Below are positions 1 to 40,625 of a stretch of DNA of 40,625 nt, one piece after another. The DNA is taken from contig CAMXKT010000007.1 of the NCBI GenBank assembly GCA_947244595.1, positions 1 to 40,625 of the forward strand, given 5' to 3'. This DNA is from an uncultured Oscillibacter sp. (GTDB lineage Bacteria; Bacillota; Clostridia; Oscillospirales; Oscillospiraceae). The notes under the pieces were generated by a model, which ran no database searches, was not told where the DNA came from, and saw only the letters and a list, made by a program, of their open reading frames with translations. The position numbers and the translations under genes were made by a program. How positions within the stretch are numbered: position 1 is the stretch's first letter; every line of letters begins with the position of its first letter.

Positions 1-120
1 GGGCCTTACATCAACCACCAAAACCCCCGCTCAAACTACGCCGCGTGCTGGAGACTTGCGTAAAAAACGGAGGCACACTCTTGCGCGCCCCTCGTTTTCT
101 CTCTTCCACCGTGCACGGCG

Positions 121-149
121 CATTCTCTCTTTTCGCAAAAGAGAGAATG
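121..149. repeat. Perfect 13-bp inverted repeat
   Basis: Arms at 121-133 and 137-149 (CATTCTCTCTTTT and its exact complement) flank the 3-nt loop CGC. No clear T-tract follows on either strand, so it is not a standard terminator. I see no gene in 1-233. The hairpin resembles in style, but not in sequence, the stop-codon-adjacent repeats found later in the window. Confidence 0.6.
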
Positions 150-233
150 GGGGGTGCATTGCCCAGCCATCGCTGACCGCCAATCCGCCCCGCCCGAAGG
201 GCCGGAAAAACCCTCCCCCGACGGGGATCCCCC

Positions 234-262
234 TTGACAACCCCCCAAAAACATGATACAGT
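234..262 (+). promoter_or_regulatory. Sigma-A-type promoter of glyS
   Basis: A perfect -35 TTGACA (234-239) is separated by 17 bp from TACAGT (257-262), which carries an extended -10 TG at 254-255. It lies directly upstream of the T-box leader of the glycyl-tRNA synthetase gene. Confidence 0.75.
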
Positions 263-264
263 GA

Positions 265-509
265 CGAAAGTTTAAAGGCCACAAAGGGGAGAAGCCTCCC
301 CCATCCCGGCGAAGAGAGAGGGCGTTTTGGTGCGAGCCCTCCCGGGAGGGAGACCGCTTGGCGCCCCTTTCCGCGCCGCGGGGAGGCAATGCCCCGCCGG
401 TCTCCCGCCGTTACCGGGCAGAGCGCCCCCGCCAGGGGGAATTCAGGTGGGACCGCGGACTGGTCAAAGTTCGCCCTGAGCCAGCAAAGGCTCGGGGCAT
501 TTTATTTTT
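265..509 (+). promoter_or_regulatory. T-box riboswitch (tRNA-Gly sensing) with terminator
   Basis: The leader contains the T-box core GGTGGGACCGCGG (446-458), the sequence that binds the uncharged tRNA acceptor end. It is followed by a terminator: stem 473-482 pairs with 489-498, then a T-rich tract (500-508). An AG-rich segment at 312-321 followed by TTGGTGCGAG fits the conserved distal stem I elements. I did not fix the specifier codon; glycine is inferred from the downstream glycyl-tRNA synthetase. In this family, uncharged tRNA stabilises an antiterminator and permits transcription. Confidence 0.9.
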
Positions 510-524
510 AAGGAGAGAATGACT

Positions 525-1940
525 ATGGACAACAAGCAGAAGACCATGGAAAAAATCGTCGCCCTCTGCAAGGGCCGGGGCTTCGTCTTCCCCGGCAGCG
601 AGATCTACGGCGGCCTCGCCAATAGCTGGGACTATGGTCCCCTGGGCGTGGAGCTCAAGAACAACGTGAAGCGGGCCTGGTGGAAAAAGTTCGTCCAGGA
701 GAACCCCTACAACGTGGGTCTGGACGCCGCCATCCTCATGAACCCCCAGGTCTGGGTGGCCTCCGGCCACGTGTCCACCTTCAACGATCCCCTCATCGAC
801 TGCAAGGCCTGCAAAATGCGTCACCGGGCCGACAAGCTGGTGGAGGGCTACGTCCAGGAAAACAACCTGGACGTGAACGTGGAGGCCATGAGCCAGGAGG
901 ATCTGGTGGCCTTCATCCGGGAAAAGGAAGTCCCCTGCCCCGGCTGCGGCAAGCACGACTTTACCGACATCCGCCGCTTTAACCTGATGTTCAAGACCCA
1001 CCAGGGCGTCACGGAGGACTCCGCCAACGAGGTCTATCTCCGGCCCGAGACCGCCCAGGGCATCTTCGTCAACTTCCCCGCCATCCAGCGGACCACCCGG
1101 CGGAAGCTCCCCTTCGGCGTGTGCCAGGTGGGCAAGAGCTTCCGCAACGAGATCACCCCGGGCAACTTCATCTTCCGCATCCGGGAGTTTGAGCAGATGG
1201 AGCTGGAGTTCTTCTGCAAGCCCGACACGGACCTGGAGTGGTTCCAGTACTGGCGGACCTACTGCCACGACTGGCTGATCGGCCTGAATGTGAAGGAAGA
1301 AAACCTCCGCCTCCGGGATCACGAGCCCGAGGAGCTGGCCTTCTACTCCAAGGCCACCACGGACTTTGAGTACCTCTTCCCCTTCGGCTGGGGCGAACTG
1401 TGGGGCGTGGCCGACCGGACGGACTACGATCTGAGCCAGCATCAGAAGTTCTCCGGCCAGGACCTCACCTACTTCGACCAGGAGAAGAACGAGCACTACG
1501 TCCCCTATGTCATCGAGCCCTCTCTCGGCGCGGACCGGATGACCCTGGCCCTGCTGGTGGAGGCCTACGACGAGGAAGTGGTGGACGAGGCCAAGAACGA
1601 CGTGCGCACCGTCATGCGCTTCCACCCCGCCATCGCCCCCTTCAAGGTTGCCGTCCTGCCCCTCTCCAAGAAGCTCAGCGCCAAGGCCCAGGAGATCCAG
1701 CAGGAGCTGGCCAAGGAATGGATGGTGGACTTCGACGAGACCGGGTCCATCGGCAAGCGCTACCGCCGGGAAGACGAAATCGGCACCCCCTACTGCGTCA
1801 CCGTGGACTTCGAGACCGTGGGCGACGCGGACAAGGCCGGGGACAACTGCGTCACCGTCCGGGAGCGGGACTCCATGGCCCAGGTCCGGATTCCCATTGA
1901 CCAGCTGAAGAGCTACCTGACCGAGAAGCTGGCGTACTGA
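525..1940 (+). CDS. glyS: Glycine--tRNA ligase (homodimeric class II type)
   Basis: Charges tRNA-Gly with glycine in the cytoplasm. The protein is the eukaryote/Gram-positive single-chain type, not the alpha/beta type. Visible signatures include the N-terminal [14 protein letters not shown] region, two cysteine pairs (CKAC and CPGC) in the insertion near residues 89-145, class II motif 2 (RNEITPG then [11 protein letters not shown]) and motif 3 ([10 protein letters not shown]). About 471 residues is normal for the family. An in-frame ATG also exists at 519, but the AAGGAG at 510-515 is too close to it, so the ATG at 525 (spacing 9) is preferred. The gene is controlled by the upstream T-box and ends in a strong terminator. 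Confidence 0.97.
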
Positions 1941-1958
1941 TCCGACAACCAAACACGC

Positions 1959-1995
1959 GGGGCCGTGGGATACCCCACGGCCCCCGGATTTTTTG
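1959..1995 (+). terminator. Rho-independent terminator after glyS
   Basis: An 11-bp perfect GC-rich stem (1959-1969 with 1974-1984), a 4-nt loop and a T6 tract (1989-1994). It ends only about 5 nt before the next start codon. Confidence 0.9.
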
Positions 1996-1999
1996 ACCA

Positions 2000-3958
2000 A
2001 TGAAACAATACTCTCTTTTTAAAAAGCGTAAATCTCCCATCGGTCCTCCCTGGCTCCGGCTCTGCCTCTTCACCGCCGCCGCCCTTTGCATGGGTCTGGC
2101 CGTCACCGCCGCCATGCAGTGGATCGCTATCGGCACCCTGCCGGGCGTTGTCGAATGGGCCCGGGACTACCCCGGCCACCTGGCCATGACCGCCCTGCTC
2201 TGGGCCGTGCCCGTGGCCGTTCTGGGGACGCTGACGGGACGGCTCTGGATCGCCGCCCTGCCCGTGGGGGCCGTGGGGCTGATTCTGGCCCTGGTGGACT
2301 ACTTCAAAAACGCCATCAACGGCACGCCGCTGGAGCTGGCGGACTTCGGCCTGGCCGGGGCGGCGGGGAACGTCGCGGGCCTAGCGGGGGACCTGACCCC
2401 TCCGGAGGATTTTTATCTGGCGGCGGCGGCCCTGGTCTTCTGCGTCCTGGTCCTGCTCCTCACCCAGCGGCTCACCGCCCTGGAAGGGACCGCCCGGGGA
2501 CGGTCCTGCCTGTTCTCCCTGGCCCTGGCGGGCATGCTCCTCACCGGCACGGGGACCCGGACCGTAGGGGGCTGGCTGGGAGTGGACTTCTACACCCGAA
2601 TGGATCCGGCGGAAAACCACAGCCTCCACGGCCTGACCCTCAGCCTCTGGCGGGATGCCTTTCCCCAGCCTAAGATTCCGCCGGAGGGCTACGATGAGGA
2701 CTACATGCTGGACGTGCTCAGCCGGGTCGACCAGCTCCTGGGCCCCGCCCGGGAGGAGCCGGAGGCCAAGCCCAACATCCTGTTTATCCTCTCCGAATCC
2801 TTCTACGACCTGACCCGCCTGCCAGTGCTCCGGTACGAGGGGGACCCCCTGGAGAACTTCCACGCCCTGGAGGCGGAGAGCGTCAGCGGCGCCTTCCACA
2901 GCCACTACCTGGGCTACGGCACCGGGTATCTGGAAGTCCCCATGCTCTACGGGCTGAACGCCCTGGACTTGCCGCCGGGGACCAATATCTGCTTCCAGGA
3001 CGAGGCCGTCTACGAGCGCTTCGACGCCCTGGCGGAGCAGTACACCAAGTCCGGTGATTACACTGCCGAAATGCTTCACGCCTATGATAACACTTTGTAT
3101 AACAGGACCGTCACCTATCCACTGCTCGGTTTCAACGATTTGTATTTTTCCGATGATATTCAACAAATGGGCATCGAACGGGAAGGCGGGGCCTACGGCG
3201 GGTTCTACATGCGGGACGGCTACTTCTTCCAGGGGATGCTGGAACGGATGAAGGCGGTGAATGCCACCGGAAAGCGGGCCTTTCTCTACGGCATCACCAT
3301 GGAGAACCACCAGCCCTTCGAGCCCCAGAAGTTCAACTACGAGTGCCAGATTCCCCTGGTGGCCCCGGACTTCACCCCCGCCCAGCGGGACATTATCCGG
3401 GTCATGCTGGAGGGGATCACCCGGGCGGATCAGGCCCTGGGAGAGCTGACGGACTATCTCCGGGACTGCGGGGAGCCCACCATCGTGGTCTTCTTCGGGG
3501 ACCACCGGCCGAATCTCTTCATGCCCGGCGGGGACACGGTGTACACGCTCTTAGGCCTCTGTCCGGAGAACGACACTTTGAACTGGACCACGGAGCAGAT
3601 CAACGACCTGTACTCCACGGACTACCTGATCTGGGCCAATGACCCGGCGCTGCTGGACGGCCTGGCGGGAACCCGGCGAGACAGCAGCATCACCGCCCTG
3701 GGTCCCCAGCTGCTGGAGCTGACGGGAACGCCTGTCAGCCGCTATTGGGGCCTGCTGGAGAAGGTCAGCGAGGTCTGTCTCACCCAAACGGATCTCTACT
3801 TCGTGGACGGCGAGGGCCGGGCCAGCTTCTCCCGTGAGGAAGCGAACCTCTCCCCCGGGGCCCTGGAGCTGCTGGAGCTCCGGGACGCGGTGGTCTACGA
3901 TGCCGTGTACGGAAACCGGTATATCACCGACCAGATGAACCAGCCCCCAGGGGCATAA
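2000..3958 (+). CDS. LTA-synthase-family phosphoglycerol transferase (sulfatase fold)
   Basis: A 652-residue membrane enzyme of the lipoteichoic acid synthase/MdoB family, which transfers phosphoglycerol to a surface glycolipid or glycan outside the membrane. About five hydrophobic segments fill residues 20-190, matching the five-helix LtaS layout. The extracellular sulfatase-like domain begins near residue 255 with PNILFILSESF (metal-binding Glu), has GYGTGYLEVPML, whose Thr aligns with the catalytic threonine of LtaS, and FFGDHRPN near residue 500 (metal-binding Asp/His). The exact polymer made cannot be read from sequence. The start is odd: the ATG at 2000 immediately follows the glyS terminator and has no visible Shine-Dalgarno, and an in-frame stop at 1994-1996 rules out a longer frame. 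Codons 3049-3180 are AT-rich compared with the rest of the gene. Confidence 0.9.
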   Translation: MKQYSLFKKRKSPIGPPWLRLCLFTAAALCMGLAVTAAMQWIAIGTLPGVVEWARDYPGHLAMTALLWAVPVAVLGTLTGRLWIAALPVGAVGLILALVDYFKNAINGTPLELADFGLAGAAGNVAGLAGDLTPPEDFYLAAAALVFCVLVLLLTQRLTALEGTARGRSCLFSLALAGMLLTGTGTRTVGGWLGVDFYTRMDPAENHSLHGLTLSLWRDAFPQPKIPPEGYDEDYMLDVLSRVDQLLGPAREEPEAKPNILFILSESFYDLTRLPVLRYEGDPLENFHALEAESVSGAFHSHYLGYGTGYLEVPMLYGLNALDLPPGTNICFQDEAVYERFDALAEQYTKSGDYTAEMLHAYDNTLYNRTVTYPLLGFNDLYFSDDIQQMGIEREGGAYGGFYMRDGYFFQGMLERMKAVNATGKRAFLYGITMENHQPFEPQKFNYECQIPLVAPDFTPAQRDIIRVMLEGITRADQALGELTDYLRDCGEPTIVVFFGDHRPNLFMPGGDTVYTLLGLCPENDTLNWTTEQINDLYSTDYLIWANDPALLDGLAGTRRDSSITALGPQLLELTGTPVSRYWGLLEKVSEVCLTQTDLYFVDGEGRASFSREEANLSPGALELLELRDAVVYDAVYGNRYITDQMNQPPGA

Positions 3959-3960
3959 AA

Positions 3961-3987
3961 AAAGACCGCCTAACCGGCGGTCTTTTT
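3961..3987 (+). terminator. Rho-independent terminator after the LTA-synthase-like gene
   Basis: Stem AAAGACCGCC (3961-3970) pairs with 3976-3985 around a 5-nt loop; T-tract to 3987. Confidence 0.9.
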
Positions 3988-4007
3988 CGTTTGCGCAATT
4001 TTACGTT

Positions 4008-4090
4008 GCCGTCGCTCCGGCTCGGTCTATTGCCGGACCACCAGAGCGCGCTAAAGCTCTTTTGGTTACTTTTCTCTCGAGAAAAGTAAC
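4008..4090 (-). repeat. Stop-codon-adjacent hairpin repeat, copy 1
   Basis: One of three related ~85-bp elements in the window (others at 7845-7927 and 19429-19516). Shared features on the + strand are GTCGCTCCGG at one end, an AGAGCG...GCTCTTTT segment, and a terminal perfect hairpin. Here the hairpin is 12 bp (4065-4076 with 4079-4090, loop TC), and it touches the TGA stop of the leftward gene at 4091-4093. There is no T-tract, so ordinary intrinsic termination is doubtful. Confidence 0.85.
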
Positions 4091-4405
4091 TCACATGAAG
4101 AGGCCCATGAACCCGTCGGGCCGCTCCTGGGCCTGGTTCCAGATCTCGTAGAACAGCCCCGGGGAAATCTCATGGGCGGAGAAATCCCCTTCCTCATCCG
4201 GCGCGGGGAGATCCCGCAGGTCCTCCGGGAAGGGCTCCGGGTTGAGCGCCCCCTCGTTCCCCCGCTCACCGCCGTAGGAAAAGGTAATCCCGTTCCGGTA
4301 GAACTCCACCCGGCGGGTCTCCCGGCGGGCGTCGTCCAGCTCGGAGTATACGAGATAGGGCTCGTCGTCCAGGTCGTGGTCCCACTCCGCCAGTACGTAT
4401 TTCAT
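4091..4405 (-). CDS. Small DUF6881-like protein
   Basis: A 104-residue acidic protein starting MKYVLAEWDHDLDDEP. The pattern of W-x-H-D, DEP, YSELDDARRETRRVEFYRNG resembles the DUF6881 family as I remember it; function unknown. I chose the ATG at 4403-4405 because AGGAGG lies 7 nt upstream; longer readings run back into alaX. That Shine-Dalgarno is formed by the last two Arg codons of the upstream alaX-like gene, whose TGA lies 4 nt before this start, so translation is probably coupled. No membrane segment or signal peptide. Confidence 0.75.
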   Translation of the reverse strand: MKYVLAEWDHDLDDEPYLVYSELDDARRETRRVEFYRNGITFSYGGERGNEGALNPEPFPEDLRDLPAPDEEGDFSAHEISPGLFYEIWNQAQERPDGFMGLFM

Positions 4406-4409
4406 CGGC

Positions 4410-5579
4410 TCACCTCCTGAAAAATGCCTCAACGGCCTCCCGCGCCGCTGTGATACTGCCCTGGGCGAAGCCCTTCCGGCCGCCGCCCCGGCCATGGAGC
4501 GTCTGATTCAGCTCCTTCACCAGGGGAGAAATATCCACCCCGTCCGCCCGGACCAGGGCGTAGTTCCACTTCTCTCCCTCGCCGGAGAACACGGCGGCCA
4601 ATCCGCCGCAGCGCTTGCCCACGGCGTCCGCCAGGCGGCGGAGACTGTCCGAGCGCATGGCGGGCTGGAACAGCAGCACGTCTCCCCGCCCCGCCTGCCC
4701 GGCGGCGATGGCGGCGAAAGCGGTCTGTTCCAGATCCGCGATCCGGACCTTGGCGGCGGAGAGCTCGTCCTCCAGCCGCTCCACCGCTCCCTGGATCTCC
4801 AGGGGCTTCACGCTGAGGCGCTGGCCCACGGCCCGGGCCTGATCGTAGGCGCCGCCGAGATACCGCAGGGCCCGGGCTCCGCAGAGAATCTCCATGCGGA
4901 CCCCCTCCCGGAACTTCTGGCAGGAAAGGACCTTCACCAGGCCCACCTGCCCCGCCCGCTCCACGTGGGTGCCGCAGCAGGCGCAGCGGTCTGCCTCCGG
5001 AAACTCCACAATACGGACCTGACCGGTGAGCTCCTTCTTGCTCCGGTACTCCAGAGCCGCCAGTTCCTCAGGGGAGGGATAGGAAATCTCCACCTCCCGG
5101 TCCGCCCAGACGGCCTCGTTTGCCTGCCGCTCCGCCTCCAGGGCCTCTTCCCAGGAAATATCCGCGTTGTAGTCGATGGTGACGGTTTCCGCCCCCAGGT
5201 GGAAGCCCACGTTGTCGCAGTGGTACAGCCGGCAGAGGACGCCGCTGATGATGTGCTCCCCGGAGTGCTGCTGCATGTGGTCGAAGCGGCGGGCCCAGTC
5301 CAGGACCCCGGTGACCACCGTTCCCGGCTCCACGGGAGCGGAACAGGTGTGGACCACCGCGCCTTTCTTCTCGTGCACGTCGGTGACGTGGACCACTCCG
5401 GCGGGGGTTCTCAAAACGCCGTGGTCGGCGGGCTGGCCGCCCCCCTCGGGGTAGAAGGCCGTCTGGTCCAGGACCACCTTCCAGACCTCCCCGGCGGCCT
5501 CGCAGGAGAGGACCGTGGCGGGGAACTCCCGGAGGAAGGAGTCCTCATAGTAGAGCTTTTGCGTTTCCATGTTGATCAT
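4410..5579 (-). CDS. AlaX-type alanyl-tRNA editing protein with DHHA1 domain
   Basis: A 389-residue homologue of the AlaRS editing domain; such proteins hydrolyse mischarged Ser- or Gly-tRNA-Ala in trans. The N-terminal part has DQTAFYPEGGGQPADHG, then the zinc motif halves HSGEH (residues near 105) and CGTHV (near 190). A coiled-coil-like stretch follows (LEDELSAAKVRIADLEQ). The C-terminal part ends in GRGGGRKGFAQG, typical of DHHA1. Two in-frame starts compete: the ATG at 5577-5579 (weak AAAGG spacing) and one three codons later at 5568-5570. The gene starts 10 nt after the stop of the upstream membrane protein gene, so the two are probably co-transcribed. Confidence 0.9.
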   Translation of the reverse strand: MINMETQKLYYEDSFLREFPATVLSCEAAGEVWKVVLDQTAFYPEGGGQPADHGVLRTPAGVVHVTDVHEKKGAVVHTCSAPVEPGTVVTGVLDWARRFDHMQQHSGEHIISGVLCRLYHCDNVGFHLGAETVTIDYNADISWEEALEAERQANEAVWADREVEISYPSPEELAALEYRSKKELTGQVRIVEFPEADRCACCGTHVERAGQVGLVKVLSCQKFREGVRMEILCGARALRYLGGAYDQARAVGQRLSVKPLEIQGAVERLEDELSAAKVRIADLEQTAFAAIAAGQAGRGDVLLFQPAMRSDSLRRLADAVGKRCGGLAAVFSGEGEKWNYALVRADGVDISPLVKELNQTLHGRGGGRKGFAQGSITAAREAVEAFFRR

Positions 5580-5589
5580 TCGCCTTTCT

Positions 5590-6543
5590 TTACAGCATCG
5601 TGTCCACGACCAGATTCCAAACCGGCTCCGCCAGGTACAGGCCCAGCAGGAAGGAGGCAAGGTTGGCCGCCAGGGCGTAGAGGGCCGCCCGCTTTTTGGA
5701 GCAGTCCCGGAAGAACTTCATGTACAGTACCGACTCCACCAGGAGGATGACGGCCTCCGCCGGGAGCAGCCGGGGGGATATCCAGTCCGCCGCGTAGAGA
5801 AAATGCTCCAGGAAAATTTGGATTCTGGTAAGCAGGGAGAAGAAGAAGGAGGAGGGCATCATAATTCTCTCCGCCCCCCAGCGGACGATCTTCACACTCA
5901 TCCAGAGGGTCAGGCCCCCCTGGGTCAGCAGGTTCACCCCCAGGAACACCAGGGCGTTTCCCTTGGACCACAGCCGGAACAGCAGGAGCAGGATCCCCTC
6001 AATGGCCAGAGTGGGCAGGAGGGTGGCCAGAAACTGGGCGGCGTATCCCAGGAAGACCGGCGGGGCCTTGACGGTCCCCGCCGCCCAGTCCAGGGTAACG
6101 GAGGACTGCCTCACCTGACGCTGGATGGGCTCCGAGAGAAACGTCTCCCCGGATTTCGTCACCATCAGGATCCGGTAGACGCCCGGCAGCATATAGCTGA
6201 AGGAGAAACAGCCGTCCTCACTGTCCACCTTCCCCCACACCAGATCTCCCTGCACCACACAGGCCCGCCAGCCCTCCGGCACGGCGGCGGCGAAGTCCTC
6301 CAGAAGTTCCCCATCCAGGGCAGAGCGCTCCTCCTCCGTGTAGTTGTTTTTCAAGCCTCCCGGCATCTGCCGCTCAAAGGGAATCGGCTCTCCCTCCTCC
6401 AGGATGTCCAGGTAGTAAAGCTCCTCCGGGCCGTTCTCCACCCGGACAGTCAGCTGATCCTTGGGACCCATATCCGCGAAGACCGGGACCGTCAGCAGCG
6501 CCGCCGTCAGCAGGAACAACAGCGCTTCATGTATCCTTCTCAT
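5590..6543 (-). CDS. Uncharacterised membrane protein with extracytoplasmic N-terminal domain
   Basis: A 317-residue protein with an N-terminal signal sequence (hydrophobic LLFLLTAALLTVPVFA, cleavage-like AFA/VFA-D), then an ADMGPKDQLTVRVEN start to an extracellular domain of about 150 residues. About four or five hydrophobic segments fill the C-terminal half. I recall other Firmicutes proteins beginning 'DMGPKPSV' with the same layout, but no function is known to me. AGGAGG lies 9 nt upstream of the chosen ATG (6541-6543); a TTG one codon earlier is also possible. It lies 20 nt after the GH3 lipoprotein gene and 10 nt before the alaX-like gene, so a shared transcript is likely. Confidence 0.75.
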   Translation of the reverse strand: MRRIHEALLFLLTAALLTVPVFADMGPKDQLTVRVENGPEELYYLDILEEGEPIPFERQMPGGLKNNYTEEERSALDGELLEDFAAAVPEGWRACVVQGDLVWGKVDSEDGCFSFSYMLPGVYRILMVTKSGETFLSEPIQRQVRQSSVTLDWAAGTVKAPPVFLGYAAQFLATLLPTLAIEGILLLLFRLWSKGNALVFLGVNLLTQGGLTLWMSVKIVRWGAERIMMPSSFFFSLLTRIQIFLEHFLYAADWISPRLLPAEAVILLVESVLYMKFFRDCSKKRAALYALAANLASFLLGLYLAEPVWNLVVDTML

Positions 6544-6563
6544 CAAATGGTTCCTCCTCAGCC

Positions 6564-7829
6564 TCAGGGAAAGACCGCGGAAACCAGGGTTCCTTCCTCT
6601 GTCAGCTCCAGAAGGCCCAGCTCCAGCTTCCAGCGGAGCACCCGGAGGCAGGCCGTGTCGACGGCCTCCTCCTCCAGCCCCCCGTCTTTCACGGCCTGGA
6701 TCACCCGGGGGATCTGGGTCCGGTAGTCCGTGGTCACCACCAGATCGTTCCCGGCCTGAATGGACATGACCGCCACGTTCCCGTCGGCGGCGTAGGCGGA
6801 CACGGCGCTCATGGCCAGGTCGTCCGTCATCACCACGCCGTCAAAACCCAGGTCCTCCCGGAGGACGCGGTGGACCTCCGGAGACAAAGAGGCGGGCAGA
6901 TCCGGATCCATGCAGCCCACGATATTGTGGCTCACCAGCACGGCGGGCCGGAGGCGGCGGAGCTCACCGGAGGGCCAGACCGTCTCCTCCACAGCGATAC
7001 CCGCCTGAAAAGGGAGAAAATCCTGCTCCAGAAACGTCTCCATAGACCGTTCATCTACGGCTACGCCGGTGTGAGTATCTTTGTTGTTCCCATAGCCGGG
7101 GAAGTGCTTCAAGACGCTGCCCAGGCCATAGAAGGACTGGGCCTCCGTCACCCGGGCGGTATAATCCGCGGTCTCCTCCGCGTCCATGCCGGTGGTCCGA
7201 TCATAGATGAAGTCGCCGGAGTTGGTGGACACGTCCGCCACCGGAGCCAAGTTCACATTGAAACCCAAGCTCTTCAGAAGGATGGACTTCTCCCGGGTCT
7301 CTCGGAGCAGGGCGTCCAAACCCTCCTTCCAGAGCTTGCCGGGGCTGGAGAATTTTCTGCTCCGCAGCTTGGGGTTGGAGCTGACCCGGACCACGGTGCC
7401 CCCCTCCTCGTCCACGCCGATGAGCAGGGGGATCCCCGTGTCGTACTCCGCCGCCTGGGTCTGCCAGGAGGCGATGGTCTGGATCAAATCATTGGCGGTC
7501 TTGTCCTGGGTGTCCCGGCCGAAGAGGAGGTAGCCCCCCAGGTGATAGGTGGTCACGTCCTCCAGGGCGTTTTCCGCCGGAACCCGGACGAAGAAGAGCT
7601 GGCCGATCTTCTGCTCCAACGTCAGGTCTTCCAGAAGGGCCAGGAGGGCGGCTTCCTCCGGGTCCTCCTCAGGTTCCTCCGGCTCCTGGGGCTCCGTGTC
7701 CTCCGGCGGGACTTCGGGCGTCTCCGCCGGGGGCGGGTCCGGGACCTCCGGCGGCGGGGGCACCATCTTCCCGCCGCAGGCGGTGAGGAGGAGCAAAAGC
7801 AATAGTGTCAGGCATAATTTTCTCTTCAT
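6564..7829 (-). CDS. GH3-family beta-N-acetylhexosaminidase lipoprotein (NagZ-like)
   Basis: A 421-residue lipoprotein. The lipobox LTAC sits near residue 18 and is followed by a Pro/Glu-rich linker (about 20-60) that would hold the enzyme off the membrane. The catalytic domain shows GVDEEGG, LKHFPGYG (family signature), the DTHTG loop whose His acts as acid/base in NagZ-type enzymes, and VMTDDLAMSAV, which contains the nucleophile Asp. The likely role is removing N-acetylglucosamine from peptidoglycan fragments outside the cell; the substrate is inferred from family. The hexosaminidase C-terminal domain of longer GH3 enzymes is absent. A GAGGGGG lies just upstream of the ATG. A repeat copy separates it from nadE. 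Confidence 0.92.
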   Translation of the reverse strand: MKRKLCLTLLLLLLLTACGGKMVPPPPEVPDPPPAETPEVPPEDTEPQEPEEPEEDPEEAALLALLEDLTLEQKIGQLFFVRVPAENALEDVTTYHLGGYLLFGRDTQDKTANDLIQTIASWQTQAAEYDTGIPLLIGVDEEGGTVVRVSSNPKLRSRKFSSPGKLWKEGLDALLRETREKSILLKSLGFNVNLAPVADVSTNSGDFIYDRTTGMDAEETADYTARVTEAQSFYGLGSVLKHFPGYGNNKDTHTGVAVDERSMETFLEQDFLPFQAGIAVEETVWPSGELRRLRPAVLVSHNIVGCMDPDLPASLSPEVHRVLREDLGFDGVVMTDDLAMSAVSAYAADGNVAVMSIQAGNDLVVTTDYRTQIPRVIQAVKDGGLEEEAVDTACLRVLRWKLELGLLELTEEGTLVSAVFP

Positions 7830-7844
7830 AAAAACCCCCTCTAT

Positions 7845-7927
7845 GTCGCCGTCGCTCCGGGCTGGTATCTCTCCAGACTTTCAGAGCGAGTAAAAGTTCT
7901 TTGGATACTTTCTTTCAAGAAAGTATC
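7845..7927 (-). repeat. Stop-codon-adjacent hairpin repeat, copy 2
   Basis: Same family as 4008-4090 and 19429-19516. The 11-bp terminal hairpin (7904-7914 with 7917-7927) overlaps two bases of the nadE stop codon (7926-7928). The stem sequence differs from the other copies but remains perfectly paired. Confidence 0.85.
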
Positions 7928-9836
7928 AAAGGCTTTCCATCTCCGCCAGCCACAGCGCCGCCTGGGCGTCGCTGGGCATCCGCCAATCCCCCCGGGGGGA
8001 CAGGGACACGGTGCCGATCTTGGGCCCATTGGGCACGCAGTCCCGCTTGAACTGCTGGGAGAAGAAGCGGCGGTAGAAGGATTTCAGCCACTTTAAAATG
8101 ACCTCCCGGCTGTACTTCCTCCCCAAGGCGTGCTGAGCCAGGCGGAAGACCTTCCCCGGGGCGAAGCCCCAGCGGATGATATAGTACAGGAAGAAGTCGT
8201 GGAGCTCATAGGGGCCCACCAGGTCCTCAGTCCGCTGGCTGATCTCCCCCTTCACGGCGGGCAGCAGCTCCGGGGAAACCGGGGTGTCCAAGATGTCCTC
8301 CAGCACGTCGTGGAGCTCCGGCTCCTCCCCGTCCCGGGAGAGGTAGCCCACCAGATGCCGGACCAGGGTCTTGGGGATGGAGGCGTTGACGCCGTACATG
8401 CTCATATGGTCCCCGTTGTAGGTGCACCAGCCCAAGGCCAGCTCGCTCAGGTCCCCGGTGCCGATGACCAACCCGCCGTTTTCATTGGCGATGTCCATGA
8501 GCACCTGGGTCCGCTCCCGGGCCTGGGCGTTCTCATAGGTGACGGAGTGGTCCTCCGGGTCGTGGCCGATGTCCCGGAAGTGGCTCCGGACGGACTGGGA
8601 GATGTCCACGGTCCGCAGGGTGGCGCCCATCTGCTCCGCCAGAATCACCGCGTTGTTCCGGGTCCGGTCCGTGGTGCCGAAGCAGGGCATGGTGACGGCG
8701 ATGATATCCGTCAGGGGCCGGTCCAGCAGCTTCATGGCAAGGCCGGTGATCAGCACCGCCAGGGTGGAGTCCAGCCCACCGGAGAGGCCCACCACGGCGC
8801 ACTTCGCCCCGGTGTGCCGCAGGCGCTGTTTGAGACCCAGAGAGGCCAGCAGCAGAATCTCCCGGCAGCGCTCGTCCCGGTCCTCCTTCCCCTCGGGGAC
8901 GAAGGGCATGGGGGACACGTGGCGGGTCAGCTTTGTCTTGCCCTCCGTCAGGGTAAAGGTCTCCTCGCAGCCCCCGTTCCCGGACCCCGCCCCCAGGGAC
9001 TGGGTCCGGCGGCGCTCGTAGCAAAGGCGCTGGACGTCGATCTCCGACGCCAGCAGTCCTCCCTCGAAGCGGCGTTCCGCCAACAGGGTTCCGTCCTCCG
9101 CGATGAGCTGATGAGCCCCGAAGACCAGATCGGCGGCGGACTCCCCCGCTCCGGCGCTGGCGTAGACATATCCGCAGAGGAGCTTGGCGCTCTGCATGGT
9201 CACCAGCTGGCGGCGGTAGGCGTCCTTCCCTACCAGATCGTTGCTGGCGGAGAGATTGCCGATGATCGTGGCCCCGTCCCTGGCCATCCGGAGGGAGGGA
9301 GGATCCGGGGACCACAGGTCCTCGCAGATCTCAAAGCCCAGAACCAAGCCCGGGATATTCTCGCAGCGGAACACCTGCCCCGCGCCGAAGGTGACGAACT
9401 CCTGTCCCAGCAGGGGGAGGCTCTCCGGCTCCTCCGGGGCGGCGGCAAACCAGCGCTTTTCGTAAAACTCGCCGTAGTTGGGCAGGTGCGTCTTGGGAAC
9501 CACTCCCAGAATCTTTCCTTTTTGTATAACAACAGCGCAGTTATACAATTCGTTGTGGACCCGCAGGGGCATTCCCAGGGCGGTGACCACTTCCAAATTT
9601 CTCGTAGCGGCCAGAACGGTCTTTAACGCCTCCTCCGCCTCCCGGAGGAGGGCGTCCTGATAGAAGAGGTCGCCGCAGGTGTACCCCGTCAGCCCCAGCT
9701 CCGGCAGGACCAGAACCTTGACCCCCGCCTTATCGGCGGATCGCATCATCTGAAAGGTCTGTTCGGCGTTATAGGCGCAGTCCGCCAGCCGCAGCTTGGG
9801 CGCGCCGCAGGCGACGCTGATAAATCCATCCTTCAT
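7926..9836 (-). CDS. nadE: Glutamine-dependent NAD+ synthase
   Basis: A 636-residue two-domain enzyme that amidates nicotinate adenine dinucleotide to NAD+ using ammonia from glutamine. The N-terminal nitrilase-like glutaminase domain shows the catalytic triad context: [14 protein letters not shown] (Glu), [17 protein letters not shown] (Lys) and [15 protein letters not shown] (Cys). The C-terminal synthetase domain has the pyrophosphatase P-loop [11 protein letters not shown] and a [12 protein letters not shown] segment. The frame extends to a TTG at 9902, but the ATG at 9834-9836 has GGGAGG at 9-nt spacing and lies downstream of the promoter, so it is the start. Length is typical of the fused clostridial form. 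Confidence 0.96.
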
Positions 9837-9873
9837 ACTTTCAAACCTCCCGCATGGAATTTTTGACGGGTCT

Positions 9874-9902
9874 ATTTTATACTGTTTGGCCGGGTTTATC
9901 AA
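9874..9902 (-). promoter_or_regulatory. Sigma-A-type promoter of nadE
   Basis: Leftward: -35 TTGATA (9902-9897), 17-bp spacer, -10 TAAAAT (9879-9874). It gives a leader of about 30 nt to the ATG at 9836. Confidence 0.7.
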
Positions 9903-9911
9903 GGGGGACAG

Positions 9912-9941
9912 AAAAAGCGGGACGGCTGTCCGCCGTCCCGC
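9912..9941 (-). terminator. Terminator (leftward) after the orphan gene
   Basis: A perfect 10-bp stem (9917-9926 with 9932-9941), followed leftward by five T (A-run 9912-9916). CTCTTTTT on the other side makes it possibly bidirectional. Confidence 0.85.
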
Positions 9942-9964
9942 CTCTTTTTATATTGGCCCGCTGC

Positions 9965-10642
9965 TTAGAGGCCTGTCCCCTCTTCGCACTTCCACAGCGC
10001 CCTCACCAGGTCCGTGACCTTTTGGCAGGAGTTGATCTGGTTGGTAATGGGAGAGAAGTTGTTATATTTCGGGGTCTCGTCCTCATTCCGCGCCCGGGCC
10101 ATGTCGCTGCGCCATTGATAGAGGGACTTCATCCAGTTGTTCAGATAGGCCAGGGGGTCCCCCTTCCAATCATACTCATCCGGGCAGATCCACTGTCCTC
10201 CCTGGCTGTGCCCCACGTCCGGCAGCTTGTTCTTCATGATGGACACCGTGTCGTACCTGACGAACTCCCCGTCCTCGCCCCAATAGCCCAGGGGGATCAC
10301 GCGCCACCCGGCCTGGGTGTACTGGAAGTCGTCCTTGGAGATGGCCCCCAGGGCCTCCAGCTCCCTGCAAAGTCCGGTCCACTCGTCCTCGGTGATATCG
10401 GCCTTTCCCGCCTCCATCCGGTCCAGCACGTCCCTGGAGCCGGGGGTCAGACGGTGGAGGAGGTTCCGCAGTCCGTCATCGGTTTTCGTCAGGTCCAGAG
10501 AATCCGCCGCCTTCTCCGGGGCGGCGGCGCCCGCGGCGCTTTTCAGCCGGTCCATGAAGCTCGCTCCAGCGCTCCGGCCCGCCGGCGGGGAACTCCCCCT
10601 TGTCCGGTTCACAAAAACCGAGTCGTATTCCCGTACCCTCAT
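9965..10642 (-). CDS. Hypothetical protein, 225 residues
   Basis: I do not recognise this protein. It is soluble, with no signal or membrane segment. An Ala/Lys-rich low-complexity N-terminus (residues 20-50) precedes an acidic helical middle (TPGSRDVLDRMEAGKADITEDEWTG), a DDFQYTQAGWRVIPLGYW segment and a Trp/Asp-rich C-terminus (DWKGDPLAYLNNWMKSLYQW). AAGGAG lies 10 nt before the ATG. It is flanked by its own terminator and a palindrome upstream, so it appears to be a single-gene unit. Codon use is like the neighbours, which supports a real gene. Confidence 0.7.
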   Translation of the reverse strand: MRVREYDSVFVNRTRGSSPPAGRSAGASFMDRLKSAAGAAAPEKAADSLDLTKTDDGLRNLLHRLTPGSRDVLDRMEAGKADITEDEWTGLCRELEALGAISKDDFQYTQAGWRVIPLGYWGEDGEFVRYDTVSIMKNKLPDVGHSQGGQWICPDEYDWKGDPLAYLNNWMKSLYQWRSDMARARNEDETPKYNNFSPITNQINSCQKVTDLVRALWKCEEGTGL

Positions 10643-10682
10643 GCTTACGCGTCTCCTTTTTTCGTACTCCTTTACTTTCCAA

Positions 10683-10702
10683 ATTTGTATTCCTTTACAA
10701 AT
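10683..10702. promoter_or_regulatory. Palindrome, candidate operator upstream of the orphan gene
   Basis: ATTTGTATTCCTTTACAAAT has 7-bp perfect arms and lies about 40 bp before the start codon of the leftward orphan gene. No good -35/-10 pair could be fixed around it. Operator function is inference. Confidence 0.35.
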
Positions 10703-10741
10703 ACCATATCGGCCGGACCCTGGAAATGATAAGAGGGCAAC

Positions 10742-10767
10742 GAAAAACGGACCGCCAAGCGGTCCGT
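10742..10767 (-). terminator. Terminator (leftward), probably for rnhA
   Basis: A 9-bp perfect stem (10747-10755 with 10759-10767), followed leftward by a T5 tract. It lies about 130 nt beyond the rnhA stop; the interval 10768-10897 holds no gene I can support. Confidence 0.8.
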
Positions 10768-10897
10768 CTTCCGTGTGTGTTTATTTTAGGAGGGAGAAAA
10801 CGCATCGGGCTGGGAGTACCCTTTGCTGATTTTTACTGTACCCGAAAGTTTTTGCAGAATTATGAGACGGGTGTAAACAGTTTGTGAATGATGAAAA

Positions 10898-11335
10898 TCA
10901 TTTGAACTTCCGGCTCTCCGCCACGGCCATTTCGTCGCAGCGGTTGTTGTACTTATTCTCGGCGTGGCCCTTCACCCAGTGGCAGCGGAGCTGGTGGACC
11001 TCCAGCAGATCCAGGAGTTCCCCCCACAGGTCCGGGTTCAGGGCGGGCTTCTTGTCGGACTTCACCCAGCCCTTGGCCCGCCAGCTCCTGGCCCAGCCCT
11101 TCTCCAAAGCGTCGATGATGTACTTGGAGTCGGACCAGAGCTCCACCACGCAGGGTTCCTTGAGACAGCCCAGGGCCCGGATCACGGCGGTCAGCTCCAT
11201 GCGGTTGTTGGTGGTCTGGGCCTCGCCGCCGGAGAGCTCCTTTTTGTGTTCCCCGTACATGAGGATGGCTCCCCAGCCTCCGGGGCCGGGGTTGCCGGAG
11301 CAGGCCCCGTCGGTGTAGATGGTGACGGTTTTCAC
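10898..11335 (-). CDS. rnhA: Ribonuclease HI
   Basis: A 145-residue RNase HI that cuts RNA in RNA-DNA hybrids. The four carboxylates are visible: Asp in [14 protein letters not shown], Glu in [10 protein letters not shown], Asp in [11 protein letters not shown] and Asp in RCDEMA; the WVKGH motif with the mobile His is also present. Length is typical. The start is a GTG at 11333-11335 with GGGGGGAG just upstream. The gene follows the toxin gene by 13 nt in the same direction and may be read from the toxin-antitoxin promoter. Confidence 0.95.
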
Positions 11336-11348
11336 AGCGCTCCCCCCT

Positions 11349-11621
11349 TTAAAACAAATCGCTGTGGGTCCCGGTCCTGGTGAGGATCAGGATCAGCTCT
11401 TCGTCGTGGATCTCGTATACCAGCAGCCAGTCCGGCGTGATGTGGCACTCCCTGCAGCCCTTGTAATCCCCCGTCAGGGCGTGGTCCTTGTACTTGGGGG
11501 GCAGGGGCTCCTGCCTTGCCAGAAACTCGAGGACATTTTCCAGCAATTGAATATTGTATCCCCGTTTTTTCACCCTTTTGTAGTCCTTCTTGAAACTTTT
11601 CTCGTACTTAATCGTCAGCAT
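11349..11621 (-). CDS. yafQ: YafQ-family toxin (RelE/ParE fold)
   Basis: A 90-residue basic protein. Members of this family are ribosome-dependent mRNA interferases. The residues known to matter in E. coli YafQ have counterparts: the His in DHAL, the His and the Asp-Trp pair in [12 protein letters not shown], and the final TGTHSDLF with His and Phe. It overlaps the antitoxin gene by 14 nt, the usual antitoxin-first arrangement with coupled translation. Reading-frame integrity suggests an active pair. Gene symbol is by family only. Confidence 0.9.
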
Positions 11622-11880
11622 TCAAATCCTCCATCAACTCCTTGACGGAAGAAAATCCCCTGCTGAGTCCGATTCCTTTCCGCACGTTTTCAATCGCCTT
11701 CCGCGTCTCCTCGTTGGGGATATCTCCCCCCACCTCGAAGGGAATCCGGTTTTCCCGCACGGCCTTTCTGGCGAAGATATTGAACGCCGTGGTCATGCTC
11801 ATACCCACGTCCGCGCAGAAGTCCTCGAACTGCTTTTTCAGCTCCGCGTCCATACGGATGTTGATATTGGTCTGGGCCAT
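11608..11880 (-). CDS. dinJ: RelB/DinJ-family antitoxin
   Basis: A 90-residue protein with an N-terminal ribbon-helix-helix (TNINIRMDAELKKQFEDFCADVGMSMTTAFNIFA), the DNA-binding and dimerising part of DinJ/RelB antitoxins, and an acidic C-terminal tail that would bind the toxin. A GTG three codons earlier is possible, but AAGGAG is 8 nt before the ATG at 11878-11880, so that start is used. The operator described separately lies upstream and supports autoregulation. Confidence 0.9.
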   Translation of the reverse strand: MAQTNINIRMDAELKKQFEDFCADVGMSMTTAFNIFARKAVRENRIPFEVGGDIPNEETRKAIENVRKGIGLSRGFSSVKELMEDLNADD

Positions 11881-11910
11881 GTCGATCACTCCTTTTCCTT
11901 GATACTATGT

Positions 11911-11939
11911 ATTGTATATAAATTTATATACATTGTCAA
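11911..11939 (-). promoter_or_regulatory. Toxin-antitoxin promoter with embedded operator
   Basis: Leftward -35 TTGACA (11939-11934), 17-bp spacer, -10 TACAAT (11916-11911). The perfect 20-bp palindrome TGTATATAAATTTATATACA occupies 11913-11932, covering the spacer and entering the -10. This is where a ribbon-helix-helix antitoxin would bind and block RNA polymerase. Confidence 0.85.
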
Positions 11940-11956
11940 TAAATTATATTTCAAGT

Positions 11957-11983
11957 AAAAACCGGACGCGTTTCCGCGTCCGG
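11957..11983 (-). terminator. Terminator (leftward) upstream of the toxin-antitoxin unit
   Basis: A 9-bp perfect stem (11962-11970 with 11975-11983), loop TTTC, followed leftward by a T5 tract. It would end transcripts from the DIP1984-family gene or from the structured interval 11984-12204. Confidence 0.85.
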
Positions 11984-12067
11984 CTTTTCCGCATGTTTCC
12001 CCTTACCCGCCCGCGCGAAACCGGTGTCCGGTGGTGATAAAAGGTGTGACTGTACAAGTGTCAGGAT

Positions 12068-12172
12068 ACCGGACCTTATTCTAAAGCCGGGATTCGAACC
12101 CGAGACAGGGGCCCCGCCCGTCAACCATATGACTGTCCCAGGGACAGTTACGCCTATTGACTCCGGCGCGGA
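12068..12172 (-). other. Structured intergenic segment with a tRNA T-arm-like sequence
   Basis: On the minus strand the interval has CGGGTTCGAATCCCGG (a textbook T-arm, about 12087-12102), an 8-bp hairpin ACTGTCCC-T-GGGACAGT (12132-12148) enclosed by a GTCAA/TTGAC pair, and CTCCG-CGC-CGGAG at 12160-12172. No matching acceptor stem or anticodon arm could be assembled, so I do not call a tRNA. The wider gap 11984-12204 holds no gene I can support. Confidence 0.4.
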
Positions 12173-12204
12173 GCTGACGCCCGCCTTTCGCGCAACCAAA
12201 AAAT

Positions 12205-12660
12205 CTACAGCAGTTCCGTGGTCCAGTTTCTCTCCTGGATGGTCTCCTCCAGCTCCCGCAGCTCCTTGGACAGGCCGTCCACCTTTTTCTGCAGGCCGCG
12301 GACGTCCACGGCGCTTTTGATCTTGATCTCTCCGGCGGTGCGGCGGCGGACCAAGGCGCTGGCGTTGTCCAGGAAGTTCCGCAGAATGCCCAGCTTCCCC
12401 TTAAGACAGTCCCGCCGGGCCAGCAGATCCGACAGGGTGGTCCCGTCCTCCGCCCGGGCGGCGCTGTTGGTGCGGTTGACGGCGGAGATCAGTTCCTCCA
12501 ACCGGGTGTAGTCCTCCTCCAGCTCCCGGAGGAGCTCCTCCGGATCCTCGGCGGGCTGCTCCCCCTCCTGGACCTGGGCGTTATTATAGAGCCGGGTCTC
12601 CAGCTGGCGGATTCTCGTCTGCAGCTCCGCCCGCTGGGACAGCGCGTTTGCCAATTTCAT
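12205..12660 (-). CDS. DIP1984 family protein
   Basis: A 151-residue helical protein. It begins MKLANALSQRAELQTRIRQLE and ends with a predicted coiled coil and NWTTELL, both typical of the DIP1984 family; the GEQPAED and INRTNSA-like VNRTNSA segments also match. Function of the family is not known to me. It starts 15 nt after the gyrA stop in the same direction and so could be read with the gyr genes. Confidence 0.88.
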   Translation of the reverse strand: MKLANALSQRAELQTRIRQLETRLYNNAQVQEGEQPAEDPEELLRELEEDYTRLEELISAVNRTNSAARAEDGTTLSDLLARRDCLKGKLGILRNFLDNASALVRRRTAGEIKIKSAVDVRGLQKKVDGLSKELRELEETIQERNWTTELL

Positions 12661-12675
12661 ATGCTCACCCTTTCC

Positions 12676-15183
12676 TTACTCCTGCGCGTTCTCCGCTTCC
12701 TCCGCCTGAGGGACCTCCTCCCGGTCCGCCAGGGCCATGGAGATCACCCGGTCGCCTTCCTCCTTAAAGCGCATGACGATGACGCCCTGGGTGGAGCGGC
12801 CGCACTGCTTGATGGCGTTCACCGGGGTCCGGATCAGGATGCCCGCCTCCGTCACCAGCAGCAGGTCCTCCGATCCGTCCACCACCTTGATGCCGACCAC
12901 CTGCCCGGTCTTCTCCGTCAGCATATAGTTTTTGATGCCGTAGGCGTTTCGCTTCGTGATCCGATATTCCTCCACCGCCGTGCGCTTGCCGTAGCCTCGC
13001 TCCGTGATGGTGAGGACGGCTTTGCCGGGCTTGGCCCGGGCGGCGCCCACCACGTAGTCGCCCTCCCGGAGCTTGATGCCAAGGACGCCCACGGCGGTCC
13101 GGCCCATGGGGCGGACCTCCTCCTCCGGGAAGCAGACGGCGCAGCCGTCGTGAGTGGCGATGAGGATGTTCTGCTCCCCGTCGGTCTCCCGGACGGTGAT
13201 GAGCCGGTCGTCCTCCGTCATGGTCAGGGCCCGGATGCCGTTGTTCCGGAGGTTCTTCAGGCTGCCCGCCGGCAGGCGCTTCACCACGCCGTTCCTGGTG
13301 ACCATGAAGAGGAAGCGCCCGTCGTCCTCCAGGGAGCGGGTGTGGACCATGGCCTGGACCTTCTCCCCCTGCTCCACCTGGAGGATGTTGACGATGTTGG
13401 TTCCCTTGGCCGTCTTCCCGGAGACGGGAATCTGGTAGCCCTTCTTCCGGTAGACCTTGCCCGTGTCCGTGAAGAACAAAATATAGTCGTGGGTGGAGGC
13501 GGTGAAGACGTCCGCCACCGCGTCTTCCTCCCGGGTGGTGATGCCCTTCTTCCCCATGCCGCCCTTGGACTGGGCGGCGTACTCGCTGACGGGGGTCCGC
13601 TTGATATACCCCGCCTGGGTCAGGGTGAAGACGCACTGCTCCTCCTCGATCAGGTCCTCAATGTCGATCTCGTCCTCCACGTCCTGGATTTCCGTCATCC
13701 GCTCGTCGCCGTATTTGTCCGCGATGGCGGTGAGCTCTTCTTTCAGAATCTGGCGGACCAGGGTCTCGTCGGACAGGATTTTCTGGAAATAGGCGATGCG
13801 CTCCTCCAGCTCCTTGTACTCGTTTTCCAGCTTCTCCCGGTTCAGGCCCTGGAGGGAGATCATCCGCATGTCGCAGATGGCCTGAGCCTGTACGTCGTCC
13901 AGGCCGAAGCGGGCCATCAGGTTTTCCTTGGCGTTGTCGTAGCTGCTGCGGATGACCTTGATGACCTCGTCAATGTGGTCCTGGGCAATCAGCAATCCCT
14001 CCAGCAGGTGAGCCCGCTCCTGGGCCTTCTTCAAGTCGAACCGGGTCCGGCGGATGATGACCTGTTCCTGGTGGGCGATGTACTCGTCCAGGATGTGCCG
14101 CAGGGACAAAATCTTGGGCTGGAGCTTGCCGTTCACCTCCACCAGGGCCAGCATATTGATGGCGAAGGTGGTTTGAAGCTGAGTCTGGGCGAAGAGGCGG
14201 TTCAGGACCACCTGGGGGTTGGCGTCCCGCTTCAGCTCAATGACGATCCGCATGCCGTTCCGGTCGGACTCGTCCTGGATGTTGGAAATGCCCTCCAGCC
14301 GCTTGTCCTCCACCTGGTCCGCCATGCTCTTGATGAGCATCCGCTTGTTAACCTGATAGGGGATCTCCGTGATGATGATCCGGGTCCGGTTCTGGCCGAA
14401 CTCCTCGAACTCGTGCCTCGCCCGGATGGTCACCCGGCCCCTGCCGGTGGCGTAGGCCGCCCGGATGCCCGCCCGGCCCATGATGATGCCCCGGGTGGGG
14501 AAGTCCGGGCCCTCCATGTGCTCCATCAGGTCCGTCAGGGTGGCCTCGGGGTCGTCCAGCACGCGGATCACAGCCCCAATCACCTCCCGGAGGTTGTGGG
14601 GCGGAATGTTGGTGGCCATGCCCACGGCGATGCCGCTGGACCCGTTCACCAGGAGGTTCGGGAACCGGGAGGGCAGGACCTTGGGCTCCTTCCGGGTCTC
14701 GTCGAAGTTGGGGTCCCAGTCCACGGTGTCCTTCTCGATCTCCCGAAGCATCTCCTCGGACATCTTGGCAAGGCGGGCCTCCGTGTACCGGTAAGCCGCC
14801 GGGGGATCGCCGTCCACAGAGCCGAAGTTGCCGTGGCCGTCAATGAGCATATAGCGCATAGAGAAATCCTGGGCCAGGCGGACCAGGGCGTCGTAAACCG
14901 ACTGATCCCCGTGGGGGTGATAGCGGCCCAGCACGTCGCCCACAGCGGTGGCGCACTTGCGGAAGGGTTTGTCGTGGGTCAGGTTGTCCTCGTACATGGC
15001 GTAGAGAATGCGGCGGTGGACGGGTTTCAAGCCGTCCCGCACGTCCGGCAGGGCCCGGCCCACAATGACGCTCATGGCGTAGTCAATATAGGATTTCTCC
15101 ATCTCCGGGACCAAGGGAGATTCCACAATCTTCTGGTCCGGGAAGCGGATTTCCTCCGGGTCGTATTGGGGTTTCTTACTCAA
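12676..15183 (-). CDS. gyrA: DNA gyrase subunit A
   Basis: An 835-residue DNA breakage-reunion subunit that, with GyrB, introduces negative supercoils. The catalytic tyrosine is Y133 in [13 protein letters not shown]. The quinolone region reads [18 protein letters not shown]: the residue aligned with E. coli Ser83 is Gln94 and Asp87 is kept as Asp98. The C-terminal beta-pinwheel starts near residue 500. Its GyrA-box equivalent, [10 protein letters not shown], departs from the usual QRRGGKG. It lies last in a gyrB-unknown gene-gyrA run, 34 nt after the intervening gene. Confidence 0.97.
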
Positions 15184-15217
15184 AACGCTTCCTCCTTATT
15201 TGGAATACAGCGGGTAA

Positions 15218-15730
15218 CTACAGCTTTCCGAGCTCTGCCCGGATGTTGATAAAATAGATGTCATTACTGACAGGAGACGACATTTGGCCATGGCTGCTTT
15301 GAAAGAAAACGCAGATATGTTCTGTCTCCAGCCTTCTATTGACCGCTTTTTCCAAAGCGTTCATACAGCGTAAGCTTGGAAAAAATATCTTGACCCAGTT
15401 TTCTTCAGCAATGTTTATTTCCGGAAAGCTTTCAAAAATTGAAAGAGCTTCCTTATTGACAACTGCCGCACAAACGGTTTTTTCCGCCTGCCTTCCCGCT
15501 CGAAAATATACATATTCCCGAGAAAATGGTTTTTTTGCAATATAAGGATTTTTTCCGGTTTTGTAATAATGGAGTACTGCGTCTTTTATTTGCTCTCTTA
15601 CAAATTCAAAAAACCATTCTACCGCTTCCCTTTCGTGGATGCGGTACTCCCTTTCAGCAGCTTCCAGTTCTTCTTCGGCCTTGGCGCTCTCATCCTCTAC
15701 CTGCTTTTTCAAATAGCTGTAATCCGGCAT
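15218..15730 (-). CDS. Unknown protein encoded between gyrB and gyrA
   Basis: A 170-residue protein I do not recognise. Residues 1-45 form an acidic, probably coiled-coil segment (VEDESAKAEEELEAAEREYRIHERE). The rest is mixed, with a basic YKTGKNPYIAKKPFSREYVYFRAGRQAEK section and an aromatic C-terminus. No signal or membrane segment. It begins 12 nt after the gyrB stop, and its GAGG Shine-Dalgarno overlaps that stop, so translation is tied to gyrB. Base composition is clearly more AT-rich than the flanking gyr genes, with codons such as TTT, AAA and ATA, which suggests later acquisition. A role with gyrase is only a guess from position. Confidence 0.7.
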   Translation of the reverse strand: MPDYSYLKKQVEDESAKAEEELEAAEREYRIHEREAVEWFFEFVREQIKDAVLHYYKTGKNPYIAKKPFSREYVYFRAGRQAEKTVCAAVVNKEALSIFESFPEINIAEENWVKIFFPSLRCMNALEKAVNRRLETEHICVFFQSSHGQMSSPVSNDIYFINIRAELGKL

Positions 15731-15742
15731 TTTAAAATTTCC

Positions 15743-17692
15743 TCAGTAGTCCAGGTTCACCACGTACTTGGCATTCTTTTCGATGAACTCCTTCCGGGGC
15801 TCCACCTTCTCGCCCATGAGGATCGTAAACGTCTCGTCCGCCTTTACCGCATCGTCCAAAGTAATGCGCCGCAGGGTCCGGGTGGCGGGGTCCATGGTAG
15901 TCTCCCACAGCTCGTGGGGGTTCATCTCGCCAAGGCCCTTGAAGCGGCTGATTTCCACCTTGGCGCCCGGATTCCCTGCCCGGAGCTCGGCGGAAACGCG
16001 CTCCCGTTCCGGTTCGTCATAGGCAACCCGCGTGGTCTTGCCCCGGGTGAGCTTAAAGAGGGGCGGCACGGCGGAATAGACATAGCCCTGCTCAATGAGG
16101 GGGCGCATAAAGCGGAAGAAGAAGGTCAAAAGCAATGTCCGGATATGGCTCCCGTCCACGTCGGCATCCGCCATAATGATGACTTTATGATACCGGAGCT
16201 TATTGGCGTCGAACTCCTCCCCGATGCCCGCCCCCAGGGCGGTGATGACGGGCTGGAGCTTGTCGTTTCCATAGACCTTGTCCGCCCGGGCCTTCTCCAC
16301 GTTCAGCATCTTTCCCCACAGGGGAAGAATGGCCTGGAAGCGGGAATCCCGCCCCTGGGTGGCGGAACCTCCGGCGGAGTCGCCCTCGACGATATAGATT
16401 TCCGTCAGCTCCGGGTTGTTCTCGTTGCAGTCCCGAAGCTTGTCGGGCATGGCCGCGCCGCTGAGGGCGGTCTTCCGGCGGATGGATTCCCGGGCCTTCT
16501 TGGCGGCCTCCCGAGCCCTACTGGCCGTCAGAGCCTTATCCAGAATCATCCGGCCCACCTGGGGGTTCTCCTCCAGGAAGGTGTCCAGCTTTTCGGCTAC
16601 AATATTATTCACCAGGGTGCGGATTTCCGAGTTGCCCAGCTTGGCCTTGGTCTGGCCCTCGAACTGAGCGTCGGTGAGCTTGACGGAGATGACGCAGGTG
16701 AGGCCCTCCCGGCAGTCCTCGCCGGAGACCTTTTCGTCATCCTTGAGCATTTTGATTTTCCGTCCGTAGTTGTTCAGCACGGTGGTCAGGGCCCGCTTGA
16801 AGCCCTCCTCGTGCATGCCCCCTTCGGGAGTGTGGACGTTGTTGGCGAAGGAGAGGATGGTCTCGCTGTAGCCGTCGTTGTACTGGAGGGCCACCTCCGC
16901 CACGGAGTCGTCCCGCTGGCCGGACATGTAGATGACCCCGGGGTGAAGGGCGTCCTTGCTCTTGTTGAGCCAGGTGACAAACTCCCGGATACCGCCCTCG
17001 TAGCACATGGAGTCCCGCTGCTCCTTCCCGGGGCGGAGGTCCACGGTGTTGATGCGGAGCCCGGCGTTTAAGAAGGCCTCCTCCCGCATGCGGGTGTGAA
17101 GGGTGTCGTAGTTATAGACCGTATCCTCGAACATCTCGGGATCCGGCTTGAAGGTGACGGTGGTGCCGGTACGGTCCGTCTTCCCCACCACCTTCATCTC
17201 CTGGGTGATCTGGCCCCGGGAGAACTTCATCTCATAGATCTCGCCGTTCTTGTGAACCTGAACCGTCAGCCACTCTGAGAGGGCGTTGACCACCGAGGCG
17301 CCCACGCCGTGGAGGCCGCCGGAGACCTTGTAACCCCCGCCGCCGAACTTGCCGCCGGCGTGGAGGATGGTGTAGACCACTTCCAGGGCGGGCTTGCCCG
17401 TCTGGGCCTGGATGTCCACGGGGATCCCCCGGCCGTTGTCCACCACCGTGATGGTGTCGCCCTCGTTGATCTGGACCAGAATCTCCGTGCAGAAGCCCGC
17501 CAGGGCCTCGTCGATGGCGTTGTCCACGATCTCATACACCAGGTGGTGGAGACCGGAGGCGGAGGTGGAGCCGATATACATGCCGGGCCGCTTCCGCACG
17601 GCCTCCAGGCCCTCCAGAACCTGAATTTCCGAGGCGTCGTACTCGTTGCCCGCGTCCACCATGGTGGAGCTTAAGATTTCGTTGTCTTCCAT
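15743..17692 (-). CDS. gyrB: DNA gyrase subunit B
   Basis: A 649-residue ATPase subunit of gyrase. The GHKL ATP-binding motifs are visible: [22 protein letters not shown] and [15 protein letters not shown]. The TOPRIM part has [11 protein letters not shown] and [19 protein letters not shown] with the metal-binding DxD. The usual PLRGKILNVE reads [10 protein letters not shown], which I believe occurs in related Clostridia. The open frame extends 19 codons further, but AAGGAG lies 6 nt before the ATG at 17690-17692, so that start is used. The leader upstream can form a long hairpin, annotated separately. Confidence 0.97.
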
Positions 17693-17713
17693 ACAGTTCT
17701 CCTTTACACGCTC

Positions 17714-17771
17714 AGAGCGGAAAAAGCCATGCCGAAGGGGTGGAGCCATTCGGCCCGCCTTTCCCCGCTCT
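17714..17771 (-). promoter_or_regulatory. Long hairpin in the gyrB leader
   Basis: An outer stem of 13 positions (17714-17726 with 17759-17771) encloses a 6-bp inner stem (17731-17736 with 17749-17754). Two outer positions are A-C mismatches on the + strand but U-G pairs in the leftward RNA, so the structure is complete only in the gyrB transcript. A possible promoter upstream is TTGATA, 17 bp, TTTATT (weak -10). Confidence 0.55.
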
Positions 17772-17820
17772 AAATAAAATGGTTGGAATACTTCTTATCA
17801 AAGCCGCATAGGCTGTCCCA

Positions 17821-18087
17821 TCACTCCAGCTTCCCGCTCTCCGCCCGCTTGCGAAGGGCGGCGGGGCTCAGCTGGCTTAAATAGACGATCTGCTCATGAT
17901 AGGGGTGATCGCAGACCACGAAGGACCGGGGCAGATTTCCCCCGGCGGCGTCCAAGACGACCCCTTCCTTTTCAGCGGCGGCCAGATAGTCCCTGGTCCG
18001 CTTCTCATAGCTGCATTTATCCAGATCGAAGATGCCGATCACCCGGCGCTGGGGGATGATCTCGTTTTGTCCCAGGTGCAGATACAT
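17821..18087 (-). CDS. remB: RemB-like DUF370 protein
   Basis: An 88-residue protein matching the extracellular matrix regulator RemB (YaaB), the small gene found between recF and gyrB in Bacillus. It starts MYLHLGQNEIIPQRRVIGIFDLDKCS and has a later PRSFVV segment, both family features. In B. subtilis the Rem proteins act on biofilm matrix gene expression; the role here is unknown. AAGGGG precedes the ATG by 7 nt. It starts 14 nt after recF in the same direction. Confidence 0.88.
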   Translation of the reverse strand: MYLHLGQNEIIPQRRVIGIFDLDKCSYEKRTRDYLAAAEKEGVVLDAAGGNLPRSFVVCDHPYHEQIVYLSQLSPAALRKRAESGKLE

Positions 18088-18101
18088 TGTTTAACCCCTT
18101 T

Positions 18102-19208
18102 TTACGGTAAAATTCTCCCCCGCTCCACATGGAACACCTTCCCCCCCAAGAGGCTGGGCAGGCGGTCCTCCTCGCAGCAGGTAATGAACACCTGTCCCCC
18201 GGCGATGCGGTTCAGGACAAATTCCTGCCGCCTCGGGTCCAGTTCGCTGAGCACGTCGTCCAGCAGAAGCACCGGGTATTCCCCCGCCGCGCCTCTGTAG
18301 ATCTCCCGCTCCGCCAGCTTCAGGGCCAGGGCGGCGGTGCGGGTCTGTCCCTGAGAGGCGTACTGTCTCGCGTCCCGGCCGTCGATGGCCACACAAATAT
18401 CATCCTTATGAGGCCCGGAGAGGCACAGGCGGGAGGCAAGCTCCGCCTCCCGGTGAGACTCCATGTGCCGCCGGAGCCGTTCCGCCAGAAGTCCGGCTTC
18501 CTCCCCAGGATCTTCAATGGAGGAAACCGTCTGATATTGAAGTGTCAGACATTCCTTTCCACCGGAGCACTCCCGGTGGTGGACGGCGGCGATCTCCGCC
18601 AGACGGAGGCAGAACCGATGGCGATAGTAAATCAACACGGCTCCCAGGCAGATCATCTGCTCGTTGAACTCCGGCAGGGCGGCCAGCAGATCCGGGCGCT
18701 GGTCACAGTCCCGCAGGATCCGGGTTTTCTGCTCCCGGGCCCGCTCGTAGCCCGCCAAGGCCGCGGCGTACCGGGGCCGGAGCTGACATAGGGCCGTGTC
18801 CAAAAAGCGCCGCCGGGCGGCGGCCCCCTCCCGGATGAGCGTCAGATCCTCCGGCTGGAACAAAACCGTGTGATACACGTCCCCCAGGGCGGCGTTGGTC
18901 TTGACCAGCACTTGATTCACGGTGATCTTCCGCCGCCTTCCCCGGAACAGGTCCGCCTGAACCTTGAACTCCCGTTCCCGGGATTCCACCCGGGCCAGGA
19001 GGCGGGCGGATTCCGCCTGAAAGCCGATCATCTCCCGGTCCGTCCGGGCCCGGGAGGACTTTCCCCGGGAGAGATAAACGACGGCCTCCAACAGATTGGT
19101 CTTCCCCTGGGCGTTCTCTCCGCAGATCACGTTGCACCGGGGATCGAAGTCCGCTGCCTCCCGGACGTAGTTTCGAAAACCCTCCAGCTCCAGCCGGTCA
19201 ATCAGCAT
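18102..19208 (-). CDS. recF: DNA replication/repair protein RecF
   Basis: A 368-residue SMC-like ATPase that works with RecO and RecR to load RecA at gaps. Walker A is [15 protein letters not shown] near residue 30. The ABC signature region and Walker B ([15 protein letters not shown]) lie near residues 290-310, followed by a conserved FITCCEED-type end. It overlaps the yaaA gene by 11 nt, as usual for this cluster, so translation is coupled. Length is typical. Confidence 0.96.
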
Positions 19209-19413
19209 AGCGCACCGTCAAAGTCTCCCCGTCAAAGCGGACCTCGTCGCCGGGCCGGATTTTCTTCCCACGATGGAGACAGGGCTCTCCGTTGACCTGG
19301 GCCTCCCCGGCCTGAATCCGCTCCTTGGCCTCGCCGCCGGTCTCCACAAGACCCGCGAATTTCAAAAGATCCTGGAGCTTGATGAACTCCGTTATAATAG
19401 ATATTTCTCTCAT
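19198..19413 (-). CDS. yaaA: S4-domain protein YaaA
   Basis: A 71-residue protein consisting of little more than an S4 RNA-binding domain: [33 protein letters not shown] and [12 protein letters not shown]. It lies in its standard place between dnaN and recF and has been linked to ribosome assembly in Bacillus. The dnaN stop-adjacent repeat occupies the gap upstream, so it may be translated from a transcript that passes through that hairpin. Confidence 0.93.
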
Positions 19414-19428
19414 AAACGCACCTTTTCC

Positions 19429-19516
19429 GTCGCCGTTGCTTCGGCTTGGATACTCTCCAGACTAAAGAGCGACTGAAAGCTCTTTTTGGTTTCTTTTTCT
19501 CACGAGAAAAAGAAAC
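19429..19516 (-). repeat. Stop-codon-adjacent hairpin repeat, copy 3
   Basis: Same family as copies at 4008 and 7845. The 13-bp hairpin (19489-19501 with 19504-19516, loop AC) abuts the dnaN stop at 19517-19519. The stem differs from the other copies but pairing is perfect. Confidence 0.85.
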
Positions 19517-20632
19517 TCAGTCGGCGCTCTTCAGGCGAACCGGAAGAACCATGTACAGGAAATTGTCCTTCCCGTCCGTGGGTACGATGATGGCCGGGGA
19601 CACGCCGGTGTTCAGCTCGATCCGCACCGCGTCCGCCGGAGCGTAGCGAAGAGCCTCCATTAAATAACGGTTGTTAAAGCCGATCTCCAAACCGTCCCCA
19701 TCGCCCTCCAAGCGGCAGACGTCCTTGGCCTCGCCGTTGCCGGTCTTAGCGGAGAGGAGAACTCTTCCCTCCTCAAAGCGGCAGCGCACCGGGCTTTTCA
19801 GCTTGTCGGAGATGACCACGGACACCCGGTCGATGCTCTCGATCAGGGCCTTGGCCTCCACAGTGACGGCGATGGGATTCTTTTTGGGGATGGCGTTCCG
19901 GTAATCCAGGAACTCCCCCTCCAAACGGCGGCAGATAAGCTCCACGTCTCCCACGGTGAAGAGAATGTGCCGCTTGCCAAGAGTGATCTCGGCCAGATCC
20001 TCCACGTCGCCGCAGATACCCTTCACCTCGTTGAGGGCGGAGCCGGGGGCCACGAAGGAGAACGCGCCGCCCTCCAGCTTTTCCAGGGGCTCCTTCCGCA
20101 CCGCCAGGCGGAAGCCGTCCACGGCGGCCATGGTCAGTCCCCCCTCGCCGATCTCAAACAGGGCCCCGGTGTGCACCGGGCGGCTTTCGTTGGTGGAGAC
20201 GGCGAAGGCCACCTCCTCGATCATGGCCCGGAGGACCTTCCGCTGGATGGAGACGGCGTACTCGTCCTCCACCTCGGGAAGATCCGGGTAGTCCGCGGCG
20301 GAGAGGCCGGGAATCTCAAAGTCCGCGTCGCCGCAGAGGAGCCGGACCTGTAATTTCTCGTTGGAAATAAAGGTGACCACATCGTCGGGCATCCGCCGGA
20401 TGATGTCCCCGAACAGCCGGGCGTTCAGGACGATTTCGCCCTTCTCCTCGATCCCGGCGGAGACCTTGGCCCGGATACCGGTCTGCATGTTGTAGCCGGA
20501 GACGGTCAGTCCCTCCTCCCCGGCGTGGAGCAGAAGTCCTTCCAGGGCGGGAATGGAGCTCTTCTGCGCCACGGCGCGACTGGTGACGGCGATGGCGTTT
20601 TGCAGCAGGGCTTTTTCGCAGCTGAATTTCAT
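19517..20632 (-). CDS. dnaN: DNA polymerase III beta subunit (sliding clamp)
   Basis: A 371-residue clamp that encircles DNA and tethers polymerase III. It starts MKFSCEKALLQNAIAVTSRAVAQKSSIPALEGLLL and ends with the normal AIIVPTDGKDNFLYMVLPVRL motif that forms the protein-binding edge. The open frame runs 73 codons further upstream into the origin region, but AGGAGG lies 8 nt before the ATG at 20630-20632, and the clamp fold begins there. It follows dnaA across the origin gap. Confidence 0.97.
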   Translation of the reverse strand: MKFSCEKALLQNAIAVTSRAVAQKSSIPALEGLLLHAGEEGLTVSGYNMQTGIRAKVSAGIEEKGEIVLNARLFGDIIRRMPDDVVTFISNEKLQVRLLCGDADFEIPGLSAADYPDLPEVEDEYAVSIQRKVLRAMIEEVAFAVSTNESRPVHTGALFEIGEGGLTMAAVDGFRLAVRKEPLEKLEGGAFSFVAPGSALNEVKGICGDVEDLAEITLGKRHILFTVGDVELICRRLEGEFLDYRNAIPKKNPIAVTVEAKALIESIDRVSVVISDKLKSPVRCRFEEGRVLLSAKTGNGEAKDVCRLEGDGDGLEIGFNNRYLMEALRYAPADAVRIELNTGVSPAIIVPTDGKDNFLYMVLPVRLKSAD

Positions 20633-20870
20633 AAAGGCAACCTCCTTGCGCCCGAAAGCGCTCTCTTTATAAGAAAGGAAAAAATAGATATTTAGGAGAA
20701 GTAGACGTAGAAGGGCGGATTTGTGGAAAAAGGGAAAATCTCCAGGAATCACAAGGCTTTTCGCTTCCACGGCTCCTGTTGAAAAGCAGAGAGCTTCTCC
20801 ACGTCTTTTGTCGAAGAGAGATTTTTCCACACAAAAGTTTTCCTTTTCCACCTTCCCTTGTGGAAAGTTT
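20633..20870. other. Probable chromosomal origin of replication (oriC), dnaA-dnaN gap
   Basis: DnaA-box-like 9-mers occur at 20722-20730 (TGTGGAAAA), 20823-20831 (TTTTCCACA), 20844-20852 (TTTTCCACC) and 20859-20867 (TGTGGAAAG). An AT-rich stretch (about 20661-20695) is followed by phased xAG triplets (20693-20713), a short GC block (20714-20718) and the first box, which is the order of the basal unwinding element described for Bacillus. One more box-like site (CGTGGAAAA, 22297-22305) lies upstream of dnaA. Confidence 0.8.
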
Positions 20871-22190
20871 TCAATGGCGAGAGGTAATGTTGGTTTTCAA
20901 TTCCTTCACCGTTTCGGCAAAGGCGGGATCCTTTTTCATTTTCTGTTCCACCTGCCGGATGGAGTGGATGACGGTGGAGTGGTCCCGGTTGTCAAAGAGC
21001 TGGCCGATGTTGTCCTGTGACAGGTTTGTCATGACCCGGATGAGGTACATGGCGATCTGGCGGGCCTCCACGGCGGCGCGGACCCGCTGCTGGCCCTTGA
21101 CCACGGACTCCTCCAGCTGGTAGTACCGGCTGACGTAGGACAAGATCCCCTCCGGCGTGGGGATGTACTCGTTGCTTCCCTTGAGGATATCCTGCATGGC
21201 CCGATTGACTGTGGCCTCGTCGGTCTCCTTGTCCAAGAGCTCCTTGTAGGCCAGGACCTTGTTAACGGTGCCCTCCAGCTGGCGGACATTGGCGGTGACC
21301 TTTTGGGCAATCTGGACCGCGATGTTGTTGGGCAGGTCCATGCCCAGGAGGGCCGCCTTGTTCTTTACGATGGCGAGCCTCGTCTCAAAGTCCGGGGGCG
21401 TCACGTCCGCCAGAAGACCCCACTCGAAGCGGGTCCGGAGCCGGTCGTCCAGCAGCGTCATCTCAGAGGGGGGCCGGTCCGAGGTCAGCACGATCTGCCG
21501 CCCGGACTCGTAGAGGGTGTTGAAGGTGTGGAAGAATTCGTTCTGCACCTGTTCCTTTCCCGCCACGAACTGCACGTCGTCCACCAGCAGCAGGTCCGCC
21601 TCCCGGTATTTGGCCCGGAATTCGCTGCCCCGGTTGGCCCGGACCAGCTCCACGAACTCGTTGATGAACTCGTCGCCCTTGATGTAGACGATTTTCGCCG
21701 CCGAGTCGTTCCGCCGGATGACGTTGGCGATGGCGTAGAGCAGGTGGGTTTTCCCCAGGCCGGAGTCCCCGTAGATAAGAAGGGGGTTGTAATTCTGGGC
21801 CGGGTGCTCTGCCACGGCCATGGAGGCGGCGTGGGCCAGCTTGTTGGACGGGCCCACCACGAAGTTCTCGAAGGTGAACTCCGCGTAGGTGAAGCGCTCG
21901 GACTGGCGCTTCGGCGCGGCGGCGCCCTGGAACTCCAAAAGGCCCGGGTCGTCCAGAATCTTCACTTCGAAATCCGTGGAGAAGATGTCGTGAAGGGCGG
22001 CCTTGATGTTGTTTAAAAACAGGGACTCCAGGTATCCCCTTTTGAAATCGCTGGCGCAGTGAAGGTAGCAGACGCCGCCCTTGATATCCACGATGCGGAG
22101 CTCGTCGAACCAGGTGGAGATGGTGGTCTCGGAGAGCGTGCCCCGGAGCTGGCGAAGAACATTTTCCCAAATATCGGTGATGGAGTTCAA
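20871..22190 (-). CDS. dnaA: Chromosomal replication initiator protein DnaA
   Basis: A 439-residue initiator. Domain I begins NSITDIWENVLRQLRGTLSETTISTWFDEL. The AAA+ domain carries LLIYGDSGLGKTHLLYAIAN (Walker A) and LLLVDDVQFVAGKE (Walker B). The domain IV DNA-binding signature is DNRDHSTVIHSIRQVE. No ATG is available at the N-terminus. A TTG at 22188-22190 has AGAGG at good spacing and gives MNSITD; a TTG at 22215-22217 would leave almost no leader from the promoter at 22229-22257, so the former is chosen. Confidence 0.97.
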   Translation of the reverse strand: MNSITDIWENVLRQLRGTLSETTISTWFDELRIVDIKGGVCYLHCASDFKRGYLESLFLNNIKAALHDIFSTDFEVKILDDPGLLEFQGAAAPKRQSERFTYAEFTFENFVVGPSNKLAHAASMAVAEHPAQNYNPLLIYGDSGLGKTHLLYAIANVIRRNDSAAKIVYIKGDEFINEFVELVRANRGSEFRAKYREADLLLVDDVQFVAGKEQVQNEFFHTFNTLYESGRQIVLTSDRPPSEMTLLDDRLRTRFEWGLLADVTPPDFETRLAIVKNKAALLGMDLPNNIAVQIAQKVTANVRQLEGTVNKVLAYKELLDKETDEATVNRAMQDILKGSNEYIPTPEGILSYVSRYYQLEESVVKGQQRVRAAVEARQIAMYLIRVMTNLSQDNIGQLFDNRDHSTVIHSIRQVEQKMKKDPAFAETVKELKTNITSRH

Positions 22191-22228
22191 ACAGGAAACA
22201 CCTCTCTTTTCTTTCAAAACATTTCTTT

Positions 22229-22257
22229 ATTATAGCAGAAAAGGCGGCGAATGGCAA
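22229..22257 (-). promoter_or_regulatory. dnaA promoter
   Basis: Leftward -35 TTGCCA (22257-22252), 17-bp spacer, perfect -10 TATAAT (22234-22229). A DnaA-box-like CGTGGAAAA at 22297-22305, upstream of it, could serve autoregulation (inference). Confidence 0.85.
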
Positions 22258-22324
22258 TACTTATTCTAATAATAAGCGGCGGGTTTTAAACATGGCCGTG
22301 GAAAACTCCCCGGCGAACCGCTTC

Positions 22325-22353
22325 TTGACATCCCTAGAAGATTCTCTTATAAT
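22325..22353 (+). promoter_or_regulatory. Consensus promoter of the phosphohexomutase gene
   Basis: TTGACA (22325-22330), 17-bp spacer, TATAAT (22348-22353): a perfect match to the sigma-A consensus. It diverges from the dnaA promoter and gives a leader of about 95 nt. Confidence 0.9.
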
Positions 22354-22455
22354 ATTTTTGTGCGGCATGGATAATTTTTCCGGCCGTCAGGAAACGAACG
22401 TTGTCAAAATCCATCAAAAAGGAGAAGGAACGTTCATCAAAGGAGGAGCATCGCT

Positions 22456-24183
22456 ATGGACTTCATGAAGGAATATGAGAAGTGGCTGTCCAGTCCCGCC
22501 CTGAGCGAGGCGGAACGGAGTGAGCTTGCGGCCATTAAGAACGACCCCAAGGAGATCGAGGCCCGGTTTTACGGCCCCCTGGAATTCGGCACCGCCGGCC
22601 TCCGGGGCACCATGTATACCGGCCTGCACAACATGAACATCCACGTGATCCGCTGGGCCACCCAGGGCTTTGCCGACGTGATCTGCGCCGAGGGCGAAGA
22701 GGGCAAGAAGCGTGGCGTGGCCATCTGCATGGATTGCCGGAACCACTCCATGGAGTTTGCCCGGGCCGCCGCCGAGGTCTGCGCCGCCAACGGCATTCAC
22801 GTGCGGATTTTCGAGTCCCTGCGCCCCACCCCCGAGCTGAGCTTTGCCGTCCGGGAGTATCACTGCCAGGCGGGCATCAATGTGACGGCCAGCCACAACC
22901 CCAAGGAGTACAACGGCTATAAGGTCTACTGGCAGGACGGCGCCCAGCTGCCCCCCCACCACGCCGACGCCATCGCCAAGCGGCTGGGTGAGATCGACAT
23001 CTTCCAGGATATCAAACGGATGGACTATGACGAGGCGGTGAAGGCCGGAATCATCGAGGTCCTGGGAGCCGAGACCGACGAGAAATTCCTCTCCAACGTC
23101 ATGGCCCAGGTCAACGACGCCGAGACCGTGGCCAAGGTGGCCGACAGCTTCAAGATGGTCTACACCCCCTTCCACGGCACGGGCCACAAGCTGATCCCCG
23201 AGGCTCTCAAGCGCCTGGGCGTGAAGCATCTGATCTGCGTCCCCGAACAGATGGTCATTGACGGGGACTTCCCCACGGTGGTTTCCCCCAACCCGGAGAA
23301 TCCCGAGGGTTTCTACCTGGCGGTGGACCTGGCCAAGAAGGAGGGCGCGGACTTTATCCTGGGCTCCGACCCCGACGCCGACCGGGTGGGCATCATGATC
23401 CGGGACAAGGACGGCGAGTTCAAGGTCATCACCGGCAATCAGACCGGCGTGCTGCTTCTGGACTACCTCATCGGCGCGAAGAAGCGGGCGGGCAATATGC
23501 CGGAAAAGCCCGTGGCCCAAAAGACCATCGTCACCACGGAGATGGCCCGGAAGGTGGCCGAGGTCAACGGCCTCCAGTGCTACGACACCTTTACCGGCTT
23601 CAAGTTCCTGGCGGAGAAGAAGGACAAGCTGGAGTCCACCGGCGAGGGCAAGGTCATTTTCTCCTATGAGGAGAGCTACGGCTACATGCTGGGAGACTAC
23701 GTCCGGGACAAGGACGCCGTCACCGCCGCCCTGCTGCTGACGGAGATGGCCGCCTGGTACGCCGCCCAGGGCAAGACTCTGGCGGACGCTCTGGCGGAAC
23801 TCTACGAGAAGTACGGCTACTACGCCGAGCACACTTATAATCTGGTCATGCCCGGCCTGGACGGCCTGAAGGACATGGCCAACCTGATGAAGAGCCTCCG
23901 GGAGACTCCCCCGGCGGAGATCTCCGGCGTGAAGGTGGTCCAGTTCAAGGACTATTCCGACGGCTCCGTCACCGACTGCGCCACCGGGGCGAAAACCGCC
24001 ATGGAGCTCTCCGGGTCCAACGTGCTGCGCTTTGAGATGGCGGACGGCACTTCCGTCATCGTCCGGCCCTCCGGCACGGAGCCCAAGATCAAGGTCTACA
24101 TTCTGACCCAGGGGAAGGACGCCGCGGACGCCCAGGCCAACGTGGACAAATATGGCGTGTGGGTAAAATCCCTGCAGAAATAA
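22456..24183 (+). CDS. Phosphoglucomutase/phosphomannomutase (alpha-D-phosphohexomutase family)
   Basis: A 575-residue enzyme interconverting hexose 1- and 6-phosphates through a phosphoserine. The active-site loop is TASHNPKEYNGYKVYW near residue 145; the Mg-binding loop DPDADRVGIM is near residue 310; the sugar-binding loop is EESYGYM; and the phosphate-binding loop PSGTEPKIKVY is near residue 545. The extended length is that of the Firmicutes PgcA-like group. GGAGG at 8-nt spacing supports the ATG. It is expressed from its own consensus promoter and ends in a terminator; its probable product, glucose 1-phosphate, would feed glycolipid and wall sugar synthesis. Confidence 0.94.
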   Translation: MDFMKEYEKWLSSPALSEAERSELAAIKNDPKEIEARFYGPLEFGTAGLRGTMYTGLHNMNIHVIRWATQGFADVICAEGEEGKKRGVAICMDCRNHSMEFARAAAEVCAANGIHVRIFESLRPTPELSFAVREYHCQAGINVTASHNPKEYNGYKVYWQDGAQLPPHHADAIAKRLGEIDIFQDIKRMDYDEAVKAGIIEVLGAETDEKFLSNVMAQVNDAETVAKVADSFKMVYTPFHGTGHKLIPEALKRLGVKHLICVPEQMVIDGDFPTVVSPNPENPEGFYLAVDLAKKEGADFILGSDPDADRVGIMIRDKDGEFKVITGNQTGVLLLDYLIGAKKRAGNMPEKPVAQKTIVTTEMARKVAEVNGLQCYDTFTGFKFLAEKKDKLESTGEGKVIFSYEESYGYMLGDYVRDKDAVTAALLLTEMAAWYAAQGKTLADALAELYEKYGYYAEHTYNLVMPGLDGLKDMANLMKSLRETPPAEISGVKVVQFKDYSDGSVTDCATGAKTAMELSGSNVLRFEMADGTSVIVRPSGTEPKIKVYILTQGKDAADAQANVDKYGVWVKSLQK

Positions 24184-24217
24184 GAGCTTCCCAAAACTGG
24201 AAAATCTGGAAACGAAA

Positions 24218-24257
24218 GGGGCTTCCGCCAATCGGCGGAGGTCCCTTCCTTCTTTTC
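24218..24257 (+). terminator. Terminator after the phosphohexomutase gene
   Basis: A 12-bp stem (24218-24229 with 24234-24245) including two G-U pairs, a 4-nt loop AATC and a pyrimidine-rich TTCCTTCTTTT tail. Confidence 0.8.
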
Positions 24258-24332
24258 CCATATGTAAATTGACGAAAATTTAACCATCAATTTGACGGTC
24301 AAGTGAAATCGTGCTTTTGCCCAAAATTCCTG

Positions 24333-24361
24333 TTGTAATCCGCCGCCGGGTGTTGTATAAT
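24333..24361 (+). promoter_or_regulatory. Promoter of the EF-G-like gene
   Basis: -35 TTGTAA (24333-24338), 17-bp spacer, perfect TATAAT (24356-24361). Upstream, TTGACGGTCAA (24292-24302) is a small palindrome that could be an operator. Downstream, the leader has a 7-bp TGCGGCC/GGCCGCA hairpin. Confidence 0.8.
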
Positions 24362-24432
24362 TCATATATTGGACGCTTGCGGCCTGGGCTCCCCGGCCGC
24401 ATGGACAGCAAAGATAAGGAGTGGAACGAATC

Positions 24433-26502
24433 ATGAGCTATTCTGTACAGAACATCCGCAACGTCTGTCTGCTGGGGCACAGCGGCAGCGGCAAGACCGC
24501 CCTGGCCGAGAGCCTGCTCTACATGACCGGCGTCATCGATAGAATGGGCCGGGCCGCCGACGGAAACACCGTCTGCGACTACGATCCCGAGGAGACCAGG
24601 CGCCAGATTTCCCTGTCCCTGGCCATGGCGCCCCTGGACTACAAGGGCAGCCGGATCAACCTGATGGACACCCCCGGCGCCTTCGACTTCGCCGGCGAGG
24701 CCATGGCCGCCCTCCGGGCCGCCGACGCCGCCATCATCGTCTGCTCCGCCAAGGACGGCGTGTCCGTGGGCCTGGAGAAGGCCTGGAAATACTGCGAAGA
24801 GCGGAACATGCCCCGCTTCATCTACATCTCCAAGACCGACGAGGACAACTCCGACTACAATGCCACCTTCGAGGCCCTGCGCCAGCGCTTCGGCAAGAAG
24901 ATCGCCCCGGTGGTGGTCCCCATCTGGGACGGCGACAAAAAGGTCACCGGCGTCATCGACGTTTTGAACAAGCGGGCCTATGAAATGCAGAATCTCAAGC
25001 GGGTGGAGATCGAGCTCCCCGCCGACAAGGCCGACGTCGTCGCCGAGTTCAACGACGCCCTGAAGGAGTCCGTGGCCGAGACCAGCGAGGAGCTGATGGA
25101 AAAATTCTTCGGCGGCGAGGACTTCACCTACGCCGAGATGATCCAGGGCCTGCGCCAGGGCGTCCGGGAGCTGAGCCTGTTCCCCGTCCTCTGCGGCTCC
25201 GCCATCAACTGCCTGGGCTCTTTGATGCTGATGGACAACATCGTGGACCTGCTGCCCAACCCCGTGGAGGGCAACTACCACAAGGCCACCAAGGCCGACG
25301 GCGAAACCGAGGAGTTCGTGGTCTCCCCCGGCGGCGTGCCCACGGCCTTCGTGTTCAAGACCATTTCCGACCAGTACGGCAAGTATTCCTTCGTCAAAGT
25401 CCTCTCCGGCACCATCACGCCGGACATGCCCATGGTCAACGCCCGCACCGGCGAGAAGGTGAAGCTGGGCCGCCTGTACATGATCCGGGGCAAGAAGAAC
25501 GCCGAGGTCAAGGAGCTGGTCTGCGGCGACATCGGCGCCATCGCCAAGATGGACGTGAAGACCGGGGACACCCTCTGCGACGAGCGGAAGGTGGTCAGTC
25601 TCAAAAACATCCCCTTCGCCGAGCCCTGCTACTCCGTGGCCATTCAGCCCAAGACCCGGGGCCAGGAGGACAAGATCGCCCAGGGCCTCACCCGGCTGAA
25701 CGAAGAGGACCCCACCTTCACCGTGGTGAACAACGCGGAAACCCACCAGATGGTTATCTCCGGCGCGGGCGACATGCAGATGGACGTGCTGGTCAGCAAG
25801 CTCAAGGACCGCTTCAAGGTGGAAGCCGAGCTGAAACCCACCCGGGTGCCCTACCGCGAAAAGATCCGCAAGACCGTCCAGAAGCAGGGCCGCCATAAGA
25901 AGCAGACCGGCGGCTCCGGCCAGTTCGGCGACGTGTGGGTCCGCTTTGAGTACAACCCCGACGAGGAGGATATGGTCTTCGCCGAGGAGGTCTTCGGCGG
26001 CTCCGTGCCCCGGAACTTCTTCCCTGCCGTGGAAAAGGGCCTCCGGGAGGCCTGCCTCCACGGGCCTCTGGCGGGCTATCCCCTGGTGAACCTCAAGGCC
26101 GTGCTGTACGACGGCTCCTATCACCCGGTGGACTCCTCCGAAATCGCCTTCAAGACCGCAGCGCAGCTGGCCTACAAGGCCGCCATGCCCGAGGCGAACC
26201 CCGTGTTGCTGGAGCCCATCGGCGAGCTGAAAGTGACCGTGCCCGAGAACTACACCGGCGACGTCATGGGCGACATCTCCAAGCGCCGGGGCACCCCCAT
26301 GGGCATGGACCCCGTGGGCGACGGCACCCAGGTGATTACCGCCGAGGTTCCCATGGCCGAGATGGGCACCTATGCCATCGACCTCCGGGCCATGACCCAG
26401 AGCCGGGGCAGCTTCACGTTCCACTTCGTCCGCTATCAGGACTGCCCCCCCGCCGCCCAGGAGAAGGCCATTGCCGAGGCCAAGGCCATGGCGGAGGCGT
26501 AA
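24433..26502 (+). CDS. EF-G-like translation factor GTPase
   Basis: A 689-residue protein with the full EF-G domain order: GTPase (G1 GHSGSGKT near residue 15, G3 DTPGAFDF near residue 79), domain II, III, IV (GGSGQFGDVWVRFEYN) and V ending near SRGSFTFHFVRYQDCP. G1 differs from the AHIDAGKT of the main EF-G, and the G4 motif NKxD reads SKTD (ISKTDEDN). It therefore belongs to the EF-G-2/EF-G-like group, whose role is unclear; the canonical fusA is normally in the str operon. A GTG four codons earlier is in frame, but AAGGAG is 11 nt before the ATG at 24433. Confidence 0.88.
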   Translation: MSYSVQNIRNVCLLGHSGSGKTALAESLLYMTGVIDRMGRAADGNTVCDYDPEETRRQISLSLAMAPLDYKGSRINLMDTPGAFDFAGEAMAALRAADAAIIVCSAKDGVSVGLEKAWKYCEERNMPRFIYISKTDEDNSDYNATFEALRQRFGKKIAPVVVPIWDGDKKVTGVIDVLNKRAYEMQNLKRVEIELPADKADVVAEFNDALKESVAETSEELMEKFFGGEDFTYAEMIQGLRQGVRELSLFPVLCGSAINCLGSLMLMDNIVDLLPNPVEGNYHKATKADGETEEFVVSPGGVPTAFVFKTISDQYGKYSFVKVLSGTITPDMPMVNARTGEKVKLGRLYMIRGKKNAEVKELVCGDIGAIAKMDVKTGDTLCDERKVVSLKNIPFAEPCYSVAIQPKTRGQEDKIAQGLTRLNEEDPTFTVVNNAETHQMVISGAGDMQMDVLVSKLKDRFKVEAELKPTRVPYREKIRKTVQKQGRHKKQTGGSGQFGDVWVRFEYNPDEEDMVFAEEVFGGSVPRNFFPAVEKGLREACLHGPLAGYPLVNLKAVLYDGSYHPVDSSEIAFKTAAQLAYKAAMPEANPVLLEPIGELKVTVPENYTGDVMGDISKRRGTPMGMDPVGDGTQVITAEVPMAEMGTYAIDLRAMTQSRGSFTFHFVRYQDCPPAAQEKAIAEAKAMAEA

Positions 26503-26531
26503 GGGACAGTTTCCCATAAAAAGAAGTGCGT

Positions 26532-26571
26532 AAAAAAGACCTCCGCGCTGTCGGCGCGGGGGTCTTTTTTT
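26532..26571. terminator. Bidirectional terminator between convergent genes
   Basis: An 11-position stem (26538-26548 with 26554-26564) flanked by A6 on the left and T7 on the right. It serves both the rightward EF-G-like gene and the leftward gene ending at 26614. Confidence 0.92.
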
Positions 26572-26613
26572 GTGTTCCCCGGGAGATTCTGGACAGGATG
26601 TTTGAAACAAGGC

Positions 26614-27930
26614 CTAGGCCCGGCCGGATCCGCCGCACTTCCAGCAGTTTCCATCCGTACAGGAGCTGCACGTTATAAATTCTCCTGTAAACGGATTTAT
26701 GTACCGGCGGTTGCCGTCGCAGGTGGGACATCTTCCCGTTGTATTACAGACGCGGCAAATTCCCTTCTCTCCGCCGCTGATACTGGGGCTGTCGTCGGAG
26801 ATGGAGGGAGTAATCGTGATTGGCTCCTCCCTCTCCTCCAGCGTGTTTTTTGCCTCCTCCATTTCCATGCTGGAAATTTCCTCGTCCGAGTATCCCAGCT
26901 TTTTCCAGAGTGCGCGGCGCTTCTCATGCCATTCCGCAATCTTTGTTTCAAAGTCAGGATCATTCATGCGCCCAAAGGTGCAGTGGCCGCAGGGCTCATA
27001 CTTGTCCCCTCCGCATCTGGGACAGTCGATAAAGGTCTGGAACATGGTAACCCCTGGTGGGGAAATGGAGCCGCTTCCCCCGCAGCGTTCACAGAGAGTG
27101 GAGCTGTTTCCGTTTCCATCACAGAAGGTACAGTCCGTCAGCATGGTTGGACGGTTTTGCAAAAGGAGGTCCAGCTCCTCCTGGATAGAGGCTTTATCAA
27201 CAGGAGGCTCTGTATTTTCTGCATTCCGGAAATTGGAGTCAAAGGACCGCAGATTGGCATGATAAGACCGCATGAATATATCCTCGGGGTCTTGGTATTC
27301 GTCCGTCCGTTCCCGGGGATCTTGGGACGAGTCTCCGGGTTCCTCCGGAGGCTCCGTATCCTCGGGCAGCTCTATTTCCTCGGGCGACTTTTGTTCCTGC
27401 GGCGGTTCCTCCCTTTCCGCCTCTTTCTCCGGCTGCTCAGCTGGCACGGGGGTGTAGGAATAAGAAGGGGGAGAGTATGTGTACCTGGAGCTCATGCTGA
27501 GAGCGAAGAAGGCGGACAGGGCTATGGCAAGTACGGCACAAGGAAGCAAGATCAAAAGGGGCTTTAAGAACCGCTTGCCGGAGGAGCGGTCCTTCATAGG
27601 CTTCGCCGCCTGTGCCCTCCTCTGGAAGAAGCGTTTCTTTGGCGGCTTGTCCCCTGCGGTCCGTGGGTCCGGTTGCTCCGCCTTTGGAGCCCGCTTCTTA
27701 AAGAAGCGTTTTTTTGGCGGCTTCTCCCCTGAAGCCTGTGTGTCTGCGTGTTCTGCTTTTTGGGTTCGATTTTTGAAAAAATGCTTTTTTGGCGGCTTCT
27801 CTTCGGCTGGCTGTTCCTGGGGCGGTTCCGACTTGAAAGGCGGGGATTTTTCATCGGGCCGCTTTTCCGCGGGCGGTCCGCCGGCGGGTGGCTTTTTTGC
27901 GGCGTGGGATTTGACATATTTCGTTTTCAT
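26614..27930 (-). CDS. Membrane protein with basic 25-residue repeats and DnaJ-like CxxC clusters
   Basis: A 438-residue protein of unknown function. Residues 1-120 are Lys/Pro-rich and include three copies of KPPKK(H/R)FF at 45, 70 and 95, spaced exactly 25 residues apart. One transmembrane segment lies at about 124-144. A Pro/Glu linker runs to about 215. The rest carries eight CxxC pairs: four at 267-317 (CTFC, CERC, CPRC, CGHC) and four near the C-terminus (CRVC, CPTC, CSSC, CWKC), with CxGxGxG-like spacing as in DnaJ zinc centres. The positive N-terminus predicts that the cysteine domain is outside the cell. Start chosen at 27928-27930 because GAGAGGA precedes it at good spacing; the longer frame has no such site. 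Confidence 0.75.
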   Translation of the reverse strand: MKTKYVKSHAAKKPPAGGPPAEKRPDEKSPPFKSEPPQEQPAEEKPPKKHFFKNRTQKAEHADTQASGEKPPKKRFFKKRAPKAEQPDPRTAGDKPPKKRFFQRRAQAAKPMKDRSSGKRFLKPLLILLPCAVLAIALSAFFALSMSSRYTYSPPSYSYTPVPAEQPEKEAEREEPPQEQKSPEEIELPEDTEPPEEPGDSSQDPRERTDEYQDPEDIFMRSYHANLRSFDSNFRNAENTEPPVDKASIQEELDLLLQNRPTMLTDCTFCDGNGNSSTLCERCGGSGSISPPGVTMFQTFIDCPRCGGDKYEPCGHCTFGRMNDPDFETKIAEWHEKRRALWKKLGYSDEEISSMEMEEAKNTLEEREEPITITPSISDDSPSISGGEKGICRVCNTTGRCPTCDGNRRYINPFTGEFITCSSCTDGNCWKCGGSGRA

Positions 27931-28109
27931 GCCAAGTTCCTCTCTCAACCAAATTTTCCGGCGAACGGACCTTGCCGGGCAGGCAGGAGCCTGTTGGACC
28001 GCGTGCAAATCCTTCCCCGCCCGGCTATGCGTCCGCCGGAAACACAAACGCAGCGCCAAGCCTTAAAACTCAGCACCGCGTGAAAATACGGACGCACGGC
28101 TTACGCCCC

Positions 28110-28138
28110 TTGAAAAAGGGGGTGGAAGAGGGTATAAT
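28110..28138 (+). promoter_or_regulatory. Sigma-A-type promoter upstream of a structured RNA
   Basis: TTGAAA (28110-28115), 17-bp spacer, TATAAT (28133-28138). Predicted transcription start near 28145, exactly where three hairpins begin. The first open frame downstream is the sigma factor gene, over 200 nt away. Confidence 0.75.
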
Positions 28139-28144
28139 AAGCCC

Positions 28145-28260
28145 GTGGTGCAGTTGCGAAACTGCTGTGCTGAGTGGTCTGGTCACTCGTACAGGGCCGC
28201 CGGGTGTTGCGAGCGCCCGGCGGCCTGCCGCATTTATGTTTCCGGTTTTTATTGTAACCC
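28145..28260 (+). ncRNA. Candidate structured RNA (three hairpins), new or a sigma-gene leader
   Basis: Hairpin 1: GCAGTT-GCGA-AACTGC (28150-28165) with a GNRA tetraloop. Hairpin 2: CTGTGC-T-GAGTG pairs with CACTCGTACAG (28165-28194), 11 bp with one bulge. Hairpin 3: 10 perfect GC pairs (28195-28204 with 28216-28225), extended by weaker pairs. No known RNA family was recognised. The 3' end is uncertain; no clear terminator follows, so it may be the leader of the sigma operon instead. Confidence 0.5.
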
Positions 28261-28309
28261 CTCGGGGAAAAAATTGCAAGAAAAATTCTGCGGGGCCCCT
28301 GTAACGTTT

Positions 28310-28330
28310 CCCCCGCCCCGGGGATATATA
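28310..28330 (+). promoter_or_regulatory. Candidate ECF-type promoter of the sigma/anti-sigma operon
   Basis: TGTAAC (28310-28315) matches the -35 class used by several Firmicutes ECF sigma factors (AAC core). TATATA follows at 28325-28330, though ECF -10 sites are usually CGTC-like. Position just before the sigma gene suggests autoregulation; this is inference. Confidence 0.4.
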
Positions 28331-28361
28331 GGCAGAAACAGGGCGAAAGAAGGTGAGCTCC

Positions 28362-28853
28362 TTGGAGGACATGGAACAGGTCTATCAGCAGCACGCCCGG
28401 ACCGTTTATAAGTTCCTCCTGGCCAAGACGAGGGACGAGCGCCTGGCGGAGGAGCTGACCCAGGAGACCTTTTACCAGGCCGTCCGGTCCGTGGACCGCT
28501 TCGACGGGAGCTGCAAGGTCTCCGTCTGGCTCTGCCAGATCGCGAAGCATTTGTGGTATCAAAGCCTCCGGAAGGGGAGGCGGGAGGCCCCGGTCTCCCC
28601 GGAGGACCTGCCGGAGTCCCCCGGCCCCTCGGCGGAGGAGAGCGTCCTGGAGCGGGAGGGGCGGATGGACCTCTTGAAGCTGGTCCACAATCTGCCGGAG
28701 ACACAGAAAGAGGTGGTCTATCTCCGGGCCTTCGGGGGCCTCAGCTTCCGGGAGATCGGGGACGTGTGCGGAAAGACGGAAACCTGGGCCCGGGTGACCT
28801 TTTACCGGAGCAAGGAGAAACTCAGGAACGGAGGCGCGAGCGATGAAGAATGA
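28362..28853 (+). CDS. ECF-type RNA polymerase sigma factor
   Basis: A 163-residue sigma-70-family factor with region 2 (VYKFLLAKTRDERLAEELTQETFYQAV and a FDGSCKVSVWLCQIAKHLWYQSLRK -10 binding segment) and region 4 (LPETQKEVVYLRAFGGLSFREIGDVCGKTETWARVTFYRSKEKL helix-turn-helix). Regions 1 and 3 are absent, as expected for ECF factors. The frame opens with a GTG at 28353 that has no spaced Shine-Dalgarno; the TTG at 28362 with AAGGTGA upstream is preferred, though GTG or the ATG at 28371 cannot be excluded. It overlaps the anti-sigma gene by 11 nt. The signal it answers is unknown. Confidence 0.92.
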   Translation: MEDMEQVYQQHARTVYKFLLAKTRDERLAEELTQETFYQAVRSVDRFDGSCKVSVWLCQIAKHLWYQSLRKGRREAPVSPEDLPESPGPSAEESVLEREGRMDLLKLVHNLPETQKEVVYLRAFGGLSFREIGDVCGKTETWARVTFYRSKEKLRNGGASDEE

Positions 28854-29910
28854 TCTGACCTGCGGCGTGGTGCGGGATTTGCTGCCAAGCTATATCGAGG
28901 GCCTGCTGGGAGAGGACTCCCGGGAGGCGGTGGACCGGCATCTGGAGACCTGCCCCGCCTGTACCGCCCAGAAGGAGGCCATGGCCGCCATGCCGGGGGC
29001 GGAGGAGGCGGAGGAGACCGCCAAGGAGGTCAATTACCTCAAGCGGGTGAAGAAGGGGACGGCCAAAAAGATCGTCCTGGCGGTGGTCTGCACGGCCCTG
29101 GTCCTGCTGGGGGGCGCCGCCTTGAAGCTCTTCGTCATCGGCACGCCCCTCCAGGCCCAGAGCGTGGCTGTGCTGGGAGAGGGCATGTGCTCGGACAACT
29201 CCCTGTTCCTGTCTCTGGTTTCCACGGACTCCGGCCGCGCCTTCTATGGCTGGAAGATGGAGACCGAGAACGGCGTGACCTCCATCTACGCCCGGAACGT
29301 GCTGGCCTCCCCCCTCCACCGCTTCACGGGCAAGATTTTGAGCGTTCCCCTGGAGGGCGTCCGGGAGGTCTGGCTGGGCGGGACCTCCAGCCAGGGGCGG
29401 CTGCTGTGGGCGGAGGGCATGACGATCGACCAGGAGACTTTGGACCTGGTAAATGCCAAAACTCCCTACTGCGGGGAGGCCCCGGCCCTGGGGAACATCG
29501 CCAAGCTCCTGCAGGTGGGGAGCCGGATTGGACGGTACAACATCTCCCTCCAGACCAGCGAGCGGCCCTACCGCTGGACGTTGGAGTTTGAGGAAACGGA
29601 GGAGACGACCTCTGAAATCTCGGGGCTGTCCCGGTTCCTGGGCTATCAGATGCTGGCGCTGGTGGAGAATTTGGACGAGGTGTGCTTCCAATACCCGTCC
29701 TCCAGTGGGTTCTTCACGGCGGAGATAGCCTCCAACTCCCTGGCCCGGCTGACGGAGGTGTACAATGACAAACACGCCACAAGCTGGCCCGTCCACGAGA
29801 GCATCAAGGAGTACGCGGAGAGCCCCCTGGAGTACCAGCGCATGGTGAAGCTGCTGGAGGAGATGTTCCTGGGGACCAGCGGGACCACTGTCACCGTCGT
29901 CAAACCGTAA
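28843..29910 (+). CDS. Zinc-finger (zf-HC2) membrane anti-sigma factor
   Basis: A 355-residue single-pass membrane protein that should hold the co-encoded ECF sigma factor inactive. The N-terminal cytoplasmic domain has the zf-HC2 pattern: Cys7, then HLETCPAC (His-x3-Cys-x2-Cys) near residues 33-40, plus DLLPSYIEGLLGEDSREAV. A transmembrane segment (IVLAVVCTALVLLGGAALKLFVIG) lies at about 73-96. The remaining ~260 residues are extracytoplasmic and would sense the signal; I do not recognise that domain. GGAGG at 8-nt spacing supports the ATG. A terminator follows directly. Confidence 0.9.
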   Translation: MKNDLTCGVVRDLLPSYIEGLLGEDSREAVDRHLETCPACTAQKEAMAAMPGAEEAEETAKEVNYLKRVKKGTAKKIVLAVVCTALVLLGGAALKLFVIGTPLQAQSVAVLGEGMCSDNSLFLSLVSTDSGRAFYGWKMETENGVTSIYARNVLASPLHRFTGKILSVPLEGVREVWLGGTSSQGRLLWAEGMTIDQETLDLVNAKTPYCGEAPALGNIAKLLQVGSRIGRYNISLQTSERPYRWTLEFEETEETTSEISGLSRFLGYQMLALVENLDEVCFQYPSSSGFFTAEIASNSLARLTEVYNDKHATSWPVHESIKEYAESPLEYQRMVKLLEEMFLGTSGTTVTVVKP

Positions 29911-29942
29911 AAAAAGGACCGCCCGGGAGGGCGGTCCTTTTG
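29911..29942 (+). terminator. Terminator after the anti-sigma gene
   Basis: A-rich left flank, stem AAAAGGACCGCC with complementary GGCGGTCCTTTT, short GGGAG-type loop. The A-run on the left also permits leftward use. Confidence 0.88.
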
Positions 29943-29972
29943 GTTTGTCCCGGCATGGCGAGTCCGGAGAAG

Positions 29973-30051
29973 CGGGAGGGGACAGAGCCCCTCCCCTACA
30001 GGGTGTTCTGCCGGTAGAAGGGGTGTAGGGGGCGGGCTCTGTCCCGCCCCG
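29973..30051. repeat. GC-rich imperfect inverted-repeat element
   Basis: Two 28-nt arms (29973-30000 and 30024-30051) are near-complements around a 23-nt centre. Each arm is itself a perfect 8-bp hairpin (GGGAGGGG/CCCCTCCC and GGGGCGGG/CCCGCCCC) enclosing ACAGAG or CTCTGT. It lies 6 nt downstream of the carB-dapF stop. The look is that of a small dispersed non-coding element. Confidence 0.8.
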
Positions 30052-30057
30052 TTTTCC

Positions 30058-33000
30058 TCAATATTCAATCTCCCCCGTATACACCAGTTTCGCGTCCCCC
30101 GTCAGGGTGACGCCCTCGTCGGTGTAATGGACGATCAGCTCCCCGCCCTTCACCCGGACGGTGACATCCCGGCCCTTCTCGCAAAGGCCGTTGGCAACTG
30201 CCGCCACCACCGCCGCGCAGGCGCCGGTTCCGCAGGCCATGGTTTCCCCGCTGCCCCGCTCCCAGACCCGCATCTTGATGGTGCTGGGATTCACCACCCG
30301 GATGAACTCCGTGTTGATCCGCTCCGGGAAATAGGGCGCGTGCTCGAACCGGGGGCCGATGAAGTCGATATCCACCGCGTCCACCCGGTCGCAGAAGACC
30401 ACGCAGTGGGGGTTGCCCATGTCCACGCAGGTGATGTTGTAGGGCCGTCCGGCAATGCGGACGGGATAGTCCACCACCTGGCTTTCCGCGATGGTGAATT
30501 TCAGCGCCGCCGTGTCCAGAGTGGCCCTTCCCATGTCCACGCTGGCGGAGGTGACTTTCCCGCTGGTGGTGTAGAGGGTCACGGTCCGGACCCCGCTGGC
30601 GGTCTCCACCGTCAGGGTCTCCTTGTCTGTGAGGCCTTTGTCGTGGAGGTACTTCCCCACGCACCGCAGGGCGTTGCCCGCCATTTTTCCCTCGCTGCCG
30701 TCGGAGTTGAACATCCTCATTTTCGCGTCGGCGATTTCGGACCGCTCCATCAGGATGATGCCGTCGGCCCCCACGCCGAAGTGGCGGCGGCAGAAGGGCA
30801 CGCAGAGGGATTCCGGGCAGGTGATGCGGCCGTCGAAGTTCTCCAGGAAGATGTAGTCGTTGCCGCAGGTCTGCATCTTGGTAAAGACCAATTTCTCCCG
30901 ATGGTCCCGGAGGTGGCAGATGTCCACCAGCTCCGTGTTCCCCTGGTTGTACCGGGACTCCAGGATGTCCGCCAGGGCCCCGGCGGTGTCCAGGGAGGTG
31001 AGGCAGGGAATGCCCAGCTGGACGCAGCGGTGGTTCAATCGGATGAAGTCCCGGATGTACTCCGGCTCCGTGGACCCGGTGAGGATGACGTAGTCGATCT
31101 TCCCGTCCTCCAGCAGCTGGAAGACCCGGTTGTCCTGGCCCAGCTTCCCCACGATCTCCACGCCGGTGCCCAGGCGCTCAATTTCATGGGCGGTGCCGTC
31201 CGTCGCGTAGAGCTTGAAGCCCAGCTCGTCCAGCTTCCGGGCGGTGTCCAGAATCTCCGGCTGGTCCCGGCGGTTGACGGAGATGAGCACTCCGCCCTTT
31301 TCCTGCTTCTCCACCTTGTACCCAGCGGAGACCAGGCCCTTGAAGAGGGCCTCCTGCATGTTCTTGCCCAGGCCCAGGACCTCGCCGGTGGACTTCATCT
31401 CCGGGGAGAGGGCGGCGTTGGCGTCGGTGAGCTTCTCGAAGGAGAAGACGGGGACCTTGACGGCGGTGTAGGGGGGCTGCTTGTAGAGCCCGGTGCCGTA
31501 GCCCAGGGATTTCAGAGGCTGTCCCACCATGACCCGCGTGGCCAGGTCCACCATGGGGACTCCGGTGACCTTGGAGATGTAGGGCACCGTCCGGCTGGCC
31601 CGGGGGTTCACCTCGATGACGTAAAGCTCCCCCTGATAGATTAAGTACTGGATGTTGATGAGTCCCTTGGTCCCCAGGGACAGGGCCAGCTTCTCAGAGC
31701 AGTCCACGATTGTCTTGAGCATCCGGTCCCCGATGGAGAAGGGCGGGTAGACGGCGATAGAGTCCCCGGAGTGGACGCCGGTGCGCTCGATGTGCTGCAT
31801 GACGCCGGGGATGAGGACGTCCGCGCCGTCGGAGATCACGTCCACCTCCAGCTCCTTGCCCATGAGGTACTGGTCCACCAGGACGGGGTTTTCCACCTTC
31901 CCGGAGAGGATGACGTTCATGTAGGTCCGGACGTCCGTATCGTTGTGGGCGATGACCATGTTCTGCCCGCCGATGACGTAGGAGGGCCGGAGCAGCACGG
32001 GATAGCCCAGTTCGTTGGCGGCGCTCAGGGCCTCCTCCATGCCCAGGACCCCACGGCCCTGGGGGCGCTTGATGTGGAAGCGCTCCAGCAGCTCGTCGAA
32101 GCGCTCCCGGTCCTCCGCCATGTCGATGGACTCGGCGGAGGTGCCCATGATCCGGATGCCGTGGCTGTCCAGGTACTGGGTCAGCTTGATGGCCGTCTGG
32201 CCGCCGAAGGCCACCACCACGCCCACCGGCTTTTCCACATCGATGATGTGCATCACGTCCTCGGGGTACAGGGGCTCGAAGTACAGCCGGTCGGCGGTGT
32301 CGTAGTCCGTGGAGACGGTCTCCGGGTTGTTGTTGACGATGACCACGTCATAGCCCAGCTCCTTGAGGGTCCAGACGCAGTGGACGGAGGAGTAGTCGAA
32401 CTCAATGCCCTGTCCAATCCGGATGGGCCCGGAGCCCAGGACCATGATGACGGGCCGCCCGGATCGGGGGAAGGCCCGGGACTCGCAGAACTGGTCGAAG
32501 CTGGAGTAGAAATAGGGGGTCTCCGCGTCGAACTCCGCGCCGCAGGTATCCACCATCTTGTAGACGGCGGTCTTGGGCTCCTCCGGGAGGTTTTCCGCCC
32601 CGGAGAGGCGGAGCAGGGTCCCGTCCGGGTAGCCCAGGCGCTTGCCCTCGGCGTAGTGTTCCGCCGTCAAGCCGTCCTGTTCCAGGGCGGCTTCAAAGTC
32701 CGCCATTCCCCGGAGCTTCCAGAGGAACCAGCGATCGATTTTGGTGATGGAGAAAATCTCGTCTACGGACACGCCGGATTTCAGGGCCTCGAAGACGGTG
32801 AAGATCCGCCGGTCGTCCACCCGCCGGAGGCGCTCCCAGATGGGGGCGGGGTCCGTGTTCTTCCGGTTCAGGCTGTCCTGGCCGATCTCCGCCCCCCGGA
32901 CGGCCTTCATCAGGGCCATTTCAAAGCTGGGGGCGATGGACATGACCTCCCCCGTGGCCTTCATCTGGGTGCCTAAGGAGCGGGAGGCGTCGGCGAACTT

Positions 33001-34089
33001 GTCGAAGGGCCACTTAGGCATCTTCACCACGATGTAGTCCAGCGTCGGTTCGAAGCAGGCGCAGGTCTTCCCGGTGATGTCGTTCTTGATCTCGTCCAGG
33101 GTGTACCCCAGGGCGATCTTGGCCGTGATCTTGGCAATGGGGTAGCCCGTGGCCTTGGAGGCCAGGGCGGAGGACCGGCTGACCCGGGGGTTCACCTCGA
33201 TGACAGCGTACTCAAAGCTATCCGGGTTCAACGCCAGCTGGACGTTGCAGCCCCCCACGATCCCTAAATGGGCGATGATGTCCAGGGAGGCGGAGCGGAG
33301 CATCTGGAACTCCCGGTCCGCCAGGGTCTGGGTGGGGGCCACCACGATGGAATCCCCGGTGTGGACCCCCACGGGGTCCAGGTTCTCCATGGAGCAGACG
33401 GCGATGACGTTGCCCACCGCGTCCCGCATGGTCTCGAACTCGATTTCCTTCCAGCCGAAGATGGCCTTCTCGATCAGCACCTGGGTGATGGGAGAGGCGT
33501 CCAAGCCCGTCTGGGCGATGATGCGGAGCTCAGCCTCGTTGGCGGCGGCGCCGCCTCCCGCGCCTCCCAGGGTGAAGGCCGGGCGGACGATGACGGGGTA
33601 GCCGATTCTGGCGGCCACTTCCAGGGCCCCGTCGATGGTCTCGGCGATGTCGGAGGCGATGACCGGCTGGCCGATCTCCGCCATGGCCTCTTTGAAGAGC
33701 TCCCGGTCCTCAGCCCGGGAGATGGCGGCGGCGTCGGTGCCCAGGAGCCGGACGCCCTGCTCCTGGAGGAAGCCCTCCTTGTCCAACTGCATGGCCAGGG
33801 TCAATCCCGTCTGGCCTCCCAGGCCCGCCAGGATGGAGTCCGGCTTCTCCTTGCGGATAATGCGCTTCATGGTCTCCACGGTCAGGGGCTCCAAGTAGAT
33901 CTCGTCCGCCATGGCCTGGTCCGTCATGATGGTGGCGGGGTTGGAGTTGCACAAGACCACGTCCACCCCGGCTTCTTTCAGCACCCGGCAGGCCTGAGCC
34001 CCGGCGTAGTCGAACTCGGCGGCCTGACCGATGACGATGGGGCCGGAGCCGATGACCAGGACTTTTTTAATGCTTTTGTCCAGGGGCAT
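30058..34089 (-). CDS. carB: Carbamoyl-phosphate synthase large subunit fused to a DapF-like domain
   Basis: A single 1343-residue frame. Residues 1-1065 are a complete CarB: two ATP-grasp halves beginning KKVLVIGSGPIVIGQAAEFDYAG and PVIMVLGSGPIRIGQGIEFDYSS, the oligomerisation region, and the C-terminal allosteric MGS-like domain. It makes carbamoyl phosphate with CarA for pyrimidines and arginine. Residues about 1066-1343 (278, a full family length) are diaminopimelate epimerase-like, opening KLVFTKMQTCGNDYIFLENFDG. Kept residues include NSDGS, GNPHC, NTEFI, WERGSGET and the second catalytic cysteine C1286 in ACGTGAC. The first catalytic cysteine position in the CGNG motif is Ala1137 (KMAGNALRC). 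No stop or frameshift lies between the parts. It shares one base with carA (TAATG). Confidence 0.93.
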   Translation of the reverse strand: MPLDKSIKKVLVIGSGPIVIGQAAEFDYAGAQACRVLKEAGVDVVLCNSNPATIMTDQAMADEIYLEPLTVETMKRIIRKEKPDSILAGLGGQTGLTLAMQLDKEGFLQEQGVRLLGTDAAAISRAEDRELFKEAMAEIGQPVIASDIAETIDGALEVAARIGYPVIVRPAFTLGGAGGGAAANEAELRIIAQTGLDASPITQVLIEKAIFGWKEIEFETMRDAVGNVIAVCSMENLDPVGVHTGDSIVVAPTQTLADREFQMLRSASLDIIAHLGIVGGCNVQLALNPDSFEYAVIEVNPRVSRSSALASKATGYPIAKITAKIALGYTLDEIKNDITGKTCACFEPTLDYIVVKMPKWPFDKFADASRSLGTQMKATGEVMSIAPSFEMALMKAVRGAEIGQDSLNRKNTDPAPIWERLRRVDDRRIFTVFEALKSGVSVDEIFSITKIDRWFLWKLRGMADFEAALEQDGLTAEHYAEGKRLGYPDGTLLRLSGAENLPEEPKTAVYKMVDTCGAEFDAETPYFYSSFDQFCESRAFPRSGRPVIMVLGSGPIRIGQGIEFDYSSVHCVWTLKELGYDVVIVNNNPETVSTDYDTADRLYFEPLYPEDVMHIIDVEKPVGVVVAFGGQTAIKLTQYLDSHGIRIMGTSAESIDMAEDRERFDELLERFHIKRPQGRGVLGMEEALSAANELGYPVLLRPSYVIGGQNMVIAHNDTDVRTYMNVILSGKVENPVLVDQYLMGKELEVDVISDGADVLIPGVMQHIERTGVHSGDSIAVYPPFSIGDRMLKTIVDCSEKLALSLGTKGLINIQYLIYQGELYVIEVNPRASRTVPYISKVTGVPMVDLATRVMVGQPLKSLGYGTGLYKQPPYTAVKVPVFSFEKLTDANAALSPEMKSTGEVLGLGKNMQEALFKGLVSAGYKVEKQEKGGVLISVNRRDQPEILDTARKLDELGFKLYATDGTAHEIERLGTGVEIVGKLGQDNRVFQLLEDGKIDYVILTGSTEPEYIRDFIRLNHRCVQLGIPCLTSLDTAGALADILESRYNQGNTELVDICHLRDHREKLVFTKMQTCGNDYIFLENFDGRITCPESLCVPFCRRHFGVGADGIILMERSEIADAKMRMFNSDGSEGKMAGNALRCVGKYLHDKGLTDKETLTVETASGVRTVTLYTTSGKVTSASVDMGRATLDTAALKFTIAESQVVDYPVRIAGRPYNITCVDMGNPHCVVFCDRVDAVDIDFIGPRFEHAPYFPERINTEFIRVVNPSTIKMRVWERGSGETMACGTGACAAVVAAVANGLCEKGRDVTVRVKGGELIVHYTDEGVTLTGDAKLVYTGEIEY

Positions 34090-35153
34090 TAGAGCTCGCC
34101 TCCCTTCATCAATTCCACAAAGCGGTCGAACAGGAACGCGGTGTCGTGGGGGCCGCCCCGGGCCTCCGGGTGGAACTGGACGGTGAAGGCCCGGAGGCCG
34201 GGATAGTCCATGCCCTCGCAGGTTAAGTCGTTGGCGTTGGCGAAGGAGACCCGGCCGACGCTTACGGAGTCCCCGTCCACGGCGTAGCCGTGGTTCTGGC
34301 TGGTGATGTAGGTCCGGGGGCCGCTGAGGTCCCGGACGGGTTGGTTCACCCCCCGGTGGCCGTACTTGAGCTTATAGGTCTTTCCCCCCGCCGCCAGGGC
34401 GGTGAGCTGGTGGCCCAGGCAGATGCCGAAGAGGGGGACCCTGCCCAGGATCTTTTGAATCTGCTCAATCTGGTAGACGTTCTCCGCCGGGTCCCCGGGG
34501 CCGTTGGAGAGCATGACGCCATCCGGCTTCATGGCCAGCACGTCTTCCGCCGCCGCGGAGGCGGGAAGCACCGTCACCTCGCAGCCCCGCTTCCGGAGCT
34601 CCTGAACGATGTTGCGTTTCGCGCCGTAGTCCAGCAGGGCCACATGGAAACGGGTCCCGCCCTCCGCCTCATAGACGGCGGGCGCTTGACTGGTGACCGC
34701 GTTCACCACGCCGGTGACGGCGTACTCCCGGAGGGGGGTCAGATCCGCCGGGACCTCGTCGCAGATGCAGGCGTTCATGACGCCGGACTCCCGGATGATC
34801 CGGGTGAGCTGCCGGGTGTCCACGCCACAGAGGCCGGGGATGTTCCGCTCCTTCAAAAAGCCGTCCAGGTCCCCCTTGCTGCGGAAGTTGGAAGGGTGGC
34901 CGCACCGCTCCCGGACCACGTAGCCCTTGACGCAGCACGCCCCCTCGTAGTCCTCGGGGATGATTCCATAGTTGCCGATGAGGGGATAGGTCTGCATGAC
35001 GATCTGACCCGCGTAGCTGGGGTCCGTCAGGGTCTCCACGTAGCCGCACATGCCGGTGGTGAAGACCAGCTCGCCCAGGGCGTCCGCCTCGCCGCCGAAC
35101 CGGAGCCCCTGAAACACCTGGCCGTCCGCCAGGACCAAATAGCCTTTTTTCAT
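34089..35153 (-). CDS. carA: Carbamoyl-phosphate synthase small subunit
   Basis: A 354-residue glutaminase subunit that supplies ammonia to CarB. The N-terminal CarA domain begins KKGYLVLADGQVFQGLRFGG. The class I amidotransferase part has the nucleophile Cys in GICLGHQL and the His/Glu pair in QFHPEARGGPHD. The frame runs further upstream, but GGGAGG lies 5 nt before the ATG at 35151-35153. Its stop overlaps the carB start by one base, so the two are translationally coupled. No PyrR-type attenuator is visible in the short leader. Confidence 0.96.
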   Translation of the reverse strand: MKKGYLVLADGQVFQGLRFGGEADALGELVFTTGMCGYVETLTDPSYAGQIVMQTYPLIGNYGIIPEDYEGACCVKGYVVRERCGHPSNFRSKGDLDGFLKERNIPGLCGVDTRQLTRIIRESGVMNACICDEVPADLTPLREYAVTGVVNAVTSQAPAVYEAEGGTRFHVALLDYGAKRNIVQELRKRGCEVTVLPASAAAEDVLAMKPDGVMLSNGPGDPAENVYQIEQIQKILGRVPLFGICLGHQLTALAAGGKTYKLKYGHRGVNQPVRDLSGPRTYITSQNHGYAVDGDSVSVGRVSFANANDLTCEGMDYPGLRAFTVQFHPEARGGPHDTAFLFDRFVELMKGGEL

Positions 35154-35195
35154 GGATGCCTCCCTCGCTCTTGTTGACGCGTTTTCTTCTACCTT

Positions 35196-35224
35196 ATTAT
35201 GAGGGTTTTCGCCTCTACCGTCAA
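35196..35224 (-). promoter_or_regulatory. Promoter of the carA-carB/dapF operon
   Basis: Leftward -35 TTGACG (35224-35219), 17-bp spacer, -10 CATAAT (35201-35196). Confidence 0.75.
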
Positions 35225-35293
35225 TCCTGGATTGATTTCCGGGCGGAAAAGTTTGACCGGGAAAGGTATTACTTTTTGGTGAAAACGTGGAAG

Positions 35294-35319
35294 GCGGGCC
35301 GCCCAAAGGGGCGGCCCGC
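35294..35319 (-). terminator. Hairpin terminator candidate after the germination gene
   Basis: A perfect 10-bp GC stem (35294-35303 with 35310-35319) 9 nt after the leftward stop codon. The tail is only weakly T-rich, so termination strength is uncertain. Confidence 0.6.
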
Positions 35320-35327
35320 GTCTCAAT

Positions 35328-36746
35328 TCACGTGTTGTCCCGGCTGATGGGCTCCCGCACCAGCAGGCGGCGGAGGGCTTTGCCGTTGAAGGGGATCAGG
35401 GGATAGAGATAGCCCCGGCCCACCAGGGGTTTGGTGGTGGCCAGCAGCACCAGGATGCCCAGGAGCCCCAGGCCGTAGCCCCACACGTCGAAGGCGGCGG
35501 TGATCAGCAGCAGCACCACCCGGAGGAGCTTGAAGGCGTAGCCCATCTCATAGCTGGGCTGGGCGAAGCTGGCCACGGACACAAAGGCCATATAGACCAG
35601 CACCTCCGGCCCCAGCCAGCCCGCCTGGACGGCGAAGTCGCCCAGGATCAGGGCTCCCAGCATGGAGAAGGAGTTGGACAGGGAATCCGGTGTGTTCAGG
35701 GACGCCAGCTTCAAAACGTCCACCAGGAACTCCACCACAAGAAGCTGCCAGAGGAGCCCCAGGGCCGCGGGCTCCGGGGAGGACAGGAACTCCAGCGCCT
35801 CCGGCAGGCGGCCCGACTCCTTCACCAGCAGATACCACGTGGGCGTGATGAGCAGGGAGATGAGAAAAACCACGATCCGCAGAAGCCGCAGGTAGGTCCC
35901 CACCAGCGGCGGGAAGTAAAACTCATTGGCCTCCTGGGTGAAGTCGAAAAAGGTGGTGGGCAGGATCATCACCGAGGGGGAGTTGTCCACCATCAAAATG
36001 ACGTTCCCCTCCATGATGCTGGCGGCGGCGCTGTCGGGCCGCTCCGTGTAGCGGACCTTGGGAAAGGGATTGTACCACTGCTTGGGGCGGATGGCCTCCG
36101 CCACGCTCTCCTGGGCCATGGAGAGAGAGTTCATGTCGATGCCGTTCAGCTTCTCCCGGATAGAGGCCAGCAGGGCCGGGTCCGCCTTGTCGTCCAGATA
36201 GCAGAGTACCGCGTCGGTGTGGGAGCGCTTCCCCACCTTCAGCCCCTCCATGGTGAGGTGGGGGTCCCGGATGCGGCGGCGAAGCAGGGCCATGTTGGGC
36301 ACCACCGCCTCCACAAAGCCGTCGTGGGAGCCCCGGAGGACCTTGCCGTCCGGGGGCTCCTCCACGCTGCGGCCGGGGTAGTTTTTCGCGTCAATCTGGG
36401 CGGCGCCGGAGAGGCCTTCCACCAGCAGAAGGGTCTTTCCCATGAGGACGGAGGTGGTGAGCTGGTCCGTGTCGTCGGCCACGTCCACCTCGGAAAAGGT
36501 GATGAAGCGGTCCGCGAAGTCCTGCATGTCCCTGAGGCCCTCCAGGGCGTTTGCTGGCTGGGAGAGCCAGAAGGCCCCCATACGCTCCAGGGTTTCGTCC
36601 TTGCCGTAGCCGTCCACCACCCAGAGCCGGGCCCTGCGGCCGCCGATGATATAATCCCGGCTCACCATGTCCACGCTCCGGCCCACCCCCAGGGCCTCGT
36701 CGAAGAGCCGGACGTTTTCCATGTAATGGTCAGATAATGTTGCCAT
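35328..36746 (-). CDS. GerA/SpoVAF-family spore germination protein
   Basis: A 472-residue inner-membrane protein of the GerA family, nearest in character to SpoVAF. The soluble N-terminal half (about 1-270) includes DVADDTDQLTTSVLMGKTLLLVEG and the family's PDSAAASIMEGNVILMVDNSPSVMILPTTFFDF transition. About five or six hydrophobic segments fill 280-450. Such proteins act in the spore inner membrane during germination, in nutrient receptor or dipicolinic acid channel complexes. AGGAGG is 5 nt before the ATG at 36744-36746; a GTG two codons earlier overlaps that site. The usual spoVA genes are not adjacent, so it stands alone here. Confidence 0.88.
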   Translation of the reverse strand: MATLSDHYMENVRLFDEALGVGRSVDMVSRDYIIGGRRARLWVVDGYGKDETLERMGAFWLSQPANALEGLRDMQDFADRFITFSEVDVADDTDQLTTSVLMGKTLLLVEGLSGAAQIDAKNYPGRSVEEPPDGKVLRGSHDGFVEAVVPNMALLRRRIRDPHLTMEGLKVGKRSHTDAVLCYLDDKADPALLASIREKLNGIDMNSLSMAQESVAEAIRPKQWYNPFPKVRYTERPDSAAASIMEGNVILMVDNSPSVMILPTTFFDFTQEANEFYFPPLVGTYLRLLRIVVFLISLLITPTWYLLVKESGRLPEALEFLSSPEPAALGLLWQLLVVEFLVDVLKLASLNTPDSLSNSFSMLGALILGDFAVQAGWLGPEVLVYMAFVSVASFAQPSYEMGYAFKLLRVVLLLITAAFDVWGYGLGLLGILVLLATTKPLVGRGYLYPLIPFNGKALRRLLVREPISRDNT

Positions 36747-36820
36747 GCGCACCTCCTGAAATGGAGGTAGTATGCCCGGGAGGAGGGAGGGCTATCCATG
36801 AACAGGCGGCGGGGAGAAAT

Positions 36821-36849
36821 TTGACAAATTTCCCGCCCAATGATAAAAT
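36821..36849 (+). promoter_or_regulatory. Promoter of the small-peptide mRNA
   Basis: TTGACA (36821-36826), 17-bp spacer, TAAAAT (36844-36849) with an extended -10 TGA at 36841-36843. Predicted start near 36856. Confidence 0.85.
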
Positions 36850-36852
36850 ATT

Positions 36853-36928
36853 CCCGCCCCCCAAAAGGGGCGGGAACGCTACGCAGCGGACAGGCGGCTG
36901 GCCACGTCCTCCGAAAGGAGGTGAGGCC
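36853..36928 (+). promoter_or_regulatory. Structured leader hiding the Shine-Dalgarno of the small peptide
   Basis: Three hairpins in a row: CCCGCCCC/GGGGCGGG (36853-36860 with 36867-36874), CGCT/AGCG (36877-36888), and CCTCC-GAAA-GGAGG (36908-36921). The last contains the Shine-Dalgarno AGGAGG and is extended by GGCC/GGCC (36900-36903 with 36925-36928). Folding would block ribosome entry. Confidence 0.75.
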
Positions 36929-36930
36929 GT

Positions 36931-37008
36931 ATGCGGATTACGTTACATATCGGACGGTTTACCGTGACGATTGTCGTGAAATGCAGAAACCGCCACTCTG
37001 GCCAGTGA
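36931..37008 (+). CDS. 25-residue peptide, candidate type I toxin
   Basis: The frame encodes 25 residues beginning MRITLHIGRFTVTIVVK and ending RNRHSGQ. It has a strong AGGAGG 9 nt upstream, its own promoter and a structured leader. The peptide has an alternating hydrophobic/beta-prone core and a basic tail, unlike the plain single helix of most type I toxins. The stop lies inside a hairpin that may end both this mRNA and an opposing antisense RNA. I have a faint memory of similar short peptides in related Clostridia but cannot name a family. Toxicity is inference from the gene arrangement; a regulatory or leader peptide is the main alternative. Confidence 0.65.
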   Translation: MRITLHIGRFTVTIVVKCRNRHSGQ

Positions 37009-37014
37009 CGGTTT
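36987..37014. terminator. Hairpin at the 3' end of the small-peptide gene
   Basis: AAACCG-C-CACT (36987-36997) pairs with AGTG-A-CGGTTT (37004-37014) around CTGGCC, with one mismatch. T-rich stretches follow on both strands. It could terminate the leftward antisense RNA and, with the following GGTTTT, the mRNA. Confidence 0.5.
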
Positions 37015-37081
37015 CTTGACGGTTTTCACTGTCGGGTTTACCTAAGCACTAGGGCCAGCCGCCTTGCGCGGCGTTCCCTTT
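36987..37081 (-). ncRNA. Candidate antisense RNA to the small-peptide mRNA
   Basis: A perfect consensus promoter at 37088-37116 would start an RNA near 37081 running leftward. It has a 5-bp hairpin near its 5' end (37058-37062 with 37068-37072) and reaches the hairpin at 36987-37014, giving about 95 nt complementary to the 3' part of the peptide mRNA. RatA and SR4 in Bacillus pair with toxin mRNA 3' ends in the same way. Ends are predicted only. Confidence 0.6.
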
Positions 37082-37087
37082 AGCTGT

Positions 37088-37116
37088 ATTATAGCAGTCG
37101 GAGGGGCCGCTGTCAA
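37088..37116 (-). promoter_or_regulatory. Perfect consensus promoter of the antisense RNA
   Basis: Leftward TTGACA (37116-37111), 17-bp spacer, TATAAT (37093-37088). No protein gene starts to its left in this direction before the germination gene at 36746, which has its own start and Shine-Dalgarno. Confidence 0.85.
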
Positions 37117-37165
37117 GGCGGGCGTCGGCCTCTTGAATCCAGCTTTTAAAAAGGAGAGGATCGTT

Positions 37166-37522
37166 ATGCTGAGACCCAAGGAAATCGTTCAGCTATGGGT
37201 AGACGCCTTTAACGCCGGGGACGCGGAGGCTATCTCGGCCCTGTACCATGACGAGGCGGTCAACCACCAGGTGGCCAACGAGCCGGTTTCCGGCAGGGCC
37301 GCTATCCGGGAGATGTTCGCCGAAGAGTTTGCCGCCGCCAAGATGGTCTGCATTGTGGAACACATCTTCGAGGACGGACAGTGGGCGATCCTGGAGTGGC
37401 GGGATCCGCTGGGCCTGCGGGGCTGCGGGTTTTTCCAGGTGATCAATGAAAAAATTCTGTTCCAGCGGGGCTATTGGGACAAGCTCTCCTTCCTGAGACA
37501 GCACGGTCTCCCCATCGAGTGA
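37166..37522 (+). CDS. NTF2/SnoaL-like protein
   Basis: A 118-residue single-domain protein with the NTF2-like (SnoaL/ketosteroid isomerase-like) pattern: EIVQLWVDAFNAGDAEAISALYHDEAVNHQVANEPVSG, then a beta-rich half ending QRGYWDKLSFLRQHGLP. Members range from isomerases and dehydratases to ligand-binding proteins; no substrate can be given. The frame extends 34 codons upstream, but AAGGAG is 9 nt before the ATG at 37166. It faces the BrkB-like gene convergently with 9 nt between stops. Confidence 0.85.
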   Translation: MLRPKEIVQLWVDAFNAGDAEAISALYHDEAVNHQVANEPVSGRAAIREMFAEEFAAAKMVCIVEHIFEDGQWAILEWRDPLGLRGCGFFQVINEKILFQRGYWDKLSFLRQHGLPIE

Positions 37523-37531
37523 CGGACGCCC

Positions 37532-38371
37532 TCACGTCCCCTGCTCCTTCCGCAGGGCCACCAGCGTTCCGTTGAGCTCCGCTCCCAGGATCAGCACGTT
37601 TGCGGACATGTAGAGCCAGATCATCAGCACCACCACCGCGCCGATGGACCCGTACAGCAGGGAGTAGTGGGCGAAGTTGTCCACGTACATGGCGTACAGC
37701 CAGCTGACTCCCATCCAGGCCGCCAGAGCCGCCAGGGTCCCGGGCCACAGGTCCCGCCAGGGTCTCCGGCCGTCTTGGGCCAGAGCGTAGAGAAAGAACA
37801 GGGCGAAGTAGCCCACCACCGCCGCCGCCGGGAAGCGCATCCGGGCCCAGAGCTCCGCCAGGAAGAGGGGCAGGCGGAAGTTTCCCACGGCGTAGCCCAG
37901 CAGCCGGTCGCCGATGGTCATGAGGGCCAGCGTCAGGGCGATGGAGGAGATCAGCACCACGGTGTAGAGCAGGGTTTTCAGCCGGTGGATCACGGCCCGC
38001 TTCGGGGGGCCCAGGCGGTAGGCCGTCCGGACGGAGACCATCAGGGCGTTGGTGGCCCGCATGGGGAACCAGATGGAGAAGAACAGGCCGAAGACCATCA
38101 GCTTGGGGCTGGGGTTCCGGCCCACGTGGAGCAGGTAGGTCCGGATGATATCCACCACGTCTCGGGGCAGGAACTCCCCCAAGGCCAGCAGGATCGCGGT
38201 GACGTTCAGGTTCAGCAGGCCCAGGAGGGCGCTGATGAAGATCAGGAAGGGGAAGATCATGAACAGCAGGTAGAAGGCCAGGGCGGCGCTCTGTACCCCC
38301 ACGTTGTGGCGGAAGTAACGCTGGATTAAGAGATAGAGCCCCCTGGGCAGCTTGCGGGTCAGGCGTATCAC
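37532..38371 (-). CDS. YihY/BrkB-family membrane protein
   Basis: A 279-residue membrane protein with about six hydrophobic segments and the family's N-terminal QSAALAFYLLFMIFPFLIFISALLGLL. The GSIGAVVVLMIWLYMSANVLILGAELNGTL segment near the C-terminus is also typical. The family was once called ribonuclease BN in error; its members are now treated as transporters or envelope proteins of unclear role. The start is a GTG at 38369-38371, 7 nt after the stop of the ArsC-like gene, so the pair is probably co-transcribed. Confidence 0.92.
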   Translation of the reverse strand: MIRLTRKLPRGLYLLIQRYFRHNVGVQSAALAFYLLFMIFPFLIFISALLGLLNLNVTAILLALGEFLPRDVVDIIRTYLLHVGRNPSPKLMVFGLFFSIWFPMRATNALMVSVRTAYRLGPPKRAVIHRLKTLLYTVVLISSIALTLALMTIGDRLLGYAVGNFRLPLFLAELWARMRFPAAAVVGYFALFFLYALAQDGRRPWRDLWPGTLAALAAWMGVSWLYAMYVDNFAHYSLLYGSIGAVVVLMIWLYMSANVLILGAELNGTLVALRKEQGT

Positions 38372-38378
38372 AAAAAAC

Positions 38379-38714
38379 TCACTCCCACTTCTCCCAAATC
38401 TCGGGGTGATACCCCACGGTGGCCTCTTTGCCGTTGCGGACGATGGGGGTCTGGAACAGGACGGGGTTCTCCAGCAGCTTTTCCTCCCGGGCGGCGGGGG
38501 TCACGTAGGCCATGTACAAATCCTCATAGGCCCGGCATTTTGTGTTGACCAGGGCCTCAAAGCCAATTTTCTGCTTGACGGATTGGTACTCCCGGGGGGA
38601 TAATCCTTTTGAGGGAAGGTCGACGTATTGAAATTTGATCCGGCGCTCCTTGAACCAGCGCTGGGCCTTCTTGGTGTCGAAACACTTGGAGGAGCCGAAG
38701 ATCTGAATATTCAT
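38379..38714 (-). CDS. ArsC/Spx-family protein
   Basis: A 111-residue thioredoxin-fold protein of the ArsC/Spx/YffB group: IQIFGSSKCFDTKKAQRWFKERRIKFQYVDL, then PVLFQTPIVRNGKEATVGY. The redox site has a single cysteine (SSKCFDT) rather than Spx's CxxC, so it is unlikely to act like Spx; a second cysteine (TKCRAYED) lies near residue 59. Arsenate reduction is not supported by any neighbouring ars gene. AAGGAG is 8 nt before the ATG. It diverges from the sirtuin gene across 40 bp. Confidence 0.85.
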   Translation of the reverse strand: MNIQIFGSSKCFDTKKAQRWFKERRIKFQYVDLPSKGLSPREYQSVKQKIGFEALVNTKCRAYEDLYMAYVTPAAREEKLLENPVLFQTPIVRNGKEATVGYHPEIWEKWE

Positions 38715-38754
38715 GAGACGTTCTCCTTATTATAGTATACAGGGAGGGATCTTT

Positions 38755-39471
38755 GTGACGGAAGCAGTCGAGACCTTGAAGACCTGGGTAAGGGAAGCCA
38801 AAGCCATCGCCTTCTTCGGCGGCGCCGGGGTCAGCACGGAGTCCGGCATCCCGGATTTCCGCTCCACCGGGGGTTTGTACCATCAGGAGTGGAAGTACCC
38901 GCCGGAAACCATTTTAAGCCATACCTTCTATAAAAGCAACCCCGAGGAGTTTTTCCGGTTCTACCGGGCCAAGATGCTGGCCCCCGAGGCCCAGCCCAAC
39001 GCCGCCCACAAAAAGCTTGCCGAGTGGGAGGCGGCGGGGAAGCTCACCGCCGTGGTCACCCAGAACATCGACGGGCTCCACCAGGCGGCGGGCAGCAAAC
39101 ACGTCTGCGAGCTCCACGGCAGCGTCCACCGGAACTACTGCGAGCGGTGCGGGAAGTTCTACGGCCTGGACTTCATTCTGAATTCCACCGGCGTGCCCCG
39201 GTGCGAATGCGGCGGCGTGATCAAGCCGGACGTGGTCCTCTACGAAGAGGGCTTGGACCAGTCCGTCATGAACGACGCGGTGAACTCCATCGCCCGGGCG
39301 GACCTGCTGATCATCGGCGGCACGTCTCTGAACGTGTGGCCCGCCGCGGGGCTCATCAACTATTTCCAGGGGACCCGGGTGGCCCTGATCAACAAATCCG
39401 CCGTGGCCCGGGACCTCTCCGCCGGGCTGGTGATCACGGATCCCATCGGGGAGGTCATGGCCTGTCTATAG
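38755..39471 (+). CDS. cobB: NAD-dependent protein deacylase (sirtuin)
   Basis: A 238-residue SIR2-family enzyme that removes acyl groups from lysine using NAD+. It shows GGAGVSTESGIPDFRS, TQNIDGLHQAAG, the catalytic His in ELHGSVHRNYC, four zinc-binding cysteines (CERC and CECGG context) and GGTSLNVWPAAGL. The frame extends 14 codons upstream, but GGGAGG at 7-nt spacing points to the GTG at 38755. It consumes the NAD+ made by NadE, but nothing here shows a functional link. Confidence 0.95.
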   Translation: MTEAVETLKTWVREAKAIAFFGGAGVSTESGIPDFRSTGGLYHQEWKYPPETILSHTFYKSNPEEFFRFYRAKMLAPEAQPNAAHKKLAEWEAAGKLTAVVTQNIDGLHQAAGSKHVCELHGSVHRNYCERCGKFYGLDFILNSTGVPRCECGGVIKPDVVLYEEGLDQSVMNDAVNSIARADLLIIGGTSLNVWPAAGLINYFQGTRVALINKSAVARDLSAGLVITDPIGEVMACL

Positions 39472-39549
39472 GTTGTGGCGCAAGGGAAAGACGGACACAA
39501 GAGGCCTCTGAAAAGTGCGAAAATCTCAGGATTTTTTTCCAGAAACCCC

Positions 39550-39578
39550 TTTACATTCCAGGGGCTATATGGTATAAT
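39550..39578 (+). promoter_or_regulatory. Promoter of the secreted protein gene
   Basis: TTTACA (39550-39555), 17-bp spacer, TATAAT (39573-39578) with an extended -10 TGG at 39570-39572. Confidence 0.85.
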
Positions 39579-39582
39579 AATA

Positions 39583-39626
39583 ATAGGAGCGGGCCGCCCC
39601 CTTTCTTTTTGATAGGAGCGGGCCGC
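39583..39626 (+). repeat. Two 15-bp direct repeats in the leader of the secreted protein gene
   Basis: ATAGGAGCGGGCCGC occurs at 39583-39597 and again at 39612-39626, 29 bp apart, between the promoter and the AAGGAG of the secreted protein gene. Function unknown; tandem protein-binding sites or a replication-slippage duplication are both possible. Confidence 0.75.
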
Positions 39627-39646
39627 AAAAAAAGGAGAGATTGTCT

Positions 39647-40625
39647 ATGAAGAAGAAATTCTTATCCCTGGTTTTGGTCTTGGCTATGGCCTTGACACTT
39701 TTGCCCACCGCGGCGTTCGCGGCGGAGACCCATGATGCAGAAGGCGCATGCAAAGACGCCACGGGTGCGGAAGTCCCCGTAAAAGCGGCTACCTGCACTG
39801 AGGCTGGTGTAAAAACAAAATATTATACCTGCTCTGTGTGCGGAAACGCCTTTGAGGAACAAGCACTTACAACCGCAATTTCCGACTTAACCTCGTATAT
39901 TGAAGAGGCCAAGGGCCACACTATCGCTTCAGACCCGACTACCGCTGAAGTGCCCGCTACTTGCTGTGCGGACGGAACGAAAGCGCTCTATGCCTGCACC
40001 GGCGGCTGCGGAAAGACATTTATTGATGCTGCTGGAAAGACCGAAGCGACCAATGAAAACAAAGTAATTGCGGCAAATGGTTCGCACACCTTTGCGAATG
40101 ATGCTAAATTCACTTCGGACAATAAGGGGAACCATTCCGCTACCTGCACGGTGGGAAATAAAACGGCCACCGAAGCCTGTGATACTAAGGGCACGGATGG
40201 AGCCTGCTCCAAGTGCGGCTACAAAGCGGGCGGCACCGGCGACCAGAAAACGGAAATCACCGCTTTTACGCCTGTGATTACCCCCGGTCCCGCGACTGCG
40301 GGAGGAGCTGTAACCATCGGGTTTATGAGCACCACCCCTGCTAATCTTGCTGATGTTCTGGAAGTCACAAATGCTGTATGGACCAATACAAGCACCTCGG
40401 CTGAGGACAACACTGGAACCACGACTAAGGCTCCTACCACCCCGGGCACGTATAACATTGTAGTTACCGCTGCGGTAAAAGCGGCCTTGGCAAGCAGTTA
40501 TACGTTGAAGCAAACCACAGCTACGGTCACGGGCCTTAAAGTCAATGCTGCCTCTACCACCACTCCCACCACTCCGACGACCCCCGAGCCCCCGAAGGAC
40601 GAGAACAAGGCTCCCTCCACCAACT
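39647..40625 (+). CDS. Secreted cell-surface protein with Cys-repeat segments (partial, 3' end missing)
   Basis: At least 326 residues; the frame is still open at the window edge. A signal peptide (MKKKFLSLVLVLAMALTL, cleavage after AFA at residue 25) starts it. Three repeat-like segments follow, each with ATC and a later CxxCG-like pair: KAATCTEAG...CSVCGN, PATCCADG...CTGGCGK and SATCTVG...CSKCGY. Then comes a Thr/Ala-rich beta-type region and a Pro/Thr-rich linker (TTPTTPTTPEPPKDENKAP). Such layouts are common in gut Firmicutes proteins that end in wall-anchoring repeats; the anchor is not in view. AAGGAG lies 9 nt before the ATG. Codon use is less GC-biased than the neighbours. Confidence 0.85.
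   Translation, partial: MKKKFLSLVLVLAMALTLLPTAAFAAETHDAEGACKDATGAEVPVKAATCTEAGVKTKYYTCSVCGNAFEEQALTTAISDLTSYIEEAKGHTIASDPTTAEVPATCCADGTKALYACTGGCGKTFIDAAGKTEATNENKVIAANGSHTFANDAKFTSDNKGNHSATCTVGNKTATEACDTKGTDGACSKCGYKAGGTGDQKTEITAFTPVITPGPATAGGAVTIGFMSTTPANLADVLEVTNAVWTNTSTSAEDNTGTTTKAPTTPGTYNIVVTAAVKAALASSYTLKQTTATVTGLKVNAASTTTPTTPTTPEPPKDENKAPSTN

What the first reader, a model, noticed from the sequence alone, without database searches (positions are those of the whole stretch)
36821..37116. Type I toxin-antitoxin-like locus with a 25-residue peptide and an antisense RNA
Seen: an extended-consensus promoter (36821-36849), three leader hairpins, the last one (CCTCC-GAAA-GGAGG) hiding the Shine-Dalgarno, a 25-codon frame (36931-37008), a hairpin over its stop, and a perfect leftward TTGACA-17-TATAAT promoter (37088-37116) driving RNA back into the 3' end. 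Known: type I modules such as TxpA/RatA and BsrG/SR4 use structured mRNAs and 3'-overlapping antisense RNAs. Inferred: this is such a module. The peptide (MRITLHIGRFTVTIVVK...) is beta-prone and basic rather than a simple membrane helix, so its mode of action may be new.
Basis: partly seen in the sequence, partly recalled or inferred. Interest (0 to 1): 0.82.

Follow-up and report, generated by a model that had tools for sequence, protein, structure and literature searches.

The report
Gut-bacterial peptide gene with antisense RNA
A tiny gene for a 25-residue peptide faces a stronger opposing promoter for a short antisense RNA, an arrangement found in many gut Clostridia that looks like an unrecognised toxin-antitoxin family, although nobody has yet shown that the peptide is toxic.

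Summary
In detail: promoters, SD hairpin, 25-codon frame and stop hairpin are where stated. The locus belongs to a dispersed family: six full copies and one half copy in the host assembly, 150 distinct copies recovered, from Clostridia as far as titles tell. In 93 non-redundant copies the leftward promoter scores 11-12/12 in 85, against 5 on the other strand. The peptide is under purifying selection (pN/pS 0.13; 138 of 138 ATG-to-hairpin distances share one phase). Wobble pairs assign a long 5'-3' stem to the sense mRNA and the stop hairpin to the antisense RNA, as a terminator built into the last codons. Copies with a broken frame (5 of 30) keep the antisense promoter. Best reading: a new type I-like toxin-antitoxin family combining a 3'-overlapping antisense RNA with AapA/hok-like mRNA closure. 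The peptide is a predicted beta-hairpin, unlike the membrane helices of characterised type I toxins. Transcription and toxicity are untested. No Rfam, Pfam, NCBIfam, PHROG or PADLOC match, and no paper in my searches, describes it.

The parts
36821..36849 (+). sense promoter, TTGACA-17-TAAAAT with TG; start expected near 36856
   Evidence: 11/12; in 93 non-redundant copies 42 score 11-12/12 against 5 on the other strand
36850..36877 (-). leader hairpin; on the leftward strand a terminator-like site (12-bp stem, ATTTTATC tail) that could stop antisense read-through
   Evidence: leftward terminator-like site in the leader of 22 of 93 copies, shuffled mean 3.2
36872..36903 (+). 5' arm of the long-range stem in the sense mRNA
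   Evidence: own arms pair better on average than swapped or shuffled ones, and better on the sense than on the antisense strand in 122 of 141 copies
36908..36921 (+). hairpin CCTCC-GAAA-GGAGG hiding the Shine-Dalgarno sequence
   Evidence: a hairpin in the 29 nt before the start in 87 of 93 copies, 35 of 93 after shuffling
36931..37008 (+). 25-codon frame, peptide MRITLHIGRFTVTIVVKCRNRHSGQ
   Evidence: pN/pS 0.128 for codons 2-17 in a set found through the stop hairpin
36985..37016 (-). stop hairpin, better paired on the antisense strand; proposed terminator of the antisense RNA, sharing DNA with the last peptide codons
   Evidence: 82 wobble cells on the - strand, 4 on the +; terminator-like leftward in 48 of 93, rightward in 6 of 93; the window's own T-run is weak
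37053..37078 (+). 3' arm of the long-range stem, followed by a T-rich stretch
36978..37081 (-). proposed antisense RNA, about 100 nt (ends inferred from promoter and hairpin)
   Evidence: family median 95 nt, n=80
37088..37116 (-). antisense promoter TTGACA-17-TATAAT with TG
   Evidence: 12/12; 85 of 93 non-redundant copies score 11-12/12

Best explanation
A small type I-like toxin-antitoxin module of a family that I did not find described. A sense promoter makes a roughly 220-nt mRNA for a 25-residue basic peptide. Its Shine-Dalgarno sequence sits in a hairpin and its 5' and 3' ends pair in a long stem, so the full-length mRNA should be translated poorly. A stronger, opposing promoter at the 3' end makes a roughly 95-100-nt RNA that starts opposite the end of that stem and stops at a hairpin embedded in the last codons; it is complementary to the mRNA's 3' part and should drive duplex formation and decay (RNase III inferred from known systems). 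If the antisense RNA runs short, or the mRNA loses its 3' arm, the peptide is made and harms or arrests the cell. Shown from sequence: anatomy, conservation of both promoters, selection on the peptide, covariation and strand assignment. Inferred: transcription, antisense control, 3' processing, toxicity.
For: Both promoters are conserved and the antisense one is stronger by consensus (higher 70, equal 19, lower 4 of 93). The antisense unit is bounded by a conserved promoter and a strand-specific terminator. Peptide selection: pN/pS 0.128 (bootstrap 0.09-0.18) in 20 distinct frames found through the stop hairpin; 138 of 138 ATG-to-hairpin distances in one phase over 7 lengths. The closing stem covaries and fits the sense strand. 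Asymmetric decay: no intact family frame in 5 of 30 hairpin-selected copies, all with the antisense promoter kept; ordinary-length frame without that promoter in 1 of 145 peptide-selected copies. Multi-copy, sometimes tandem, patchy occurrence. Passages of PMC6733600 describe a like layout in AapA3/IsoA3.
Against: No transcript or toxicity data. The peptide does not look like a membrane helix: moment 3.15 at strand angles against 1.26 at the helix angle for residues 2-8; AlphaFold2 on a 30-residue relative gives strands 2-7 and 10-15. In the window copy the T-run after the antisense hairpin is weak (ATTTC) and the scan does not list it; the leftward terminator it lists lies further on, at 36877-36850. 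The sense promoter is strong in only 42 of 93 copies, and a rightward terminator at the 3' arm was seen in only 11 of 93 (shuffled 3.0), so the mRNA's 3' end is uncertain. Stem controls: 461 of 3525 swapped arms paired as well as the own arm; a helix score of 16 was reached by 86 of 93 own, but also by 429 of 558 swapped arms, mean scores 26.2 and 19.9.
Confidence: 0.66

Rival explanations
1. A regulated but non-toxic small peptide (signal, membrane or enzyme modulator, or antimicrobial) whose synthesis is controlled by the same antisense RNA and mRNA folding.
For: The peptide is conserved at the amino-acid level, basic (mean net charge about +5) and a predicted beta-hairpin, unlike characterised type I toxins; no export or processing partner was looked for systematically.
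Against: Double repression (hidden SD, closed mRNA, stronger antisense promoter) and retention of antisense-only remnants are what one expects if the peptide is dangerous; copies in the host lie beside different genes (read by eye) and are patchy among relatives.
Confidence: 0.2
2. A short mobile or MITE-like repeat with inverted ends; promoters and frame are incidental passengers.
For: Multi-copy, some tandem copies, inverted ends, patchy distribution; at the GerA/BrkB-family site the element lies inverted in one relative.
Against: The frame is under purifying selection; the inverted ends prefer sense-strand wobble pairing, so they are selected as RNA; four genomes, the host included, share the same site among 30 loci opened of 56 genomes matched. 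No target duplication was established: the two GerA-linked sites without the element (L240, L241) hold other DNA.
Confidence: 0.08
3. The leftward RNA is the functional product, a trans-acting small RNA, and the sense transcript is its sponge or decoy.
For: The leftward promoter is the most constant part and survives in remnants.
Against: Does not explain selection on the codons, the start-proximal hairpin in 87 of 93 copies or the sense-strand stem. The middle of the leftward RNA varies between copies, unlike a shared seed for common targets.
Confidence: 0.06

Closest known systems
TxpA/RatA and BsrG/SR4
   Same: Convergent genes, antisense RNA overlapping the 3' end of a small-peptide mRNA.
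   Different: The known toxins are longer membrane-helix peptides (recalled); three peptides of this family matched nothing in Pfam, NCBIfam, PHROGs or PADLOC. Here the mRNA also closes on itself by a 5'-3' stem.
AapA/IsoA of Epsilonproteobacteria and hok/Sok
   Same: 5'-3' long-distance pairing of the mRNA, SD-hiding hairpins, antisense RNA (80 nt for IsoA3), 30-residue toxin, several copies per genome (passages of PMC6733600 and PMC8309996).
   Different: AapA1 has an amphipathic membrane helix by NMR; here a beta-hairpin is predicted. In the full AapA3 mRNA the 3' end itself hides the SD; here the predicted fold hides the SD locally and the long stem closes the base. Direct sequence comparison not made.
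Clostridioides difficile type I modules (CD2517.1-RCd8, CD2907.1-RCd9, CD0956.2-RCd10 and others)
   Same: Clostridia, convergent overlapping toxin and antisense genes, several copies per genome (PMC6563280 section 2).
   Different: Those toxins have about 34-53 residues; their homologues carry a hydrophobic N-terminal and a lysine-rich C-terminal part, several in prophages. This peptide mostly has 25 residues (110 of 150; 22-34 in 143 of 150) and no such helix is predicted.
Fst/Ldr superfamily
   Same: Short peptide, basic C-terminus.
   Different: The Fst/Ldr PXXXGC motif named in PMC8309996 is absent from the family consensus MRITLHIGxFTVTIIVKxRNRHSAK.

Membership tests
type I toxin-antitoxin (general) | small protein-coding mRNA | tested here: met
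   25-codon frame under purifying selection; ATG-to-hairpin length changes only in threes; translation itself not seen
type I toxin-antitoxin (general) | antisense RNA gene on the opposite strand, complementary to the mRNA | tested here: inconclusive
   conserved promoter and strand-specific terminator; the transcript itself was not seen
type I toxin-antitoxin (general) | peptide is toxic when expressed alone | not testable with these tools
   needs expression in a laboratory strain
type I toxin-antitoxin (general) | antisense RNA neutralises the toxin mRNA | not testable with these tools
   needs co-expression and RNA decay assays; asymmetric loss is only indirect
type I toxin-antitoxin (general) | translation controlled by mRNA folding (hidden SD) | tested here: inconclusive
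   hairpin before the start in 87 of 93 copies (shuffled 35) and a covarying 5'-3' stem; structure by sequence only, translation not measured
membrane-helix type I toxins (TxpA/BsrG, AapA, Fst/Ldr) | hydrophobic membrane-spanning alpha-helix | tested here: not met
   by prediction only: beta-type hydrophobic moment; strands 2-7 and 10-15, mean pLDDT 94 and 87 in the first two blocks of ten
Fst/Ldr | PXXXGC motif | tested here: not met
   absent from the consensus of 50 peptides; motif as given in PMC8309996
TxpA/RatA-type layout | antisense RNA overlaps the 3' end of the mRNA | tested here: met
   by inferred ends: antisense RNA, median 95 nt (n=80), covers 3' arm, linker and last codons
AapA/IsoA or hok/Sok-type layout | 5'-3' long-distance pairing of the toxin mRNA | tested here: met
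   by folding and covariation
AapA/IsoA | sequence homology of the peptide | not tested
   no AapA sequence was fetched or compared

The most novel reading that the evidence does not exclude
A large, unrecognised type I-like toxin-antitoxin family of gut Oscillospiraceae and Lachnospiraceae whose effector is a beta-hairpin peptide (RITLHIG-x-FTVTIIVK core, basic tail) that acts on something other than the membrane, or inserts as strands, and whose last codons double as the terminator of its own antisense RNA.
Probability: 0.45. Interest if true: 0.78.

Novelty: new variant of a known kind. Interest (0 to 1): 0.64.

Why it matters
Type I modules are hard to find by sequence, and the 2019 review read here says knowledge in Clostridia was restricted to experimentally validated modules of C. 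difficile (PMC6563280 section 2). This family occurs in many gut commensals, often in several copies, and matched none of the family libraries searched. If the peptide is toxic it would be a type I toxin without a membrane helix, with a new target or mode. The alignments give ready sites for test: two promoters, one start codon, two hairpins, one long stem.

Tried and rejected
Chance: rejected; the layout recurs with controls far below it. Known RNA family: no Rfam match at gathering score in the window or in the three loci L101, L076 and L169; in 36800-37130 two matches at E up to 5, both far under their gathering scores. Known peptide family: three peptides tried, none matched; the only solved-structure hit at E up to 10 is an IF-2 chain at E 0.11 over 12 residues, taken as chance. 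Phage origin: no match among phage records at E 1e-5; 16 IMG/VR stretches carry the pattern; of two looked at (L181, L184) L181 has an integrase nearby; not pursued. Plasmid collection: one record, Vescimonas fastidiosa, 4 places; the one opened lies where the (incomplete) gene table lists no gene. Mobility: no clean empty site; the GerA/BrkB-family spot holds different DNA in relatives. Literature: six peptide words not found in full texts; word searches listed no paper that I could see describes this family; I judged most entries by title and start of abstract; the library lacks most subscription papers and supplements were not searched. Weak covariance-model hits, many covering only the positions from about 66 on, were treated as chance. 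pN/pS is biased for codons 1-8, 10, 12 and 13 because the search pattern fixed them; one search repeats it on frames found through the hairpin, kept if an ATG stands 56 nt before it.

Full report
What is there. The window stretch 36821-37116 lies between a GerA-family gene (35328-36752, -) and a SnoaL-like gene (37166-37522, +), followed by a BrkB-family (YihY-like) gene (37532-38371, -). Rightward it has an 11/12 promoter, a hairpin covering the Shine-Dalgarno sequence and a 25-codon frame; leftward a 12/12 promoter faces it. The predicted sense transcript folds with z -5.6; its 5' part (36872-36903) pairs with its 3' part (37053-37078). The opposite strand folds with z -6.9.

It is a family. 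In the host assembly (73% complete) the DNA query and a covariance model find six full copies, the window copy among them, one half copy on contig C3 and a weak remnant on C12. By DNA similarity 11 of 60 genomes, the host included, carry it. IMG/VR gave 16 stretches. With covariance model R1, 10 of 245 genomes of the order have a full-length match of at least 50 bits (my count; 41 of 245 at E 0.001, the rest weak), and 5 of 398 genomes of the phylum match at E 1e-6, the host included in each. The family is widespread but patchy. Tandem copies 276-439 nt apart occur in L040, L050, L068, L076, L096, L138 and L169.

Both promoters are conserved. 168 pattern matches in 163 loci gave 150 distinct copies after repeats of the same 180-nt neighbourhood were dropped: 5 from the host, 18 from relatives, 114 from genome contigs, 13 from viral contigs. 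The leftward promoter scores 11-12/12 in 135 of the 145 with enough flank, against 5 of 145 on the other strand of the same stretch and 0 of 375 flank stretches; the -10 end lies a median 150 nt after the ATG. The rightward promoter scores 11-12/12 in 61 of 144 (other strand 9; flanks 0 of 375). After reduction to 93 non-redundant copies (of 139 with full flanks) the counts are 85 and 42, each against 5 on the other strand, and the leftward score is higher in 70, equal in 19 and lower in 4.

The peptide is real by selection. Among 20 distinct frames found through the stop hairpin (kept if an ATG stands 56 nt before it), codons 2-17 have pN/pS 0.128 (bootstrap 0.09-0.18), and codons 18-25 have 0.64 with low pS, as expected where the codons also form an RNA hairpin. 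Of the 150 copies, the 138 with a recognisable hairpin all keep the same reading phase between ATG and hairpin over seven different lengths. A variant starting MPITLTFHI, two codons longer, was found by DNA similarity, not by the pattern. Consensus of 50 peptides: MRITLHIGxFTVTIIVKxRNRHSAK; M1, R2, I3, T4, H6, I7, G8 and T13 are invariant there, but the search pattern fixed these; T11, I14, V16 and K17 were not fixed by it and are constant or nearly so.

Which strand owns which structure. Perfect pairs fold equally on either strand, so wobble pairs tell them apart. For the long stem the sense strand pairs better in 122 of 141 copies and worse in 18; in 93 non-redundant copies 78 better, 14 worse, 1 tie. 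Own arms average -56.2 kcal/mol, swapped arms -44.6, shuffled -35.3; 461 of 3525 swaps were at least as good as the own arm. In a second test the best helix scores 26.2 for own, 19.9 for swapped and 13.9 for shuffled arms; 86 of 93 own, 429 of 558 swapped and 18 of 93 shuffled reach 16. The first twelve stem positions each show at least four standard pair types, counted from each copy's own inner end and so not strictly homologous. For the stop hairpin it is the reverse: in 67 aligned copies 82 cells are wobble pairs only on the antisense strand and 4 only on the sense strand, 67 of the 82 at one invariant position. T-runs of at least 4 follow the hairpin leftward in 74 of 125 copies and rightward in 13; terminator-like sites are found leftward in 48 of 93 (shuffled 3.8) and rightward in 6 (1.4). 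So the leftward RNA is a bounded unit of about 95 nt (5-95%: 89-109, n=80), and the peptide's last codons encode its terminator. In the window copy this T-run is weak, and the scan lists instead a leftward terminator in the leader (36877-36850), a feature also seen in 22 of 93 copies; the window's antisense RNA may therefore be partly longer. The sense mRNA's own 3' end is less clear: a rightward terminator-like site at the 3' arm in 11 of 93 (shuffled 3.0), though the stretch after the arm is T-rich.

Decay is one-sided. A hairpin pattern gave 34 hits in 10 of 38 genomes of the genus, host included (reversed-pattern control 0); 4 are second-strand readings, leaving 30 copies. Of these, 5 have no intact family frame (L189 and L195 shifted; L192, L194 and L205 without the first half), and all 30 keep a leftward promoter of 11-12/12. 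Of 145 copies found through the peptide, 7 lack a leftward promoter of at least 10/12, and only one of these (L034) has a frame of ordinary length; the others are fused, read through, interrupted or truncated. Losing the peptide while keeping the antisense promoter is tolerated; the reverse is rare. This fits a harmful peptide but does not prove it; each sample was selected on the part that it then shows as kept or nearly so, and only the cross-comparison is informative.

The peptide. Residues 2-8 have hydrophobic moment 3.15 at strand angles and 1.26 at the helix angle, and the mean net charge is about +5 (59 distinct 25-residue peptides). AlphaFold2 on the 30-residue relative from L101 with 50 sequences gives strands 2-7 and 10-15, mean pLDDT 81.8 (94 and 87 in the first two blocks of ten) and pTM 0.33. 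The window's own 25-residue form was not modelled, and a short peptide may fold differently at a membrane.

Comparison. Passages of PMC6733600 describe AapA3/IsoA3: SD-hiding hairpins, a 5'-3' long-distance pairing that makes the full mRNA inert, activation by 3' trimming, and an antisense RNA of 80 nt without which translation leads to cell death. PMC6563280 section 2 (read in full) describes C. difficile modules with convergent overlapping genes. PMC8309996 passages describe type I toxins with shown or predicted alpha-helices. By anatomy the locus works like a combination of the 3'-overlap and the closed-mRNA designs; as no peptide homology was found it is not filed as a member of any of these named families. 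PMC8040213 (structured RNAs in human microbiomes; passages only) may contain it unnamed among thousands of candidates; its supplements were not searched.

Limits. 

Noticed in passing
window 30058-34089 (-): One 1343-residue frame joins the carbamoyl-phosphate synthase large chain to diaminopimelate epimerase (Pfam hits over both parts).
   Followed up: no
window 36752-37532 and L235-L241: The spot between the GerA-family and BrkB-family genes holds different DNA in relatives, and the element lies there in either orientation.
   Followed up: partly
L181 7200-8402: An integrase gene lies beside a family copy on a viral contig.
   Followed up: no
L040, L050, L068, L076, L096, L138, L169: Tandem copies of the element 276-439 nt apart, with the same or slightly different peptides.
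   Followed up: no
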